Positions 1 to 64,000 of a DNA stretch of 64,000 nucleotides are shown one piece after another (position 1 is the first letter of the stretch; each line of letters opens with the position of its first letter). Under the pieces are notes generated by a model, which worked only from the letters and a program-made list of their open reading frames with translations, searched no databases and was not told the origin of the DNA. Made by a program: the position numbers and the translations under genes. Origin of the DNA: Olleya namhaensis. Lineage in GTDB: Bacteria; Bacteroidota; Bacteroidia; Flavobacteriales; Flavobacteriaceae. The stretch is from assembly GCF_900114005.1 (NCBI RefSeq), contig NZ_FORM01000003.1:186001-250000 (forward strand), given 5' to 3'.

Positions 1-30
1 TCAAAAATCATATGATATTTTATTTACAGT

Positions 31-1926
31 TTATTTATGAATCCCAATACTATGGGTTTTATATACTATTTTTATTTCGTCTATAATTGTAACATCATCA
101 ATGGTTGATGGTATATTATACTGTTGCTCGTCTGCGATATTACGCAACAATTTACGAAGAATTTTTCCACTTCGTGTCTTTGGCAATCGGTTTACAACTA
201 ACACCTCTCTAAAAGAAGCGACTGCACCAATTTCTTGACGCACAGCCTGTATAATTTGGTTTTGAATCGCATCGTTATCTAAAGCTGTTTCTGTTTTTAA
301 AACCACTAACCCTAATGGTTTTTGCCCCTTAAGCTCGCAATGGACACCAAATACAGCACATTCTGCTACCGATTTATGCGAGGACACAATTTCTTCCATT
401 TCTGCAGTCGATAATCGGTGCCCCGCCACATTAATAACATCATCTACACGACCGGTTATAAATACATAACCATCTTCGTCTTTATAACCACCATCTCCTG
501 AAAAATAATAGCCAGGAAAACGCTCTAAGTACCCAGATTTAAAACGCTCTGGATTCCCCCATAGGTTACTTAATGTTCCTGGAGGTAAAGGTAGTTTTAC
601 AGTAACGTAACCTTCTACACTAGACTGTACCTCTTCTCCTTCTTCATTTAAAATCTGGATATCATAACCACTTACAGGCAAACTTGCTGATCCTGGTTTT
701 ATCTCCTGTAGTCCTACACCGACCATATTAGAAATCATTGGCCAACCACTTTCTGTTTGCCACCAATGGTCAATTACTGGTACATTCAATTTTTCTTCAG
801 CCCATTTTAAAGTAGCCACATCACAACGTTCTCCTGCCAAAAACTGATATTTTAAGCACGACAAATCAAAACGCTTTAACATATGCCCATTTGGGTCTTC
901 TTTTCGTATTGCTCTAATAGCTGTAGGCGCTGTAAACATTGCTTTTACATTATGCTCGCTAATGACACGCCAAAATGTAGACGCATCTGGAGTTTTGATG
1001 GGTTTTCCTTCAAACAGAATGGATGTGTTTCGATTTAATAATGGTCCGTAAGCAATAAAACTATGTCCTACAACCCATCCAACATCACTTGCAGCCCAAA
1101 ATGTTTCGCCTTCGTTTACGCCATAAATGTATTTCATAGCGAATTTTAAAGCGGTTGCATAACCACCTGTATCTCTTATAATTCCTTTTGGTGTGCCTGT
1201 TGTTCCTGATGTGTATAAAATATATGACGGGTGTGTAGACTCTATAGCAACAGCAGCAATGGAGGGCGATGCCTCTACTAAAGTTGTATAATCTATATCG
1301 TAGCTTTTCTTCGGAATCTCAACACCTAAGGCTCTATCAAAAACGATAACGTGTTCTGGTTTGTTTTTGGCTTTAGTGATGGCTTGATCTACAAATGGTT
1401 TATAAGGTATTATTTTCTGAATCTCTACTCCGTTGGATGCTGTTATAATTGCTTTTGGTTTACAATCGTCTATCCTGATAGCCAACTCATGTGGTGCAAA
1501 ACCACCAAATACTACCGAATGTATTACGCCTATTCTAGCACAAGCTAACATAGCATATAACGCTTGCGGAATCATTGGCATGTAAATAATACATGTATCC
1601 CCTTTTTGCAATCCTAAACTTTGCAATCCACCTGCAAGTTTTGACACTTCGTGATGTAATTGATTAAAAGTAATATGTTGCTTTACATTAGTTACAGGAG
1701 AGTCGTAAATAATAGCATTCTGATCGCCAAAACCCTCCTTGATATGTTTATCAATACACAGATAACTTAAGTTAAGTTGCCCATCTTCAAACCATTGATC
1801 ATAGTCATATTTATCCTTAGACAATATGGTTTTTGGCACTTTAAACCACTCCAATTGCATAGCTTGTTCTTGCCAAAATTGCGTTGGTTGGTCTATACTT
1901 TTTCTATAAAATTCTTGATAATACAT
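31..1926 (-). CDS. Short-chain acyl-CoA synthetase, propionyl-CoA synthetase (PrpE/ACSS3) type
   Basis: Full-length adenylate-forming ligase of 631 residues that activates propionate or acetate with ATP and transfers it to CoA in the cytoplasm. The nucleotide-binding motif YTSGTTGTPKG followed by IIRDTGG (residues 238-255) is the form typical of PrpE/ACSS3; acetyl-CoA synthetases usually differ here. WWQTESGWP in the middle and KTRSGKILRK near the C-terminus (the catalytic, acetylatable lysine) are present. It starts 2 nt after the stop of the 72-residue membrane protein, so it is the last gene of a run that also encodes a transporter-like histidine kinase and response regulator. Acetate versus propionate preference cannot be settled from sequence. 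Confidence 0.9.
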   Translation of the reverse strand: MYYQEFYRKSIDQPTQFWQEQAMQLEWFKVPKTILSKDKYDYDQWFEDGQLNLSYLCIDKHIKEGFGDQNAIIYDSPVTNVKQHITFNQLHHEVSKLAGGLQSLGLQKGDTCIIYMPMIPQALYAMLACARIGVIHSVVFGGFAPHELAIRIDDCKPKAIITASNGVEIQKIIPYKPFVDQAITKAKNKPEHVIVFDRALGVEIPKKSYDIDYTTLVEASPSIAAVAIESTHPSYILYTSGTTGTPKGIIRDTGGYATALKFAMKYIYGVNEGETFWAASDVGWVVGHSFIAYGPLLNRNTSILFEGKPIKTPDASTFWRVISEHNVKAMFTAPTAIRAIRKEDPNGHMLKRFDLSCLKYQFLAGERCDVATLKWAEEKLNVPVIDHWWQTESGWPMISNMVGVGLQEIKPGSASLPVSGYDIQILNEEGEEVQSSVEGYVTVKLPLPPGTLSNLWGNPERFKSGYLERFPGYYFSGDGGYKDEDGYVFITGRVDDVINVAGHRLSTAEMEEIVSSHKSVAECAVFGVHCELKGQKPLGLVVLKTETALDNDAIQNQIIQAVRQEIGAVASFREVLVVNRLPKTRSGKILRKLLRNIADEQQYNIPSTIDDVTIIDEIKIVYKTHSIGIHK

Positions 1927-1928
1927 AG

Positions 1929-2147
1929 CTAGGCTTTTTTAGAATTAAATAAGCCGAACCAGTTGGGATTAAGTACTTTTAATTTGACAAGTGCATAGAT
2001 TATAAGCACAAAACAGAGTCCCAAAACAATTGAGAGCATTGGACTTGTATAGGTTTGACTTTCAAATTTAAACCTAAGATAAAGCGTAGCGATAATATAA
2101 ATACTAATTATAATATCTGACGCTAATGGGTTGATGTGAAATTTCAT
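1929..2147 (-). CDS. Small two-helix membrane protein
   Basis: A 72-residue protein with two hydrophobic segments (about residues 10-24 and 37-55) and a basic C-terminus. I do not recognise a family. It sits between the response regulator and the acyl-CoA synthetase, 2 nt before the latter, so it is probably cotranscribed with acetate/propionate uptake and sensing genes. The 71-nt gap to the upstream response regulator is the largest in this gene run, so a separate promoter is possible. A role as accessory subunit or scaffold is only a guess from position. Confidence 0.65.
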   Translation of the reverse strand: MKFHINPLASDIIISIYIIATLYLRFKFESQTYTSPMLSIVLGLCFVLIIYALVKLKVLNPNWFGLFNSKKA

Positions 2148-2218
2148 GTCTTTAAACTTTAATTAAACTTAGTTTGTTTGCACACAAAACCAATTTTAAA
2201 TAAACTTAAAAAACTGTT

Positions 2219-2584
2219 TTAAGTCACTAGTTCCAATATTTCTGAAACTATTTTTTTTACTGAAAAAGGTTTTGTTAAATACTTATCTGCTCCAAGTTTT
2301 AAACCTTTTTCAATATCTGAAGCTTTATTTTTTGCAGTTAAAAATACCACTTTGGTATCCTTTAAACTATCTGTATTTTTAATTTGCGTTAAGGTTTGAA
2401 AACCATCAACGTTTGGCATCATAATATCTAACAAAACCACGTTAGGAATATGATGTTTTAATATCTCTAAAGCCTCACTTCCATCTCTTGCAATAAACAC
2501 TTCAAAACCTTGTTTTTTGAAAGTGTATTCTAACGACATGACAATATTTGGCTCGTCGTCAACAATTAAAATTTTCTTCTTCAT
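2219..2584 (-). CDS. Single-domain response regulator
   Basis: A stand-alone receiver domain of 121 residues with no output domain. The acidic pocket is D9/D10, the phosphoacceptor is D53 in LLDIMMP, the switch threonine lies in VVFLTAK and the conserved lysine in LTKPF. It starts 16 nt after the stop of the transporter-fused histidine kinase, which is its likely phosphodonor. Lacking a DNA-binding domain, it probably acts by protein-protein contact or relays phosphate to another regulator. The architecture is comparable to the CbrA/CbrB family of carbon-nutrient sensors, except that CbrB has AAA and DNA-binding domains that are missing here. Confidence 0.9.
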   Translation of the reverse strand: MKKKILIVDDEPNIVMSLEYTFKKQGFEVFIARDGSEALEILKHHIPNVVLLDIMMPNVDGFQTLTQIKNTDSLKDTKVVFLTAKNKASDIEKGLKLGADKYLTKPFSVKKIVSEILELVT

Positions 2585-2600
2585 ACTTTACGACAACAAT

Positions 2601-5291
2601 TTACTTAAAAGGTATGGTAAAAACAAGCGTTGCGCCATTTTTAACGTCTTTTTTTGCCCAAATTTTACCGTTATGCTTTTCTACAATTTGTTTTGTAATT
2701 GCTAAACCTAATCCACTGCCTTGTGGTTTGATGGTGTTTTGATGTTTTGACTGGTAAAATTTATCAAAAATAAACTTATGATCTTCTTCCGGAATCCCTT
2801 TACCATTGTCTGTTACAGAGATTTCTACCATTTGATTTCCTAGCTTATAATCTATTTCAATAACTCCTGTTTTTGGATTACAAAACTTGATGGCATTAGA
2901 CAGTAAATTGGTTAATACCTGCAGAATACGATCCTCGTCATAGTTAGTACTAAACGCATGTGGGTTTTTATTAACTATTTTAACGTCTTTTTTAGCTGCA
3001 ATCTGAGAAATACTACTAGTAGCTTTGTGTATTGTTTTCTGGATATCTTGATATTGTAAATCCAAGTGCAAACGTCCTGTCTCCAACTTTTCAAAATCAA
3101 GGATATTATGTATTAAGCGTCCTAAACGATCGGAATCTTGAAGGATATTTTTTAAAAACTGTGCCTTAATGTCTTGTGGCATATCATCGTCTTCATCCAT
3201 TAACAACTCTGTTGCAGCTCTAATACCAGTAATTGGTGTTTTTAACTCATGCGCAACAGTGTCTAAAAATTCGTCTTTTTGCTTGTCTTTACTTATTAAT
3301 TCATCATTAGCATCTTTTAACTTTGAAGATAGCTGAGATAATTCATTTGATTTTTCTATTAATACTTTATTACTGACGATATTTTCTTTAGACTCTTCTA
3401 AAATCTTTAAAACTTCGACTAAACTAATTTGCTCTTCCTTGACTACGCTGGCAATTAATATTTTGGCTGAAGCCGAACCAATACTTCCTGTTAACAATTT
3501 TTCTGAAAAATTAATTAATCTAGCATCCGCTAATTGTGTGTCTTGAGGTAATTTGTATTTAGTGAAGAATATAGTCAGCGCACGAGTGGCTCTTTTTTCA
3601 CCTAAAAACCGAATTAATACACTTTTAATATCAGAGACGTAAGCTTCTCCTTTCCAAACCAACGCATTATCCTGAAGTGTCGTAAAGTTATTACTATCCA
3701 CAAACATCTCAGCATAATTACGCTCTCTGTAATTTCCTTTTGAGGTTAATGAAAACACCGCATAACATAACATGTTAAAAGTAATACTCCAGAAAAAAGC
3801 ATGCGCAGGCGGACTTAAAAAATCAATACCAAATAACGCATAAGGTTTTAAAGCTGAAATACCGAACAAACCAAGTTGCGTAAAATCATCCGTACCTGTG
3901 TAAGCTTGCAGTGTAAATGGTAACACTAATGTATACACCGCTATAAAAAAACCGACTAATATCCCTATAATTGCTGCTTTAGAAGCCCCTCGATTCCAAT
4001 ATAATCCTATAAAAAAGGAAGGCGCTAATTGCGAAATAATAACAAACGATATTAATCCAATAGAATACAACGATAATTCTTTTGAGAATAACACATAGAA
4101 AAAATAAGCTGTAATAATGATTGTGAATATAGAAATACGTCTAATATTCTTAATGTACTTAGAGTTTCGTTCTGGTTGGTTTTTTATAAACTTATCTAAA
4201 AACCCATAAGGAATAATCAAGTTATTACTCACCATAGTAGACAACGCCAAAGTGGACACAATAACCATTGATATTACGGCGGAAAAACCACCTAGAAAAA
4301 CTAATGTTGCTAAAAACGAATTCCCATTTTCTAATGGCAATAATAACGAGTAATATTCTGCATTCTGAGTCGATCCAAACGTGATTTTACCTGCCCAAGC
4401 TATAAAAATAACAAACAGATTAAATAATAACAAATACAACGGGAACAACCAAATAGCCTTTTTAAGATGTTTTTCTCTGTTATTTTCCAAAACCGAAACC
4501 TGAAATTGTCTCGGTAATAAAAATATTGCCATAAAAGACAATCCTATTAAGAAAAACCAGTTAAAACCATCCTCCACACCACTAAGCGTGGTGAGTTGTT
4601 TAAAATTTTCAGTTTTTGAAATCTGATTATAAATATCTGTAGTCCCATCAAACAAGTAATAGGTCACATAAACGCCAATAGCCAAAAAGAATACTAGTTT
4701 TAAAACCGACTCAAAAGCCACAGTAGCAATAATTCCTTTATGTTTTTCGGAAGCATCCGCATTTTGTGTCCCGAAAAAAGTAGCGAATATCGCTAACAAC
4801 AAAGCGACATAAAAAGTAGAATCGTCAATTACAGTTGTAGAAACATAACTAGTATCGTCAGACATAATCTCAAACGTTTCGGATACTGCTTTTAATTGTA
4901 ATGAAATATACGGCAAGGTTCCAAACAAACAGACTATGGTTACTAACGCTCCAAGAAATCGACTATTTCCGTAACGTAGGGAAATAAAATCGGCAATAGT
5001 TGAAATTTTATGTTGTTTAGAAATCCTAATAATCTTCCGAAGCACAACAATCCACAAAGGCGCTGCTATAACTGGCCCTAAATAGATTGGTAAAAAATTA
5101 ATTCCTGAATTTGCTGCAATACCAACACTTCCGTAATACGTCCATGCAGAGCAATACACCGCTAAAGACAGCGTATACACATAAGGATTGTTAACCCATT
5201 TGCTTTGTTTCTTTTTTTCACCAAGAAAAGCAATGTAAAATAACACCGCTAAATAAATTACAATTATGGCAATTAGTGCGTAGTTATTCAT
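2601..5291 (-). CDS. Sodium:solute symporter-fused sensor histidine kinase (CbrA-like)
   Basis: An 896-residue fusion. Residues 1 to about 500 form a multi-helix sodium:solute symporter-type domain; a linker with coiled-coil character follows (about 600-670), then a histidine kinase. The phosphoacceptor is H681 in VAHELKTP, followed by the N box (LTNLLSNAIKF), G1 box (VTDNGKGIP), F box and G2 box (GSGLGLAITKQIV). In CbrA-type proteins the transporter domain senses or transports a substrate and controls carbon-source genes. The first 8 nt overlap the end of the upstream 64-residue gene. The adjacent acyl-CoA synthetase and ActP-like symporter suggest a short-chain carboxylate as signal, which is inference. 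Confidence 0.92.
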   Translation of the reverse strand: MNNYALIAIIVIYLAVLFYIAFLGEKKKQSKWVNNPYVYTLSLAVYCSAWTYYGSVGIAANSGINFLPIYLGPVIAAPLWIVVLRKIIRISKQHKISTIADFISLRYGNSRFLGALVTIVCLFGTLPYISLQLKAVSETFEIMSDDTSYVSTTVIDDSTFYVALLLAIFATFFGTQNADASEKHKGIIATVAFESVLKLVFFLAIGVYVTYYLFDGTTDIYNQISKTENFKQLTTLSGVEDGFNWFFLIGLSFMAIFLLPRQFQVSVLENNREKHLKKAIWLFPLYLLLFNLFVIFIAWAGKITFGSTQNAEYYSLLLPLENGNSFLATLVFLGGFSAVISMVIVSTLALSTMVSNNLIIPYGFLDKFIKNQPERNSKYIKNIRRISIFTIIITAYFFYVLFSKELSLYSIGLISFVIISQLAPSFFIGLYWNRGASKAAIIGILVGFFIAVYTLVLPFTLQAYTGTDDFTQLGLFGISALKPYALFGIDFLSPPAHAFFWSITFNMLCYAVFSLTSKGNYRERNYAEMFVDSNNFTTLQDNALVWKGEAYVSDIKSVLIRFLGEKRATRALTIFFTKYKLPQDTQLADARLINFSEKLLTGSIGSASAKILIASVVKEEQISLVEVLKILEESKENIVSNKVLIEKSNELSQLSSKLKDANDELISKDKQKDEFLDTVAHELKTPITGIRAATELLMDEDDDMPQDIKAQFLKNILQDSDRLGRLIHNILDFEKLETGRLHLDLQYQDIQKTIHKATSSISQIAAKKDVKIVNKNPHAFSTNYDEDRILQVLTNLLSNAIKFCNPKTGVIEIDYKLGNQMVEISVTDNGKGIPEEDHKFIFDKFYQSKHQNTIKPQGSGLGLAITKQIVEKHNGKIWAKKDVKNGATLVFTIPFK

Positions 5292-5478
5292 AGTGACGTT
5301 TTAATACGATATATGAAATAACGATAGATACTAACCAAATTGAAAATATTGAAAAATATAAGGTTGGAATACCAAAAATAGCGCCTTCAAAATTAAAGAC
5401 TAAGATAAATGGGACATTAAAAATTAAACATAATGCTATTGATAATACAACTAGCTTTTGTTCGTGGCGTTTTTTCAT
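5284..5478 (-). CDS. Small two-helix membrane protein upstream of CbrA-like kinase
   Basis: A 64-residue protein with a basic N-terminus (MKKRHEQK) and two hydrophobic segments (about 10-30 and 38-57). Its last 8 nt overlap the start of the transporter/histidine kinase gene, an arrangement that implies translational coupling. Small two-helix proteins of this size often precede sodium:solute symporter genes, and the other symporter in this window has a comparable partner (86 residues, DUF4212), so a subunit role is plausible. I do not recognise a specific family. Confidence 0.7.
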   Translation of the reverse strand: MKKRHEQKLVVLSIALCLIFNVPFILVFNFEGAIFGIPTLYFSIFSIWLVSIVISYIVLKRHYE

Positions 5479-5511
5479 TGGAAATTATTATCTAAATAGA
5501 TTTATTGATTA

Positions 5512-5540
5512 GACTTCACCTAGCTCAGTCTGACATGATT
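5512..5540. repeat. Degenerate copy of the TTCGACAAGCTCAGT-type intergenic repeat
   Basis: GACTTCACCTAGCTCAGTCTGACATG resembles the better preserved element at 33291-33313 (CACTTCGACAAGCTCAGTGTGAC). Both lie in gaps on minus-strand transcription units. The match is visible by eye (shared CTTC, AGCTCAGT and TGACAT) but diverged. Confidence 0.4.
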
Positions 5541-5576
5541 TGAGCAACAGAATTTAGTTTATTCTACTAATATAAG

Positions 5577-5609
5577 AAATCAGCACTACATAAATGTAAT
5601 GCTGATTTG
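5577..5609. terminator. Stem-loop between symporter and kinase operons
   Basis: AAATCAGCA (5577-5585) pairs with TGCTGATTT (5600-5608) around a 14-nt loop. It lies between the convergently spaced ends of no genes but upstream of the 64-residue ORF, with a second hairpin next to it. Function as an extra terminator or RNA-stability element is inferred. Confidence 0.4.
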
Positions 5610-5631
5610 CATACTAACTAAATTAAAATTA

Positions 5632-5678
5632 AGTTCTTTAATTTTTAGCGAAAGCTAAAAACGATTAAAGACCGAACT
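5632..5678 (-). terminator. GNRA-loop terminator after the ActP-like symporter gene
   Basis: TTTTTAGC (5642-5649) and GCTAAAAA (5654-5661) form a perfect stem closed by a GAAA tetraloop, extended outward by CTTTAA/TTAAAG and AGTT/AACT pairs. It follows the stop at 5686 on the minus strand and is followed by an A/T-rich stretch, so it most likely ends the symporter operon. Confidence 0.65.
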
Positions 5679-5685
5679 CAATGCC

Positions 5686-7452
5686 TTAATGATCTTGAGC
5701 TTCTCCAGCTCCTGAAGGGATTCTTATACTTTCAACCATATCTTGTACATTCTGAGGTGGCGCAGGTGTTAAGCGCGATACCACAAGTGATACAACAACA
5801 TTTAAAATCATTGCTATAGTACCAAATCCTTCTGGAGATGTACCAAACCACCAATCTTCTTTTGTACCACCACCAAACATGTCGAGTTTAAATTTCATCA
5901 TGTAGAATAACATTAAAACAATACCGACAACCATTCCTGAAATAGCACCTTCGCTATTCATACGCTTATCAAATATTCCTAAAATAATAGCTGGAAAAAA
6001 GGACGCTGCTGCTAGACCAAATGCTAGTGCGACGACCGCTGCGACAAATCCCGGCGGATTAATACCAAAGTACCCAGCAATTAAGATGGCTACAAAAATT
6101 GCTAATCTTGCGACTTTCAATTCGTCTTTATCAGAAATATCCGGCTTTAATTGTTTTTTAACTAAATCGTGAGACACAGATGTCGAAATTACTAACAACA
6201 ATCCTGCTGCTGTAGATAGTGCTGCTGCCAATCCTCCGGCTGCCACTAATCCAATAACCCAATTGGGTAGGTTTGCAATCTCTGGATTTGCCAATACCAT
6301 AATATCTCTATCCACATAAAGCTCGTTTGAAGCATCACTAACATTAGACACGATACGTTCTCCACTTGCACCTCTAGCATCCGTATATATTGGTTTTTTA
6401 CTTGATAAAGCATCACCTGCAACATATTGGATTTTTCCATCTCCATTTTTATCAGACCACGCTATTAACCCAGTGTTTTCCCAGTTTTTAAACCATTCTG
6501 GAATTTCTTTATATTCTTTATTACTAACCGTTTCAATTAAATTAGTTCTTGAAAATACTGCAATTGCAGGTGCTGTTGTATATAAAATAGCAATTAAAAA
6601 TAAGGCATAACCCGCAGATTTACGGGCATCTTTTACTTTTGGCACTGTAAAGAAACGTACAATTACGTGCGGTAATCCTGCAGTACCAGTCATTAATGCT
6701 AATGTAATTGCAAAAACATCCCAAGTAGATTTTGTTCCGCTGGTATACTCGTTAAATCCAAGTTCTGTATGTAATAAATCTAATTTATCTAATAGAAAGG
6801 CACCACCTTCAACCTTACCTCCCATTCCAATTTGAGGAATAATGTTTCCTGTCATTTGTAAAGAGATAAAAAATGCAGGCACCATAAAAGCGAAAATCAA
6901 GACACAATATTGTGCGACTTGTGTGTATGTGATTCCTTTCATTCCTCCTAATAACGCAAAAGTTAAAACAACCGTCATCCCAATGATAACACCTATATTA
7001 ATATCTACTTGTAAAAATTGAGAAAATACAATACCTACACCACGCATTTGACCTGCAACATATGTAAATGATACAATTAACGCACAAATTACCGCTACTG
7101 TTCTTGCTGTGTTTGAGTAATATCTATCTCCAATAAAATCTGGCACTGTAAACTTACCAAATTTACGCAGGTAAGGTGCTAATAATAACGCTAACAGTAC
7201 ATAACCACCAGTCCATCCCATAAGATAAACTGAGCCATCATATCCTGAAAAGGAGATAATACCAGCCATACTAATAAAGGAGGCTGCACTCATCCAATCG
7301 GCTGCGGTAGCCATACCATTTGCTAACGGAGAAACACCTCCACCAGCAACATAAAACTCTTTAGTTGAGCCTGCTCGGGCCCAAATTGCTATTCCAAAAT
7401 ATAAGGCAAAAGTAATTCCTACTAATAACCATGTCCAAAATTGTACACTCAT
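5686..7452 (-). CDS. Sodium:solute symporter, ActP-like (VC_2705 subfamily)
   Basis: A 588-residue multi-helix inner-membrane transporter of the sodium:solute symporter superfamily. The N-terminal block with FYVAGGGVSPLANGMATA and ADWMSAASFISMAG is characteristic of acetate permease-like members that pair with a DUF4212 small subunit, and that subunit is encoded immediately upstream (7484-7744). A hydrophilic loop at about residues 330-390 includes DKNGDGKIQY, an EF-hand-like calcium-binding sequence of the type also found in other members. The probable substrate is acetate or another short monocarboxylate, supported by the acyl-CoA synthetase and aldehyde dehydrogenase genes nearby; this is inference. 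A strong hairpin follows the stop codon. Confidence 0.9.
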   Translation of the reverse strand: MSVQFWTWLLVGITFALYFGIAIWARAGSTKEFYVAGGGVSPLANGMATAADWMSAASFISMAGIISFSGYDGSVYLMGWTGGYVLLALLLAPYLRKFGKFTVPDFIGDRYYSNTARTVAVICALIVSFTYVAGQMRGVGIVFSQFLQVDINIGVIIGMTVVLTFALLGGMKGITYTQVAQYCVLIFAFMVPAFFISLQMTGNIIPQIGMGGKVEGGAFLLDKLDLLHTELGFNEYTSGTKSTWDVFAITLALMTGTAGLPHVIVRFFTVPKVKDARKSAGYALFLIAILYTTAPAIAVFSRTNLIETVSNKEYKEIPEWFKNWENTGLIAWSDKNGDGKIQYVAGDALSSKKPIYTDARGASGERIVSNVSDASNELYVDRDIMVLANPEIANLPNWVIGLVAAGGLAAALSTAAGLLLVISTSVSHDLVKKQLKPDISDKDELKVARLAIFVAILIAGYFGINPPGFVAAVVALAFGLAAASFFPAIILGIFDKRMNSEGAISGMVVGIVLMLFYMMKFKLDMFGGGTKEDWWFGTSPEGFGTIAMILNVVVSLVVSRLTPAPPQNVQDMVESIRIPSGAGEAQDH

Positions 7453-7483
7453 AATATCTTATTTTTTAAGTTATTAGTTTAGA

Positions 7484-7744
7484 CTACTCGTCAAAACCGT
7501 ATTTTTTATCTAATTTGTTCATTAATCTTACGTATACGAAAATTAAAATCACGAATACATATATAGATCCTTGTTGGGCAAACCAAAAACCGAGTTTAAA
7601 GCCTCCAAGTCTAAATTGATCTAACTCTTCTCTAAATAAAATGCCACATCCAAAGGATACCACAAACCATATGACAAGAAGTATTGCCAAATATTTAATA
7701 TTTTCTTTCCAATACGCTGACGCGTGTTTTTGTTTATCACTCAT
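7484..7744 (-). CDS. DUF4212 small subunit of sodium:solute symporter
   Basis: An 86-residue protein with two transmembrane helices (about 17-37 and 50-72), matching in size and pattern the small DUF4212 protein that accompanies VC_2705-type symporters (motif GCGILFREELDQF, then FWFAQQGSIYVFV). It precedes the symporter gene by 31 nt and follows the porin gene by 12 nt, so porin, small subunit and symporter form one transcription unit that would carry a substrate across both membranes. Confidence 0.9.
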   Translation of the reverse strand: MSDKQKHASAYWKENIKYLAILLVIWFVVSFGCGILFREELDQFRLGGFKLGFWFAQQGSIYVFVILIFVYVRLMNKLDKKYGFDE

Positions 7745-7756
7745 AGTTGTTAGTTT

Positions 7757-9004
7757 TTATAGATAAATCATAGCTTGAAGCGAAATAGTATTTGCATCCA
7801 AAGCCCCAAATTCTTGGTTTTTATATTCTAAAGTTAATTTTGAATTATGTCCACTCATATAAGCGTTAACACCAACACCTAATATAGATCTGTCATCACC
7901 TACAGCATCATAACTATGCGTACCGTAACTTACATAAGGTTGAAATCTTGTTTTTGTAACATCGCCTTTAAAGACATAACCAACATGGCCATAAATCATA
8001 CTTCCAGTACCATAAGCACTGTATAAGTAATCTTTACCGTAATCGCTATTTTGATAGACCGCATAAGCCGTTATTGCGCTTCCATTATCACCAAGTGGCG
8101 CATCATAAAAAGCATCTACTGCAAAGATTGAAACATCTTCACCTTCTAAGTTTGGTGTTAATGCTGTACCAGTATCAATCACAGATCCTTTTGGATGCAA
8201 GAAGAACCCTGCTCCAACATTAAAAATCTTTTTTCCTCCTAAATAACTTCCTACTTTGTACGGCAGAAAATTAGATTCTTGATCTAAGAAATTATAATCA
8301 AAATAACCTGCGTATGTTTTACCCGCATCTTTAGATCCTAAAGTAGCACGACCATTATAAACTGCGTCTCCACCAGCAACTGCTGTGCGACCGTCCAATG
8401 TTGATACCGCAGCGTCATTAATAGCGACACGATATTGAAGCTTATCAAATTTACCTTTTGCAAAAACACCTAAATGACGCGCAAATTGATCGGATAAACC
8501 AATGGTTGCCCAAGATTGACGGTTGTTATCCAACGTCATCATATTAAGTGTACTTTGATTATTTAGTCTTGAAATACCATTAAAATAATGTAAACCACCA
8601 CCAACAGTATGGTCTTTACCTAAATTGTATTGTGCCCAAACATCATGAAAAAAGAGTTGAGAACCATCTCCTTTTCCCGTTGGACTTAATGTAGAACTTG
8701 TTAAACTGTTTAATCCAAAGTGTGTTACGATTAAAAAGTCTTTATTAATTTGTGCAAACATTAAAATACGAGCACGACGTAAATTAAAATTTAATTTACT
8801 GTTCTCGTTTCCGTTTGCATCAAATGTATCGTCTGTATTATAGTTAGCTTGGACTTGCGCCCAAGAAATAAGCCGAAGATATTTAGAACCATCTTCGTTA
8901 AACTTAAACTTAAGACCTCCATCATAATCGGGAGAGCCTTGAGCGGTCATTAATTGAAAGGACATTATAAAGAGTCCTGCCAATAATAGGGTTTGTTTTT
9001 TCAT
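7757..9004 (-). CDS. Outer-membrane porin-like beta-barrel protein
   Basis: A 415-residue protein with a signal peptide (MKKQTLLLAGLFIMSFQLMTAQG) and alternating aromatic/polar strands throughout, ending in a hydrophobic strand (ISLQAMIYL) as in outer-membrane beta-barrels. It resembles phosphate-selective-porin-like proteins of Bacteroidetes. It is the first gene of the porin, DUF4212, symporter operon, so it likely lets the symporter's substrate through the outer membrane. The specific substrate is not known. Confidence 0.8.
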   Translation of the reverse strand: MKKQTLLLAGLFIMSFQLMTAQGSPDYDGGLKFKFNEDGSKYLRLISWAQVQANYNTDDTFDANGNENSKLNFNLRRARILMFAQINKDFLIVTHFGLNSLTSSTLSPTGKGDGSQLFFHDVWAQYNLGKDHTVGGGLHYFNGISRLNNQSTLNMMTLDNNRQSWATIGLSDQFARHLGVFAKGKFDKLQYRVAINDAAVSTLDGRTAVAGGDAVYNGRATLGSKDAGKTYAGYFDYNFLDQESNFLPYKVGSYLGGKKIFNVGAGFFLHPKGSVIDTGTALTPNLEGEDVSIFAVDAFYDAPLGDNGSAITAYAVYQNSDYGKDYLYSAYGTGSMIYGHVGYVFKGDVTKTRFQPYVSYGTHSYDAVGDDRSILGVGVNAYMSGHNSKLTLEYKNQEFGALDANTISLQAMIYL

Positions 9005-9110
9005 TGTTTAAAGGATTAATTAGTAGTTAATTGGTTTTGTGTGCACTACTAAGCTCTTAAAAACAATGTGTTAACAGAAAATTAATATATTTATCTGTTA
9101 ATTTATTATA

Positions 9111-9530
9111 CTAATCTTTAAAACGCTCCCATTTAATCAACATAAATTTATCCCCTAGTTCAGTAACAACAACACCTGCGCCTTTAATATTTTGAGCATT
9201 ACTAAAATAAACACCCAGTTCTGTAGCGTTTAAAATCTTATAGGTTGGATGGTAATTAGAATTGTAAGGGCGTTTAATATTGTATTTTTTCACCCAATTC
9301 ATGATACTGACGTGAGAGATACCTAAAATGCGTTCGATTTCTCGATAAGTCAATCCTTCTAAGTATAATTGCAGCGACTTGTTAACGTAGTAGTCATCTA
9401 TCTTCTTACCTATCTTATTAACAGAGAAAAAATAGTTGCATTTTTTACACTTATAACGCTGTCTATCGTTAACAATTCCGCTTTTAATGTAATGGTCTGA
9501 TCCACAATTGGGACATAAATCTACAGTCAT
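9111..9530 (-). CDS. Orphan InsA-like zinc-ribbon/helix-turn-helix DNA-binding protein
   Basis: A 139-residue protein with a four-cysteine zinc ribbon (C6, C9, C28, C31; CPNCGSDHYIKSG and RYKCKKCNYFF) followed by a helix-turn-helix (about 59-82, LTYREIERILGISHVSIMNW). This is the fold of InsA, the DNA-binding protein of IS1. A further C-terminal part of about 40 residues has no counterpart in InsA. No InsB (DDE transposase) reading frame and no terminal inverted repeats are seen around it. It therefore looks like a stand-alone, possibly domesticated transcription factor. Its position between the porin operon and the aldehyde dehydrogenase operon makes a role in controlling one of these possible. 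Confidence 0.75.
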   Translation of the reverse strand: MTVDLCPNCGSDHYIKSGIVNDRQRYKCKKCNYFFSVNKIGKKIDDYYVNKSLQLYLEGLTYREIERILGISHVSIMNWVKKYNIKRPYNSNYHPTYKILNATELGVYFSNAQNIKGAGVVVTELGDKFMLIKWERFKD

Positions 9531-9605
9531 GTATATTAATTTAGCATAAATATATCAATTTAGCAATAAAATAAAAGCCAAATTGTTAAATAATTAATTA
9601 TTACC

Positions 9606-9651
9606 CTAAAAAAAAGCCCTAAAACCAACAATATCATTGATTTTTAGAGCT
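9606..9651 (-). terminator. Terminator of the aldehyde dehydrogenase/DUF779 operon
   Basis: AGCCCTAAAA (9615-9624) pairs with TTTTAGAGCT (9642-9651) with one mismatch. The A-run at 9608-9615 becomes a U-run on the minus strand, as expected downstream of the stop codon at 9684. Confidence 0.65.
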
Positions 9652-9683
9652 TATATTATTAAAATAGGAATACCTGTTTAAAA

Positions 9684-10037
9684 TCAGCTATTAAAAAAAG
9701 CCTCCTCTTCTGTAGTTAATAATCTAGAATGAATTAAAAACCGAAGTCCTAAAGGGATTTCTAAAGAAAAGCTAGCACCACGACCTTCTGTTATGTCCAC
9801 AGTAAGATGTGTGTGCTTCCAATATTCAAATTGATCTTGATTCATATAAAAATTAACGCCTTTTAGCGTCCCTAACAACACATCGCTTTCATCCAGATAC
9901 ATATCCCCTTTTTCAAAAACCATAGGCGCAGACCCGTCACAACACCCACCACTTTGATGAAAAATTAAATCGCCATGTTTTGCTTTTAGTTGTTCCAAAA
10001 CCGTTATTGCTGCTTCTGTAATTGCTACTCTTTCCAT
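9684..10037 (-). CDS. DUF779 family protein
   Basis: A 117-residue cytoplasmic protein containing the conserved block GGCCDGSAPM (about residues 30-39). DUF779 genes are commonly found directly after acetaldehyde-type aldehyde dehydrogenases, as here (79 nt downstream). The paired cysteines suggest metal or thiol chemistry, but no function is established to my knowledge. The gene ends 32 nt before a hairpin terminator. Confidence 0.85.
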   Translation of the reverse strand: MERVAITEAAITVLEQLKAKHGDLIFHQSGGCCDGSAPMVFEKGDMYLDESDVLLGTLKGVNFYMNQDQFEYWKHTHLTVDITEGRGASFSLEIPLGLRFLIHSRLLTTEEEAFFNS

Positions 10038-10115
10038 AACTTAAATGTATTAAAAAAGGCGGAATTAACTAAACTCAGCCTTTTGTACTATTAATAAGAC
10101 GTTTCTAAATAACTA

Positions 10116-11615
10116 CTAAAAGAACCCTAACTTGTTTTTATCATAAGAGATTAACATGTTTTTAGTTTGACGATAGTAGTTTAGCATCATCACATGATTT
10201 TCTCTACCAAATCCAGATTTTTTATAACCTCCAAATGGTGCATGCGCAGGATACGCGTGGTAACAGTTTACCCAAACACGACCCGCTTTTATTGCACGCG
10301 GAATTTGATATAATTGGTGTGCATCTCTAGTCCAAACGCCTGCTCCAAGTCCGTAAAGCGTATCGTTAGCAATTTCAATCGCTTCAGCCTCATCTTTAAA
10401 TTTAGTCACACAAGCTACCGGTCCAAAAATTTCTTCTTGGAAGACTCTCATTTTATTATGACCTTCTAATAAGGTTGGTTTTATGTAAAACCCATTTGCT
10501 AGATTACCACTTAGATTATTTGCAGATCCCCCGGATAATACTTTAGCACCTTCGTCTTTACCTATTTTAAAATACGATTGTATTTTCTCATGCTGATCTT
10601 TAGAAGCTTGTGCCCCAACCATTGTATTTACATCGTATGGGTTATCTTGTATAATGGCATTTGTGCGCGCCACAACGCGTTTCATAAACGCTTCATAGAT
10701 ATCTTCTTGAACCAATATTCTAGAAGGTGCAGTACAAACTTCTCCTTGATTAAAAGCAAATAATACGGCACCTTCAATAGCTTTATCTAAAAAGGCATCG
10801 TCATGATCCATAACAGAGTTAAAGAAAACATTTGGAGACTTACCACCTAATTCCATAGTTACAGGATTCAAGTTTTTAGAAGCATATTGCATAATTAATT
10901 GCCCTGTTGTTGTTTCCCCTGTAAAGGCTACTTTATCCACTTTCGCGCTTGACGCTAATGGTTTTCCGGCTTCTGGTCCAAAACCATGCACTATATTTAT
11001 AACACCTGGAGGGAAGACATCTGCAATTTTCTCCATTAATAATGTTGCTGTAGAGGGTGTTTGTTCTGCAGGTTTTAAAACCACACAATTACCTGTTACT
11101 AATGCTGGCGGTAATTTCCAAGACAACATTAATAGCGGAAAATTCCATGGTATAATTTGACCAATAACACCTAAAGGCTCCTTAATATTCATGGATAATG
11201 TATTTTGATCTAACTCGGTTGCACTTCCTTCTTCAGATCTAATACACGCTGCAAAATAACGCCAATGGTCTATTGCTAAAGGGACATCTGCATTTAAAGT
11301 TTCACGGATAGGCTTACCATTATCGCAGGTTTCCATAACTGCAAACTCTTCTAAATTGGCTTCAATAATATCGGCTACTTTATTTAATAACGTGGCTCTC
11401 TCCGTTGCTGAGGTATTTCCCCAAGCTTCTTTGGCAGCATTGGCAGCATCTAAAGCCAGCTCGACATCCTCTTTCTGAGAACGCGGATATTTTGCTATTA
11501 AACTATTATCTATTGGAGAGGTGTTCTCAAAATATTGTCCACCTAAAGGTTCTACAAATTTACCGTTTATAAAATTGCCGTATTTCTCTTTAAATTCAGG
11601 TTTAGAATAACTCAT
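10116..11615 (-). CDS. NAD(P)-dependent aldehyde dehydrogenase (acetaldehyde dehydrogenase type)
   Basis: A complete 499-residue aldehyde dehydrogenase that oxidises an aldehyde to the carboxylate. The general base is E255 in TMELGGKSPN and the catalytic cysteine C294 in NQGEVCTAPSR; the cofactor-binding residues are in IIPWNFP and VVLKPAEQTP. The GEVCTAPSR form and the DUF779 partner match the ExaC/AcoD group that acts on acetaldehyde and similar short aldehydes. A divergent AraC-type regulator gene begins 173 nt away, and repeat sites lie in between. The acetate produced would feed the acyl-CoA synthetase encoded at the left end of the window. Confidence 0.93.
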   Translation of the reverse strand: MSYSKPEFKEKYGNFINGKFVEPLGGQYFENTSPIDNSLIAKYPRSQKEDVELALDAANAAKEAWGNTSATERATLLNKVADIIEANLEEFAVMETCDNGKPIRETLNADVPLAIDHWRYFAACIRSEEGSATELDQNTLSMNIKEPLGVIGQIIPWNFPLLMLSWKLPPALVTGNCVVLKPAEQTPSTATLLMEKIADVFPPGVINIVHGFGPEAGKPLASSAKVDKVAFTGETTTGQLIMQYASKNLNPVTMELGGKSPNVFFNSVMDHDDAFLDKAIEGAVLFAFNQGEVCTAPSRILVQEDIYEAFMKRVVARTNAIIQDNPYDVNTMVGAQASKDQHEKIQSYFKIGKDEGAKVLSGGSANNLSGNLANGFYIKPTLLEGHNKMRVFQEEIFGPVACVTKFKDEAEAIEIANDTLYGLGAGVWTRDAHQLYQIPRAIKAGRVWVNCYHAYPAHAPFGGYKKSGFGRENHVMMLNYYRQTKNMLISYDKNKLGFF

Positions 11616-11680
11616 GTAATTTCATGTTAAATTAGTAAATAGATAATTTATTAGTTTAAAAAATAGATTATCTTTAGTTT

Positions 11681-11768
11681 TGATAAAGTTATTTTATCAT
11701 ATTCTAATTCTATTGAACAGAATTATCATAATCTTGAACATATCTATTATTAACAAATTTATGTTCAA
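11681..11768. promoter_or_regulatory. Candidate AraC operator region between ALDH and its regulator
   Basis: Two direct copies of TTGAACA (11713-11719 and 11734-11740) are 21 bp apart, two helical turns, as expected for AraC-family direct-repeat sites. An inverted copy TGTTCAA lies at 11762-11768, just before the regulator gene. An inverted repeat TGATAAA-N5-TTTATCA spans 11681-11699 nearer the aldehyde dehydrogenase. Binding by the neighbouring AraC protein is inferred. Confidence 0.5.
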
Positions 11769-11788
11769 ATTTTATTGTAGTATTGATT

Positions 11789-12709
11789 ATGCAGTCCTTA
11801 TTAAACAATCATAAAAGCAACAGAAAACTGACCACCTTAGTGGAAAACAGAACAACGTATAATGCAGATTATGCAGAGCTTAATATATATGAAACACACG
11901 CTTTCGCGGAAAAAGTCTCGTTGACGTTTAACTTCCCAATTATTGCAAGTATGTTAACTGGACAGAAAGTTATGCATTTAGATGGTTTTGACCCTTTTGA
12001 TTTTTTTCCAGGTGAATCTGTAGTGATGCCAACCAATAAAGAAATGGTAATTGATTTTCCTATTGCCACAAAAGAACAACCAACACAATGTTTAGCCTTA
12101 GGCATTGATGCTTTTAAAATTGATGAGGTTGTAGAAAAATTTAACCAACAAGTGGCTATTGAAAATGAAAATAACAGTTGGGATTTAAATAAAACCACAT
12201 CACACTTAATAAATAACACAGATGTTAATCATTTAATAGAACGCCTGACTTACACTTTTACAAACAATAATAAATCTAAGGATGTGTTGTTGGATTTAAT
12301 GATTCAGGAATTAATTGTTAGGCTATTACAAACCAAAGCCAAGTCTTTAATTATTAATGATCCTAATCAGGTTTTTAACGACACTAGAATAGGCACCGTT
12401 ATTAAATATATAAAAGACAACTTAACTGATAAAGATATTAGTGTTGATCTGCTGGCTAAAAAAGCTTACATGAGCACATCGCACTTCCATAAACAGTTTA
12501 AAAACACCTTAGGCATCTCTCCAATTGATTATATAAATTCTGAAAAGATTAAATTTTCTAAAAAGCTAATTAAAGAATCTAAAGATTTTAGAATGTCTGA
12601 AATTGCCTTTAAATCTGGTTTTAATAATACCAGTTACTTTAATAGACAATTTAAAAAAATGGAACTAATGACGCCTCAACAATTTAAGGCGTCCGTTAAT
12701 AAAGCTTAA
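11789..12709 (+). CDS. AraC family transcriptional regulator
   Basis: A 306-residue regulator with an N-terminal effector domain and a C-terminal double helix-turn-helix (about 205-300; DKDISVDLLAKKAYMSTSHF and SEIAFKSGFNNTSYFNRQFK). I prefer the ATG at 11789 over a TTG two codons earlier. It is transcribed away from the aldehyde dehydrogenase operon, with paired TTGAACA sites in the gap, so it likely activates that operon in response to an alcohol or aldehyde. Its stop overlaps by 4 nt the end of the convergent symporter gene. Confidence 0.9.
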   Translation: MQSLLNNHKSNRKLTTLVENRTTYNADYAELNIYETHAFAEKVSLTFNFPIIASMLTGQKVMHLDGFDPFDFFPGESVVMPTNKEMVIDFPIATKEQPTQCLALGIDAFKIDEVVEKFNQQVAIENENNSWDLNKTTSHLINNTDVNHLIERLTYTFTNNNKSKDVLLDLMIQELIVRLLQTKAKSLIINDPNQVFNDTRIGTVIKYIKDNLTDKDISVDLLAKKAYMSTSHFHKQFKNTLGISPIDYINSEKIKFSKKLIKESKDFRMSEIAFKSGFNNTSYFNRQFKKMELMTPQQFKASVNKA

Positions 12710-14091
12710 ACTTGTTTTGCCTCTTTCATCCTCTTAAAATAATCTTTTGCTGCTTTTATTACTCTTGGCGATAAGATTAAAGTTGCTGTCATTGTCGGAA
12801 TTGCCATTAATGCAAAAACACCATCAATTAAATTAATCATTAAAGCTAAAGATGTTGTTGCTCCTAAAATAATACTGACTATATAAAAGTAATTGTAGTA
12901 GTGTTTGTTTTTATCTCCTATTAAAAAGGATAAACATTTACTTCCGTAATAAGAATACGAAAACAGTGACGATACACTAAACACAACAATACATATTAAC
13001 AATAGATACTTACCATAAAGTGGCATTGCACTACTAAATGCTTTTGCTGTTAAGCTAACTCCATTAGCATCTGTGGTTTCCCAAACACCAGTTACTAAAA
13101 TAGCTAAAGCAGTAAGTGTACATACAATTAATGTATCTATCGCAGGTCCTAACATGGCTACTAAACCTTCGCGAATAGGCTCGTTAGTTTTTGCTGCACC
13201 ATGCGCTAAAGGCGCTGTACCTATACCTGCTTCGTTTGAAAATGCACCACGTCGGATACCTAAAACTATCAATCCACCTAAAAGACCTCCTAAAAAAGCA
13301 TCTCCTTTATAATTTTCTGCTGCAAAAGCATCTGTGAAAATCAATTTAAAATAAGTTGGCACGACTTCCGCATTAGCGAACAAAATAATAAGTATCAATA
13401 CAAAATATAGTAATACCATACTAGGTACTAGTTTAGATGCCACCTTGCTTATTCGGTTTAACCCCCCTAAAATAACCACTGAAGTAATAGTTACTAATAC
13501 CAATCCTATGATTAAATTTGAGGTAAAATTTACAGTAATTCCGTTAGGTTTTAAGACAATATCGTTGATGGCTTGCGTTAATTGATTGACATTAAAAACG
13601 GGTAATGCCCCTATTAATCCACAGGCGCTAAAAAACATAGCTAACGGTTTCCAGTTTTTACCTAATCCTTCCATTATAAAGTACATTGGACCACCTTGGG
13701 TATTACCTTCACTATCCTTACCACGATACATTATAGCTAAACTTGAGGTAAAAAACTTGGTAGACATCCCTACTATTGCACTAATCCACATCCAAAATAC
13801 AGCGCCTGGTCCTCCAATAGAAATTGCCACTGCTACTCCTGCAATATTCCCCATACCAATGGTCGAGGATAACGCAGTTGTCAAGGCTTGAAAATGAGTG
13901 ATTTCTCCAGTGTCTTCTGGGTTATCATACTTACCACGAAGGACTTGTATGGCATGTCCCAAATACCTAAATGGTAAAAATTTAGATAATATCAATAGAT
14001 ATAATCCACCTCCAATTAATAAAATTAGTAAAGGTAGACCCCAAACAAAAGAAGCAAAATCTCCAACCCACTCATTTATTTTATCGTACAT
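12706..14091 (-). CDS. Alanine/glycine:cation symporter (AGCS family)
   Basis: A 461-residue inner-membrane sodium/amino acid symporter with about ten or eleven helices. Family blocks are GNIAGVAVAISIGGPGAVFW, WISAIVGMSTKF, GGPMYFI and RRGAFSNEAGIGTAPLAHG. It carries alanine or glycine with sodium into the cytoplasm. The gene is isolated, convergent with the AraC regulator and divergent from the acyltransferase-like gene, with 44 nt between the latter two starts. Confidence 0.92.
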   Translation of the reverse strand: MYDKINEWVGDFASFVWGLPLLILLIGGGLYLLILSKFLPFRYLGHAIQVLRGKYDNPEDTGEITHFQALTTALSSTIGMGNIAGVAVAISIGGPGAVFWMWISAIVGMSTKFFTSSLAIMYRGKDSEGNTQGGPMYFIMEGLGKNWKPLAMFFSACGLIGALPVFNVNQLTQAINDIVLKPNGITVNFTSNLIIGLVLVTITSVVILGGLNRISKVASKLVPSMVLLYFVLILIILFANAEVVPTYFKLIFTDAFAAENYKGDAFLGGLLGGLIVLGIRRGAFSNEAGIGTAPLAHGAAKTNEPIREGLVAMLGPAIDTLIVCTLTALAILVTGVWETTDANGVSLTAKAFSSAMPLYGKYLLLICIVVFSVSSLFSYSYYGSKCLSFLIGDKNKHYYNYFYIVSIILGATTSLALMINLIDGVFALMAIPTMTATLILSPRVIKAAKDYFKRMKEAKQV

Positions 14092-14135
14092 ATTATTCTA
14101 AAGTTTTAGACTTTAAATATAACTATTATCTTTAC

Positions 14136-15248
14136 ATGACTAACAAATATTACTACTTGAAACCAACCAGACTATTTTTTCTTGATGCTGTTAGAGCTTT
14201 TGCTATACTAATGATGCTACAAGGTCATTTTATAGATTCGCTTTTAAACCCGATTTATAGAGACACCTCTAATACGGTTTACAATGTATGGGCCTATTTT
14301 AGAGGGATTACCGCACCTACCTTTTTTACAATTACAGGATTAGTCTTTGTGTTTTTATTATTAAAAGCTAAAGAAAAAGGCACAGAACGCGAGCGAATTA
14401 AAAAAGGAATTAATCGCGGGCTATTGCTTATTATAATAGGTTATGCCTTACGATTCTCGTTTTTAAGCTTGATGTATGGTAAAGTTAACATGAATTTCCT
14501 ACAAGTGGATGTCCTGCAATGCATAGGGTTATCGCTATTAATTTTAATCTTATTATATAAAATTAGTTTTAAAAACGAATGGGTTTTAGCACTACTCTTC
14601 TTAATTCTAGGGTGTAGCATTTTTGTTTCGGAACCGTTGTACCGTACTTTAAATCTAGCGGATGCACCAATCCTTTTTGTTAATTATATAAGCCAGCAAA
14701 ATGGCTCTGTGTTTACTATTATTCCATGGTTTGGCTTTGTTGCTTTTGGTGGCTTTATTGCGGTATTATTTTTCAAGTTTGGACATAAAAACAACTACAA
14801 ACCTTTAAAAATTATTGGTTTTCTGGTTGTTGGTTTGGCATCAATATTCTTTTCCAGTGCGGGTTTAAAACTTATAGATAATCTGTTTGATATTCCGTTA
14901 TTTAATAAAAGTGCTAACTACAATTATTTGTTTAGTAGATTAGGTAATGTATTAGTGATCTTTGGCATATTCTACACTTTTGAAACGTACCTTAAACAAG
15001 CTATAATTACTAAAATAGGACAAAAAACATTGTCTATTTATGTGATTCATTTTATGATTATCTACGGTAGTTTTACGGGCTTAAGCTTAAAACACTTTTT
15101 ATACAAGAGTTTAAATCCAACCCAAGCCATCCTTGGAGCGATAGTGTTTATAGTGGTTGTTTGCTTTATTTCATTTTATTACGTAAAAACCAATACTTAT
15201 ATTTACAATAAGATAAGACGCTTTTATAAAAAGCTAAAAACTAAATAA
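14136..15248 (+). CDS. Membrane acyltransferase-like protein (HGSNAT/DUF1624 type)
   Basis: A 370-residue protein with about ten transmembrane helices. The N-terminal LDAVRAFAILMMLQGHF and FRGITAPTFFTITGLVF resemble the catalytic domain of heparan-alpha-glucosaminide N-acetyltransferase-like and related acyltransferases, with the conserved histidine in MLQGHF. It would move an acyl group across or at the inner membrane to a cell-envelope acceptor; substrate unknown. A TATCTTTA box at 14126-14133 ends 2 nt before the ATG, so the transcript may be leaderless or the promoter may lie elsewhere. A lysine-rich tail ends the protein. Confidence 0.8.
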   Translation: MTNKYYYLKPTRLFFLDAVRAFAILMMLQGHFIDSLLNPIYRDTSNTVYNVWAYFRGITAPTFFTITGLVFVFLLLKAKEKGTERERIKKGINRGLLLIIIGYALRFSFLSLMYGKVNMNFLQVDVLQCIGLSLLILILLYKISFKNEWVLALLFLILGCSIFVSEPLYRTLNLADAPILFVNYISQQNGSVFTIIPWFGFVAFGGFIAVLFFKFGHKNNYKPLKIIGFLVVGLASIFFSSAGLKLIDNLFDIPLFNKSANYNYLFSRLGNVLVIFGIFYTFETYLKQAIITKIGQKTLSIYVIHFMIIYGSFTGLSLKHFLYKSLNPTQAILGAIVFIVVVCFISFYYVKTNTYIYNKIRRFYKKLKTK

Positions 15249-15270
15249 ATGTTAAAGTGTATTATTATAT

Positions 15271-15291
15271 CTAACCGATTAGTTAGTTTTG
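15271..15291 (+). promoter_or_regulatory. TetR promoter with overlapping operator
   Basis: The palindrome CTAACCGATTAGTTAG (15271-15286) overlaps a TAGTTTTG -7 box (15284-15291) just before the TetR gene. It matches the second palindrome at 15895-15910 in 11 of 16 positions, which suggests autoregulation by the same repressor. Confidence 0.6.
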
Positions 15292-15308
15292 TTGTGTAAT
15301 TAAAAATA

Positions 15309-15872
15309 ATGGCTAGAAAAAAGCAATATATAGAGGAGGAAGTTGTTGACAAAGCAATGCAGTTGTTTTGGCGTAATGGCTACGAAAACACATCTATGCA
15401 GATGCTTGAAAAAGCAATGGGCATTAATAAGTTTTCCATCTACTCTAGCTTTGAAAGTAAACATGGTTTATTTTTAGAAAGCCTAAAACAATACAAAGCA
15501 AAAGTCAGTGTGACTTTAGAAAAGTTAAAAAACGGAACACAAGGTGTTGAAGACATCAAACAATTTTTTTACGATTCTGTAAGTTCTAGTTTTATAAGCG
15601 ACAATATAAAAGGCTGTTTAGTAACAAATACGTATAATGAGTTTTCTGAAACTGAAGATGAATTAGTGAAAGCACAAATGACTGCTTTTATGGCTAATCT
15701 AAAAGATATTATTATCCAAAAGTTAGCATTGGATAGCAGTAAAGACGAAGCAACAATATTAAAACAAGCTAACTTTTTACTTTTAGCAAAGCACGGATTA
15801 GCTGCTGCGTCAAGGGTAAATACAAAACAAGAAATAGAAGATTATATAGAAATGATTTTTAAAACAATTTAA
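15309..15872 (+). CDS. TetR/AcrR family transcriptional repressor
   Basis: A 187-residue repressor with an N-terminal helix-turn-helix (about 25-45, LEKAMGINKFSIYSSFESK) and a ligand-binding domain with one cysteine around residue 101 (IKGCLVTNTY). It lies just upstream of a five-gene thiol/redox operon and two similar palindromes flank it, one at its own promoter and one before the operon. The likely inducer is an electrophile, quinone or oxidant, inferred from the operon contents. Confidence 0.9.
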   Translation: MARKKQYIEEEVVDKAMQLFWRNGYENTSMQMLEKAMGINKFSIYSSFESKHGLFLESLKQYKAKVSVTLEKLKNGTQGVEDIKQFFYDSVSSSFISDNIKGCLVTNTYNEFSETEDELVKAQMTAFMANLKDIIIQKLALDSSKDEATILKQANFLLLAKHGLAAASRVNTKQEIEDYIEMIFKTI

Positions 15873-15894
15873 AATCATTTTTTTTAAACAATAA

Positions 15895-15910
15895 CTAAAC
15901 GAACGTTTAG
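15895..15910 (+). promoter_or_regulatory. TetR operator of the redox operon
   Basis: CTAAACGAACGTTTAG is a palindrome with two 7-bp arms (CTAAACG/CGTTTAG) around AA, 32 bp before the first operon gene. Its size and symmetry are usual for TetR-family operators. Confidence 0.65.
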
Positions 15911-15941
15911 AAAAATTAACAAACAATTAATAAAAATAATT

Positions 15942-16490
15942 ATGACAACTTTAAAAATTCACAACATTGCCTCTGCTCCTGAACAAGCAAAACCATTATT
16001 AGAAAAGTCTCAAAAGGCTTACGGAATGATTCCTGGGTTACATGGCGTATTAGCTGGAGCACCTCAATTATTAGACGCATACCAACAATTACACGAGTTA
16101 TTTACACAAACATCTTTTAATGAAGAAGAATTGACTGTGGTATGGCAAGCAATAAATGTTGAACACGGATGTCATTATTGTGTCCCTGCACACACAGGAA
16201 TTGCAAAAATGATGAAAGTTGATGATGCAATCACAGAAGCTTTACGTAACGAAACAGCTTTAGAAAATCCTAAACTAGAAGCTTTACGCACAATGGCATT
16301 AACAATTGTTAGAAACCGTGGTAATGTAACGCAAGACGATTTAACTACTTTTTATGCTGCTGGATATGGTGAGCAACAAGTATTAGAAATTATTTTAGGG
16401 TTATCTCAAAAAGTAATTAGTAACTATACAAACCACATTGCCAACACACCTGTTGATGATGCTTTCAAAGCTTTTACTTGGAAAAAATAA
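15942..16490 (+). CDS. Carboxymuconolactone decarboxylase/AhpD-like protein
   Basis: A 182-residue all-helical protein of the carboxymuconolactone decarboxylase/AhpD superfamily. The AhpD-type redox motif is present: C77 and C80 with H84 in EHGCHYCVPAHT. Such proteins reduce peroxiredoxin partners or peroxides and use a proton relay through the glutamate and histidine. It is the first gene of the TetR-controlled operon. A stem-loop follows the gene, which may set its expression above that of the later genes. Confidence 0.9.
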   Translation: MTTLKIHNIASAPEQAKPLLEKSQKAYGMIPGLHGVLAGAPQLLDAYQQLHELFTQTSFNEEELTVVWQAINVEHGCHYCVPAHTGIAKMMKVDDAITEALRNETALENPKLEALRTMALTIVRNRGNVTQDDLTTFYAAGYGEQQVLEIILGLSQKVISNYTNHIANTPVDDAFKAFTWKK

Positions 16491-16520
16491 GGTAATCCCT
16501 TTTATTACTAATAAATAGCT

Positions 16521-16552
16521 GTAAACCTTCTGTTACTTCTACAGAAGGTTTA
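16521..16552 (+). terminator. Intra-operon stem-loop
   Basis: GTAAACCTTCTGT (16521-16533) pairs with ACAGAAGGTTTAC (16540-16552) around TACTTCT or so. The U-run after it is weak (TAATTTTAT), so it is more likely an attenuator or RNA-stability element after the AhpD-like gene than a full stop. Confidence 0.5.
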
Positions 16553-16574
16553 CTAATTTTATAAAAAACATATT

Positions 16575-16889
16575 ATGATAAAAGTATCTGTAATGTACCC
16601 AAACGGTAAAGACGTCACGTTTGATTCTGATTACTACACTAACAGTCATTTACCAATGATTGTTAATGCACTTGGTGATGCCTTAAAAGGTTTAGAACTA
16701 GACTTAGGTATTGCTAGCAGAGTTCCGGGAGAGCCTGCTCCTTATGTCGCTATTGCACATTTAAAATTTGATGATGTTGCTGCTTTTCAAGCTGCTTTTG
16801 GACCTCATGCAAAAACGTTTGCTGATGATGTCAAAAATTATAGTAACGTTGAGGGACAACTTCAAATTAGTAACCTAGTAACTTTTTAA
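16575..16889 (+). CDS. EthD family protein
   Basis: A 104-residue single-domain protein of the dimeric alpha-beta barrel EthD family (MIKVSVMYPNGKD, then SHLPMIVNALG, then AFGPHAKTFADDV). EthD-like proteins accompany oxidative degradation or detoxification enzymes; a defined chemical role is rarely known. It lies 2 nt before the DsbA-like gene in the TetR operon. Confidence 0.88.
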   Translation: MIKVSVMYPNGKDVTFDSDYYTNSHLPMIVNALGDALKGLELDLGIASRVPGEPAPYVAIAHLKFDDVAAFQAAFGPHAKTFADDVKNYSNVEGQLQISNLVTF

Positions 16890-16891
16890 TT

Positions 16892-17539
16892 ATGACAAAA
16901 AAACTTAAAATAGATATCGTTTCTGACGTTGTATGTCCTTGGTGTACTATTGGATACAAACGCTTAGAAAAAGCAATAAAAGAACTTGGTGTTGAAGATC
17001 AAGTAGAAATAGAATGGCAACCGTTTGAGTTAAATCCAAACATGCCTGCCGAAGGTCAAAATGTAAACGAACATATTACAGAAAAATATGGCTCTACAAT
17101 AGAACAACAAAATCAGTCCAAACAACACATGACGGAAGTTGGGGCGGAATTAGGGTTTACTTTCGATTATTTTGATGATATGCGTATGGTCAATACTTTT
17201 GACGCACACGTTTTATTAGAATATGCTAAAGGTTTTGGTAAGCAAACAGAACTAAAAATGACACTTACTAAAGCGTTTTTTAGTGATCGAAAAGATGTCT
17301 CTAAACATGATGTTTTAAGAGCTGCATTGTTAGAAATTGGTTTAGATGCTGACGAAGCTTTAGCTAAATTAGACAATGAAGACGCACGCTTAGAAGTAAG
17401 AACAAAACAAGACTATTGGAAAAACATGGGCGTAAATTCTGTGCCAACTATTGTTTTTAATAGAAAAAGTGCAGTTACAGGCGCACAACCTGTGGATACC
17501 TTTAAACAAGTGCTTTCAGAATTAATCGCTGAACAATAA
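16892..17539 (+). CDS. DsbA family oxidoreductase (FrnE-like)
   Basis: A 215-residue thioredoxin-fold protein with the active site C15-P-W-C18 (DVVCPWCTIGYKRL) and the cis-proline region in GVNSVPTIVFN. There is no signal peptide, so it works in the cytoplasm as a disulfide isomerase or oxidoreductase, like FrnE. FrnE-like proteins are linked to oxidative stress tolerance. It lies third in the TetR-controlled operon. Confidence 0.92.
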   Translation: MTKKLKIDIVSDVVCPWCTIGYKRLEKAIKELGVEDQVEIEWQPFELNPNMPAEGQNVNEHITEKYGSTIEQQNQSKQHMTEVGAELGFTFDYFDDMRMVNTFDAHVLLEYAKGFGKQTELKMTLTKAFFSDRKDVSKHDVLRAALLEIGLDADEALAKLDNEDARLEVRTKQDYWKNMGVNSVPTIVFNRKSAVTGAQPVDTFKQVLSELIAEQ

Positions 17540-17564
17540 TATTTAATTATAAAATCACAATACT

Positions 17565-18227
17565 ATGGATACCACAAAAAACACAGGTACTTTAGATGCC
17601 TTATTAGATGTTAAGCGTCAAGACGGTGCTTCAAAATTTACTGAGGAGAAAAAGAAAATTTACGCTGATGGTATTGCTAGTGTTTCCGATTCAGGAATCC
17701 TAGATACCGCTTTAAACGTTGGTGATAAAGCACTAGACTTTTCATTAAAAAATCAACTAAATCAGACCGTATCTTTATATGATCAATTAAAAGATGGTCC
17801 TGTTGTGTTAACATGGTATAGAGGTGGTTGGTGCCCGTATTGTAATATTACTTTACACTATTTACAAGATAAATTACCTGAAATTAAAACTGCAGGTGCT
17901 ACACTTTTGGCATTAACACCAGAATTACCGGACAACTCATTAAATACTTCTGAAAAAAACAATTTAGAATTTTCTGTATTAAGTGATGTTGGTAATGTTA
18001 TTGGTAAAAATTATGGTGTTGTATTTGAATTAACCCCAGAAGTAGCCACTATTTATAATAATGGTTTTGGTTTAAATGAAAAAAATGGAGACGCTAGTAA
18101 CCAATTACCACTAGCAGCAACCTACGTTATAGATACAAATGGAATTATACAATATGCGTTTTTAGATGCTGATTATACCAAACGTGCAGAAGTTTCTGAA
18201 ATAGTAACTGCATTAAAAAAACAATAG
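17565..18227 (+). CDS. Peroxiredoxin-like AhpC/TSA family protein
   Basis: A 220-residue thioredoxin-fold protein with an N-terminal helical extension and the motif WYRGGWCPYCN, giving C90 and C93. This CxxC arrangement belongs to the peroxiredoxin-like subgroup of AhpC/TSA proteins rather than to typical 2-Cys enzymes. It probably reduces peroxides or protein disulfides in the cytoplasm. It starts 25 nt after the DsbA-like gene and 2 nt before the HAD gene. Confidence 0.9.
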   Translation: MDTTKNTGTLDALLDVKRQDGASKFTEEKKKIYADGIASVSDSGILDTALNVGDKALDFSLKNQLNQTVSLYDQLKDGPVVLTWYRGGWCPYCNITLHYLQDKLPEIKTAGATLLALTPELPDNSLNTSEKNNLEFSVLSDVGNVIGKNYGVVFELTPEVATIYNNGFGLNEKNGDASNQLPLAATYVIDTNGIIQYAFLDADYTKRAEVSEIVTALKKQ

Positions 18228-18229
18228 TT

Positions 18230-18919
18230 ATGAATAGCTTAACCAGACCTAAAGTTTTGTTTTTTGATGTAAACGAAACCTTATTAGATTTGACGATAAT
18301 GAAAAAACAAGTCGGTGACGCTTTAGGCGGAAACGAAGCGTTGTTATCATTATGGTTTACTACAATGCTACAGTATTCATTAGTGGTATCTGCTAGTGGG
18401 CGTTATGAGCCTTTTGGACATATTGGTGCTGCTGCATTACAAATGGTAGCTGCCAATCAGGATATTACTATTCCAGAAGACAAAGCACGAGATATTATTG
18501 TAAATGCGATGCAAAATTTACCACCACATCCAGAAGTTAAAGAAGCCTTAGCTGAATTAAAAAAAGAAGGTTATACTTTAGTTGCATTAACTAACTCTAA
18601 TAAAGAAAGCTTAAAAAACAAATTTGAAAACGTTGGTTTAACTTCTTATTTTGACGCGCTATTAAGCATTGAATCTGTGGGAAAATTTAAACCTTTTACA
18701 GATGTTTATAATTGGGCTTCAACAAAAATGAATGTAAAACCAGAAGAGTGTATGCTTATTGCTGCACATGGTTGGGATGTTGCAGGCGCACTTTGGGCGG
18801 GCTGGAGAGCTGCTTTTGTAAGTCGTCCAGGACAGCAAACATTTCCGTTAGCTCCACAAACAGAAATAAACGAACCAGACTTAAATAAAATAGCTGATAT
18901 TCTTATTTCTTATAAATAA
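18230..18919 (+). CDS. Haloacid dehalogenase type II-like hydrolase
   Basis: A 229-residue HAD hydrolase. The nucleophile is D13 in FFDVNETLLDL; motif 2 is LVALTNSNKES, motif 3 contains KFKPFTDVY and motif 4 is HGWDVAGALWAGW followed by AAFVSRPGQ. This pattern fits 2-haloacid dehalogenase (type II) relatives, which hydrolyse carbon-halogen bonds, although phosphatase activity cannot be excluded. It ends the TetR operon. The last codons and stop are embedded in a long hairpin. Confidence 0.88.
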   Translation: MNSLTRPKVLFFDVNETLLDLTIMKKQVGDALGGNEALLSLWFTTMLQYSLVVSASGRYEPFGHIGAAALQMVAANQDITIPEDKARDIIVNAMQNLPPHPEVKEALAELKKEGYTLVALTNSNKESLKNKFENVGLTSYFDALLSIESVGKFKPFTDVYNWASTKMNVKPEECMLIAAHGWDVAGALWAGWRAAFVSRPGQQTFPLAPQTEINEPDLNKIADILISYK

Positions 18920-18933
18920 GGATATCAGCTATT
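18889..18933. terminator. Long hairpin across the stop codon of the HAD gene
   Basis: AATAGCTGATAT (18889-18900) and CTTATTT (18902-18908) pair with AAATAAG (18914-18920) and ATATCAGCTATT (18922-18933), giving a stem of about 20 bp with one T-G pair and the 5-nt loop CTTAT. The stop codon at 18917-18919 lies in the stem. It sits between convergent operons and probably ends both; purC on the other strand ends 22 nt away. Confidence 0.65.
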
Positions 18934-18955
18934 ATTAAACTTAAATAATTAAGTC

Positions 18956-19903
18956 TTATTTCAAATAGGCTAAAACATTAGCTTCAATACGTTCTTGTAT
19001 GTTAGATACCTCTGCTTTTACAAAAGGTTCCCCCATAATATTTTCGTATAATTCAATATAGCGTTCTGATACCGTTTCAATATACGCATCAGACATAACA
19101 GGTACAGTTTGCCCTTCTAAACCTTGAAAATTATTAGCAATTAACCATTGTCTTACAAACTCTTTAGACAGTTGTTTTTGTGCTTCGTTATTATCCTGAC
19201 GCTCTTGGTAACCTTCTGCATAAAAATAACGAGAAGAATCTGGCGTATGGATTTCGTCAATTAAAACAATTTTTCCGTCTTTAGTTTTACCAAATTCATA
19301 TTTAGTATCTACTAAAATTAATCCTCGTGAAGCAGCTATTTCAGTACCTCTTTGGAATAATTTACGTGTATAATCTTCTAAAACAATATAGTCGGCTTCA
19401 CTAACAATTCCTTTTTTCAAAATCTCTTCTCTAGAGATATCTTCATCATGATCACCCATTTCTGCTTTAGTTGCAGGCGTAATAATAGGCTCAGGAAACT
19501 TATCGTTTTCCTTCATCCCTTCTGGCATTGCAACGCCACAAAGCATACGTTTTCCGGCTTTATACTCGCGTGCAGCATGACCAGACATGTAACCACGTAT
19601 TACCATTTCTACTTTAAAAGGCTCGCATAAATGCCCAACAGCAACGTTTGGATCCGGAGTACCCGTTAACCAGTTTGGCACCAAATCTTCAGTCGCTTTC
19701 ATCATGCTAGTCGCAATCTGATTAAGGATTTGTCCTTTATACGGAATTCCTTTTGGCATTACCACATCAAACGCACTAAGTCTATCTGTTGCAATCATGA
19801 CCAATTCTTCGTCATTAATATTATAAACTGCTCTAACTTTTCCTTTGTAAAGGCTTTTCTGATTCGGGAAGTTAAAATTGGTATCTATTATTGTATTACT
19901 CAT
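18956..19903 (-). CDS. purC: Phosphoribosylaminoimidazole-succinocarboxamide synthase
   Basis: SAICAR synthetase of 315 residues, the longer form typical of Bacteroidetes and eukaryote-like enzymes. It joins aspartate to CAIR with ATP in de novo purine synthesis. Family blocks are [43 protein letters not shown] and [14 protein letters not shown]. The order purC, phoH, then SAM hydrolase in the opposite direction is a familiar flavobacterial arrangement. Confidence 0.96.
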
Positions 19904-19945
19904 TACTTAATCTGGTAATTTATTTATTTTATATTTTTTAAAAAT

Positions 19946-20899
19946 CTAATCTACATTCTCGATGTTCTTGTATGCTTCAATAATTTTCTTAACTAATTTA
20001 TGACGTACAACATCTTTATCATCAAGAAAAACCATTCCAACACCTTCTACCCCTTTTAAAATAAGCAACGCTTCTTTTAAACCAGAAATGGTACGACGTG
20101 GTAAATCTATCTGTCCTGGATCACCGGTTAGCAAAAACTTAGCATTTTTACCCATTCTGGTTAAAAACATCTTCATTTGTGCATGTGTTGTGTTTTGACC
20201 TTCGTCCAAAATAACAAATGCGTTATCCAATGTACGTCCACGCATAAATGCTAATGGTGCAATTTGTATGGTTCCGTTATCTATATAATGTGCTAATTTT
20301 TCCGCAGGTATCATATCTCGCAAAGCATCATAAATAGGCTGCATGTAAGGGTCTAATTTTTCTTGCAAATCTCCTGGCAAAAACCCTAAATTTTCTCCTG
20401 CTTCTACTGCAGGTCTAGTTAATATGATACGTTTAACTTCTTTATTTTTTAAGGCTTTAACAGCTAATGCAACACCTGTATATGTTTTTCCTGTACCGGC
20501 TGGTCCAATAGCAAAAACCATATCGTTTTTACGCATCAGCTCCACCATTTTACGTTGGTTGGCTGTAATAGCTTTAATTGGTTTTCCGTTAGCACCATGT
20601 ACTAAAACTTCTCCACTTTTTTCTGAAGTCTTATAATCGTCACTACTTTGACTGGTTAATACACGTTCAATAACGTTTTCATCAATAGCATTATATTTAG
20701 AAAAATGCTTAATCAACATAGTCATTCTACGATCAAATTCTTCTAAAAGCTCCGCATCACCAATGGCTTTAATTTTGCTTCCGCGCGCAATTATTTTAAG
20801 TTTTGGAAAGTATTTTTTTAAAAGTGTTATGTTCTCGTTTCCTGTTCCAAAAAACTCTTTTGGAGAGATCTCCTCTAGTTCAATAATTATTTCTTTCAA
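19946..20899 (-). CDS. phoH: PhoH family ATPase
   Basis: A 317-residue PhoH-like protein. The Walker A motif is GPAGTGKTYTG (residues 132-142), the Walker B motif FVILDEGQN, followed by the conserved LTGDPGQIDLP. An N-terminal KH-like region (about 30-70) fits the PhoH/YbeZ type, which associates with the rRNA-processing endoribonuclease YbeY. It is transcribed before purC with 42 nt between them, and divergently from the SAM hydrolase gene. Confidence 0.93.
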   Translation of the reverse strand: MKEIIIELEEISPKEFFGTGNENITLLKKYFPKLKIIARGSKIKAIGDAELLEEFDRRMTMLIKHFSKYNAIDENVIERVLTSQSSDDYKTSEKSGEVLVHGANGKPIKAITANQRKMVELMRKNDMVFAIGPAGTGKTYTGVALAVKALKNKEVKRIILTRPAVEAGENLGFLPGDLQEKLDPYMQPIYDALRDMIPAEKLAHYIDNGTIQIAPLAFMRGRTLDNAFVILDEGQNTTHAQMKMFLTRMGKNAKFLLTGDPGQIDLPRRTISGLKEALLILKGVEGVGMVFLDDKDVVRHKLVKKIIEAYKNIENVD

Positions 20900-20936
20900 A
20901 AGCGTGGATTTATTAAATTAGTCTGTACAATTTTAT

Positions 20937-20944
20937 TAGTTTTG
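20937..20944 (+). promoter_or_regulatory. -7 promoter box for the SAM hydrolase/gld operon
   Basis: TAGTTTTG fits the Bacteroidetes -7 consensus TAnnTTTG in the divergent gap between phoH and the SAM hydrolase. It would give a leader of about 60 nt before the ATG at 21008. Confidence 0.4.
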
Positions 20945-21007
20945 TGTATCTAACAAACTTACACAATTTTTGTGTGTTTAAGGTTAAAAAAATATCAACA
21001 ATACTAC

Positions 21008-21844
21008 ATGCCAATTATAACGCTTACCACAGATTTTGGAGAGAAAGATCACTTTGCTGGCGCAATAAAAGGAGCTATTTATAGTGAATTACCTGAAGTA
21101 AGAATTGTTGATATCTCTCATTCTGTCTCACCATTTAATAGTGCAGAAGCTGCATACATTATTCAAAATGCATACAGTAGCTTTCCAAAAGGAACTATTC
21201 ATGTTATTGGAATTGATTCAGAAATAAACCCTGAAAACAAACATATTGCTGTAGAATTGGACGAGCATTATTTTATCTGTGCAAACAATGGAATAATGAG
21301 TATGATTGCCAATGAAATTGCACCTTCTAAATTAGTCGAAATTAATATACACGACAAGATAGAAACTAGTTTTCCGGTATTAGATGTTTTTGTAAAAGTG
21401 GCCTGTCATATTGCGCGAGGTGGTACATTAGAAGTTATTGGAAAAGCGATTAGCAATATAAAGCCAATTAAAAACTTAGTCCCTTACGTTAATGAGGAAC
21501 AAACCCAAATTATTGGAAGTATTATATATATTGACAATTACGGTAATGTAGTGACTAATATTAGAAAAAACTTTTTTGAAACACTTCAAAAAGGACGCCC
21601 TTATGAGGTCTCTGCTAGAAACTATAAGTTTAAAAAAATACAAAATAAATATAGTGATATTGTTAATTTTGAAACGCCCGAAGACAAACGTAATGACGAA
21701 GGACGTGGTCTGGTGGTTTTTAACAGCTCTAACTACCTAGAAATAGCAATCTATAAAAGCAACAACCAAACCGTTGGTAGCGCAAGTAGCTTAATGGGAT
21801 TAGGAATAAGAGATACTGTTACTATTAATTTTTTTAAAGAGTAA
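21008..21844 (+). CDS. SAM hydroxide adenosyltransferase (DUF62 family)
   Basis: A 278-residue protein of the family that hydrolyses S-adenosylmethionine to adenosine and methionine. Blocks are ITLTTDFGEKDHFAGAIKG at the N-terminus, ISHSVSPFN and IDNYGNVVTNI. The conserved family begins with ITLTTDFG, so I choose the ATG at 21008 rather than an upstream TTG in frame at 20972. It heads the run leading to gldF, gldG and dnaN. Confidence 0.93.
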   Translation: MPIITLTTDFGEKDHFAGAIKGAIYSELPEVRIVDISHSVSPFNSAEAAYIIQNAYSSFPKGTIHVIGIDSEINPENKHIAVELDEHYFICANNGIMSMIANEIAPSKLVEINIHDKIETSFPVLDVFVKVACHIARGGTLEVIGKAISNIKPIKNLVPYVNEEQTQIIGSIIYIDNYGNVVTNIRKNFFETLQKGRPYEVSARNYKFKKIQNKYSDIVNFETPEDKRNDEGRGLVVFNSSNYLEIAIYKSNNQTVGSASSLMGLGIRDTVTINFFKE

Positions 21845-21882
21845 TTATTTCGCTTAAGCGGAAATTGAAAAAGGTAAAAATC

Positions 21883-22179
21883 ATGTTTGTAAGAATTGTA
21901 AAATTAAGTTTTGCTGAAGAAAATATTGACACCTTTTTAGCTAATTTTGAAATCATAAAGTTTAAAATAAGAAACTTTGAAGGCAACCAATTATTAGAAT
22001 TGTATCGCGACAAACACAATAGTAATGTGTTTTTTACGTATAGTTATTGGGATGCTGAGAGCGACTTAGAAAACTACCGAAACTCTGAACTATTTAAAGG
22101 TATTTGGGCAAAGACAAAACCGTTGTTTAATGCCAAACCTGAAGCTTGGAGTGTTGATAAGTTAGCATCACTTAAGTAA
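21883..22179 (+). CDS. Antibiotic biosynthesis monooxygenase (ABM) domain protein
   Basis: A 98-residue dimeric ferredoxin-like fold protein of the ABM superfamily (MFVRIVKLSFAEENID, then NQLLELYRDK, then FFTYSYWDAESDLENYRNS). The ATG at 21883 is chosen over an earlier TTG. Despite the family name, most such proteins have no proven monooxygenase role. It is a regular neighbour of gldF in flavobacteria. Confidence 0.88.
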   Translation: MFVRIVKLSFAEENIDTFLANFEIIKFKIRNFEGNQLLELYRDKHNSNVFFTYSYWDAESDLENYRNSELFKGIWAKTKPLFNAKPEAWSVDKLASLK

Positions 22180-22206
22180 TAAATAATACAAAAACCAAGA
22201 AAAAGC

Positions 22207-22920
22207 ATGCTAGCCATACTTAAAAAAGAAATAAATTCATTTTTCGCTTCGCCAATAGGCTATTTAGTGATTGCTATATTTTTGCTATTAAACGGTCTCT
22301 TTTTATGGGTGTTTAAAGGCGAATTTAATATACTAGACAATGGATTTGCAGATTTGTCTCCGTTTTTTTTGTTAGCGCCTTGGATTTTAATATTCTTGAT
22401 TCCTGCGGTAACCATGCGTAGTTTTAGTGACGAGAAAAAACAAGGAACATTAGAGTTACTTTTAACTAAACCTATTAGCACATTACAGTTAGTATTAGGC
22501 AAATACTTTGGTGCTTTTGTATTAATAATTATCGCATTATTACCAACAATATTATACGTCTATACAGTATACCAATTGGGAAATCCAACAGGAAATATAG
22601 ATTTTGGAAGCACTTTAGGGTCTTATTTTGGACTGTTATTTTTAGTGGCTGCTTACACTGCTATTGGTGTATTTGCATCTACATTATCCGATAATCAAAT
22701 TGTAGCCTTTATTGTTGCCGTATTTTTATGCTTATTCTTTTTTATTGGTTTTGAAGGGATTGCAGATGTGGCTTCCAGTAATATGATTGAGCAATTGGGG
22801 ATGAATGCGCATTATAAAAGTATGAGTCGTGGTGTTTTGGATACTAGAGATATTATTTACTTTTTAAGTGTAACTATACTGTTTATTGCGCTAACCAAAT
22901 TCAATATCAAAAAACAATAA
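22207..22920 (+). CDS. gldF: Gliding motility-associated ABC transporter permease GldF
   Basis: A 237-residue ABC-2 type permease with six helices. The N-terminus MLAILKKEINSFFASPIGYL and KKQGTLELLLTKPIS are typical of GldF. Together with GldG and the ATPase GldA it forms an ABC transporter in the inner membrane linked to gliding in Flavobacteriaceae, although its exact cargo is unsettled. Usually gldG follows directly; here an unrelated 161-codon gene lies between them. Confidence 0.93.
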   Translation: MLAILKKEINSFFASPIGYLVIAIFLLLNGLFLWVFKGEFNILDNGFADLSPFFLLAPWILIFLIPAVTMRSFSDEKKQGTLELLLTKPISTLQLVLGKYFGAFVLIIIALLPTILYVYTVYQLGNPTGNIDFGSTLGSYFGLLFLVAAYTAIGVFASTLSDNQIVAFIVAVFLCLFFFIGFEGIADVASSNMIEQLGMNAHYKSMSRGVLDTRDIIYFLSVTILFIALTKFNIKKQ

Positions 22921-22921
22921 T

Positions 22922-23407
22922 ATGGTTATTACTATTACTTTAATTATATCGTTTGTTGTTGTTTTTGTTTTGGCTTGGTTATTTATAAAAACCATTGGAG
23001 ATAATAAATGGGTAAGCTTACTTATTACTTTAATTGCGACACCTCTACTCTATTTTTATATGTTTTACCCTTTAGTAAATATCTTTTCTAGCTACCATCA
23101 TCAAAAATATTTTAACGCTGAAAACTGGGCAGAATACCCTGAACTGCGTTTTGAAATGATGGACCAGCTAAATAAAGACAATCTGTTAATTGGAAAAACT
23201 AAAGCACAGATAATTACGGATTTTGGTACTGCAGAATGGTTTGGTTGGGATGATAGCATCAAAGCCAACTCTAAAGACCAATGGAACTATAATATGGGCT
23301 TTAAACCAGGTGCTTTTAATAATCAACAAGAGTGTGTCGAGTTTAAATTTAAAAACGATACCATAGTTGCTGTTAAAACCTATAAACTTGAGAAAAAATT
23401 TGAATAA
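22922..23407 (+). CDS. Membrane-anchored BamE/SmpA-like protein inserted between gldF and gldG
   Basis: A 161-residue protein with two N-terminal hydrophobic helices (about 3-22 and 33-52) and a soluble C-terminal domain. The latter contains LLIGKTKAQIITDFG and later WNYNMGF and VEFKFKNDTIVAVK. This GKTKxxI...LG pattern with a following W-x-Y strand resembles the small BamE/SmpA fold. The start is 2 nt after gldF stop and the end overlaps gldG, so it is translated in the same operon. Function unknown; inner-membrane location inferred. Confidence 0.78.
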   Translation: MVITITLIISFVVVFVLAWLFIKTIGDNKWVSLLITLIATPLLYFYMFYPLVNIFSSYHHQKYFNAENWAEYPELRFEMMDQLNKDNLLIGKTKAQIITDFGTAEWFGWDDSIKANSKDQWNYNMGFKPGAFNNQQECVEFKFKNDTIVAVKTYKLEKKFE

Positions 23408-25067
23408 ACTTATCAAAAATATCGCACTTATAGTCGTTGGTTTAATACTACTAAACGTACTCTCACAGACTGTTTATAAACGCTTCGATTTAACTACAGA
23501 TCAACGTTATACGCTTAATCCTTCCGCTTTAGCGATATTAGACAAAGCTGACGCACCCATTGTAATTGATGTCTTTTTAGAAGGGGAAGCATTTCCTTCA
23601 GAGTTTAGAAAACTACAATTAGAGACCAGACAATTATTGGAAGAGTTTAAGGCTTATAACAACAATATCAGTTTCAGTTTTATTAATCCTATTGAAAATG
23701 ATGCAACTCGTGATCAAACCATTCAGCAATTAAATGATCGTGGACTAACACCAATGCAATTAAATGTAAAGGAAAACGGAAAATCTAGTCAAGCCGTTAT
23801 ATTTCCTTGGGCATTAGCCAGTTTTAATAATACAACCGTAAAAATTCCTTTAGTAAAAAACACCATTGGAGCAACGCAACAACAATTAGTTACAAATTCT
23901 GTACAACAATTAGAATACGCCTTTGCTGATGGGATTAGTAAATTAGTTAATCCTAAACGTCGTAAAATAGCAGTTTTAAAAGGTAACGGACAACTAGAAA
24001 ACAAATACATTGCGGATTATGTAAAATCTATTAGAGACTACTATTTTATTGCCCCTTTTACGTTAGATAGCGTTGCTAATCAGGCGGAAAACACCTTGAA
24101 AAAACTTCAGGAATACGATTTAATTATTTCGGCTAAGCCAACAGAAGCTTTTACAGAGAAAGAAAAATTTGTTTTAGATCAATATACCATGAATGGCGGA
24201 AAAAGCCTATGGTTGCTAGAACAAGTCGCTATGGACAAGGATAGCCTTTACAACGACTTAGGTAAAAATGTGGCCATCCCAATGGATTTAAAATTAACTG
24301 ATTTTTTCTTTAAATATGGCGTACGTATTAATCCATTAATTGTAAGCTCTATGTACTCTGCTCCTATTACTTTAGCCTCTGGTGAAGGTAGTGATAGCCA
24401 GTTTCAAAGTTACCCTTGGACGTATTCTCCGCTTGCAAAAGGAAACACGAAGCATCCAATTGTAAATAATTTAGACTTTTTAAAGTTTGACTTTGCAAAT
24501 CCAATGGATGTTTTAAAAAGTAGCACTAAGAAAACTATATTGCTACAAAGTGCACCTTTAAGCAAACTAGAAGGGACTCCAAGAGAAATAAGCTTGGATA
24601 TGGTAAACGACCAATTAGATCCTAAAAGCTTTAATAAAGGTCCGCAAACGCTTGCTGTTTTGCTAGAAGGCACCTTTACATCTGTTTATAATAATAGAGT
24701 AAAACCGGTAAATCTACCAAATACCAAAAATGAAAGTGTACCAACCAAAATGGTCGTGATTAGTGATGGTGATATTATTAAAAATGAAGTAGGCAGAACT
24801 GGCCCAGAAGAGCTTGGTTTTGATAAATATACAGGGCAGACTTTTGGGAATAAAGAATTTTTAATAAATGTGGCTAATTATCTTTTAGACGACACTGGAC
24901 TTATAAACATTAGGTCTAAAGAAATTGCGGTTGCCTTTTTAAATCCTGAAAAAATAAGTGCCGAAAAAACAAAATGGCAACTCTTAAACATCTTATTACC
25001 ATTGGTTTTATTAGGTGTTTTTGGATTTGCATTTAACTACTTAAGAAAGAAAAAATACGCTAAGTAA
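23400..25067 (+). CDS. gldG: Gliding motility-associated ABC transporter substrate-binding protein GldG
   Basis: GldG has one N-terminal helix, a large extracytoplasmic domain and a C-terminal helix (LLNILLPLVLLGVFGFAFNY). The family start, NKLIKNIALIVVG followed by VYKRFDLTTDQRYTL, points to a TTG start codon at 23400; two further TTG codons in frame lie at 23367 and 23388. From 23400 the protein has 555 residues. The start overlaps the last 8 nt of the preceding gene, consistent with translational coupling. It works with GldF and GldA. Confidence 0.93.
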   Translation: MNKLIKNIALIVVGLILLNVLSQTVYKRFDLTTDQRYTLNPSALAILDKADAPIVIDVFLEGEAFPSEFRKLQLETRQLLEEFKAYNNNISFSFINPIENDATRDQTIQQLNDRGLTPMQLNVKENGKSSQAVIFPWALASFNNTTVKIPLVKNTIGATQQQLVTNSVQQLEYAFADGISKLVNPKRRKIAVLKGNGQLENKYIADYVKSIRDYYFIAPFTLDSVANQAENTLKKLQEYDLIISAKPTEAFTEKEKFVLDQYTMNGGKSLWLLEQVAMDKDSLYNDLGKNVAIPMDLKLTDFFFKYGVRINPLIVSSMYSAPITLASGEGSDSQFQSYPWTYSPLAKGNTKHPIVNNLDFLKFDFANPMDVLKSSTKKTILLQSAPLSKLEGTPREISLDMVNDQLDPKSFNKGPQTLAVLLEGTFTSVYNNRVKPVNLPNTKNESVPTKMVVISDGDIIKNEVGRTGPEELGFDKYTGQTFGNKEFLINVANYLLDDTGLINIRSKEIAVAFLNPEKISAEKTKWQLLNILLPLVLLGVFGFAFNYLRKKKYAK

Positions 25068-25106
25068 GTGTTGATAAGTTTGTTTCTTAATTTAAGACAT
25101 TAACAA

Positions 25107-25114
25107 TATATTTG
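25107..25114 (+). promoter_or_regulatory. -7 promoter box of dnaN
   Basis: TATATTTG matches TAnnTTTG, 39 nt before the dnaN ATG; a TTTG that could act as the -33 element lies at 25079-25082, with longer than usual spacing. Confidence 0.4.
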
Positions 25115-25152
25115 TAAGACCAATTATTAATAGTATTAATTTCCATATATAG

Positions 25153-26271
25153 ATGAAATTTATTGTATCAAGTACTTACTTACTAAAACAATTACAGGTT
25201 TTAGGAGGTGTTATTAACAGCTCGAATACACTGCCAATTTTGGATAATTTTTTATTCGAATTAGACGGAACAAAACTAACCGTATCTGCAAGTGATTTAG
25301 AAACAACTATGTCTTCAGTATTAGATGTAGAAAGTGATAACGAAGGTAGCGTTGCTATTCCTGCACGTTTACTTTTAGATACTTTAAAAACGTTTCCAGA
25401 ACAACCGTTAACGTTTGTAATTGAAGAAAACAATACAGTAGAGATTAGCTCTAATCATGGTAAATACGCTTTAGCTTATGCGGATGGTAACGAGTTTCCA
25501 AAAGCAATTAGCCTAGAGGATCCAAGTAATACAAAAATGCCGGGTCATATTTTAGCAACTGCAATTAACAAAACTATTTTTGCTGCTGGTAATGATGATT
25601 TAAGACCTGTAATGAGTGGTGTTTTCTTTCAGTTTTCTACTGAAGGTTTAACGTTTGTAGCTACAGATGCTCATAAATTGGTAAAGTATACTAGAGCTGA
25701 TGTACAAGCGTCTCAGGTTGCAGAATTTATTATGCCTAAAAAACCTTTAAACTTATTAAAAGGAATTTTAGGAGCAAGCGACGAAGAAATCACTATCGAG
25801 TATAATGATTCTAATGCGAAATTTACTTTTGAAAACACAGTATTAATCTGTCGTCTAATTGATGGTAAATATCCAAACTACGAAGCTGTAATACCAAAAG
25901 AGAATCCAAATAAATTAACAATAGACAGAACTCAATTTTTAAACTCTGTACGTCGTGTTAGTATTTTCTCTAACAAAACAACGCACCAAATTAGATTAAA
26001 GATTGCTGGAGCAGAATTAAATATATCTGCAGAAGATATTGACTACTCTAACAAAGCTGAAGAGCGTTTGACTTGCGATTACCAAGGAGATGACATGCAA
26101 ATTGGATTTAACTCGCGTTTTTTAACAGAGATGTTAAACAATCTAGGATCTAACGATGTACAATTAGAATTAAGTATGCCAAACAGAGCAGGTATCTTAA
26201 CGCCTATTGACGATTTAGAAGAAGGAGAACATGTTACAATGTTAGTTATGCCAGTTATGTTAAATAGCTAA
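25153..26271 (+). CDS. dnaN: DNA polymerase III beta subunit (sliding clamp)
   Basis: Complete 372-residue beta clamp with its three homologous domains. It encircles DNA and tethers the replicative polymerase. Recognisable blocks are LGGVINSSNTLPILDNFLFE, IPARLLLDTLKTFP, DLRPVMSGVFFQF, FVATDAHKLV and the C-terminal VTMLVMPVMLNS, where the end normally reads MPMR or a variant. A strong terminator follows at 26294-26327. Confidence 0.97.
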   Translation: MKFIVSSTYLLKQLQVLGGVINSSNTLPILDNFLFELDGTKLTVSASDLETTMSSVLDVESDNEGSVAIPARLLLDTLKTFPEQPLTFVIEENNTVEISSNHGKYALAYADGNEFPKAISLEDPSNTKMPGHILATAINKTIFAAGNDDLRPVMSGVFFQFSTEGLTFVATDAHKLVKYTRADVQASQVAEFIMPKKPLNLLKGILGASDEEITIEYNDSNAKFTFENTVLICRLIDGKYPNYEAVIPKENPNKLTIDRTQFLNSVRRVSIFSNKTTHQIRLKIAGAELNISAEDIDYSNKAEERLTCDYQGDDMQIGFNSRFLTEMLNNLGSNDVQLELSMPNRAGILTPIDDLEEGEHVTMLVMPVMLNS

Positions 26272-26293
26272 TAACTACCGCTTAAATAATATT

Positions 26294-26327
26294 AAAAAAG
26301 GCAACTCTAACGAGTTGCTTTTTTTTT
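26294..26327 (+). terminator. Intrinsic terminator of dnaN
   Basis: GCAACTC (26301-26307) and GAGTTGC (26312-26318) form a 7-bp stem with a TAAC loop, followed by nine T residues and preceded by an A-run. Confidence 0.9.
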
Positions 26328-26443
26328 GACAAATAACCAATGTGTTATTGCTACTTATTTTAGTACTTTTAGCGCTTAAAACAATATTATTAATTTCCCT
26401 CAGTTATTATAATTACATTTTATTGAAACAATTAATCCAAAGT

Positions 26444-26824
26444 ATGAAAAGTAACATTAAACTAATACTTTTAGTTCTAGTATGTTTAACACAGTTATCT
26501 TGTCAAAACGATAACAACACAACAAGTACAACTAGTAACAATTCCATTATTGGAGAATGGTTAAGAAGTGACTACTTAGTTGATACATCTACAGAATATA
26601 AATTGTTTTTTTATGAAGATAATGCTAATGGCTTAATAACAGAAAAACTAACCACCCAAGCAGGAGTAATATCTAGTGCCAACCCATTTACTTGGACACT
26701 TAACGAAGCTGAATTAATTATAACCGAACAAAATGGCACAGAAACCATAACATCGGTGCAATTTTTGGGAAATGGAAATCTAATTTTAGAAAATTTTTCG
26801 ACTTTAGAGTTTATAAGACAATAA
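26444..26824 (+). CDS. Small lipoprotein
   Basis: A 126-residue protein starting with a lipoprotein signal (MKSNIKLILLVLVCLTQLSC, cysteine at residue 20) and a Ser/Thr/Asn-rich linker. The mature part (IIGEWLRSDYLVDT, TWTLNEAELIITEQNG, FLGNGNLILENFSTLEF) looks like a small lipocalin-like beta-barrel common among Bacteroidetes lipoproteins. The reading frame is open from 26342, but the signal peptide shows that the true start is 26444. Ligand unknown. Confidence 0.75.
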   Translation: MKSNIKLILLVLVCLTQLSCQNDNNTTSTTSNNSIIGEWLRSDYLVDTSTEYKLFFYEDNANGLITEKLTTQAGVISSANPFTWTLNEAELIITEQNGTETITSVQFLGNGNLILENFSTLEFIRQ

Positions 26825-26850
26825 ACGCAAACAACATAGTATATAACCTA

Positions 26851-26878
26851 AAAACGCAACCCTTACAGGTTGCGTTTT
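26851..26878. terminator. Bidirectional terminator
   Basis: AAAACGCAACC (26851-26861) and GGTTGCGTTTT (26868-26878) form an 11-bp perfect stem with A and T tails on either side. It serves the convergent lipoprotein and DUF4870 genes. Confidence 0.88.
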
Positions 26879-26900
26879 TCTCTTTATCATAGTAATATAA

Positions 26901-27239
26901 CTAACTAATAAAATTAAAAGATAAAGGGTATTCTGGGTTTTCGCCATTACTAACTTTAACAGCATTTATTACTGGATATATAATAGATACTAGGCCTAGA
27001 ACAAACCATCCTAAAAAACCTAATCCAAATAACAGTATTAAAGGTACACATACAAAGTATAAAACAACAATACTTAACTGAAAGTTAACGATTGCCTTTC
27101 CATGTGCATCCATGTCGTATACTTTATCTTTTTGGGTCAACCATATTATTAATGGCAAGATTAAGCTACCACATCCTATAACTAAAGATGCCAATTGACT
27201 TAAATGGGTTAATACTAATAATTGTCTGTCTGTTTTCAT
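26901..27239 (-). CDS. DUF4870 domain-containing membrane protein
   Basis: A 112-residue membrane protein with about three helices and a conserved GKAIVNFQLSIVVLY segment, the DUF4870/Tic20-like pattern. No function is established. It is a single-gene unit; the terminator shared with the lipoprotein gene follows its stop codon. Confidence 0.85.
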   Translation of the reverse strand: MKTDRQLLVLTHLSQLASLVIGCGSLILPLIIWLTQKDKVYDMDAHGKAIVNFQLSIVVLYFVCVPLILLFGLGFLGWFVLGLVSIIYPVINAVKVSNGENPEYPLSFNFIS

Positions 27240-27323
27240 TTTTACTTTAATTCGCTTTTTAGATTTACACCTATATGACGTATAATTTGTAAAAATGTTA
27301 CAGAGTTTGAAAAATATTTTTAA

Positions 27324-27737
27324 TTAATGTGGCAATTTACCCTTTAAAACACCATATAAAAATGTCCCTAATGCTGCTGACAAAAACACGATAATAATAG
27401 GCAGATAACCCGCACCTATAAGCACAAATATTGGTCCTGGACATGCACCAACTAGTGCCCAACCAAGTCCAAAAATAATACCTCCAAGTAAATATCTAGA
27501 AAACGATTTTTCCTTTGGTGCAATTACAATTGGATTACCATCAAACGATTTGACGTTATACCTTTTTATAATTTGAACAAACAAAATACCAAACGCTAAA
27601 GCTGTACCAATAATACCATACATGTGAAATGCTTCAAAACGAAACATTTCATAAATTCTAAACCAAGAAGCAGCTTCTGATTTGTACATTATAATCCCAA
27701 AACAAAGTCCTATAAAAATAAAAAGTAGTTTTTTCAT
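27324..27737 (-). CDS. YeeE/YedE-type sulfur transporter, C-terminal half
   Basis: A 137-residue membrane protein with four helices and the signature GACPGPIFVLIGAG around the conserved cysteine. It is the second half of a split YeeE/YedE (TsuA-like) transporter; the other half starts just upstream with 1 nt between stop and start. Members of this family take up thiosulfate or related sulfur species by relay through conserved cysteines. It is last in the efflux/sulfur run from 34688. Confidence 0.88.
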   Translation of the reverse strand: MKKLLFIFIGLCFGIIMYKSEAASWFRIYEMFRFEAFHMYGIIGTALAFGILFVQIIKRYNVKSFDGNPIVIAPKEKSFSRYLLGGIIFGLGWALVGACPGPIFVLIGAGYLPIIIVFLSAALGTFLYGVLKGKLPH

Positions 27738-27738
27738 A

Positions 27739-28293
27739 TTAAAAAATTAAAGGGAATAATAAATGAACCATTACTAATCCACCAATAAAAAAGCCTATAA
27801 CAGCAATTAAAGACGGAAGTTGTAAATTACTTAATCCAGAAATGGCGTGACCAGAAGTACAACCTCCAGCATATCGTGCTCCAAAACCAACCAAAATACC
27901 ACCAACAACTAAAATTATAATGGTTTTTATATCGCTTAAAGCGGAAATAGAAAATAACTCGACAGGTAAGTATTGGTTTTCAGTTGAAATATTTATACTA
28001 GATAACGATGCTTTTGTAGCATCACTAATGGCTGGCATATCTGTAGCTGACAAATAATGTGATGCTATAAACCCACCAAGCATAGCTCCTATCACGACTA
28101 ATAAATTCCACACATCCGATTTCCAATCAAATTTAAAAAACGAATTGACTTTTCCGGCACCACAAGCAGCACAAAAAGTTCTTAAGTTTGATGACATACC
28201 AAACTTCTTTCCCATTAATAATAAGAATAGCATTGTACAGGCAATTAAAAATCCTGAAACAAACCAATGCCAAGGTTGAAATAAAAAATCCAT
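27739..28293 (-). CDS. YeeE/YedE-type sulfur transporter, N-terminal half
   Basis: A 184-residue membrane protein with the YeeE/YedE signature RYAGGCTSGHAISG. It lies before the partner subunit at 27324-27737. Both halves together would make the thiosulfate channel-like transporter known from YeeE/TsuA. An extra pair of cysteines (RTFCAACGAGKV, about residues 38-45) in the first loop could handle persulfide. A palindrome, ATAGG-N6-CCTAT at 28358-28373, is found in the gap upstream, and a TATTTTTG box at 28308-28315 could be its promoter. Confidence 0.88.
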   Translation of the reverse strand: MDFLFQPWHWFVSGFLIACTMLFLLLMGKKFGMSSNLRTFCAACGAGKVNSFFKFDWKSDVWNLLVVIGAMLGGFIASHYLSATDMPAISDATKASLSSINISTENQYLPVELFSISALSDIKTIIILVVGGILVGFGARYAGGCTSGHAISGLSNLQLPSLIAVIGFFIGGLVMVHLLFPLIF

Positions 28294-28307
28294 AAATTAA
28301 ATTTGCG

Positions 28308-28373
28308 CAAAAATACATGCTACAAATCAATTTATGGAATTTTACAACACCAATTTTATAGGAATAAACCTAT
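28308..28373 (-). promoter_or_regulatory. Possible internal promoter of the YeeE/YedE pair
   Basis: On the minus strand a TATTTTTG box (28315 to 28308) matches the -7 consensus. Upstream is the inverted repeat ATAGGAATAAACCTAT (28358-28373), centred about 50 nt from the box. The regulator is unknown and the GTAAC motif of the neighbouring regulon is absent. Confidence 0.35.
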
Positions 28374-28386
28374 TATAAAACTAATG

Positions 28387-28596
28387 TTATTTAACACTAC
28401 AACCTGCACCTTCTTTCCTCACACCTAACTTTACTAATATTGTTTCTAACAAACACCATTTTGTAAATGCAGACTGTATTAAGTTAACGCCAATAAACAC
28501 AGTAAACCACATCCATTTTGGACTTACATAAACAGATAGCACCACACTTAACAATACCATTACACCAACAATTACTCTAAAATATGTATTCAACAT
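28387..28596 (-). CDS. DUF2892 family membrane protein
   Basis: A 69-residue two-helix protein resembling the C-terminal membrane part of YgaP-like proteins (DUF2892; NTYFRVIVGVMVLLSVVLS, FTKWCLLETILVKLG). In other bacteria this domain is fused or adjacent to rhodanese domains, which places it in sulfane-sulfur metabolism. A cysteine in the second part and one near the C-terminus (GAGCSVK) are notable. It lies between the RND gene and the YeeE/YedE pair on the same strand. Confidence 0.85.
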   Translation of the reverse strand: MLNTYFRVIVGVMVLLSVVLSVYVSPKWMWFTVFIGVNLIQSAFTKWCLLETILVKLGVRKEGAGCSVK

Positions 28597-28631
28597 CTTT
28601 ACTCTTTTTTTTAAATTTATAGCTTAACATT

Positions 28632-28760
28632 CACGTCATTCTGAACTCGTTCAAAACCTAATTATTCACAACTCAACTTTCTTTTTATTACCCAATCTTA
28701 TCAGCAAACCGCACGTCATTCTGAATTCATTTCAGAATCCCATCATTCACAACACAATTA
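28632..28760. repeat. Two diverged copies of a CGTCATTCTGAA intergenic repeat
   Basis: The copies at 28632-28680 and 28712-28760 share CACGTCATTCTGAA and a following ATTCACAACnCAA block, 80 bp apart. The second contains the hairpin ATTCTGAA-N5-TTCAGAAT. It fills the gap between the RND permease and DUF2892 genes. Confidence 0.6.
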
Positions 28761-28764
28761 CCCA

Positions 28765-31700
28765 TTATTTATAATTTTGCTTCTCTATCATATAATAAAC
28801 AAGAGGCACAACCAGTAAAGTCAACACTGTAGACACAATAGTCCCTCCCATTAATGATATCGCCAATCCTTGAAAAATCGGATCAAAAAGTATCACAAAT
28901 GCTCCAATAACAACCGTTCCTGCTGTTAATAAAATTGGCGTTGTACGCACCGCGCCTGCTTCAATACACGCTTGTTTTAGTGGCACACCTTCTGCTGTTC
29001 TTATATTAATAAAATCAATCAGTAATACCGAATTCCGAACCATAATTCCTGCTAAAGCAATCATACCAATAAACGACGTTGCGGTAAAAAACGCTCCCAT
29101 AATCCAGTGTCCTAATATAATTCCGATTAACGATAATGGTATCGCAACCATCATAACGATTGGTGCTTTAAAGTTTTGGAACCAGCCTACAATCAAAATG
29201 TATATTAAAATAATGGCTCCTAAAAAGGCAATACCTAAATCTCTAAATACCTCTAAAGTAATTTGCCATTCACCATCCCATTTTACAGTATAATTAACTT
29301 CAAAATCTGGTTGACCTAAATACATTTCGTTTAACTCGTAGCCTTTTGGTAACGGAATCTCTTTTAACTTTTCTTCCATTCCTAAAATAGCATAAGCAGG
29401 ACTTTCTAATTCTCCAGCCATATCTGCCATCACATAAACCACGCGTTTCTGGTTTTTACGATAAATACTTTTTGCAGCTATCGTTTCCGTAATAGTTACC
29501 AAATCTGCAATTGGTACCATATTTCCTTGTTTCGATTTTACTTTTAATTGCGAAATATCACTAATTGTAGATTTCTCTTTTTCATCTAAAGCCAATATCA
29601 AACCTACTTGAGTAACCGCATCTTCATCATATAAATTTGTGATCGCTCTATTAGACAATGCCATATTCATGGTATACGCAATTTGTTGTGGCGCAACACC
29701 ATACAGCATGGCTTTTTCTTTGTTTATATTAAATTGATATTCGGTTTGATCGGCTTCCACCATCCAATCAATATCTACCACATCATCTGTGTTTTTTAAA
29801 ATCTCTTGAACGCCATTGGCGATTTTAATTTGCTCGTTATAATCAGGTCCATACACTTCTGCAACAATCGTTGACAATACTGGAGGTCCTGGTGGTACTT
29901 CTACCAATTTAATATTAGCGTTATACTTTGCTGCAATTTTCTGAATATCTGGACGCATTAATTTTGCTATACCATGACTTTGAATATCACGTTCGCCTTT
30001 ATCAATTAAATTCACTTGGATATCTGCCATATTGCTTCCTCCTCGTAAATCGTAATGACGCACCAAACCGTTAAACGTAATTGGTGCAGATGTACCAACG
30101 TAATTTTGATAATTAACCACTTCTGGTCGCGTCGCTAAGTATTGCGACACTTCTTGTGCTACAACTCCTGTTCGTTCTAACGTTGTGCCTTCAGGCATAT
30201 CAATAACTACTTGGAACTCATTCTTGTTATCAAATGGTAACATTTTTACAGCAACCGATTTTGTAAAAAACAACACCATTGTCGCTATTAAGACCATAAA
30301 CGTTATCCCCAAAAACAACCAACGCTTACCTTTGCTTTCTAATAAAGGACGTTCAAACTTGTTGTAAACCTTATAAATAAGCGTGTCTTCAACTGCTTTT
30401 TCTAGTTTCTCTTCTGCTCCTTTTTTATCTTTTTCTCTTAAGAAAATATAACCTAAATAAGGTGTAATAGTTAAGGCAACAAATAAAGATAATATCATAG
30501 CAATGGATGCTCCAATTGGCATTGGTGCCATATAAGGACCCATTAATCCAGATACAAAAGCCATAGGTAAAACAGATGCTATAACTGTAAATGTTGCTAA
30601 AATGGTTGGATTTCCAACTTCATTTATAGCATACAAAGCAGCTTGTTTAAAAGGCAAACGTTTCATCTTAAAATGCCTGTGCATATTTTCGGCAATAATA
30701 ATGGAATCGTCTACAACAATACCTGTAACAAATACCAAAGCGAATAAGGTAATTCGGTTTAGCGTATAATCCATCATGTAGTAACTCAACAATGTTAAAG
30801 CAAACGTAATTGGAACCGATAAAAACACGACCAATCCACCACGCCAACCCATTGCTAGCATCACTACAAGTGTTACTGCAAAGATAGACCCAATAAGGTG
30901 CCACAGTAATTCCGATACTTTATGCGACGCTGTTTCACCATAATTTCTAGTAACTTCCACATGCACATCATCTGGAATTAAAGTACTACGTAAATGATCT
31001 ACTTTAGCAATAATCACATCAGCAATTTTCATGGCATCTGCACCTTTACGTTTCGCTACCGAAATAGTTACTGCAGGATATTCCGACTTATAATCAGCCG
31101 ATTTTATACTTCCTTTTCCGTAACCTAAACTCACATAATTTTGTGGTACTTCTGGTCCATCAATAATTTTTGCGACTTGCTTTAAATAAATAGGCTGATT
31201 CTGTTGCACACCAACCACCAAATTTTCTACATCAGTAACCGAAGCTAAAAAAGCACCTGTATTTACTAAAAACTCAGTATCATTCTTATCAAAACTTCCA
31301 GCACTTAATTGGCTGTTATTGGCTTTAATCATTTCCGAAACCGACAAGAAATCCAAACCACTTGCAGCCAATTTATCTTTATCTAAAACCACACGTAATT
31401 GGCGATCTCTACCACCAATTTTATGTGTAATAGCCACATCGTTTATCTTCTTAATTTCGGCTTCCAACTCTTGAGCCATTTGGTTTAACTGGTAATCGTC
31501 ATAATTTTCACTCCACAACGTTAAACCCAACATTGGCACATCGTCAATCGCACGTGTTTTTACTAACGGAAACGTAACACCTTCAGGCATTTGGTCCATG
31601 TGCTTATTAATTTCGTTGTATAATTTCACAAAAGAACGCTCAATATCTTCGCCAACATAAAACTGTACGATGACCATTCCTTGCTCCTTCATAGACGTAG

Positions 31701-31959
31701 AATACACGTATTCCACACCTTTAATATTCGAAATTAATTGCTCTAAAGGCTTAATCACACGTGACTCTACTTCCGTTGGACTTGCTCCTGGATACCCTAC
31801 AAAAATGTCTGCCATAGGCACATCAATTTGCGGTTCTTCTTCACGCGGAATTAAAAACGAACTGTACACACCAACCACCATAAATACAATCATCAAAAGC
31901 ACTGTAAGCTTCGATTGCATAAAGACTTTGGCAATTTTACCTGCGATTCCTTCTTTCAT
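28765..31959 (-). CDS. RND family efflux permease
   Basis: A 1064-residue inner-membrane resistance-nodulation-division transporter with the usual two repeats of six helices and large periplasmic loops. The proton-relay aspartates are in GIVVDDSIIIAENMHRH (helix 4). It exports substrates out of the cell with the adaptor (32192-33268) and TolC-like channel (33381-34688) encoded upstream. Substrate class cannot be read safely; it is not an obvious CzcA/CusA metal pump. The linkage to DUF2892 and YeeE/YedE genes and to a regulon of sulfur genes suggests export of thiol- or sulfur-related compounds, as inference. Confidence 0.93.
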   Translation of the reverse strand: MKEGIAGKIAKVFMQSKLTVLLMIVFMVVGVYSSFLIPREEEPQIDVPMADIFVGYPGASPTEVESRVIKPLEQLISNIKGVEYVYSTSMKEQGMVIVQFYVGEDIERSFVKLYNEINKHMDQMPEGVTFPLVKTRAIDDVPMLGLTLWSENYDDYQLNQMAQELEAEIKKINDVAITHKIGGRDRQLRVVLDKDKLAASGLDFLSVSEMIKANNSQLSAGSFDKNDTEFLVNTGAFLASVTDVENLVVGVQQNQPIYLKQVAKIIDGPEVPQNYVSLGYGKGSIKSADYKSEYPAVTISVAKRKGADAMKIADVIIAKVDHLRSTLIPDDVHVEVTRNYGETASHKVSELLWHLIGSIFAVTLVVMLAMGWRGGLVVFLSVPITFALTLLSYYMMDYTLNRITLFALVFVTGIVVDDSIIIAENMHRHFKMKRLPFKQAALYAINEVGNPTILATFTVIASVLPMAFVSGLMGPYMAPMPIGASIAMILSLFVALTITPYLGYIFLREKDKKGAEEKLEKAVEDTLIYKVYNKFERPLLESKGKRWLFLGITFMVLIATMVLFFTKSVAVKMLPFDNKNEFQVVIDMPEGTTLERTGVVAQEVSQYLATRPEVVNYQNYVGTSAPITFNGLVRHYDLRGGSNMADIQVNLIDKGERDIQSHGIAKLMRPDIQKIAAKYNANIKLVEVPPGPPVLSTIVAEVYGPDYNEQIKIANGVQEILKNTDDVVDIDWMVEADQTEYQFNINKEKAMLYGVAPQQIAYTMNMALSNRAITNLYDEDAVTQVGLILALDEKEKSTISDISQLKVKSKQGNMVPIADLVTITETIAAKSIYRKNQKRVVYVMADMAGELESPAYAILGMEEKLKEIPLPKGYELNEMYLGQPDFEVNYTVKWDGEWQITLEVFRDLGIAFLGAIILIYILIVGWFQNFKAPIVMMVAIPLSLIGIILGHWIMGAFFTATSFIGMIALAGIMVRNSVLLIDFINIRTAEGVPLKQACIEAGAVRTTPILLTAGTVVIGAFVILFDPIFQGLAISLMGGTIVSTVLTLLVVPLVYYMIEKQNYK

Positions 31960-31977
31960 AATTATTACTTTTTTTCA

Positions 31978-32133
31978 TTCCCATGACAATGGAAATCTTT
32001 ATATTTTGGGCGTTTTAACAGGCTATCCACTGTATCTTTTTTATCTGTCATTACGACAGTAAATTTTTTATTTACTGTGACCATCTCTTAATCGATTGGG
32101 AGATTACCACGTCGTTGCACTCCTCGTAATGAC
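31978..32133. repeat. Palindrome-rich intergenic element with terminal inverted repeats
   Basis: GTCATTACGA at 32047-32056 and its inverse TCGTAATGAC at 32124-32133 bracket 87 bp. Inside are a CAGTAAAT/ATTTACTG hairpin and the segment 32091-32133, whose reverse complement begins GTCATTACGAGGAGTGCAAC and continues GACGTGGTAATCTCCC. That sequence resembles the widespread bacterial repeat with GTCATTGCGAGGAG...GACG.GGCAATCTC. The element fits a non-autonomous, hairpin-forming repeat in the gap between the RND permease and the adaptor gene. Confidence 0.6.
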
Positions 32134-32191
32134 TACTTATTTATTAAGTAAAAAAAAGGATGCCGTTTCTATCCTTAACGCAACTTATTAG

Positions 32192-33268
32192 TTATTGAAT
32201 TGTAATTTTTGCGCCATTAAACAGTTTGCCTTCAGCAGAAACAATGTATGCTTCGTCTGCATTTAAACCAGATAACACTTCCACTTGATCCCCAAAAATT
32301 CTACCTAAACGCAACCAACGTAATAATGCTGTATTGCTTTGGCTTACTGTATAGACTCCAGATAATTGTCCGTTTGTTACAATCGCTTCAGTTGGAATTA
32401 AAACCATAGATGACGTTGCTTTTCTTTCTACAGGAAATTGAACCGTTGTAAACATGCCTGATAAAATATTAGCCTCTGTTTTATCTAAATCTATTTTCAC
32501 TAAATATTGTCCTCCAGTATTTTTAGCAGAAGTACTCACTTCTTTTACTTTTCCTTTTATGGTTTTATTGATTGATTTAACTAACACATCAACAGTAGCT
32601 CCTTTTTTTATAGCAGAAATTTCTGTTTCCGGTACCATTGCCATCACTTCAAAATTTCCAGGTGTTTCTATACTTATTAATGATACACCAGGATTTGCCA
32701 TGTTACCAGCTTCTACATTTTTACTAGTTACTGTTCCGCTAAAAGGTGCAGTAATATTACTGTAAGCAAATTGTGCGTTAATTTCGTTTTTCATTTGATT
32801 GGCGCCTTCTACTCTAGCTTTTGCCATTTCGTAATTTGCAGTCATATCATCCATCTCTTTTTGAGACGCACTATTATCCGCAAATAAATTTTTAAAACGG
32901 TTGTAATCTTTTTGAGCATTGCTTAAAGCTGCATTTGCTTCTGTAATCCCCGCATTTACTTGCGCTCTTTTAGCTTGTAAATCGCTATTATTAATAGAGA
33001 CTAATAATTGTCCTTTACGCACTTTGTCTCCTACGTTTACATGTACTTTATTAACGTAACCCATCATTCTAGTACTTAAATCGGCACTATTAGTGGCCTG
33101 TATTTTACCGCTTACAGATAAAAAAGGGCTATTCCCATTTGCTGCTACTTGACTCGTTTTTACGCTAATTGCTGGCGAATTATCTACAACAAGCTTTTTG
33201 TCTTCGCTACCACAACTTGCTACTAATAGCGCTACAGAAAGTGTTAGGATTGTATATATATTTTTCAT
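32192..33268 (-). CDS. RND efflux periplasmic adaptor (membrane fusion protein)
   Basis: A 358-residue lipoprotein adaptor. The N-terminal signal has the lipobox VASCG (cysteine at residue 19). Next come a biotinyl/lipoyl-like domain (VNVGDKVRKGQLLVSINNSD), a helical hairpin (about 95-150) and the beta-barrel with ITAPFSGTVTSKNVEAGNM. It links the RND permease with the TolC-like channel across the periplasm. It is the middle gene of the tripartite pump. Confidence 0.93.
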   Translation of the reverse strand: MKNIYTILTLSVALLVASCGSEDKKLVVDNSPAISVKTSQVAANGNSPFLSVSGKIQATNSADLSTRMMGYVNKVHVNVGDKVRKGQLLVSINNSDLQAKRAQVNAGITEANAALSNAQKDYNRFKNLFADNSASQKEMDDMTANYEMAKARVEGANQMKNEINAQFAYSNITAPFSGTVTSKNVEAGNMANPGVSLISIETPGNFEVMAMVPETEISAIKKGATVDVLVKSINKTIKGKVKEVSTSAKNTGGQYLVKIDLDKTEANILSGMFTTVQFPVERKATSSMVLIPTEAIVTNGQLSGVYTVSQSNTALLRWLRLGRIFGDQVEVLSGLNADEAYIVSAEGKLFNGAKITIQ

Positions 33269-33290
33269 GGTTGTTATTTTTTATTTAAGA

Positions 33291-33313
33291 CACTTCGACA
33301 AGCTCAGTGTGAC
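33291..33313. repeat. TTCGACAAGCTCAGT-type intergenic repeat
   Basis: CACTTCGACAAGCTCAGTGTGAC lies in the gap between adaptor and TolC genes. CACT and AGTG form its ends. I recognise similar sequences as short dispersed repeats in many bacteria. A degenerate relative is at 5512-5540. Confidence 0.6.
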
Positions 33314-33380
33314 ATATTTTTATAATTAAAAACTCTCGGAAATCAATCTTGATTCTTAGTTCTATATTCTTGTATCTTTT

Positions 33381-34688
33381 TTATTCTTTAGTTAAAAATT
33401 GCAAATATGCTTGTGTGTAATTGTATTCAAAAATAGTTTGGTAGTATTCCAATTGCTTCTGTGCGTATTGTGTTTCGGCAATTAGTAAATCGGATGTTTT
33501 CTCTAAACCTTCTTTAAATCTGTTGGTTCTAATTCTTAAAGATTCTTCAGATTGTTGTAATGCTAGAGTTGTTAATTTCAACTTATTATCAGCATCTAAA
33601 AACGTACGTTTTGCTTTGTTTAATTCTAAATTACTTTGTGATACGTATTGTTTGTATTCTAGTTTCGATTTTTCAAATTCGGCTTTACTTTTTTGTACTT
33701 TTCCAAAACGTTTTGAGCCTTTAAAAATATCCCAACTTAACTGTGCTCCAAATAAGTAGCCATTTGCATCACCTTGAAAAATTTTATCGTCATACAACTC
33801 ATAACTCCCAAACGCATTTAAACGTGGTAAAAATGCCATTTTATCTGCTTTATTCATAGCTTCATAAGCATTGGTTGCTAATTGCATGGCTTTAATGTCA
33901 GAACGATTTTCAGACACCATTTTATCTTCTAAAGTAAAAGAGGCAATGGTTAATTCATCTGTTGGTGTGTAAACTACATAAGCATCATCATTCATTAAAA
34001 AAGACAAATAATTAGACGCATTTTGCACATTACTTTTAGCGGTTTGCAACTGATTCTGAACTTCAGTAACACGTACTTCCATATTCAAAACATCTGCGCG
34101 TTGTAAATACCCTTGTTTAAAACTATCATCTGCTAATTTTTTATTAGCGTTTGCAGCTACTAACGCTTTTTCTAAAACAGTAACTGCTTTATATGCTAAC
34201 TGCAATTGCATGTAGGCTTTATCAACTTCAAACACTAAATACTCTTGTGTACGTTCTGTTTTTAAAGACATAGCTTCCATTTTAGATTTGGCTGCTTTAC
34301 GTTGGTAAATACCATCTAAATTTATTAATGGTTGCTGAATTTCGAATTTGGTTGCGTAGTTTTCAATTTGAGAAGGATCGTTTAACAACGCAGGACTAAA
34401 ATCATTCTGTGTTAAAATCTCTTGATTTAATTTAGAACCAAAAGCCATTAAAGGATTGGTTGTCGCCATTGCAGTGTGACTTGCTGTAATGTTTGGCAAA
34501 AACACAGCATTAGTTTGTCTGTAGTCTGCTCTAGCTGCGTTAAAATCTTGTTCGGAAATTTTTATACTAGTATTATTTTCAGATACCTTAGACAAAACAT
34601 CAGATTTTGCTATGGGCACCAAGTCTTGTGCTTTTACAGACATACTGAAAACAAAAAGTAAAGCGACTATATATATGTGTTTTTTCAT
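33381..34688 (-). CDS. TolC family outer-membrane efflux channel
   Basis: A 435-residue outer-membrane factor with a signal peptide (MKKHIYIVALLFVFSMSVKAQ) and two long helical repeats (for example NFNAARADYRQTNAVFLPNI-like and KRTFLDADNKLKLTTLALQQ). It forms the trimeric exit duct for the RND pump. It is the first gene of the efflux run and its promoter carries a perfect GTAAC-N4-GTTAC site. Confidence 0.92.
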   Translation of the reverse strand: MKKHIYIVALLFVFSMSVKAQDLVPIAKSDVLSKVSENNTSIKISEQDFNAARADYRQTNAVFLPNITASHTAMATTNPLMAFGSKLNQEILTQNDFSPALLNDPSQIENYATKFEIQQPLINLDGIYQRKAAKSKMEAMSLKTERTQEYLVFEVDKAYMQLQLAYKAVTVLEKALVAANANKKLADDSFKQGYLQRADVLNMEVRVTEVQNQLQTAKSNVQNASNYLSFLMNDDAYVVYTPTDELTIASFTLEDKMVSENRSDIKAMQLATNAYEAMNKADKMAFLPRLNAFGSYELYDDKIFQGDANGYLFGAQLSWDIFKGSKRFGKVQKSKAEFEKSKLEYKQYVSQSNLELNKAKRTFLDADNKLKLTTLALQQSEESLRIRTNRFKEGLEKTSDLLIAETQYAQKQLEYYQTIFEYNYTQAYLQFLTKE

Positions 34689-34707
34689 TTATCAATAATT
34701 TACAGTA

Positions 34708-34751
34708 CAAAAATAGTTCAGGAATTTACTTTACTCAGTAACATAGGTTAC
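34708..34751 (-). promoter_or_regulatory. Crp/Fnr-type class II promoter of the TolC-RND operon
   Basis: The perfect palindrome GTAACATAGGTTAC (34738-34751) is centred 29.5 nt upstream of the first base of a TATTTTTG box (34715 to 34708, minus strand). The deduced transcript start is near 34703, which puts the site at about -41.5, the class II activator position. The gene starts at 34688. Confidence 0.75.
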
Positions 34752-34960
34752 TTAAGAAAAGTAATAGCAATCAAGACATCATTAATAGTTCTAAATTTAT
34801 AATAAATAAAAAGTCTACACACTGACAATTATCATTCAAAATACTGATTATTAGACAATTATATTAAACCAAATAAAAAAAATGCTGACAATCTCCTTTT
34901 AATAAGCGCCCAAAAAGTAACTTAAAACATAAGTATTGTAATAAATATATTGGTATCCCT

Positions 34961-34968
34961 TACTTTTG
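34961..34968 (+). promoter_or_regulatory. -7 box of a near-leaderless transcript
   Basis: TACTTTTG matches TAnnTTTG. A TTG at 34936-34938 may be part of the -33 element. The expected transcript start is only a few nt before the ATG at 34977. Confidence 0.45.
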
Positions 34969-34976
34969 TATTTGAT

Positions 34977-35975
34977 ATGGATTCATTAACACAAATAGTA
35001 TTAGGTGCAGCTGTAGGCGAAGCTGTTTTAGGCAGAAAAGTTGGAAATAAAGCCATGCTTTATGGCGCTATTGCAGGAACTATTCCTGATTTAGATGTCC
35101 TAGCATCCTTTTTTACAGACAATGTCACTGCACTTTATGTGCATCGTGGATTTACGCATTCCATTGTGTTTTCTTTACTTTTCTCGCCCATATTGGCATG
35201 GATTGTGACACGGTACGAAAGCTATAAAAACTTTAAAAACTGGACTTGGCTATTCTTTTTAGCCTTTGTAACACACCCTATTTTAGATGCACATACGACT
35301 TGGGGAACACAACTGTTTTGGCCTTTTGATTTACGATTAGCCTTCAAAAATATATTTGTAGTTGATCCATTATACACCGTGCCTTTTCTAGTGTTTTTAA
35401 TTTTGGCAATGCGCCAGAAACGAACTACTGCAAAACGTCGCTTTTATAATAACATGGGATTGATTTTAAGCACCTCTTATTTAGCATTAACTTTATTATT
35501 AAAATGGGCTGCTTATACAAAATTCGAATCTGCTTTAGCAACACAAAACATTGACTATATAGATATTGACACAAGACCATCACCTTTAAACACGATACTT
35601 TGGAGTGCCAATGTGCAAACTGAAGATGCTTATTTACTTGGTAATTATTCGTTTTTTGATAGCCAACCCATCACTTTTGAAAGCTATCCAAAAAACCACG
35701 ACTTATTAGGTAGTCTTGTTGAGGATAAAAGTGTAAAACAAATGATTGCTATTAGTGAAGGTTGGTATACTATTACTAAAGAGAATAACACAATTTACTT
35801 TAACGATTTACGCTTTGGATTATTAAGCCTAAAACCAAAATCAACCAATTTTGTTTTTAAATACAAATTAGAAGTTGATCCAACGGGTAAAGTTTCATTT
35901 ATAGAGGCGCCTAAAGATTCTAATGATGGTAAAAAGCTATTATCAGAACTTTGGCAACGCTTAAAAGGGAATTAA
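34977..35975 (+). CDS. YdjM-like membrane-bound metal-dependent hydrolase
   Basis: A 332-residue membrane protein of the YdjM/LexA-binding inner-membrane hydrolase family. The N-terminus MDSLTQIVLGAAVGEAVLG, then GTIPDLDVL and HRGFTHSIVFSLLF, supply the conserved Asp and His residues, with HPILDAHTTWGTQLFWPF further on. The family start MDSLTQ shows that the ATG at 34977, not an open frame from 34950, is used. The activity of this group is uncertain (phospholipase-like hydrolysis has been proposed for relatives). It has its own promoter and stands alone between the efflux operon and pncB. Confidence 0.88.
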   Translation: MDSLTQIVLGAAVGEAVLGRKVGNKAMLYGAIAGTIPDLDVLASFFTDNVTALYVHRGFTHSIVFSLLFSPILAWIVTRYESYKNFKNWTWLFFLAFVTHPILDAHTTWGTQLFWPFDLRLAFKNIFVVDPLYTVPFLVFLILAMRQKRTTAKRRFYNNMGLILSTSYLALTLLLKWAAYTKFESALATQNIDYIDIDTRPSPLNTILWSANVQTEDAYLLGNYSFFDSQPITFESYPKNHDLLGSLVEDKSVKQMIAISEGWYTITKENNTIYFNDLRFGLLSLKPKSTNFVFKYKLEVDPTGKVSFIEAPKDSNDGKKLLSELWQRLKGN

Positions 35976-36100
35976 TTTCGGTTTAAAAACCATTATTTAA
36001 TTTCAACTAGACTAATTATTACATACTATTAATTTCTTTAGAATTTGAGAATGGAAATCTTTCAAATTTTAAATATCTTGTAAACTAAACTTATAAATTT

Positions 36101-37498
36101 ATGGACATTACTGCAGCATATACGGATCTATATCAAATTACAATGGCGCAAGTCTATTTTGTGACTAAACCAAATGGTAAAGCTGTATTTGACTATTATT
36201 ACCGTCGTAATCCTTTTGATAATGGGTATGCCATATTTGCGGGGTTAGAAGATGTTTTAGATATACTAGAATCGCTTAAATTCTCAGAATCTGATATTTC
36301 TTATTTAAAGCAAAAAGGATTTGAGAACGAGTTTTTAGAGTATTTAAAAAACTTTAGCTTTAAAGGTAGTATACGCTCTAGTAAAGAAGGTGATATTGTT
36401 TTTCCTAACCGTCCCATTTTACAGGTTGAAGCCAATATTATAGAAGCACAAATTATAGAAACCCTTTTACTAAATATTCTTAATTTTCAAACCTTAATCG
36501 CAACCAAAGCTAGCAGAATACGCTATAGTGCAAAAGATGCCATACTACTAGATATGGGATTACGTCGTGCCCATGCTACAGGTGGTTATTATGCGTCAAG
36601 AGCTGCTGCTATTGGTGGTTTTGACAGTACTAGTAATGTGAAAGCTGCAGAAGATTACAACATCGCATCAACAGGAACAATGGCACATTCGTTTATACAG
36701 AGTTATGATAATGAATTAGACGCTTTTCGTGATTTTGCGCAAGTACGACCTAAAAACTGTGTGCTTTTAATTGATACTTATAATACCCTAAAATTAGGAC
36801 TTCCAAATGCGATTATTGTTGCAAAAGAAATGGAAGACAAAGGTGAAAAATTATTCGGAATCCGATTGGACAGTGGAGATTTAGCGTATCTTTCTAAAAA
36901 AGCAAGAGCCATTTTGGACGCTGCTGATTTAAGTTATGTAAAAATAGTAGTCTCTAATCAGTTAGACGAATTTGTTATAAAAAGTTTAAAAGAACAACAT
37001 GCGCCTATTGATGTTTTTGGTGTAGGAACTAATCTGGTTACAGGAAGACCAGATGCGGCGTTAGATGGTGTTTATAAATTATCTGAATACAATGGAGATC
37101 CAAGAATTAAACTCTCTGAAAACATTATAAAAGTATCGTTGCCTTTTAAAAAGCAAGTGTACAGAATGACTGATGCTGATGGATTGTTTTATGGAGCAGA
37201 TGCTGTGGCTATTTACACCGAAGGTGAGATTGATAAAATGGAACATCCTTTTGATATTACCAAGCAAATAGATATTAGTGCACTAAAAAAAGAACCTTTG
37301 TTAGAGTTAGTCATGGAAGATGGTAAACGTATAATTCCTGCTAGAACTGTTACCGAAATTGCAGAATATTCGCAATCGCGTTTAGCACAACTTCCGGATG
37401 AATATAAACGTTTTCAAAATCCACACACCTATAAAATAGGACTAAGTAGTCAACTTAAAAAGGAACGAAACGATCTAATTAACAAACATAAAAGCTAA
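36101..37498 (+). CDS. pncB: Nicotinate phosphoribosyltransferase
   Basis: A 465-residue enzyme that makes nicotinate mononucleotide from nicotinate, PRPP and ATP. Recognisable parts are TDLYQITMAQVYF at the N-terminus, the catalytic histidine region TMAHSFIQSYDNE, GIRLDSGDLAYLSKKAR and the phosphate-binding VFGVGTNLVTG. It is followed after 59 nt by the nicotinamidase gene, so the two together form the Preiss-Handler salvage route to NAD. Confidence 0.94.
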   Translation: MDITAAYTDLYQITMAQVYFVTKPNGKAVFDYYYRRNPFDNGYAIFAGLEDVLDILESLKFSESDISYLKQKGFENEFLEYLKNFSFKGSIRSSKEGDIVFPNRPILQVEANIIEAQIIETLLLNILNFQTLIATKASRIRYSAKDAILLDMGLRRAHATGGYYASRAAAIGGFDSTSNVKAAEDYNIASTGTMAHSFIQSYDNELDAFRDFAQVRPKNCVLLIDTYNTLKLGLPNAIIVAKEMEDKGEKLFGIRLDSGDLAYLSKKARAILDAADLSYVKIVVSNQLDEFVIKSLKEQHAPIDVFGVGTNLVTGRPDAALDGVYKLSEYNGDPRIKLSENIIKVSLPFKKQVYRMTDADGLFYGADAVAIYTEGEIDKMEHPFDITKQIDISALKKEPLLELVMEDGKRIIPARTVTEIAEYSQSRLAQLPDEYKRFQNPHTYKIGLSSQLKKERNDLINKHKS

Positions 37499-37557
37499 AG
37501 CAATACTTCAGATGGTTAGGTCAGTCTTAGCTTTATATATTAAAAAATAATCTAAAT

Positions 37558-38163
37558 ATGAAAACACTTTTAGTTATTGATGTACAAAACGATTTTATGC
37601 CTAGCGGATCTCTTGCTGTACCCGATGGAGATAATATTGTTCCCGTAATAAATAGCATACAAGATAAATTCGATTTGATTGTAGCTACGCAAGATTGGCA
37701 TCCAAAAACGCATTCTAGCTTTGCTGTAAACCATGATAATAAATCTAATTTTGATAGCATAGAATGGCGCGGGAAATTGCAAACCTTATGGCCGGAACAT
37801 TGCGTACAAGGCAGTAAAGGAGCCGAATTACATCCAGAATTAGACACTACAAAATACGAAGCTATTTTTAGAAAAGGTACTGATATAAATATTGATAGTT
37901 ATAGCGCCTTTTATGACAACAACCATTTAAAAGCAACAGGGTTAACAGGTTATTTAAAAGAAAAGGAGGCCAAAAAACTCTATTTTTGTGGTCTAGCATC
38001 TGATATTTGTGTTTACTTTTCTATTCGCGATGCTATTCAAGAAGGTTTTGAATGTTATTTTATTGAAGATGCTGCTAAATCTTTAGATCTAGAAGTATTT
38101 GAAACTATTAAGATTAAAATGGTTGCTATGGGTGTACATATTATAACTTCAGAAGCTATTTAA
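37558..38163 (+). CDS. pncA: Nicotinamidase
   Basis: A 201-residue isochorismatase-like hydrolase that converts nicotinamide to nicotinate. The catalytic triad is D8 (VIDVQNDF), K106 (FRKG) and C151 (SDICVYFS). Metal ligands are D46, H48 and H52 in TQDWHPKTH. It supplies the substrate of the pncB product encoded just upstream. Confidence 0.94.
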   Translation: MKTLLVIDVQNDFMPSGSLAVPDGDNIVPVINSIQDKFDLIVATQDWHPKTHSSFAVNHDNKSNFDSIEWRGKLQTLWPEHCVQGSKGAELHPELDTTKYEAIFRKGTDINIDSYSAFYDNNHLKATGLTGYLKEKEAKKLYFCGLASDICVYFSIRDAIQEGFECYFIEDAAKSLDLEVFETIKIKMVAMGVHIITSEAI

Positions 38164-38232
38164 AACTATCTAAACATTCTCTATCTCTTTTTTATTGGAT
38201 TGGAAACAAAACCATACCTGATTAATACATTG

Positions 38233-38529
38233 TTATTTATTCAGTTTTTTATAGATTAATTTAGCAACTACAAGTCCTAAAACGCCTCCTAAAATAGAGA
38301 CAAAACAATTGACGACGAATAAAGTTATATTAAAACTTTCATTTTGCATTATTGACCAGGGATCAAAACCTAATCTTCCAAAAGATTTGATTAAAAAAAT
38401 ACTTCCAAAAACACCTACTAAAGTGTTTCCTATGAAACCAAAAGAGTACTTTTTATAAAAAACACCAAAGATATTAGCCGCAATAATGCCAATAAGAATA
38501 CTAACTAGTGAAATTAAAGTCCCTGTCAT
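38233..38529 (-). CDS. Small membrane protein downstream of cydB
   Basis: A 98-residue protein with three hydrophobic segments (about 4-22, 28-48, 68-91). The glycine pattern GFIGNTLVGVFGSIFLIKS recalls the YeaQ/transglycosylase-associated small membrane proteins, but the match is loose. It starts 16 nt after cydB stop and is therefore probably the third gene of the cyd operon. No established function. Confidence 0.72.
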   Translation of the reverse strand: MTGTLISLVSILIGIIAANIFGVFYKKYSFGFIGNTLVGVFGSIFLIKSFGRLGFDPWSIMQNESFNITLFVVNCFVSILGGVLGLVVAKLIYKKLNK

Positions 38530-38544
38530 AATAGAAAGTTTACA

Positions 38545-39618
38545 CTAGTGTCCGTAATCCATTTTATCAACTTTTCCTGCCATTAGTCTTTTTTGAATAA
38601 TGAAGTAAATAACAATCAGAATAAAACCAATAATTGCCCAATTAAAAGCGACTGACAAACCATAACTTTCTGTAGCTGTATTGTAAATTGTTAAATGCTC
38701 ATGCGTATTATTGATAGACGGTAATATAACCGGAAATAATGACGCCAATGACGATGTAATTCCTCCTAAAATTAATAAGGTTGAAAACATAAAACCATGA
38801 CTTTCTTTCTTTAGTTTGTTGATAAAAAACAATCCAATTAATCCTGTAAGATAAATAAGAGGAAAGACTATTAAATAAGGCCTTTTTATAAAGTTATCTA
38901 GCGAGTTAGGGTTAACAATTTGCCATATAAATAAGGAAAACACCGTTAGTATTGCTAGAGCGATATTCAACTTAAAAATGACACCTTTAAGTTTTGTATT
39001 AATTGAAGAATTAGTTTTTAAAATCACCCAATTAGCACCATGAATAGCTAAGGTGATCACAGAAACTAACCCTATAATAATTGTAAACCAATCTATAATT
39101 CCAGGCGTATCACTTAATGGACTAAAACTACTATCCCATAAGGGTAAGAAAAAATAATGTCCTTCGTAAGCTGAAACTCCATTTTCAACGCCTCCTAAGT
39201 TTACACCTCTAACAATATTACCTAAAGCAATACCAAAAAACAAGGCTAATAACAAACTTGACACACCAAATGAGGTGTCCCAAATGTCTTTCCACATTTG
39301 ATACTTAAATTGACCTCTAAACTCTAAACCAATAGCTCTGAAAATAATTAGCCAAAGCACTATAATTAATGGCAAATAAAATCCGCTAAAAACAGACGCA
39401 TAAAATGTTGGAAACGCCATAAAAAGCATTCCTCCTGCTGCAACTAACCAAACCTCGTTAGAATCCCAAAATAATCCAGCCGATTTTGCGATGACTTCTT
39501 TGTCTTTTTCTTTTTTAGCAAAGAACAAATGAATGATTCCTGTACCAAAGTCGTAACCATCTAAAATAAAAAATACTGCTAAAACAATAGCGATTGCTAT
39601 ATACCAAAATACTTCCAT
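38545..39618 (-). CDS. cydB: Cytochrome d ubiquinol oxidase subunit II
   Basis: A 357-residue subunit with about nine helices, beginning MEVFWYIAIAIVLAVFFILD followed by GYDFGTGI, the typical CydB start. Together with CydA it forms the quinol oxidase bd, which reduces oxygen to water with high affinity and does not pump protons. Its start is 2 nt after the cydA stop. bd oxidases are known to tolerate sulfide, which matters in view of the regulon described here. Confidence 0.95.
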   Translation of the reverse strand: MEVFWYIAIAIVLAVFFILDGYDFGTGIIHLFFAKKEKDKEVIAKSAGLFWDSNEVWLVAAGGMLFMAFPTFYASVFSGFYLPLIIVLWLIIFRAIGLEFRGQFKYQMWKDIWDTSFGVSSLLLALFFGIALGNIVRGVNLGGVENGVSAYEGHYFFLPLWDSSFSPLSDTPGIIDWFTIIIGLVSVITLAIHGANWVILKTNSSINTKLKGVIFKLNIALAILTVFSLFIWQIVNPNSLDNFIKRPYLIVFPLIYLTGLIGLFFINKLKKESHGFMFSTLLILGGITSSLASLFPVILPSINNTHEHLTIYNTATESYGLSVAFNWAIIGFILIVIYFIIQKRLMAGKVDKMDYGH

Positions 39619-39620
39619 AA

Positions 39621-40952
39621 TTAATGTGTTTGAGGTTTTGGACCTTGATTAATAGTTTTACCAACTAAGACTAGAAATAACAAGCCTAAAAGCATATATA
39701 AAGCAACAAAACCAAGCAATGTAAATAACGTGTTTCCTGAAGATACTGTTGGCGAAATCCCATCCCTAGTTTTTAATAAACCATACACTAGATAGGGTTG
39801 ACGCCCTAGTTCTGCAGTATACCAACCTGTAAGATTTGCGATATAAGGAAATGGCACCAAAAACATAATGATCCATAATAATGGTTTTAATGTGTATAGT
39901 TTTTTTCGCCATAAAAAGAAAAGTGCCAATGCCATTACACCTATAAAAATAGTTCCTAATCCAACCATTATGTGATAAGAATAATAAAGTGCAGGAATAT
40001 TACTTGGCAATTCTTCTTCTTTAAATTGATCCATTCCCGGAATTTGTTTATCCCAATCTTGATGGGTTAAAAAGCTTAATATATTAGGTACTGCTATTTT
40101 ATTATCTAGCTTCTTTTCTACCATATTAGGTTGTCCAACTAAAACAATTTCGGCTCCAGCCTCTTCTGTTTCAAAAATCCCTTCCATAGCAGCAAAAGAA
40201 GCTGGTTGGTATTCTGCAACATTTTTAGCATTCCAATCACCTGTTGGAAAAGCAACCAATACACTAGATATTAATCCGAAAATCACACCTGTTTTTAAGA
40301 ATAATTTCCCGTATTCCGTTTGCTTATTTCTTAATACATAAAATGCACCAATACTTGCTACAACAAACGAAGACGTAACAACCGACGCTATTTGATTGTG
40401 CAAAAAGGCTGGTAATAGCCAAGGATTTGTAAAGAGTGCTGAAAAGTTTTCTAAAACAAATTTACCGTTTTCTAAAACCTCATAACCTACAGGATGTTGC
40501 ATCCAAGCATTAGTAGCTAGAATAAACCATCCACTTGCCCAAGACCCTAAAAAGACTAGAAAACCTGTTAGAAAGTGTAGTTTTTGTCCCATTAGTTTTT
40601 CACCAAAAATAAAGAGTGCTAAAAACGAGGATTCTAAAAAGAAAGAAAACATCCCTTCCATAGCCAAAGTCTGACCGATAATACCACCTGTGAGTTCTGA
40701 AAACTTTGCCCAATTGGTACCAAATTGAAACTCCATTGGAATACCGGTAACCACTCCCATGGTAAAATTGATAGCAAAAATTTTCATTAAAAATTTTGCT
40801 GCATTGTTATACTTTTCGATGTTATTTATTAAATACTTCCCCTTAAAAAAGACTATCAATAATGATAATCCCATGGTTAATTGTGGAAATATATAATGAA
40901 ATGTGATAGTAAATGCAAACTGCAACCTATCGTAAAAGAGCATGTCTTCCAT
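39621..40952 (-). CDS. cydA: Cytochrome d ubiquinol oxidase subunit I (short Q-loop type)
   Basis: A 443-residue subunit holding the three hemes. H19 (TITFHYIFPQ) is the conserved heme ligand near the N-terminus, and GWYTAELGRQPYLVYGLLKT is the C-terminal signature. It is about 80 residues shorter than the E. coli protein, as expected for the short Q-loop class. It starts the operon cydA-cydB-small membrane protein. Its promoter has a -7 box and a weaker member of the GTAAC site family at the standard spacing. Confidence 0.96.
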   Translation of the reverse strand: MEDMLFYDRLQFAFTITFHYIFPQLTMGLSLLIVFFKGKYLINNIEKYNNAAKFLMKIFAINFTMGVVTGIPMEFQFGTNWAKFSELTGGIIGQTLAMEGMFSFFLESSFLALFIFGEKLMGQKLHFLTGFLVFLGSWASGWFILATNAWMQHPVGYEVLENGKFVLENFSALFTNPWLLPAFLHNQIASVVTSSFVVASIGAFYVLRNKQTEYGKLFLKTGVIFGLISSVLVAFPTGDWNAKNVAEYQPASFAAMEGIFETEEAGAEIVLVGQPNMVEKKLDNKIAVPNILSFLTHQDWDKQIPGMDQFKEEELPSNIPALYYSYHIMVGLGTIFIGVMALALFFLWRKKLYTLKPLLWIIMFLVPFPYIANLTGWYTAELGRQPYLVYGLLKTRDGISPTVSSGNTLFTLLGFVALYMLLGLLFLVLVGKTINQGPKPQTH

Positions 40953-40970
40953 ATCCTAGTTTTTAGACTA

Positions 40971-41014
40971 TAAAAATACGACACAACGCTTAAACGCTGT
41001 GTAACCTTTATCAC
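40971..41014 (-). promoter_or_regulatory. Crp/Fnr-type class II promoter of cydAB (weak site)
   Basis: GTAAC-CTTT-ATCAC (41001-41014) has one perfect and one degenerate half. Its centre lies 29.5 nt from the first base of TATTTTTA (40978 to 40971). Between them is a near-palindrome ACACAACG...CGCTGTGT (40981-41000), possibly a separate repressor site. Confidence 0.55.
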
Positions 41015-41043
41015 AAAAAAGCCTCAAAAATGAGGCTTTTTTG
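41015..41043 (-). terminator. Terminator of the peroxiredoxin gene
   Basis: AAAAAAGCCTCA (41015-41026) pairs with TGAGGCTTTTTT (41031-41042) around AAAA. The A-run gives a U-run on the minus strand, 20-50 nt beyond the peroxiredoxin stop. Confidence 0.85.
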
Positions 41044-41063
41044 TTATTTATAATTAGTTTGAA

Positions 41064-41786
41064 TTATTTTTTTAAGATTGCATCTAAGACTAAGTCTTTA
41101 TCTAGTTTTTTAGTACAGAAAAACCAGTCTTTACAATCTAAATCTTCTGTAGATGTCATACGTTCTTCAGCAACACCACATGATCCAGCAGGAGATACAA
41201 TTACATCATCTCCAGGATTCCAATCTGCAGGAGTAGCTACATTAAACTTATCTGAAGTTTGCATAGCTATTAAAGCTCTGTAAAGTTCATCAAAATTACG
41301 ACCTAAACTTAATGGATAATAAATGATAGCTCTAACGGTTTCGTTTGGATCTACAAAAAAGACAGCCCTAACTGCTTGTGTTTTGCTTTCTCCGGGTTGA
41401 ATCATTCCATATTTTTTGGCAACTTCCATCGAGATGTCCTCAATTAAAGGAAATTTAACCTCAATGTTTTTCATTCCGTTAAATTCAATTTTATCTTTAA
41501 TAGTTCTTAACCAAGCAATGTGACTGTATAGACCATCAATTGACAAACCGATAAGACTACAGTTTGCTTTTGCAAATTTTTCTTCTAAATGCGCAAATGT
41601 CATAAACTCAGAGGTACAAACAGGTGTGAAATCTGCGGGATGACTAAATAATATAGACCATTTGCCTTTATAATCTGATGGATAATTAATATTTCCTTGC
41701 GTCGTTACTGCTGTAAATTCTGGTGCTTTATCACCAATTCTTGGCATTGCAAATGTGTCTTGTGGTGTTGTTTCTAGAGTATTCAT
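41064..41786 (-). CDS. 1-Cys peroxiredoxin (Prx6-like)
   Basis: A 240-residue peroxiredoxin. The peroxidatic C57 is in SHPADFTPVCTSE and the long C-terminal domain (RAIIYYPLSLGRNFDELYR, WNPGDDVI) marks the Prx6/1-Cys group. It reduces hydrogen peroxide and organic hydroperoxides. Four further cysteines cluster near the C-terminus (AGSCGVAEE, DLDCKDWFFC), which is more than usual for a 1-Cys enzyme and may allow extra disulfide or metal chemistry. The promoter carries a GTAAC-type site. Confidence 0.94.
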   Translation of the reverse strand: MNTLETTPQDTFAMPRIGDKAPEFTAVTTQGNINYPSDYKGKWSILFSHPADFTPVCTSEFMTFAHLEEKFAKANCSLIGLSIDGLYSHIAWLRTIKDKIEFNGMKNIEVKFPLIEDISMEVAKKYGMIQPGESKTQAVRAVFFVDPNETVRAIIYYPLSLGRNFDELYRALIAMQTSDKFNVATPADWNPGDDVIVSPAGSCGVAEERMTSTEDLDCKDWFFCTKKLDKDLVLDAILKK

Positions 41787-41815
41787 AGTATATCGAGTTT
41801 TAATTATTTATAGTA

Positions 41816-41859
41816 TAAAATTACTCTAGAAGTGCAAGTTGGTTTGTAACATTTGTGAC
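41816..41859 (-). promoter_or_regulatory. Crp/Fnr-type class II promoter of the peroxiredoxin gene
   Basis: GTAAC-ATTT-GTGAC (41846-41859), one mismatch from the palindrome, is centred 29.5 nt from the first base of TAATTTTA (41823 to 41816). Predicted transcript start is near 41811. Confidence 0.65.
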
Positions 41860-41928
41860 TTAAACCATACGTATTCCCTATCCTATTATAAGTGTTAACA
41901 ATAGCTAAAACAAACACTTTATTGCATA

Positions 41929-41954
41929 AAAAAAGCGCATAATATGCGCTTTTT
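41929..41954 (-). terminator. Terminator of the 49-residue membrane protein gene
   Basis: AAAAAGCGCAT (41930-41940) and ATGCGCTTTTT (41944-41954) form an 11-bp stem with loop AAT. It is 26 nt past the stop of the small gene on the minus strand. Confidence 0.85.
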
Positions 41955-41979
41955 AAATTATTATCTGTAGTGTTTTAAA

Positions 41980-42129
41980 TTATCTTTCTTTTGGCTCTTC
42001 TTTATCTCTATCACTGTTTGTCATTGAACTTACTAATAAACCAATAAGTCCTAAGCAAACAAGCGCGAATATAGCAATCATTATTACTCCGTTGTTCCAA
42101 TTGTATAATGCAATGTTTTGAGATATCAT
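41980..42129 (-). CDS. 49-residue single-helix membrane protein
   Basis: An ATG at 42129 opens a 49-codon frame. The product has an N-terminal MISQNIALYNWNN, a hydrophobic helix (about residues 15-35, VIMIAIFALVCLGLIG) and a charged tail ending DKEEPKER. It is followed by a clear terminator and fills what would otherwise be an empty gap of over 400 nt. Size, topology and terminator suggest a real small membrane protein; it resembles small accessory proteins of respiratory oxidases but I do not recognise a family. Confidence 0.6.
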   Translation of the reverse strand: MISQNIALYNWNNGVIMIAIFALVCLGLIGLLVSSMTNSDRDKEEPKER

Positions 42130-42224
42130 AGTATAAAATTTATGTCGTTATTTGATAGTGTAAAATTACTATTGCCTTTTTAAATTTAATATGACAAATA
42201 TCAGTTTTATCAAACCTTTGTTAG

Positions 42225-42809
42225 TTATCCTTTTTTTTGAATGATAAAAAACAATTCTCGTCCTGCTCTTGGCTTTATTGAGTTATAAGCCTCGTCCATA
42301 ATCTTAATATCAAAATAGGGCTTAAAATAGCCTAAATACTCCGTTTTACTACCTCCAAAAGGTGGATGCGTTGTATTTAACACAGCATCAAATAGTAATC
42401 CCGAAACGCTGCCTTTTGAATTTAAAATCTCAGAAGCTTTTTTAGCGTAAGCATTTCTTAAACTTGGATCTATCGCACAAAAAAAAGTTTGCTCTATAAT
42501 TAAATCAAACATCATATTTAAATCAAAAAAATTATCCAAAATTAGATTTGAAGATGGAAAATCGGGCACTCTAGCTTTTAAGTTATCTAAAGCTGTTTTA
42601 GATAAATCGACAACAAAGATATTCTTGAAGCCTTTATTATAAAGGTATTCTGCTTCATAACTATTACCACCACCAGGAATTAAAATTTTTAAATCTAAAT
42701 TAGTTAACTGATCAAAATAAGCTTGCAATGGCGGAGAAATGGTTCCTAAATCCCAACCAATATCATTAGATTGGTATCTATCATCCCAAAAACCTGCGTT
42801 TAAATCCAT
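42225..42809 (-). CDS. Thiopurine S-methyltransferase family SAM methyltransferase
   Basis: A 194-residue class I SAM-dependent methyltransferase. The N-terminus FWDDRYQSNDIGWDLG is diagnostic for the TPMT family, and the SAM-binding loop is ILIPGGGNSYEAEYL. Bacterial members methylate thiols, selenium or tellurium compounds. The start overlaps the stop of the thioredoxin gene by 1 nt. It is the last gene of the HMA-cytochrome-thioredoxin operon, so methylation of sulfide or small thiols would fit; this is inferred. Confidence 0.9.
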   Translation of the reverse strand: MDLNAGFWDDRYQSNDIGWDLGTISPPLQAYFDQLTNLDLKILIPGGGNSYEAEYLYNKGFKNIFVVDLSKTALDNLKARVPDFPSSNLILDNFFDLNMMFDLIIEQTFFCAIDPSLRNAYAKKASEILNSKGSVSGLLFDAVLNTTHPPFGGSKTEYLGYFKPYFDIKIMDEAYNSIKPRAGRELFFIIQKKG

Positions 42810-43105
42810 TAATACGTTGCTGTAATAACATCAATCAATTCGTTTTTTTGTAGCACACCTGATTGTCTCCAAACTTGTTTTCCATTTTTAAATAACAATA
42901 ACGTTGGCACACCTCTAACTTGATATTTAGATGCTAATTCTTGGTTTTTATCTACATCAATTTTTATAATTGAAACGCGTTCTTTTAAATTATCTTTTAC
43001 ATCTTTTAAAATAGGGCTCATTGTTTTACAAGGCCCACACCACTCGGCATAAAAATCCACCAACACTGGTGAATCTTGATTTATTATTTCTGAAAATTTA
43101 CTCAT
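42809..43105 (-). CDS. trxA: Thioredoxin
   Basis: A 98-residue thioredoxin with the active site C23-G-P-C26 (YAEWCGPCKTMSP) and the cis-proline VRGVPTLLLFKNG. It has no signal peptide and reduces disulfides or persulfides in the cytoplasm. It is placed between the diheme cytochrome and the TPMT-family gene, overlapping the latter by 1 nt, so it is dedicated to this operon rather than the general housekeeping copy. Confidence 0.94.
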   Translation of the reverse strand: MSKFSEIINQDSPVLVDFYAEWCGPCKTMSPILKDVKDNLKERVSIIKIDVDKNQELASKYQVRGVPTLLLFKNGKQVWRQSGVLQKNELIDVITATY

Positions 43106-43117
43106 TATTAATTTTAT

Positions 43118-44110
43118 TTATTTATCAAAACTAACACTCCAAATACCTCTAACCTGATTTATAGAATAACCTGTTGCCTTATCCTCAGGGTACAAATTAG
43201 CAAGACTATTTAATGTTGGTCTTTTAATATCTTGATTTGGTTTACCATGACATTGCAAGCACATTGCGTTTGTTGTTATAGGGTAATATACAAGTACTTT
43301 GCTATCTAAAACATCAACTATAGGTTTTGGTTCTGTATTATTTTTGATGTCGTTTTTAAAAGATTTAATATACGTCAATTCTTTATTATTTGCTAAATTA
43401 TTTTGATTTCTTGGTTTGTCTGAAACTCTTTTTATGGTTGCATTATGTACTACAGACATGCTATCTGTTAAAGGATAAGCCTTTTCATTACAAAACGCCA
43501 AAGCTTCTAACGTCCCTTTTTTCTGGATAGTTCCCATTAGGTTTTTTCCTAAAACAGCTTTAGTTGTTAAGGCATATTTTAATCCACGTTCCGCGTATGG
43601 TAAATCTTTAAAATTCACTTCAGTCTGCTGCTGGTTAACGCTATTTTTGTTTCTATTTCCTTTATGGTTACCATTTTCTTCATTAAAATGGGCTTCAAAC
43701 CAATCTGGTTGATCAATATCATAATCAAACATATAGTCTGCTATTTCAGCAATTGTCTCTTCTGGAAATGCTTGCTTTGGCATAACACCAAAACGTTTTA
43801 CTGCTCCAAACATTTTAGCGTCTTGTGCATTGGGATTTTTGACCCATGCTTGCATATTTTCTACAAATTGCGCTTTAGTTGTATTTTTATCTATATAATG
43901 CTTTTTGATAGCAATCATTGGCGGTCCAATCCTTTCAGATTGACTTGCTGCTGGACTATGACATGTGTAACAGTTTGTCTCCATTAGCTTTTTTCCAGGA
44001 TGCTTATTAGCCTCCATTTGTGTGTCAAATGCAGAACGTTTTTTATTTTTAGAATTATTGCAGCTAACCAAAAACAACGATACTATTATAAGTAAGTAGA
44101 CCTTTTTCAT
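43118..44110 (-). CDS. Diheme lipoprotein: cytochrome c domain plus DUF3365 (Tll0287-like)
   Basis: A 330-residue lipoprotein (lipobox LVSC, cysteine 17). The N-terminal heme site is C47-Y-T-C50-H51 with later methionine-containing segments (FGVMPKQAF) of a class I cytochrome c. The C-terminal half is a DUF3365 domain with a second heme site C284-L-Q-C287-H288 near IKRPTLNSLANLYPEDKATG. DUF3365 proteins are thought to sense redox state or small ligands. It is exported and attached to a membrane. It lies between HMA and thioredoxin genes in one operon. Confidence 0.88.
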   Translation of the reverse strand: MKKVYLLIIVSLFLVSCNNSKNKKRSAFDTQMEANKHPGKKLMETNCYTCHSPAASQSERIGPPMIAIKKHYIDKNTTKAQFVENMQAWVKNPNAQDAKMFGAVKRFGVMPKQAFPEETIAEIADYMFDYDIDQPDWFEAHFNEENGNHKGNRNKNSVNQQQTEVNFKDLPYAERGLKYALTTKAVLGKNLMGTIQKKGTLEALAFCNEKAYPLTDSMSVVHNATIKRVSDKPRNQNNLANNKELTYIKSFKNDIKNNTEPKPIVDVLDSKVLVYYPITTNAMCLQCHGKPNQDIKRPTLNSLANLYPEDKATGYSINQVRGIWSVSFDK

Positions 44111-44119
44111 GATTTTTTT

Positions 44120-44389
44120 TTATTGTGAAAGCTTTCCAGTAGCACAACTAACAAAAGATTTAGCTTTAGATACTAAATTATTATCATCATCTATTGAAGG
44201 GTAACCTAATGCTTTAAGTCGCTCTTTTACTACTAAAGCTTCTGCTTGATTATTATGATTAAATGCTACTACACTATTGTCAACATCTATTGTTATCTCA
44301 GAGATGTTTTCTATTTCGGCTAATTTTGTAGTGATAGTGTTTGCACAACCACCACATTTTAAGTTTTGTACTACTATTGAAGTGTTCAT
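44120..44389 (-). CDS. Heavy-metal-associated (HMA) domain protein, CopZ-like
   Basis: An 89-residue cytoplasmic protein with one ferredoxin-like HMA domain (residues 1-68) and the metal-binding loop C12-G-G-C15 (LKCGGCANTITTKL). A short tail holds one more cysteine (FVSCATG). It likely carries copper or another soft metal. It opens the operon HMA, diheme lipoprotein, thioredoxin, methyltransferase. Its ATG lies at the end of a tandem-repeat leader shared with the persulfide dioxygenase gene. Confidence 0.9.
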   Translation of the reverse strand: MNTSIVVQNLKCGGCANTITTKLAEIENISEITIDVDNSVVAFNHNNQAEALVVKERLKALGYPSIDDDNNLVSKAKSFVSCATGKLSQ

Positions 44390-44495
44390 TTTTAATTCTA
44401 TTTTAAATTTCGGTAAAATGTGTTCGCTAAAATGCTCGGTTCATTTTTAATTCTATTTTAAATTTTGGTAAAACTGTTTCGCCGTAAGGCCAAAG
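44385..44495 (-). repeat. Tandem-repeat leader of the HMA operon (two 55-nt units)
   Basis: Units begin at 44385 and 44440 (period 55). Read on the minus strand they contain GCGAACACATTTTACC, then AAAATAGAATTAAAAATGAA, so each ends in an ATG; the last ATG is the HMA start. The outermost unit begins with GCCTTACGGCGAA, nearly as in the leader at 46030-46197. Confidence 0.85.
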
Positions 44496-44510
44496 TATTA
44501 AAGTAATATA

Positions 44511-44554
44511 TAAATTTACTACAAATTGAAATCTTAAACGGTAACTAATGTTAC
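44511..44554 (-). promoter_or_regulatory. Crp/Fnr-type class II promoter of the HMA operon
   Basis: The perfect palindrome GTAACTAATGTTAC (44541-44554) is centred 29.5 nt from the first base of TAAATTTA (44518 to 44511). Predicted start near 44506 gives a leader of about 117 nt that contains the tandem repeat. Confidence 0.72.
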
Positions 44555-44560
44555 ACAAAA

Positions 44561-44595
44561 AAAGCGCGTATTACAATTATGCAATACGCGCTTTT
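44561..44595 (-). terminator. Terminator of the persulfide dioxygenase-rhodanese gene
   Basis: AAAGCGCGTATT (44561-44572) pairs with AATACGCGCTTT (44583-44594) around a 10-nt loop, with an A-run giving U on the minus strand. It directly borders the operator of the next operon (44541-44554). Confidence 0.85.
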
Positions 44596-44618
44596 ACTAA
44601 CTAAAAATAACTTTAATA

Positions 44619-46034
44619 TTATTTTAATGTTGTAGGACAAACAAAGTCTGTTCTTGGTATGTCTGTTTTCTTGATGGCACCATAACCTCCGGCGACATCT
44701 ATTAAGTTATGAATACCTCTGCTTTTTAATATTGATGCTGCAATTACAGATCTGTAACCACCAGCACAATGAATGTAAAACGGTTTATCTTCTGGAAACT
44801 CGCTTAAATGACTGTTTAAATTATCTAAAGCGGTGTGTTTTGCACCATCAACATGCTCGGCAGTAAATTCGCCATCTTTTCTAACATCAAAAATAACGTC
44901 TTTGTTTTCTTCGTATCGTTTAGCAAACTCTTCTGCAGAGATTGATGTTAATGTATCATAATCCATTCCTGAACTTTTCCAAGCCTCAAAACTACCGTCT
45001 AAATACCCAATTACATTATCAAAACCAACACGAGATAAACGTGTGATTACTTCTTCTTCTCTACCTTTTGGAGCGACTAATAAAACCGGCTGACTAACGT
45101 CTGCAATCAATGCACCAACCCAAGGCGCAAATCCACCATCAATACCAATAAATATAGAACGGGGAATATGTCCTTTTATAAATTCGGTTTGATTACGCAC
45201 ATCTAAAACAATAGCTTCAGTCTCATTAGCTGCAGCTTCAAAAGCCTTTGGAGTTAATGGTTTCTGAGATTTAGTCATGACTTTATCAAAGCTTTCATAA
45301 CCTTTGATGTTCATCATAACATTTTGAGGAAAGTATGCTGGTGGCTCTGATAACCCGTCTAATACTTCAGCAATAAATTCGTCTTTAGTCATATCTGCAC
45401 GTAACGCATAATTAACTTCCTTTTGATGTCCTAAAGTATCAGTGGTTTCTTTACTCATGTTTTTACCACAAGCAGAACCAGCGCCATGTGCTGGATATAC
45501 AATAACACTATCTGGTAAGGTCATAATTTTATTACGAAGCGAATCAAATAAATACCCTGCTAGCTTTTCTTGTGTTAAGTCTGATGCTATTTTTTGTGCT
45601 AAATCAGGACGTCCAACATCTCCTATAAATAAAGTATCTCCTGTAACTATACCGTGCTCTTTTCCATTTTGGTCAATGACAAGATACGTTGTGCTTTCCA
45701 TAGTATGACCTGGTGTATGGATGGCTTTTATTTTATAGTCTCCTACTTCAAATATTTGACCATCCGTTGCTATAACAGCATCATAAGATGGTTTTGCTGT
45801 GGGTCCAAATACAATTTGAGCGCCTGTTTTTTCTTTTAAATCTAAATGGCCAGACACAAAATCTGCATGAAAATGCGTTTCAAAAATATATTTTATTTTA
45901 GCATTGTCTTGCTTTGCTCTTTTTATATATGGCTGCACTTCCCTTAATGGGTCAAAAATTGCTGCTTCTCCATTACTTTCTATATAATAGGCTGCGTGTG
46001 CCAAACAACCTGTATAAATCTGCTCTATCTTCAT
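44619..46034 (-). CDS. MBL-fold persulfide dioxygenase fused to two rhodanese domains
   Basis: A 471-residue cytoplasmic protein. Residues 1 to about 250 are a metallo-beta-lactamase fold with ETHFHADFVSGH (H54, H56, D58), H110 and D133 (GDTLFIGDVGRPDL), the pattern of ETHE1-like persulfide dioxygenases, which oxidise glutathione or other persulfides to sulfite. Two rhodanese domains follow (about 265-360 and 370-465). The second has a proper active-site loop with C423 (CAGGYRS). The first has A321 in the loop VAPKGRE and is therefore probably inactive. It matches a sulfide-oxidising role with the TauE exporter gene upstream. Confidence 0.93.
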   Translation of the reverse strand: MKIEQIYTGCLAHAAYYIESNGEAAIFDPLREVQPYIKRAKQDNAKIKYIFETHFHADFVSGHLDLKEKTGAQIVFGPTAKPSYDAVIATDGQIFEVGDYKIKAIHTPGHTMESTTYLVIDQNGKEHGIVTGDTLFIGDVGRPDLAQKIASDLTQEKLAGYLFDSLRNKIMTLPDSVIVYPAHGAGSACGKNMSKETTDTLGHQKEVNYALRADMTKDEFIAEVLDGLSEPPAYFPQNVMMNIKGYESFDKVMTKSQKPLTPKAFEAAANETEAIVLDVRNQTEFIKGHIPRSIFIGIDGGFAPWVGALIADVSQPVLLVAPKGREEEVITRLSRVGFDNVIGYLDGSFEAWKSSGMDYDTLTSISAEEFAKRYEENKDVIFDVRKDGEFTAEHVDGAKHTALDNLNSHLSEFPEDKPFYIHCAGGYRSVIAASILKSRGIHNLIDVAGGYGAIKKTDIPRTDFVCPTTLK

Positions 46035-46197
46035 TTTGAATTCTATTTTATATTTTGGTAAAATGTGTTCGCTTTAATAGCTCGGTTCATTTTGAATTCT
46101 ATTTTATATTTTGGTAAAATGTGTTCGCTTTAATAGCTCGGTTCATTTTGAATTCTATTTTATTCTACTAAAAGAAGTTCGCCTTAAGGCTAAACAT
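46030..46197 (-). repeat. Tandem-repeat leader with mini-ORFs before the persulfide dioxygenase gene
   Basis: Three 56-nt units start at 46030, 46086 and 46142; the first two are nearly identical and the third is diverged at its outer end. On the minus strand each complete unit reads ATGAACCGAGCTATTAAAGC and on to a TAG, encoding MNRAIKANTFYQNIK, and the outermost copy encodes MFSLKANFF. The last unit's ATG is the start of the real gene. A homologous two-unit leader precedes the HMA gene. Confidence 0.88.
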
Positions 46198-46211
46198 CTT
46201 ATTTAATTCTT

Positions 46212-46255
46212 CAAATTTACTAATGTTTTTAAATTTTTATAGCAACATAAGTTAC
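46212..46255 (-). promoter_or_regulatory. Crp/Fnr-type class II promoter of the persulfide dioxygenase gene
   Basis: GCAAC-ATAA-GTTAC (46242-46255), one mismatch from the palindrome, is centred 29.5 nt from the first base of TAAATTTG (46219 to 46212). Predicted start near 46207 gives a leader of about 170 nt carrying the repeat units. Confidence 0.72.
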
Positions 46256-46259
46256 ATAA

Positions 46260-47054
46260 TTAAAAAACCAACTCCTTAAAAATTATATAAATTGACATTA
46301 CTAATACAAAGTAACCAAAGCTCTTTTTTAGTTTTTTTCCTGAAACAAATTTAGAAAAATAACCACCTACCAATATCCCAACAATTGTTAATAAAGAAAA
46401 AGTTAACAGAAAAAACCAATCAATATCTAAAGTTTGAGCATCTCCAGAAAACCCTATTAGTGAGTTAATTGCTACAATAACTAAAGATGTTCCGACTGCT
46501 TTTTTCATATCTAAACCAGCCCAAAGCACCAGTGCAGGAACATATAAAAAACCACCTCCAGCACCAATTAACCCTGTTATAACACCAATTATTATGCCTT
46601 GAACAAACGTTTTGTAATAGGGTTGAGACCCGTTAGAAATAGAATCTTTTTGTTTTGTTTTAATCATTGAAAAAGCTGCCAAAAACATGATAATAGCAAA
46701 AAATATCATGATTGCCATACCTTTAGTTAATGCAAAATCTCCTATTGTAAAAAGCACATCTGGTATTGCTGGCACCAAATATCTTCTAGAAATAAAAACA
46801 GCAATAAATGATGGAAACGAAAAGGCTAAACCTGTCTTAAAATCTACTAATCCTTTACGGTATTTTTGAACCACACCTACAAGAGATGAAGACCCTACCA
46901 CAAATAAAGAATACGCTGTTGCAATTATTGGATTAAACCCTAAAAAATAAACCAATAATGGTACTGTTAAAATGGAACCACCACCACCAATTAAGCCTAA
47001 AATAGCTCCAATTAAAAATGCCGCAACGTAAGTAAAAATTTGTGTAAAATCCAT
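46260..47054 (-). CDS. TauE/SafE family sulfite/organosulfonate exporter
   Basis: A 264-residue inner-membrane protein with about eight helices in two repeats (GAILGLIGGGGSILTVPLLV and GVITGLIGAGGGFLYVPALV), the TauE/SafE signature. It probably exports sulfite produced by the persulfide dioxygenase encoded next, which would complete sulfide detoxification. It has its own promoter with a perfect GTAAC palindrome. Confidence 0.92.
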   Translation of the reverse strand: MDFTQIFTYVAAFLIGAILGLIGGGGSILTVPLLVYFLGFNPIIATAYSLFVVGSSSLVGVVQKYRKGLVDFKTGLAFSFPSFIAVFISRRYLVPAIPDVLFTIGDFALTKGMAIMIFFAIIMFLAAFSMIKTKQKDSISNGSQPYYKTFVQGIIIGVITGLIGAGGGFLYVPALVLWAGLDMKKAVGTSLVIVAINSLIGFSGDAQTLDIDWFFLLTFSLLTIVGILVGGYFSKFVSGKKLKKSFGYFVLVMSIYIIFKELVF

Positions 47055-47072
47055 AGGTTAAATTATCGAAAA

Positions 47073-47116
47073 CAAAACTACTGTTTTAAATAGTAATTAT
47101 ATGTAACAGTTGTTAC
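47073..47116 (-). promoter_or_regulatory. Crp/Fnr-type class II promoter of tauE-like gene
   Basis: The perfect palindrome GTAACAGTTGTTAC (47103-47116) is centred 29.5 nt from the first base of TAGTTTTG (47080 to 47073). It begins 3 nt beyond the stop codon of the Crp/Fnr gene. Confidence 0.75.
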
Positions 47117-47118
47117 GC

Positions 47119-47751
47119 TTATAAATCAATTACTGTAATATTATTTCGATGAAGTTTTATTTTACCATCAATTTCTAAGGTTTTTAATAATCTAGAAATC
47201 ACGACTCTAGAGGTGTGTAAATCTCTTGCAATTTCTTGATGCGTGACATGTATAACTTCATTATGATTAACCATCGCCTTGTCTTTTAAGTATTTAAACA
47301 AACGCTGATCCATCTTTAAAAAAGCAATGGTATCAATAGCTTCTAACAATTCTGACATTCGATTATGATAGCTTTGTAACACAAATTTTTGCCAAGATTT
47401 ATACTTACCTAACCACTCTTCCATTTTTACAATGGGCACCATGATTAATTTAGTATCGGTTTCGGCAACAGCCCTAATTTCACTTTTAGAATTACCTAAA
47501 CAACAAGACAATGTCATGGCACAAGTATCTCCTTGCTCTATAAAGTATAGTATCAATTCGTCACCATCTTCATCTTCCCTCAAAATTTTAATAGCGCCAC
47601 TTACTAAAAGTGGCATTGACTTTATGTAGTCACCAATTTCGATTAATTTAAAACCCTCAGGAATATCTTTATAAGTCCCAACATTATTAATTTCTTGAAT
47701 CAATTCATCCTCAAATAAATACCCGTAATTTTGTTGTAACTCTTCTAACAT
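47119..47751 (-). CDS. Crp/Fnr family regulator with clustered cysteines
   Basis: A 210-residue regulator: cyclic-nucleotide-binding-type beta-barrel (about 20-115), dimer helix and winged helix (about 165-205; HQEIARDLHTSRVVISRLLK). The only cysteines are C77, C83 and C84, in GDTCAMTLSCC within the barrel, which suggests thiol, persulfide or metal sensing instead of cAMP. The FNR-type N-terminal cysteines are absent. In the recognition helix, VVISR replaces the ETISR of FNR, in line with a half-site other than TTGAT. Sites of the form GTAAC-N4-GTTAC precede the adjacent tauE gene and four or five other promoters nearby; this protein is the natural candidate to bind them. Confidence 0.92.
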   Translation of the reverse strand: MLEELQQNYGYLFEDELIQEINNVGTYKDIPEGFKLIEIGDYIKSMPLLVSGAIKILREDEDGDELILYFIEQGDTCAMTLSCCLGNSKSEIRAVAETDTKLIMVPIVKMEEWLGKYKSWQKFVLQSYHNRMSELLEAIDTIAFLKMDQRLFKYLKDKAMVNHNEVIHVTHQEIARDLHTSRVVISRLLKTLEIDGKIKLHRNNITVIDL

Positions 47752-47917
47752 CTTTTGTTTTTTTATAAGGTAAAGTTAAACAAATTTGCGCAATACATAC
47801 TTGGTGTCCATCTATTCGGAACCTGCTAGTAGTCGTTGCTTTTAAGCCATTCAGCGAATAAAAAAAAATGAATCTAATTTATCTCTGACATTTGATAAAT
47901 ATATTTAATATTGTAAT

Positions 47918-48343
47918 ATGCAAATTAATTTTCCCGTAGACTTTACCCTCTTAATTGATGACGACAAAGTTATTAATTTTTATAACGAAAAAATAGTTAA
48001 CAAACATGATGATTTTAATCAAGTTATATCTGTTAACAGTGCCTTAAAAGCTTTAAAATATCTTGAAGATGCTAGTAAAGGCTTAGCCATTAAACCTAAT
48101 CTTATTTTTTTAGATATAAATATGCCTGCCATGAATGGCTGGGAATTTATTGAAGAATATAATAAGCTAGACACAGATTTTACATCATCAATAAAGATAA
48201 TTTTATTAACGACTTCTAATAATCCTGACGATTATAAGCGTTTTAAAACTATAGATTTACTTGAGGACTTTATAAACAAGCCTTTATCTGCTAGTTTATT
48301 AACAAACTTAATTGAAAGCCATTACAAACAAAAAACTGTATAA
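47918..48343 (+). CDS. Single-domain response regulator
   Basis: A 141-residue receiver domain with the acidic pair DDD (about 14-16), phosphoacceptor D66 in NLIFLDINMPAMNGWE, the threonine in ILLTTS and lysine in INKPL. No output domain. The histidine kinase encoded at 51144-52961 on the same strand, beyond the TonB-dependent receptor, is the likely partner. Receivers of this type (Rcp1-like) typically pair with kinases of the same HK subgroup. Confidence 0.9.
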   Translation: MQINFPVDFTLLIDDDKVINFYNEKIVNKHDDFNQVISVNSALKALKYLEDASKGLAIKPNLIFLDINMPAMNGWEFIEEYNKLDTDFTSSIKIILLTTSNNPDDYKRFKTIDLLEDFINKPLSASLLTNLIESHYKQKTV

Positions 48344-48435
48344 TATCTATTCTGTTGTGTTGTCATTAAACACAGAATAACGCATTACTGTTAATTTATT
48401 TTAACGGTTTAAAAAGTGCATAACAACTAAATAAC

Positions 48436-51144
48436 ATGTCTTTTTCCATAAAACCATACATAACTTGTATCATTTTATTTTGTCTACAACTAAATGCTTA
48501 TAGCCAAGAAAGAGCGACTATTACTGGTAATGTTTCTGATCAATTTGGAACACTTCCGGGTGCTAAACTGAGTATTGAAGGTACTAATTTAAATACCTCT
48601 ACCGATGTAAACGGGACTTATACGTTGCAATTAGAAGAAGGTGATTATGTTATTACAGCAGGTTTTGTAATGTACAATTCTATATCAAAAAGTATTACAG
48701 TTAAAGTTGGAGAAACAGCGATCTTAGATTTTAAATTAGAAACCGGTTTTTCCATAGACCAACCAGTATCTTTAGGGTCTAGAGCACAACCAATATCTTC
48801 TTTAAGAACCACTGCTCCTGTAGACATTATTTCTCCGCAAGAACTTACAAATGCAACACAAATAGAGCTAAGTCATATCTTACATTATCTAGTGCCGTCC
48901 TTCCACTCTACTAATCAAACTATTTCTGATGGTACAGATCATATAGATCCTGCCACATTAAGAGGTTTAGGACCTGATCAAGTATTGGTTTTAGTAAACG
49001 GAAAACGTCGCCATAATAGTGCGTTATTAAATGTTAACGGAACTGTTGGAAGAGGAACTGTTGGAACAGATTTTAATGCTATTCCTGTTGCCTCTGTAGA
49101 GCGCATAGAAATTTTGCGTGATGGTGCAACCTCGCAATATGGATCTGATGCTATTGCCGGTGTTGTAAATATTATTTTAAAACAACAAGTTGAAGTTATT
49201 GATATCGTTGGACGCGTTGGTGTTAATAAAGAAGGAGACGGACAAACAAGTTATTTTGGCGCTAATTTTGGATTTGAAATTGGTACAGAAGGGTTTATAA
49301 ATATTACTGGAGAATACCGCAGTAGAGAATCTACTAACAGAGCGGGTAATTATACTGGACCTGTTTATTCTGATACACCTATTGAAGACGCACAATTGGT
49401 TAGTGAGCACAACTTTTTTAACAATACAGGATACGATGATCAAAAAATAATGGAAATTGGAAGTGCCAAAACACAAAACTTAGCCATTACTTTTAATGGT
49501 GAAATTCCTATTTCTGAAATTACAACCTTTTATTTTAACGGTAGCAGAAACTACAGAGAAGGTCAAGCTAAAGGATTTTATAGATTACCAAAGGATGAAG
49601 ACCGTGTGGTCTTAGAGTTGTTTCCTAATGGGTTTTCTCCACAAATTTTAACCGACATACAAGATGATGCGGTAACAGCCGGAATTAGAGGTGTCAAAAA
49701 TAATTGGGATATAGATTTTAGTCATTCTATTGGAAAAAATGCTTTAGACTACACGGTAAATAATTCTATTAATGCCTCATTAGGTATTGCTTCTCCAAAA
49801 ACATTTTATTCAGGAGGATTTGCTTACAAACAAAGCACATCCAATTTAGACCTGTCTAGAACTTATGATTGGTTACATGGTGTAAACATTGCTTTTGGAG
49901 CAGAATTAAGAGTTGAAAACTATCAAATTATAGCTGGAGAAGAAGCGTCTTTTATTGATGGAGGCAGTACGTATATAGATGCCTTTGGCGACGAACAACC
50001 GCGTATTCCAGGAGCACAAGTATTTCCTGGTTTTCAGCCAGAGAATGAGTTAAGTCGATTTAGAACAAATAGTGCCGGATATATTGATATTGAAACTAAC
50101 ATTACTGAAAAACTATTAATCAAAACTGCTGCTAGATTTGAGTCTTACAACGATTTTGGTGGACAGTTAATTTGGAAAGTTTCCGGTCTATATAGAGTTA
50201 ATGACGCCTTAGGTATTAGAAGTGGTATTTCTACAGGATTTAGAGCTCCTTCCCTACACCAAGTTTATTTTCAGAATATAAGCTCACAATTTATTAATGG
50301 TGAAATTATTCAAGTAGGTACGTTTAATAACGAAAGTGCTGTAGCGCAAGAAGCTTTTAAAATTGAAAACTTAAAGCCTGAATTATCTAGACATTATAGC
50401 TTAGGAATTAACGGTAAATTAAAAGATAATTTTTCTTTCACTTTAGATTATTACTATATCAAAATTAAAGATCGTATTGTATTATCTGGTCGTTTTGATG
50501 AAGGTTATGAAAGTATCTTAGAACCCTTTAATGTAGGAGCTGCTCAGTTTTTTACAAACGCCATAGATTCTAGAACCACTGGTTTAGATGCCGCTATACA
50601 ATACAAAACAATTATTGGATCAGGAAAAGTAAATGCCTCTTTAGCAGCAAACTTTAATAAGACAAAGGTCATCGGTGATATTAAAGTATCAGAATCTTTA
50701 GTTGGTCAGGAAGATGTCTTATTTAATAGAGAAGAAATTGCAAGAGTAGAATCTGGACAACCAAACTATAAGATAAACAACCTGTTGTCTTATGAGTTTG
50801 ACAGTTATAAAGTATCTTTAGGAAACACCTATTTTGGTGACGTCAGCTTTATACATCCAGAAGATGGTAATCGTGACAATTGGGTTTTAAATGAATTATC
50901 TGGAGAAGTAGAATCTAGAGATCAAAAATTTACACCTAAATTACTTACAGATTTAGCTGTTTCTTACAAATTTAATAGTAGTATTGAGCTGACCTTAGGT
51001 GGTAATAACATCTTTAACGTCTATCCAGATAAACACACACACTCTGCCAATATTGATAATGGTAATTTTGTTTACAGTAGACGTGTGCAACAATTTGGAG
51101 TTAATGGTTCTAACTTTTACATGAGAGCCTTTTTAAAACTATAA
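48436..51144 (+). CDS. TonB-dependent receptor with carboxypeptidase-like N-terminal domain
   Basis: A 902-residue outer-membrane receptor. After the signal peptide (to about residue 24) comes a carboxypeptidase regulatory-like domain (ATITGNVSDQFGTLPGAKLS; about 27-110). The plug domain follows (LRGLGPDQVLVLVNGKRRH, VERIEILRDGATSQYGSDAI), then the 22-strand barrel to the C-terminal YMRAFLKL. It takes up a siderophore, vitamin or oligomeric nutrient with TonB energy. The stop codon overlaps by 1 nt the ATG of the YfiR-type kinase, so transport and signalling are linked. Confidence 0.93.
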   Translation: MSFSIKPYITCIILFCLQLNAYSQERATITGNVSDQFGTLPGAKLSIEGTNLNTSTDVNGTYTLQLEEGDYVITAGFVMYNSISKSITVKVGETAILDFKLETGFSIDQPVSLGSRAQPISSLRTTAPVDIISPQELTNATQIELSHILHYLVPSFHSTNQTISDGTDHIDPATLRGLGPDQVLVLVNGKRRHNSALLNVNGTVGRGTVGTDFNAIPVASVERIEILRDGATSQYGSDAIAGVVNIILKQQVEVIDIVGRVGVNKEGDGQTSYFGANFGFEIGTEGFINITGEYRSRESTNRAGNYTGPVYSDTPIEDAQLVSEHNFFNNTGYDDQKIMEIGSAKTQNLAITFNGEIPISEITTFYFNGSRNYREGQAKGFYRLPKDEDRVVLELFPNGFSPQILTDIQDDAVTAGIRGVKNNWDIDFSHSIGKNALDYTVNNSINASLGIASPKTFYSGGFAYKQSTSNLDLSRTYDWLHGVNIAFGAELRVENYQIIAGEEASFIDGGSTYIDAFGDEQPRIPGAQVFPGFQPENELSRFRTNSAGYIDIETNITEKLLIKTAARFESYNDFGGQLIWKVSGLYRVNDALGIRSGISTGFRAPSLHQVYFQNISSQFINGEIIQVGTFNNESAVAQEAFKIENLKPELSRHYSLGINGKLKDNFSFTLDYYYIKIKDRIVLSGRFDEGYESILEPFNVGAAQFFTNAIDSRTTGLDAAIQYKTIIGSGKVNASLAANFNKTKVIGDIKVSESLVGQEDVLFNREEIARVESGQPNYKINNLLSYEFDSYKVSLGNTYFGDVSFIHPEDGNRDNWVLNELSGEVESRDQKFTPKLLTDLAVSYKFNSSIELTLGGNNIFNVYPDKHTHSANIDNGNFVYSRRVQQFGVNGSNFYMRAFLKL

Positions 51145-52961
51145 TGAAGTCAAACCTAAAAACAACACTCTATAATCTAAAACACAAATCACTAATGGTT
51201 TGTGTTTTACTGTGTTTTTATGGTTTATCAATTCATGCTCAAACAACAAATCAGCAAGTAAAAAGATTACAACGGGCTATTTTTGTATACAATTTTGCAC
51301 AACAAGTAGGTTGGCCAAATCAAGTAGATGCTACACAATTTAAAATAGGTGTACTAGGTCCGGACCGTGCTATAATAGACTTTAAATCTTTAGCACAAAA
51401 ACGTAACATAAACAACAAACCAGTTACGGTCGTTAATTTTAATAGCGTTAAAGATGTCAAAGACGTACAATTACTGTACGTCAATAAATCCTTCAATTTT
51501 GACATCAACTACATCTTAAATAAAATTTCAGGTCAAAATATATTACTAGTTACAGAAGATTATAATTACCACACAACCATGATTAATATGGTAAATGTTG
51601 GAGATTCTTTTGAATATGAAATTAATAACAAGACTATTGATAAGGAAGGTTTTAAAATAGCAAACTCGTTACAACAATACGCTATTAGCTCCTCTCAAAA
51701 ATGGAAAGATTTATACCAAAATAGTGAAGCTGATCTTGAAGCTTCAAAAAAAATAGAAGCAGAACAACAAGAAAACCTTGTTACAAAAGATGCTGAAATA
51801 TTATCACAGAAACAACAAATCAATACGCAAGAAAGTAAAATAGACACCATATTAAACACAGTAGTTACACAAGATAAATGGATTGAAACACTATCCAATC
51901 AAAGCGAATTACATAAACAGCGATTTGAAGATAAAGTTAAAATAGAACAAGATTTAGAAGACAATATTAAGCGTCAAATTGAATTTATTAAAAGTCAAGA
52001 TCAAAACATTATTAGCCGTAATCTAGAAATACAAAAGCAACATAATTTTATACAGAACCAAATTGCTGAAATTGAAACTAAAGAGTTTATTTTAAAACAA
52101 AAAGAATCTCAGCTTAACACTCAAAAAACCATAAACATCTTACTAATAACCTTAATCAGTTTAGCGGTATTGGGCGGGATACTTATTTATAGAAGTTACC
52201 TAAGTAAGAAAAAATTAAACAAAAAATTAAAAGACAAAAATGCTGCTATCCAAAAACAGAGTCTTGAGTTAGAGATAAAAAATGACGAGCTTGAGCAGTT
52301 TGCATACATTGCAAGTCATGATTTAAAAGAACCTTTAATTACAATTACTGGATTAATAGATTTATTAGTCGAAGAATATGAAGACAAACTAGACGATAAC
52401 GGTAAAATGAGTCTTAATTTTATTAGTCAATCTAGCGCAAGAATGCAAAAACTTATTGATGCCATTCTCCAGTATTCTAGACTTGGAAAAAGTAAAAACA
52501 CAACAAACATAAATTGTAATAGTGTGATTTCTATTTTAAAAGACGATTTAAAAAACGTTATTGATAGAACAGAGTCTACAATTATTACCACTGACCTACC
52601 TACAATTAAAGGGGCAGAATTAGAACTTAGATTATTGTTTCAGAACCTGATAAGTAACGGTATTAAGTTTACAAAAAAAGGAGTAAAACCTATTATTTCA
52701 ATTGATTGTAATCTGCAATCTAATGTAGAGAGCGTTGACTATTGGGTGTTTTCTATCACAGATAATGGAATAGGAATACCAGCAAAACATAAAGACCGTA
52801 TTTTCTCTATCTTTCAACGTTTACATTCTAGAGACGAGTATGAAGGTACAGGAATTGGATTAGCCCATTGTAAAAAAATAGTCGAAGCCCATAGTGGTAG
52901 AATATGGTTAGACTCTGAAGTAGGAAAAGGAACCACTTTTTATTTTACGATCCCTGCTTAG
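51144..52961 (+). CDS. YfiR-domain (DUF4154) sensor histidine kinase
   Basis: A 605-residue hybrid sensor. After a signal segment (about 15-32) there is a YfiR-like periplasmic domain (about 35-180; AIFVYNFAQQVGWP and ILLVTEDYN). A long coiled coil (about 190-330) leads to one transmembrane helix (330-349) and the kinase core with H392 in IASHDLKEPL, N box (LFQNLISNGIKF), G1 (ITDNGIGIP) and G2 (GTGIGLAHCKKIV). YfiR itself is usually a separate periplasmic repressor of a diguanylate cyclase; here it is fused to a kinase. The end overlaps the convergent peptidase gene by 17 nt. Confidence 0.92.
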   Translation: MKSNLKTTLYNLKHKSLMVCVLLCFYGLSIHAQTTNQQVKRLQRAIFVYNFAQQVGWPNQVDATQFKIGVLGPDRAIIDFKSLAQKRNINNKPVTVVNFNSVKDVKDVQLLYVNKSFNFDINYILNKISGQNILLVTEDYNYHTTMINMVNVGDSFEYEINNKTIDKEGFKIANSLQQYAISSSQKWKDLYQNSEADLEASKKIEAEQQENLVTKDAEILSQKQQINTQESKIDTILNTVVTQDKWIETLSNQSELHKQRFEDKVKIEQDLEDNIKRQIEFIKSQDQNIISRNLEIQKQHNFIQNQIAEIETKEFILKQKESQLNTQKTINILLITLISLAVLGGILIYRSYLSKKKLNKKLKDKNAAIQKQSLELEIKNDELEQFAYIASHDLKEPLITITGLIDLLVEEYEDKLDDNGKMSLNFISQSSARMQKLIDAILQYSRLGKSKNTTNINCNSVISILKDDLKNVIDRTESTIITTDLPTIKGAELELRLLFQNLISNGIKFTKKGVKPIISIDCNLQSNVESVDYWVFSITDNGIGIPAKHKDRIFSIFQRLHSRDEYEGTGIGLAHCKKIVEAHSGRIWLDSEVGKGTTFYFTIPA

Positions 52962-53721
52962 GTTGCTGAAAACAAAGCGAAAGCATTTTAAATAATTCAG
53001 GATGTTTTTGCTTAAAAAGTTTAGGTCTTTCAAAAAAGTACTCTGATGCAACCGCAAAAAATTCAGCTTGACTGGTACCGCCATATTTTCTTATATCAGA
53101 GGCATCATTATTAATACGCTCCATTTCTTTGTGCATTAGCTCTAACCATGGGCCAATATATTCTTTTCCTAAAAAAAATTCAGGCATACCATCCGTTTCG
53201 CCATCCATTTTGTCCAATAAATGTACAAACTCGTGCACTGGCGTATTATGCTTATCAGTTTTATTACTAAATGCTAAACGTATGGCCTTTTTTGATAAAA
53301 TCATTTGTTTTTCAAATCTCCCCGTTCCAACCATTCCTAATATTTTTTTGTTTTCATCTTTATCAGAAAATTGTAAATCAGCATTAAACGTATCAGGATA
53401 AACAATAATACCTGATAAGTTATTATAACTCCAATTTGAAAAACCAAATACAGGAATAATAGCACTTGAAGCAATTAGTATTTTATCTAAGTCTTCGATT
53501 GTTGTATTAACACCATCAATATTTATTTCGCCTAAAAATAACAACATACGCTTCCTAAAAATGACTTGATCCGCTGCAGAAAGGTTTTTATAAAACAAAA
53601 CGTTTTTTACCAAAAGATCATGCCAATGCTTTGGGAACATTTCAATCTTCTTTGGGCGCATGACATAAAACGCGTAAATAACAAGTATAACTAGTGCTAT
53701 AAAAATAATAGTGTAAATCAT
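52945..53721 (-). CDS. M90 family zinc peptidase (MtfA-like)
   Basis: A 258-residue protein with an N-terminal membrane helix (about 3-22) and the zinc motif H163-E164-F-V-H167 (TPVHEFVHLLDKMDGETDG), followed by the downstream FFAVASEYFFERP glutamate. This is the MtfA (M90) pattern. MtfA proteins bind the repressor Mlc and have aminopeptidase activity; the target in this organism is unknown. The membrane anchor is a difference from E. coli MtfA, which is soluble. Confidence 0.9.
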   Translation of the reverse strand: MIYTIIFIALVILVIYAFYVMRPKKIEMFPKHWHDLLVKNVLFYKNLSAADQVIFRKRMLLFLGEINIDGVNTTIEDLDKILIASSAIIPVFGFSNWSYNNLSGIIVYPDTFNADLQFSDKDENKKILGMVGTGRFEKQMILSKKAIRLAFSNKTDKHNTPVHEFVHLLDKMDGETDGMPEFFLGKEYIGPWLELMHKEMERINNDASDIRKYGGTSQAEFFAVASEYFFERPKLFKQKHPELFKMLSLCFQQPKQGS

Positions 53722-53824
53722 ATTAATCTATTGGTTATGCAAAATATTCTAATTCTTACAGAGAAAAAAATATATGTATGGTAAAAAAGCTCATAATAAG
53801 TATCTTCGCCTAAAAACTAGACCA

Positions 53825-54484
53825 ATGCTAAAAGCTGTTTTATTTGATATGGATGGTGTAATTGTTGACACAGAACCGTTACACAAAAAAGCCTATTTTT
53901 TAATGTTTGACCACTTTAACATAAATGTTTCCAGTGCGTTGTATGAATCTACCACAGGGCAATCTACTATCAATGTTTGTAAAAGACTATGCGAGGTTTT
54001 TGGTTTAGACAATAACCCAGAAGAGTTGGTCCAATGTAAACGTAAGATTTTTACAGGATTGTTCCATAGCGACCCTAGTTTAAAGTTAATAGATGGTGTG
54101 CTTGATATTATCCAAGATTACCATAAAAATGGTTTAACGCTTGTCCTAGCCTCTTCTGCATCCATGCAAACTATAAACAATGTCTTTACCCGTTTTGATT
54201 TAGATCAATATTTTGTAGCTAAAATTAGTGGTGCAGATTTAAAAGCATCAAAACCACATCCTGAAATTTTTGAAAAAGCAGCAGGATTAGCAGGACATCC
54301 ACAAGCCCATTGCATAGTTATTGAAGACTCGACTAACGGTATTAAAGCAGCTAAATCTGCTGGTAGTTATTGTATTGGTTTTGATAGTTTCCATTCTAAA
54401 AACCAAGATTACACTTTAGCCGATCATGTGGTTAATACGTTTAATGATATTCCTTTCAAAACAATTACCGCCTTATTATCTTAA
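53825..54484 (+). CDS. HAD-IA hydrolase, beta-phosphoglucomutase-like
   Basis: A 219-residue HAD family phosphatase or mutase. The nucleophile and acid/base aspartates lie in LFDMDGVIVDTEPLH (motif 1), motif 2 in LVLASSAS, lysine in KASKPHPEIF and motif 4 in VIEDSTNGIKAAKSAG. The motif sits directly after MLKAV, so ATG 53825 is used instead of an upstream ATG at 53774. Substrate is probably a sugar phosphate. Confidence 0.9.
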   Translation: MLKAVLFDMDGVIVDTEPLHKKAYFLMFDHFNINVSSALYESTTGQSTINVCKRLCEVFGLDNNPEELVQCKRKIFTGLFHSDPSLKLIDGVLDIIQDYHKNGLTLVLASSASMQTINNVFTRFDLDQYFVAKISGADLKASKPHPEIFEKAAGLAGHPQAHCIVIEDSTNGIKAAKSAGSYCIGFDSFHSKNQDYTLADHVVNTFNDIPFKTITALLS

Positions 54485-54494
54485 ATTTTAACTT

Positions 54495-54538
54495 ATGATA
54501 TTAGTCATATTTTAACTTCTAATAAGACACTAACTTTG
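54495..54538 (+). promoter_or_regulatory. FNR-like class II promoter of hemN
   Basis: ATGAT-ATTA-GTCAT (54495-54508), flanked by T and A so that the palindrome is TATGA...TCATA, is centred 29.5 nt from the first base of TAACTTTG (54531-54538). Predicted start near 54543, 15 nt before the ATG. Confidence 0.7.
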
Positions 54539-54557
54539 ACGTATAAACAAAAAAGTT

Positions 54558-55922
54558 ATGTGTTTTTCATTAGTAAATAAATATAATGTTGCCGGACCTA
54601 GATATACTAGTTACCCGACTGTACCGTATTGGAATGTTGATAAATTTTCTTTAAAACAATGGAAAGAAAATCTAAAAAAAGCATTTGAAGAAAGTAATAC
54701 TACAGAAGGTATCAGTCTTTATATTCACTTACCTTTTTGCGAAAGTTTATGCACTTTTTGTGGGTGCAACAAACGCATTACAAAACGCCACGAAGTTGAA
54801 TCGCCTTACATAAGTGCGGTTTTAAAAGAATGGGATTTATACTGTAATTTATTAGGCGAAAAACCTAATATAAAAGAGTTACACTTAGGCGGTGGAACAC
54901 CTACTTTTTTTGATTCTAAAAATCTAAAAATATTAATTGATGGCATTACACGCAAAGCAAAATTAGCGGATAATTACGAATTTAGTTTTGAAGGTCACCC
55001 AAACAATACGACAGAAACGCATTTACAGACCTTATTTGACTTGGGATTTAAGCGTGTTAGTTTTGGAGTACAAGACTACAACCCTATTGTACAAAAAGCT
55101 ATACACAGAATACAACCTTTTGAAAACGTCAAAAAAGTAACAGAACAAGCAAGAGCTATTGGTTACACATCTGTTAGTCATGATATTATTTTTGGACTAC
55201 CTTTTCAAACCGAAGCACATGTTGCTGAGACTATAAATAAAACAAAAGAATTACTACCAGATCGCATTGCCTTTTACAGCTATGCACATGTCCCATGGAT
55301 AAAAGGAAATGGACAACGTGGTTATAAAGACAGTGACTTACCAACACCAAGCATTAAACAAAATCAATACCAATTGGGTAAAAAATTACTAGCAGATGCT
55401 GGTTATTATGATATTGGAATGGATCACTTTGCATTAAAAACGGACAGTCTTTATACTGCTAGTGTATCAGAGACTATGCACCGTAATTTTATGGGATATA
55501 CCGCTTCCAAAACAAAAGTAATGATTGGTTTAGGCGTGTCCTCAATAAGTGATAGTTGGTATGCTTTTGCTCAAAATGTCAAAGGAATAGAAGAATATTA
55601 CCATTTAATAGAATCGCAAATCATACCTGTATTTAGAGGACATATTTTAACTAACGAAGACCTTATAATTAGACAACATATTTTAAACTTAATGTGTCAT
55701 TTTAAAACGAGTTGGATCGATTCTGATTTATATTTTGAAGAAATCCCAGAGGTCTTATCCAAATTGAAAGAAATGGAAGATGATGGGTTATTAAATATAG
55801 AGTTGAACCAAATTTTTATTACCGAAAAAGGGAAACCTTTTGTTAGAAACATTTGTATGGCTTTCGATTTACTTTTACAACGTAATAAACCTGAAACACA
55901 ACTGTTTTCAATGACCATTTAA
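54558..55922 (+). CDS. hemN: Oxygen-independent coproporphyrinogen III oxidase
   Basis: A 454-residue radical SAM enzyme. The 4Fe-4S ligands are C61, C65 and C68 in IHLPFCESLCTFCGC, with LHLGGGTPTF, RVSFGVQDYNP and the C-terminal HemN domain in place. It decarboxylates coproporphyrinogen III to protoporphyrinogen IX without oxygen and so keeps heme synthesis running in low oxygen. An FNR-like site is at its promoter, as in many bacteria. Confidence 0.95.
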   Translation: MCFSLVNKYNVAGPRYTSYPTVPYWNVDKFSLKQWKENLKKAFEESNTTEGISLYIHLPFCESLCTFCGCNKRITKRHEVESPYISAVLKEWDLYCNLLGEKPNIKELHLGGGTPTFFDSKNLKILIDGITRKAKLADNYEFSFEGHPNNTTETHLQTLFDLGFKRVSFGVQDYNPIVQKAIHRIQPFENVKKVTEQARAIGYTSVSHDIIFGLPFQTEAHVAETINKTKELLPDRIAFYSYAHVPWIKGNGQRGYKDSDLPTPSIKQNQYQLGKKLLADAGYYDIGMDHFALKTDSLYTASVSETMHRNFMGYTASKTKVMIGLGVSSISDSWYAFAQNVKGIEEYYHLIESQIIPVFRGHILTNEDLIIRQHILNLMCHFKTSWIDSDLYFEEIPEVLSKLKEMEDDGLLNIELNQIFITEKGKPFVRNICMAFDLLLQRNKPETQLFSMTI

Positions 55923-56007
55923 GGGTGTTAATTAATACATAAAAACTAAAAACTGATTTAAAGATTTATTAATTTTAGTAAATCTTAATACTAATAAACC
56001 ACTAAAC

Positions 56008-56844
56008 ATGAAAAAAATAATTGTACCAGTAGACTTTTCAGATCATTCAAATTATGCTTTAGAATCAGCTGCTATATTAGCAAAAAAATATGATGCTGAA
56101 ATATTAGCATTACACATGTTAGAAATATCAGAAACGATATTAACAAAAGGAGAAGCTGATTTACAAGCCGAAACTGTATTTTTCTTAAAATTAGCGGAAC
56201 AACGATTTACAGATTTTTTACAACAAGATTTTTTAAAAGACGTAAAAGTAACCCCTATTGTTAAACATTTTAAAGTATTTACTGAAGTTAATGAGGTTGC
56301 TAAGGAGCATAATGCGGACCTAATTGTAATGGGGTCTCATGGAAGTAGCGGATTAAAAGAAATCTTTATTGGTTCTAATACAGAAAAAGTAGTACGCCAT
56401 TCTGATGTGCCAGTATTGGTTATTAAAAACAAACCAACAAACCTAAGTTTTGAGAATGTGGTATTTGCTTCTGACTTTTCAGAAAGCACAGTAACACCTT
56501 ATATAAACGCAACAAAATTATTTGATAAACTTGGTGCTAATTTACATCTTATCTATGTAAATACCCCAGGAGATAATTTTAACAGCACTTCAGAAATGGA
56601 GCAAATTGTTGTTAACTTTTTACAAAAAGCGGATGGTAATTTAGATAAATTATCAGAAGTAAAATACATCTCTGACTACACCGTAGAAAAAGGTATATTA
56701 AATCATGCTAATGTATCAGGTGCAAATGCAATAGCTGTCGCAACACACGGTCGTAAAGGTTTTACTCACTTTTTGGCAGGAAGTATCTCTGAGGATATTG
56801 CAAACCACTCATCTTTACCTGTAGTGACTTTTAAAATCAAATAA
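56008..56844 (+). CDS. Universal stress protein, tandem UspA domains
   Basis: A 278-residue protein with two UspA domains (about 1-140 and 145-278). The first starts KKIIVPVDFSDHSNYAL and holds the ATP-binding signature VMGSHGSSGLKEIFIGSNTE; the second ends with VATHGRKGFTHFLAGSISED. Such tandem proteins bind ATP and are often induced by anoxia or energy stress. An inverted repeat, AAGATTTA-N10-TAAATCTT (55961-55986), lies in the leader. A terminator follows at 56866. Confidence 0.93.
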   Translation: MKKIIVPVDFSDHSNYALESAAILAKKYDAEILALHMLEISETILTKGEADLQAETVFFLKLAEQRFTDFLQQDFLKDVKVTPIVKHFKVFTEVNEVAKEHNADLIVMGSHGSSGLKEIFIGSNTEKVVRHSDVPVLVIKNKPTNLSFENVVFASDFSESTVTPYINATKLFDKLGANLHLIYVNTPGDNFNSTSEMEQIVVNFLQKADGNLDKLSEVKYISDYTVEKGILNHANVSGANAIAVATHGRKGFTHFLAGSISEDIANHSSLPVVTFKIK

Positions 56845-56865
56845 TACAACACACTAATAAGGATT

Positions 56866-56910
56866 AAACCCCTATAAAGATGAGTTATCATTTTTATAGG
56901 GGTTTTCTTT
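56866..56910 (+). terminator. Terminator of the first universal stress protein gene
   Basis: AAACCCCTATAAA (56866-56878) pairs with TTTATAGGGGTTT (56893-56905) around a 14-nt loop and is followed by TTCTTTTT. Confidence 0.9.
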
Positions 56911-56916
56911 TTAAAA

Positions 56917-56960
56917 CTAATATATATCATTTTTATAGTTGTTTTTTAATCATAGCTTTA
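56917..56960 (+). promoter_or_regulatory. FNR-like class II promoter of the second USP operon (half site)
   Basis: CTAAT-ATAT-ATCAT (56917-56930) has one perfect ATCAT half and one degraded half. Its centre is 29.5 nt from the first base of TAGCTTTA (56953-56960). It precedes the run 56983-60048. Confidence 0.5.
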
Positions 56961-56982
56961 AGTATACAAAAACCCTAACGTT

Positions 56983-57816
56983 ATGAAACATATACTTCTA
57001 CCTTCAGATTATTCGGATAATGCGTGGAGCGCAATTGTATATGCTATAAAATATTATAGAGATGATATCTGTACTTTTTATTTACTACACGCAAAACCAC
57101 TAAATCCATCCTCTTTAGCAACCTTGTCCGATGTTTATATAAAAAGTATAAGGCAACAAAGTAATCAACAGTTACTTGAATTAAAACAACAGGTTTTAAA
57201 CGCCTACAAAAACCCTAATCATACTTTTAAAACGGTTATTAAATTTATGGAATTAAATAGTGCTGTAGATCAATTTATATTAGATACAAAAATTGATTTA
57301 ATAATTATGGGTACTAAAGGAGCGACTAATAATAAAGCCTTATTTTTTGGAAGTAACACAGTGCATTTAGTAGACCACATTAAAACATGTCCTATTTTAA
57401 TTATTCCTGATCAATACAATTATAAACCAATAGATCAAATTGTGTTTTCAACTGATTTAAACCGATTCTTTTTTGAAAAAATAATTAATACAATTTCCGA
57501 ATTTACTGCAAATAACAATGCTGTTTTAAGAGTAATAAATATCCAGACAAATAAAGCTTTAACTGAGATTCAAAAATATAATTTGGCGGTATTAAAAAGT
57601 GGTTTAAAGCGCTTTGAAACACATTACCATTCCGTTCCTAATTACGATAAAAAAGCTACAATAATCTCAACTTTTATTAACGATTTAAACATTGATTTAT
57701 TAATCATGGTTAACTACAAACATAGTCTTATAGCGCGTTATTTAAACCAACCTATTATAAAAACAATAGGGTTTAAGCCTAGCATTCCTTTTCTAATACT
57801 ACCTGATAATAAATAG
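56983..57816 (+). CDS. Universal stress protein, diverged tandem UspA domains
   Basis: A 277-residue protein. The N-terminal domain begins KHILLPSDYSDNAWSAIVYA and contains IIMGTKGATNNKALFFGSNT; the second domain is strongly diverged and lacks the usual glycine-rich ATP signature (near LLIMVNYKHSLIARYL). It is the first gene of a tight operon with the ATP-cone nuclease (6 nt gap) and the beta-CASP protein. It shares length and domain layout with the stress protein at 61403-62227. Confidence 0.9.
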   Translation: MKHILLPSDYSDNAWSAIVYAIKYYRDDICTFYLLHAKPLNPSSLATLSDVYIKSIRQQSNQQLLELKQQVLNAYKNPNHTFKTVIKFMELNSAVDQFILDTKIDLIIMGTKGATNNKALFFGSNTVHLVDHIKTCPILIIPDQYNYKPIDQIVFSTDLNRFFFEKIINTISEFTANNNAVLRVINIQTNKALTEIQKYNLAVLKSGLKRFETHYHSVPNYDKKATIISTFINDLNIDLLIMVNYKHSLIARYLNQPIIKTIGFKPSIPFLILPDNK

Positions 57817-57822
57817 TAACAC

Positions 57823-58671
57823 ATGAATAATCAAGATATTTATATAAAAAAAGCATCAGGAAAGCCTGTTAAATTTTCAATTAAAAAATTAAGAAAATCT
57901 TTAATAAATTCTGGAGCAGATAGTATGTTAACAGATAGTATTGTTAATAATGTTAAGGACCAATTATATCAAGGCATTTCTACAAAAGAAATTTACAATA
58001 AAGCGTATGCATTACTAAAATCTAAAAAAAGTCATATCGCCTCCAAATACAAATTAAAAAAAGCAATTTACGAATTAGGTCCAACAGGTTTTCCGTTTGA
58101 GCGTTATATAGCTTCTATCATAAAAGCGTCTGGTTATGATGTAAAAGTTGGACAGATAATTAATGGGAAATGTGTAAATCATGAAGTAGATATACTAGCC
58201 ACAAAAGAAAAAGCAACTATTGTTATAGAATGTAAATTTCATGGTGAAGCTGGTTTAAATTGCAACGTTAAAATCCCATTGTACATTCATTCTAGATATA
58301 AAGACATTCAATCTAAATGGAATAATCAATTAGGATTAAAAACTAAAATTACCGAAGGTTGGGTTGTTACTAATACTAGATTTACTAAGGATGCTCAAAC
58401 CTACGGAAACTGCATTGGGCTGTATTTATTAAGCTGGGATTACCCTTTACATAATGGATTAAAAGACCGTATTGATAAACTAAAATTATACCCAATAACC
58501 ACTTCTACTTTATTAACAAAAAGAGAAAAACAGTTTTTATTAAACAGAGAGGTTGTCTTATGCAAAGATTTAATAAATGATGCTTTTTATTTAGATCACT
58601 TAGGAATATCAAATATTAGAAAAAAAAGAATTTTAAACGAAATTAAACTACTGTGTAACCTAAAATCATAA
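57823..58671 (+). CDS. ATP-cone domain fused to Mrr-like PD-(D/E)XK nuclease
   Basis: A 282-residue protein. Residues 5 to about 88 form an ATP-cone (IYIKKASGKPVKFSIKKLRK, ISTKEIYNKAYALL), the nucleotide-sensing module of ribonucleotide reductases and NrdR. A restriction-endonuclease-like domain follows, with E93, D123 (HEVDIL) and E136-C-K138 (IECKFH), a complete PD-(D/E)XK set. The C-terminal 70 residues are basic and helical. It has no modification partner, so it is not a normal restriction enzyme. ATP/dATP-controlled DNA or RNA cleavage under stress is a reasonable hypothesis. It lies between stress protein and beta-CASP genes with 3-6 nt gaps. Confidence 0.88.
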   Translation: MNNQDIYIKKASGKPVKFSIKKLRKSLINSGADSMLTDSIVNNVKDQLYQGISTKEIYNKAYALLKSKKSHIASKYKLKKAIYELGPTGFPFERYIASIIKASGYDVKVGQIINGKCVNHEVDILATKEKATIVIECKFHGEAGLNCNVKIPLYIHSRYKDIQSKWNNQLGLKTKITEGWVVTNTRFTKDAQTYGNCIGLYLLSWDYPLHNGLKDRIDKLKLYPITTSTLLTKREKQFLLNREVVLCKDLINDAFYLDHLGISNIRKKRILNEIKLLCNLKS

Positions 58672-58674
58672 ATT

Positions 58675-60048
58675 ATGAAAACTAAAGTAAAAATTACATT
58701 TTTAGGAGGCGCAAAAACAGTAACAGGATCTAAATATCTTATTGAAGCTTTTAATACTTCTATATTAATTGATTGTGGTTTATTTCAAGGTCTAAAAGAT
58801 TTAAGACAACTAAATTGGAACCCTTTACCCATTGCTGTTTCAAAAATTGAAACAATATTACTAACTCATGGGCATTTAGATCATGTTGGCTATTTACCAA
58901 GGTTAATAAAACAGGGTTTTAATGGTAAAATAATTGGTACAGCGCCTACTCTAGCTATTGCCGAAATTATACTTAAAGACAGTGCTAAAATACAGGAAGA
59001 AGAAGCAAAAAAAGCAAACAAAGAAAAATATACTAAGCATCAACCAGCTTTACCTTTTTATACTGCTAAGGAAGTAGATCAAACCGTATCAAAATTTGAA
59101 GTACAAGTCGAAGACAAATGGATTGCTATAAATAATCACATCTCTTATCGATTTAAATATAATGGTCATATAATAGGGTCTACGTTTATTGAACTTGATA
59201 TAGAAGGAAAACGATTTGTGTTTTCTGGAGATATTGGTAGGGTTAATGATTATTTATTAAACGACCCAAAACGACCTGATCAAGCGGACTATTTGTTTCT
59301 AGAAAGTACTTATGGCAACAAACTACACCCTATCGAAGACATTGAAAATAAACTAACTCAAATTATTAAAGAGACCATAAACACTAGAGGCAATTTAATT
59401 ATACCAAGTTTTGCGGTAGAGCGTTTACAAATGCTAATGTTTATCTTATTTAAACTTTATCAAAAAAACAAAATACCAAACATCCCCATTTTTGTTGATA
59501 GTCCAATGGGTAATAATGTGTTAGAGATTTTTAAACGTTTTCCTAAATGGCATAAGCTATCTGAAACCGATTACAATGCTATGTGTAAGCACATAAATAT
59601 TATTAAAAGTTATGCAGATACTTGGAAAACCATTGATGATCCAAGAAGTAAAATTATAATTGCAGGTAGCGGAATGGTTACCGGTGGTCGCGTTTTAACA
59701 TACTTGCAACAATTAATAGATGATGCCTCTACAACTATTTTATTGGTCGGCTATCAAGCAGAAGGCACAAGAGGCAGACTATTAAAAGAAGGCGCTCACG
59801 AAATTAAATTTTATGGTAAATACTATCCAGTAAAAGCAGCTGTATTAACTATAGATAGTCTCTCTGCTCATGCAGATCAGAATGGGTTACTACATTGGTT
59901 AAGTGCTATTAAAAACACGCCAAAAACAGTTTATCTAATACATGGCGAACCTACTGCCCAAAATGCTTTAAGAGTTAAAATTAAAGATACCTTTAACTGG
60001 TATACTTGTATCCCAAATTTATTTGAAACTATAGAAATAGAGTTATAG
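58675..60048 (+). CDS. MBL-fold beta-CASP nuclease (CPSF73/YSH1-like RNA-specificity type)
   Basis: A 457-residue metallo-beta-lactamase with beta-CASP insertion. Motifs: LTHGHLDHVG (H65, H67, D69, H70), GDIGRV for the next aspartate, GSGMVTGGRV, SAHADQNGL and the C-terminal HGEPTAQNAL of the RNA-specificity (RMMBL) part. Relatives are RNA endo/exonucleases like CPSF73. It is translated 3 nt after the ATP-cone nuclease gene, so two nucleases and a stress protein share one operon. Confidence 0.92.
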   Translation: MKTKVKITFLGGAKTVTGSKYLIEAFNTSILIDCGLFQGLKDLRQLNWNPLPIAVSKIETILLTHGHLDHVGYLPRLIKQGFNGKIIGTAPTLAIAEIILKDSAKIQEEEAKKANKEKYTKHQPALPFYTAKEVDQTVSKFEVQVEDKWIAINNHISYRFKYNGHIIGSTFIELDIEGKRFVFSGDIGRVNDYLLNDPKRPDQADYLFLESTYGNKLHPIEDIENKLTQIIKETINTRGNLIIPSFAVERLQMLMFILFKLYQKNKIPNIPIFVDSPMGNNVLEIFKRFPKWHKLSETDYNAMCKHINIIKSYADTWKTIDDPRSKIIIAGSGMVTGGRVLTYLQQLIDDASTTILLVGYQAEGTRGRLLKEGAHEIKFYGKYYPVKAAVLTIDSLSAHADQNGLLHWLSAIKNTPKTVYLIHGEPTAQNALRVKIKDTFNWYTCIPNLFETIEIEL

Positions 60049-60060
60049 ATAATGTACAAC

Positions 60061-60104
60061 ATGATATTTATCATACTAATTAACTTGTAATAATTCTATC
60101 TTTA
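60061..60104 (+). promoter_or_regulatory. FNR-like class II promoter upstream of candidate sRNA
   Basis: The perfect palindrome ATGATATTTATCAT (60061-60074) is centred 29.5 nt from the first base of TATCTTTA (60097-60104). The predicted start is near 60109, followed by 185 nt without an ORF. Confidence 0.7.
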
Positions 60105-60108
60105 ATTT

Positions 60109-60276
60109 ATAGTAAAAACCATATAATATTTAGATTACAAAATCTAATATTTTAAAATTACCACACGCTATTAATCATTAACACGACGCCTCAAAAACAG
60201 TCTTGTTAATAGGTAATAAAAGATGATGTAATCTTTAAACAGGAAGTATGGCCTACTTTACTTCCTGTTTTTTTTT
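60109..60276 (+). ncRNA. Candidate FNR-controlled small RNA or attenuated leader
   Basis: From the predicted start near 60109 the transcript would be about 168 nt. It contains the hairpin TTAGATT-ACAA-AATCTAA (60130-60147), an unpaired C-rich stretch (ACCACACGC and CACGACGCCTC, about 60162-60192), a small AAGAT/ATCTT hairpin and a strong terminal hairpin with U-run (60237-60276). No open frame of useful size is present. The next gene begins only 18 nt beyond the U-run, so it is either read through or the RNA is an attenuator. Confidence 0.5.
60237..60276 (+). terminator. Strong intrinsic terminator just before the 146-residue ORF
   Basis: AAACAGGAAGTA (60237-60248) pairs with TACTTCCTGTTT (60259-60270) around a 10-nt loop; nine T residues end at 60276. 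The ATG of the next gene is at 60295. Confidence 0.88.
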
Positions 60277-60294
60277 AATAAACAAATCATAAAA

Positions 60295-60735
60295 ATGAAA
60301 ACACAAAACAAAAACAAAATGGTAGAATGGTATGGTGCAGACCGCATGCATGAAATGTCTAAAACCTGGTTATCTGATTTAAATTTTATTAAAGATGAAC
60401 AAGTGTTTTTAGAAGAATTAATTACAGATTATACACAACTAATTATAGATGACCACGTATTAGCTAGAGCGCAAGATGCAGCCACTGCTTTATTGAGAAC
60501 AAAGAGAGGCAGTCAAAAATTAATTACTGCTTTAGTAGCACATGAAAATGATCTTGAGCTAATGGTTGACGGTAAAAATGAATTAGATAAAGAAGAACAA
60601 TATAAAGCTGATCATCTAGCCTTTATTAAGCAAGTAAGTTCGTTTTTTTATGATTATAAAGCTGTGAAATCTGAAATTTTCAATTTGGTAAAAACCTTAA
60701 TGAAAAGAGATAAACAAGACCATTTATTAAACTAA
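60295..60735 (+). CDS. Conserved helical protein of unknown function in the stress cluster
   Basis: A 146-residue, soluble, almost entirely helical and charged protein (KTWLSDLNFIKDEQVFLEEL, then RAQDAATALLRTKR). I do not recognise a family. It has no signal peptide. A strong terminator and U-run end 18 nt before its ATG, so its expression depends on read-through or on a start within that short gap. It is followed after 3 nt by a lipoprotein gene. Confidence 0.78.
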   Translation: MKTQNKNKMVEWYGADRMHEMSKTWLSDLNFIKDEQVFLEELITDYTQLIIDDHVLARAQDAATALLRTKRGSQKLITALVAHENDLELMVDGKNELDKEEQYKADHLAFIKQVSSFFYDYKAVKSEIFNLVKTLMKRDKQDHLLN

Positions 60736-60738
60736 ACC

Positions 60739-61374
60739 ATGAAACAACTCTTACTAATATTACTTGTCTGTTCGCTTTACAGTTGCGGAAGTACACAATT
60801 AAAAGACCGTTGGATTAGTCCCGAAGCAGATAATTACACACTAGAAAAAGTGTTTATTGTTGGGTTGACTGACGATCCTGAAGCTAGAGAAAAATTCGAA
60901 AAAAAATTACAAAACCAATTAACGTCACGAGGAATTGAAGCTACAATTAGTCTTGATAAATTTGATGCAGAATTTCTTGCTAAAAAAAGAACCGACACAG
61001 AAATAAAAGCTTTAGAAAACCAGCTATTAAAAGAAGGTTATGATGCTGTTGTGTTTACCAAAGTGGTTGGAATTAAAAATAAAATCCAGTTTAAAAAAGA
61101 CTATTCCAATAGTTCTAAAAGTCATAATCGTTTTAACGATGATTATTTAATGTATCAAGACCAACATTTTAATCCAGATGCATATAATGAGTATCAAGTC
61201 TATAACGCAGAAACCGCTGTATACTGCTTATGCCCTACTAAAGACCGCACGTTAATATGGAAAGGATATATAGATATTGTGGATCCAAAAAATATTAATA
61301 AAACGGTAAATGATTACTCAAAACTTTTAATTTTAGTTTTAGAAGAAGATAAAATAATTCCACAAAAAAACTAA
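60739..61374 (+). CDS. Putative lipoprotein in the stress cluster
   Basis: A 211-residue protein with a lipoprotein signal (MKQLLLILLVCSLYSCGS, lipobox cysteine at residue 16). The mature part begins TQLKDRWISPEADNYTLEKV and has a DUF4136-like look (a Bacteroidetes lipoprotein type with alternating strands: KVFIVGLTDD, GIEATISLDKF, YDAVVFTKV). Function unknown. Cotranscribed with the 146-residue protein. The stop lies in a hairpin shared with the convergent stress protein gene. Confidence 0.8.
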   Translation: MKQLLLILLVCSLYSCGSTQLKDRWISPEADNYTLEKVFIVGLTDDPEAREKFEKKLQNQLTSRGIEATISLDKFDAEFLAKKRTDTEIKALENQLLKEGYDAVVFTKVVGIKNKIQFKKDYSNSSKSHNRFNDDYLMYQDQHFNPDAYNEYQVYNAETAVYCLCPTKDRTLIWKGYIDIVDPKNINKTVNDYSKLLILVLEEDKIIPQKN

Positions 61375-61420
61375 TATATATTACATGATTAGTGGTAACG
61401 CATTAATCATGTAATATATA
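61375..61420. terminator. Bidirectional 17-bp hairpin between convergent genes
   Basis: TATATATTACATGATTA (61375-61391) pairs perfectly with TAATCATGTAATATATA (61404-61420) around a 12-nt loop. It begins right after the lipoprotein stop codon and covers the stop codon of the minus-strand stress protein (61403-61405). Confidence 0.7.
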
Positions 61421-62227
61421 TAATGGAACACTAGCTATTTTACTATGTTTTGTTATTGGTGACCCCATAAACAAACGTTCTAAAAAGCTAGTTTTTTGTA
61501 TAATAAAGACTTCTAAATCTATTGTATTTGTTTGCATATACGTATCTACAACTTTATCCATTGGTACATTTATAACGTGATGATATTTATAATTACCAGA
61601 CTTTAAAAGGCTTTTTAAAGTGTTTATATCTGTAGTATGGTCTTCTGCTGTTTCTGTTATTCTTAAAACATGAAAACGAGACGCTTCTTTGCTTACAATA
61701 TTAAAAATCTGATTCAATCTTTGTTGATTAAGTTGATCCTTTTCGTCTAATGGAAGTAAAATCGATTTTGGTTTAACAAACTTAAAACCATTTGGTATTA
61801 TTAATGTTGGACAACTTACTTTTCTAATTACATTTAGTGTGTGACTTCCAAAAACAACCTCATCAGCACCAGTTACTCCGTTTGTACCCATAATAATTAA
61901 TTGGATACCATTTAAAACCACAAACTGGTTAATAGCATCTGTAAACACATCGTAATCTATATGTACGTTATACGTGTGTTTTGGGTTGTTACATTCCGTT
62001 TGTAAGTCTTGTGCTAAATCTTCTAGATCTTCTTTTGGTGTTTTAACTATAGAGGCATACAAATTAGCATTTCCAGTTGTCATTAAATCTGCAGATGTAA
62101 AAGCAGACGCTTTGTGTACATATACTAAATGGAAATTAATAGCTTTATTTTCAAAAAGCATAGCTGCATAATGCATGGCATTTTTAGAGCTTTGAGAAAA
62201 ATCTGTAAGTAAAAGGATGTTTTTCAT
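61403..62227 (-). CDS. Universal stress protein, tandem UspA-like domains
   Basis: A 274-residue protein resembling the one at 56983-57816 in length and layout: N-terminal domain KNILLLTDFSQSSKNAMHYA with IIMGTNGVTGADEVVFGSHT, and a second, diverged domain (FVKPKSILLPLDEKDQ) without a clear ATP signature. It is a single gene on the opposite strand, convergent with the lipoprotein gene. Its upstream region (62228-62351) includes a TTTCCGCGAAAGCGAAA palindrome-like motif nearer to the next gene's stop; no FNR-like site with proper spacing was found. Confidence 0.9.
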   Translation of the reverse strand: MKNILLLTDFSQSSKNAMHYAAMLFENKAINFHLVYVHKASAFTSADLMTTGNANLYASIVKTPKEDLEDLAQDLQTECNNPKHTYNVHIDYDVFTDAINQFVVLNGIQLIIMGTNGVTGADEVVFGSHTLNVIRKVSCPTLIIPNGFKFVKPKSILLPLDEKDQLNQQRLNQIFNIVSKEASRFHVLRITETAEDHTTDINTLKSLLKSGNYKYHHVINVPMDKVVDTYMQTNTIDLEVFIIQKTSFLERLFMGSPITKHSKIASVPLYILHD

Positions 62228-62351
62228 TTTAAAGACGTTTTTTGAGTAAATAAGGTTTGATAATTTACGTTTATTTATAAGACTAGCAGCTATTTACTAG
62301 CATTAAATGTGCCTGGCATTATTTCCGCGAAAGCGAAAAAAATATTTTCTT

Positions 62352-63053
62352 TTAATGACAATCTATGGCACTATTTACCATCTCCACCACGGGACTTGGC
62401 GATATATAAGGAATACCTAAACCTAAGCCACGTAAAATAAATAAGGCACCAATAATAACGATAAATACAGGAATAGCCTTTTGAATACGTTGTTTTACTT
62501 GTGCATTTAAAAATTTACCTAAATATATTGCTGTGGTCATTAACGGTATTGTACCTAAACCAAAAAAGGCCATATATAAACTGCCTTGCCATGCTGTACC
62601 TGTTGCAATAGCTCCAAAAACAGCCATATAAACCAATCCACAAGGTAAAAATCCGTTTAAAAAGCCAATGGTTAAAAAGGTGTCTGCAGTCTTATTTTTT
62701 AAGGCTTGACCCATTTGTTTTTTTACAAAACCTATTGCCTTGTAAATGGGCTTTACTATAAAATTTTGACCCAATTTTTTATAAGGAAAAAGGATAACAA
62801 CAATCATTAAAACACCTATTACAATAGATAACTTTTGTTGTAATCCAAAAATATAAAGGCTTTTACCTATTAAACCAAAAATTAATCCGATAATACTATA
62901 GGCTAATAGACGTCCAAAATGATAAGCCGCTATTTGTGTTATTTTTTTAAAAGAATTACTTCTGTCTACAGGCAACATAAAAGCAATAGGTCCACACATA
63001 CCAACGCAGTGAAAACTACCCAATAAGCCAAATATGAGTGCTGTAAGTAACAT
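62352..63053 (-). CDS. TauE/SafE-like (DsbD_2) membrane protein of the cbb3 oxidase maturation cluster
   Basis: A 233-residue protein with six helices, starting with ALIFGLLGSFHCVGMCGP, whose histidine and cysteines form the HCVGMCGPIA motif. The second repeat has FLNGFLPCGLVYMA. This type is regularly found after CcoG and FixH and is thought to assist copper insertion or export during cbb3 oxidase assembly. The start overlaps the fixH stop by 1 nt. Confidence 0.9.
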   Translation of the reverse strand: MLLTALIFGLLGSFHCVGMCGPIAFMLPVDRSNSFKKITQIAAYHFGRLLAYSIIGLIFGLIGKSLYIFGLQQKLSIVIGVLMIVVILFPYKKLGQNFIVKPIYKAIGFVKKQMGQALKNKTADTFLTIGFLNGFLPCGLVYMAVFGAIATGTAWQGSLYMAFFGLGTIPLMTTAIYLGKFLNAQVKQRIQKAIPVFIVIIGALFILRGLGLGIPYISPSPVVEMVNSAIDCH

Positions 63054-63499
63054 TAGTACTGTATTTCTTCTTTAAACATGTAGTTTGTATCTTTATAGCT
63101 CCAATCTATTTTAATATTCCAACGACCATCTAATAAACGTTTGTCAGGTATGAGCAAATTGTGATTAGACAACAAAATTGTGGTTTCGAAGTCTAGTTGT
63201 TTATTAGATGGTCTATATAGGAATACTTTACCTGTAATATTTTTGTCTTGGAAATCAGCTGGAAAGCTAATAACAATACCTTCGGTTGTTTTTTTCCAAG
63301 TCACTTTAGACGCTAATGTTTTGGCGTTTTTTTCTTTATTGATATCGTTCTGAAATTCTAATTCTTGCTTGTAATAGTTTTCATCTACTAAATCGTGATC
63401 TAGGCTTTTATCCGTATTCATAGATATCACAAAATACATGATAAAGCTTATAAATAGTATAAAAGCAATTACAACACCTGTTCCCCAGTTAAATTTCAT
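63053..63499 (-). CDS. fixH: FixH family protein (cbb3 oxidase maturation)
   Basis: A 148-residue protein with an N-terminal helix (about 7-27) and a FixH domain. The block LVDENYYKQELEFQNDIN is characteristic. FixH helps assemble cbb3-type cytochrome oxidase in the inner membrane. It starts 12 nt after the ccoG stop. Confidence 0.93.
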   Translation of the reverse strand: MKFNWGTGVVIAFILFISFIMYFVISMNTDKSLDHDLVDENYYKQELEFQNDINKEKNAKTLASKVTWKKTTEGIVISFPADFQDKNITGKVFLYRPSNKQLDFETTILLSNHNLLIPDKRLLDGRWNIKIDWSYKDTNYMFKEEIQY

Positions 63500-63510
63500 A
63501 GTCTTATTTT

Positions 63511-64000
63511 TTAATTATAGCTTCTAGGTCCTAAGAAGTTTACTGTTGTGGTTTCTATTAATTTATCAAGACTGTACACCTCTATAGTCAATTTGGTTTT
63601 ATCCTCTTTTAAAAGGCTTTGATCAAGCTCTATAAATAATGTTCCTTGTGCTAAACCTTGTGCTGGTACTACAAAACTATTATCTGTTGATACTAACTTG
63701 ACAGTCCCTTTATATTTTTTAAGTTTGAAATTGACATTGTCAATCTCCTGAGTTGTTTTATTAACAACCTTGTATGTAAATACATTACTAATGACATTAT
63801 TTGCCTTATGCTCAAACAATTGCCCAGGTAATCTTAAGACTCTAGCTTCGACATCATTACGCAATTGTAACATCGCTATTAAAACACCCGTTAAAATAAC
63901 TAGTACTACAATATAGGCTTTAAGACGCGTGGTTAATTTAAAAGGCGCTTTCTTTTCTATATTATCCTCACTAGCATAACGTATTAACCCTTTAGGGTAA
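63511..64000 (-). CDS. ccoG: Cytochrome c oxidase accessory protein CcoG, C-terminal part (cut by window edge)
   Basis: The open frame continues through the right edge of the window, so only the C-terminal 163 or so residues are seen. The edge segment reads PKGLIRYASEDNIE, then a transmembrane helix (YIVVLVILTGVLIAML), then an immunoglobulin-like domain (NKTTQEIDNVNFKLKKYKGT) as in CcoG/RdxA. The ferredoxin-type iron-sulfur part lies outside. CcoG reduces copper for cbb3 oxidase. Structural ccoNOP genes are expected further right. Confidence 0.92.
   Translation of the reverse strand, partial: YPKGLIRYASEDNIEKKAPFKLTTRLKAYIVVLVILTGVLIAMLQLRNDVEARVLRLPGQLFEHKANNVISNVFTYKVVNKTTQEIDNVNFKLKKYKGTVKLVSTDNSFVVPAQGLAQGTLFIELDQSLLKEDKTKLTIEVYSLDKLIETTTVNFLGPRSYN

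What the first reader, a model, noticed from the sequence alone, without database searches (positions are those of the whole stretch)
60049..60294. Possible FNR-controlled small RNA (or attenuator) of about 168 nt
An FNR-like promoter (60061-60104) points at a segment without ORF that has two internal hairpins, an unpaired C-rich stretch and a textbook terminator (12-bp stem, nine U). The downstream ATG is 18 nt after the U-run. E. coli has an FNR-dependent sRNA (FnrS) that downregulates oxygen-metabolism genes, so an analogous RNA here is conceivable. The alternative is conditional read-through into the 60295-61374 genes.
Basis: partly seen in the sequence, partly recalled or inferred. Interest (0 to 1): 0.72.

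Follow-up and report, generated by a model that had tools for sequence, protein, structure and literature searches.

The report
Low-oxygen decoy RNA candidate, Olleya relatives
Beside genes of low-oxygen respiration in a marine flavobacterium lies a short RNA gene that appears to carry a copy of the landing site of another, strongly conserved small RNA, so it may act as a decoy that frees surface-protein messages when oxygen runs low.

Summary
60061-60276 has an FNR/CRP-type palindrome 23 nt before a Bacteroidota -7 box, then about 168 nt without ORF and an intrinsic terminator. Four genomes of the genus (own, G001, G002, G009 = Olleya marilimosa) share promoter, fold, terminator stem and an unpaired 11-nt element, GCUAUUAAUYA. 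No Rfam family matches.

The element is the key. GCTATTAATCAA occurs 142 times in 12 related genomes (codon-permuted control 18). It lies 11-17 nt before the ATG in leaders of curlin-repeat and OmpA-type genes and in other putative small RNAs. Its exact complement lies, once in each of 12 genomes, in the linker of a nearly invariant ~85-nt RNA gene with promoter, hairpin and terminator.

Best explanation (0.5): an FNR/CRP-controlled RNA whose element pairs with and titrates that conserved small RNA (a sponge), freeing surface-protein mRNAs at low oxygen. Promoter, terminator and pairing potential rest on sequence; transcription, oxygen control and titration are inferred. Pairing is weak in G002, and the element is only partly exposed in the own RNA. 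Main rival: a leader terminator with read-through into 60295-61374. Direct FnrS-like repression gained no support.

The parts
60061..60074 (+). FNR/CRP-family operator-like palindrome ATGATATTTATCAT, centre about -41.5 from the predicted start
   Evidence: box 23 nt before TAnnTT in 9 of 9 related loci measured
60097..60104 (+). -7 box TATCTTTA (sigma-A type, consensus TAnnTTTG)
   Evidence: consensus as stated in PMC9723704 (passages read)
60109..60276 (+). predicted RNA, about 168 nt; start inferred from box geometry, end at the U-run
   Evidence: no + strand ORF
60133..60138 (+). helix P1, 5' arm GATTAC (pairs with 60228-60233)
   Evidence: paired in 4 of 4 genomes; one pair varies on one side
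60157..60161 (+). helix P2, 5' arm ATTAC (pairs with 60213-60217)
   Evidence: three of five pairs show changes on both sides, one unpaired cell in G002
60166..60177 (+). element CGCTATTAATCA, exact complement of the linker of the conserved anti-motif RNA
   Evidence: related 12-mer census
60177..60210 (+). hairpin P3 (sequence differs between genomes)
   Evidence: for G001 and G002
60213..60217 (+). helix P2, 3' arm GTAAT
60228..60233 (+). helix P1, 3' arm GTAATC
60237..60276 (+). intrinsic terminator: stem AAACAGGAAGTA/TACTTCCTGTTT, loop of 10, U-run
   Evidence: AACAGGAAGT..ACTTCCTGTT found once in each of 4 of 60 genomes, reversed control 0
60295..60735 (+). downstream gene, 146 aa, no Pfam or NCBIfam match; possible read-through target
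60739..61374 (+). second downstream gene, lipoprotein-like N-terminus (by eye), no Pfam or NCBIfam match

Best explanation
60109-60276 encodes a stand-alone regulatory RNA made from an FNR/CRP-type promoter under oxygen limitation and ended by an intrinsic terminator. Helices P1 and P2 hold the element CGCUAUUAAUCA in an internal loop. The element is a 12-nt perfect match to the exposed linker of a conserved small RNA ('anti-motif sRNA', own gene at G000:C19 near 50464, opposite strand), whose other matches lie 11-17 nt upstream of the start codons of curlin-repeat and OmpA-type surface-protein mRNAs. The RNA most likely works as a decoy (sponge) that titrates the anti-motif sRNA and relieves those mRNAs when oxygen is low. 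Shown by sequence: promoter geometry, terminator, fold, element, complementarity, genome-wide pattern. Inferred: transcription, oxygen control, actual pairing, direction of the effect.
For: Promoter spacing in 9 of 9 loci. Fold: 98.9% of 88 cells paired, three pairs changed on both sides, reached by 18 of 500 shuffles. Element in 4 of 4 syntenic RNAs as GCTATTAATYA, Y fitting G-C or G-U pairing. GCTATTAATCAA: 142 hits in 12 genomes against 4 reversed and 18 codon-permuted; own GCTATTAATYA 29 sites against 6 reversed. Of 135 distinct contexts of the 142: 26 leaders with -7 box and ATG 11-17 nt on, 5 leaders by ATG alone, 23 before terminators, 16 with -7 box only, 37 other non-coding, 12 anti-motif genes, 16 coding; of 18 control sites 13 coding, 5 other non-coding. 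Leaders in sense 25 of 125 contexts, antisense 0 of 131. Anti-motif sRNA: one per genome in 12 of 12, 91% mean column identity, 46 of 47 consecutive positions invariant, linker 72-77% unpaired in the six genomes cut correctly. Own linker with own RNA -17.1 kcal/mol, reached by 1 of 1000 shuffles; G009 2, G001 3 of 1000. Own leader genes: Curlin_rpt E 6.7e-49, OmpA 6.2e-24.
Against: No expression data. The own and G002 RNAs carry variants of the 12-mer (GCTATTAATCAT, GCTATTAATTAA) and are not among the 142 hits. Own element only partly exposed (mean unpaired 0.54, single bases 0.09-0.98), G002 0.37; G009 0.82 and G001 0.97. G002's best duplex (5 of 1000) is not at the element. 5 of 1502 window tiles, its own included, reach the own duplex energy. 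The first domain of the G004 RNA lacks the element (902 of 1000 shuffles as good); it lies after the first hairpin, before a second terminator. With the sRNA shuffled, the full-length own duplex was matched by 18 of 300. The covariance model found only its four source genomes convincingly among 395. In all four syntenic genomes the 146-aa gene follows closely, as expected of a leader. AACAGGAAG-type terminators occur elsewhere in the family, which weakens the G004 homology.
Confidence: 0.5

Rival explanations
1. The RNA is the 5' leader of the 60295-61374 genes; its terminator limits or conditionally controls read-through, and the short RNA is a by-product.
For: Same order and short distance in own, G001, G002 and G009; by eye no convincing separate promoter between U-run and ATG; in G116 and G329 the box drives the 146-aa gene directly.
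Against: G004 has a terminated RNA at another locus while its operon leader keeps the box but, by eye, only a mismatched stem without T-run and no element; no conserved alternative antiterminator fold was seen, though none was searched exhaustively; the conserved unpaired part matches a small RNA.
Confidence: 0.22
2. The anti-motif sRNA regulates this RNA rather than being titrated by it, for example by starting its decay or changing read-through into the operon.
For: Same complementarity; 31 of 135 motif contexts look like leaders.
Against: The element is 117 nt from the downstream ATG, whereas in leaders it lies 11-17 nt before it.
Confidence: 0.12
3. The repeated element is a protein-binding site (RNA or DNA), and the complementary RNA gene is just one more copy of the site.
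For: It lies just after the -7 box in many leaders, where an operator or a 5'-end RNA site could lie.
Against: Leaders in one orientation only, 25 to 0; positions outside leaders vary (internal, 3'-UTR-like); the complementary copy lies in a nearly invariant linker of a gene with promoter and terminator in 12 of 12 genomes.
Confidence: 0.12
4. A direct FnrS-like repressor of aerobic genes through its C-rich stretch.
For: FNR-type promoter; short terminated RNA.
Against: The C-rich stretch is not conserved apart from the element. No genome-wide target search was possible, so this is weakly tested.
Confidence: 0.04

Closest known systems
FnrS of E. coli (recalled; seen only in search listings)
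   Same: small RNA from an FNR-type promoter, intrinsic terminator
   Different: no sequence relation tested; proposed role here is decoy, not direct repression
sRNA sponges/decoys of enterobacteria (recalled)
   Same: carries a target mimic of a base-pairing sRNA
   Different: FNR/CRP-type promoter, flavobacterium, one of several RNAs with the same element
FopS/GibS sRNAs of Bacteroides with RbpB (PMC11697453, passages read)
   Same: multi-copy small RNAs of Bacteroidota with a shared 5' region, aimed at outer-membrane-protein mRNAs near the start codon
   Different: here the element is shared by mRNA leaders and RNAs alike and its complement sits in one RNA gene per genome; no sequence comparison with FopS was possible
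Rfp18 of Flavobacterium psychrophilum (PMC9723704, abstract and passages read)
   Same: conserved flavobacterial sRNA with a strong fold, needed for precise protease expression
   Different: predicted pairing through its third stem-loop; not compared by sequence
6S-Flavo RNA (RF01685)
   Same: structured RNA of flavobacteria
   Different: a separate 6S-Flavo match is present in 10 of 10 genomes searched, 8 over the cut-off, own copy at G000:C18:118942-119068

Membership tests
FNR/CRP-type-controlled promoter | TGATN4ATCA-like palindrome at class II distance from a -7 box | tested here: met
FNR/CRP-type-controlled promoter | a regulator binds and responds to oxygen | not testable with these tools
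   Crp-like proteins exist (window 47119-47751; another, recognised by eye, beside the G004 RNA); the window protein shows no N-terminal cysteine cluster
Trans-acting sRNA | own promoter, no ORF, intrinsic terminator (sequence level) | tested here: met
Trans-acting sRNA | discrete transcript | not testable with these tools
   no RNA data at hand
sRNA sponge/decoy | complementarity to an exposed region of another sRNA, above chance | tested here: met
   12-nt perfect match; 1 of 1000 shuffles in own, 2 and 3 in G009 and G001; at the element not so in G002
sRNA sponge/decoy | titration changes target levels | not testable with these tools
   needs experiment
6S-Flavo (RF01685) | match to covariance model | tested here: not met
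   no match in the window at gathering score; true copies elsewhere
rRNA-type boxA element | same motif in rRNA leaders | tested here: not met
   GCTATTAATYA absent from 8 of 8 16S rRNA loci held (own has only 240 nt of leader)
Attenuator / leader of 60295-61374 | mutually exclusive terminator and antiterminator folds | tested here: inconclusive
   none seen in 4 sequences; not searched exhaustively

The most novel reading that the evidence does not exclude
A low-oxygen-induced decoy RNA that releases curli-like amyloid and OmpA-type mRNAs from one conserved small RNA; several other RNAs of the same genomes (tandem ~75-nt RNA genes, 3'-UTR-like RNAs) carry the same target mimic, so that one seed sRNA would be read out by many decoys, each under its own signal.
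Probability: 0.4. Interest if true: 0.82.

Novelty: new variant of a known kind. Interest (0 to 1): 0.66.

Why it matters
PMC9723704 calls the Flavobacteriaceae an understudied family (abstract) and describes one sRNA deletion in the passages I read. Here sequence alone points to one conserved seed RNA, its probable surface-protein targets, and decoys under separate signals, one of them an FNR/CRP-type promoter. If true, it links oxygen status to amyloid and outer-membrane composition, and it can be tested by deleting two short genes in a marine laboratory strain.

Tried and rejected
Known RNA families: no gathering-score match in the window. In L001, L003, L004, L005 and L008 at E up to 5 there were 8 matches, all microRNA-type and none over the RNA. 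In four anti-motif loci 20 matches at E up to 1, all below their gathering scores.

boxA: the 12-mer resembles the bacterial boxA that I recall, but GCTATTAATYA is absent from all 8 16S loci held; dropped.

Wider homologues: the covariance model gave 14 of 395 genomes at E 0.1, four of them the genomes it was built from. Of the ten others nine were inspected (L152 was not). None has a convincing box-driven RNA; most look like mere terminators, L148 looks coding, and L154 has one box match close by. Strict filters were used, so weak homologues can be missed; they did miss G004.

blastn with the region: 24 of 99 genomes. I opened L002, L003, L004, L005 and L008 in detail; L003-L005 and L008 proved related, L002 not; the other loci were not opened.

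Phages and plasmids: the anti-motif core is absent from viral contigs. A shorter 18-mer hit one contig, in a context judged unrelated by eye. No plasmid match.

Reversed-pattern control: judged too lenient for a codon-like 12-mer, hence the codon-permuted control.

Errors of mine: the cutting rule made the anti-motif RNA too long in six of twelve genomes (G001, G002, G003, G004, G005, G009), so their values there are not used. The own full-length duplex there was matched by 5 of 300 (target shuffled) and 18 of 300 (sRNA shuffled). One search repeats the test with the linker alone. The categories come from simple rules of mine; one search's earlier coding flag wrongly called some leaders coding (L136, L138, L092).

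Literature: searches. No paper of this library holds both Olleya and sRNA. 10-mers of the element occur in 144 papers, of which I saw the 20 listed, none by title on flavobacteria. Absence from print is not established.

Full report
WHAT WAS CHECKED. The region lies between a beta-CASP metallo-beta-lactamase-fold gene (58675-60048) and a 146-aa gene without family match (60295-60735), near three universal-stress-protein genes and FixG_C, FixH and DsbD_2 genes. Palindrome, -7 box, lack of a + strand ORF and terminator are all there. The stretch folds better than all 200 shuffles, z -4.64.

PROMOTER. TGATATTTATCA stands 23 nt before TATCTTTA. The same spacing is found in all nine related loci measured: own, G001, G002, G009, two loci in G004, G005, and, in another genus, G116 and G329. 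Three other box matches in these loci have no TAnnTT within 45 nt. A genome-wide pattern of this geometry gives 31 hits in three genomes against 13 for the reversed control (own: 6 against 2), so it is enriched but not specific. Own hits include boxes before a universal-stress-type gene and a patatin-like gene (these names are recognised by eye). Of 29 loci of the 146-aa gene family in other genomes, 20 have a TGAYN4RTCA match within 700 nt upstream (no background was computed). The regulator is not identified. The Crp-like protein in the window (47119-47751) has no evident N-terminal cysteine cluster, so oxygen sensing by an iron-sulphur FNR is not shown.

CONSERVATION OF THE RNA. Own, G001, G002 and G009 share gene order, box, RNA and terminator. 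G009's contig has the length and range of a contig of Olleya marilimosa CAM030. P1 and P2 close an internal loop that holds GCTATTAATYA; P3 differs in sequence. On the four-row alignment 98.9% of 88 cells pair and three P2 pairs change on both sides (18 of 500 shuffles reach this; slid controls pair in 34-55% of cells). The structure was fitted by hand to these sequences, so this is modest evidence. A covariance model found no convincing further members among 395 genomes. In G004 and G005, whose 146-aa protein is closest to own among those compared in the genus (86% and 85%; the others 65-70%), the operon leader keeps the box but lacks the element and, by eye, has only a mismatched stem without T-run. 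G004 has a box-driven RNA with the same terminator stem after a universal-stress-type gene, near a Crp-like regulator gene, followed by the element and a second strong terminator. G003 and G007 have the 146-aa gene with no box within 300 nt, G008 with none within 700 nt; in all three it follows a gene directly. So box, RNA and operon can be separated, which favours an independent RNA.

THE ELEMENT. GCTATTAATCAA has 142 hits in 12 genomes, the reversed control 4, a codon-permuted control 18. The own RNA (GCTATTAATCAT) and the G002 RNA (GCTATTAATTAA) are one-letter variants and not among these hits. In own genome GCTATTAATYA has 29 sites against 6 reversed; it occurs once in the window. All 142 sites lie in loci that were brought in; identical array copies collapse them to 135 contexts: 26 leaders with a -7 box and an ATG 11-17 nt downstream, 5 leaders by ATG only, 23 upstream of a terminator, 16 with a -7 box only, 37 other non-coding, 12 anti-motif genes, 16 coding. 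The 18 control sites: 13 coding, 5 other non-coding. Leaders carry the element in the mRNA sense in 25 of 125 contexts and in the antisense in 0 of 131 (genomes pooled). Of the 29 own sites 5 have -7 box and ATG, 2 more the ATG at leader distance, not counting one in coding sequence. Own leader genes with family matches: a curlin-repeat protein (Curlin_rpt E 6.7e-49; NCBIfam CsgB model 181.1 bits, cut-off 165) and an OmpA/thrombospondin-3 protein. Two others match nothing in Pfam (L115, L134). Leaders of other genomes were recognised by likeness to these, not by family search.

THE COMPLEMENTARY RNA. On the opposite strand of one site in every genome (12 of 12) lies a gene with a TAnnTT(T/C)G-like -7 box, a hairpin, an A/U-rich linker that holds TTGATTAATAGCG, and a terminator. 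In the alignment 46 of 47 consecutive positions of the own RNA (18-64) are invariant across two genera, while the upstream sequence drifts. It matches no Rfam family above threshold in the four loci scanned. In the six genomes where it was cut correctly the linker is predicted 72-77% unpaired.

PAIRING WITH THE FINDING. Own linker with own RNA: -17.1 kcal/mol over the element, reached by 1 of 1000 dinucleotide shuffles; G009 2 and G001 3 of 1000. G002 reaches 5 of 1000, but with its best duplex elsewhere. The first domain of the G004 RNA shows nothing (902 of 1000). Within the window 5 of 1502 tiles score as well, its own included. Predicted exposure of the element: G001 0.97, G009 0.82, own 0.54, G002 0.37. 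The pairing potential is thus good for G001 and G009, fair for own, doubtful for G002, and in G004 rests on the element after the first hairpin.

MECHANISM. The simplest reading: an FNR/CRP-type factor turns on the RNA, which presents a mimic of the leaders' sRNA site and titrates the anti-motif sRNA; surface-protein mRNAs are then freed (or, if the sRNA activates, silenced). Each regulatory step is inferred. The main rival is a plain leader terminator with read-through; both could be true at once, since by eye no convincing separate promoter precedes 60295.

COMPARISON. It works like a sponge; function as a sponge is untested. It differs from FnrS in the proposed mechanism. The nearest Bacteroidota parallels known to me are the multicopy FopS sRNAs (PMC11697453) and Rfp18 (PMC9723704), of which I read passages only.

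Noticed in passing
G000:C19 near 50464 (L125:1463-1550, - strand); also L243, L266, L091, L094, L248, L258, L223, L279, L209, L197, L217: Nearly invariant ~85-nt RNA gene, one in each of 12 genomes, with a linker complementary to GCUAUUAAUCAA; no Rfam match above threshold in the four loci scanned.
   Followed up: yes
L127, L128 (own G000:C19:433101 and 433379), L081, L093, L212, L103: Tandem units of about 137-140 nt, each with a TACGTAgttcTACGTA palindrome, a -7 box, the element at the presumed 5' end, a small hairpin and a terminator: an array of ~75-nt RNA genes.
   Followed up: partly
downstream of the anti-motif gene in G001-G005 and G009 (seen in the over-long cuts): A second, related terminator-bearing unit with AATAGCGATGG before its terminator, perhaps a paralogous small RNA.
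   Followed up: no
L102, L242, L269, L237, L225, L283, L077, L200, L215: The element inside a recurrent stretch TGACAT(C)..GATGT..element..ATGTCAT-like in 9 of 12 genomes; a further candidate structured RNA.
   Followed up: no
L244, L238, L208, L193: Another recurrent context, GTGTAAATGTAAA before the element, in four genomes.
   Followed up: no
L090:2145-2265: A Flavo-1 RNA (RF01705) match in own genome, 48.6 bits, gathering score 42.
   Followed up: no
L038, L039, L042: In other genera the 146-aa gene family follows a small-heat-shock-type gene (name recognised by eye) with a hairpin-like terminator shortly before the ATG.
   Followed up: no
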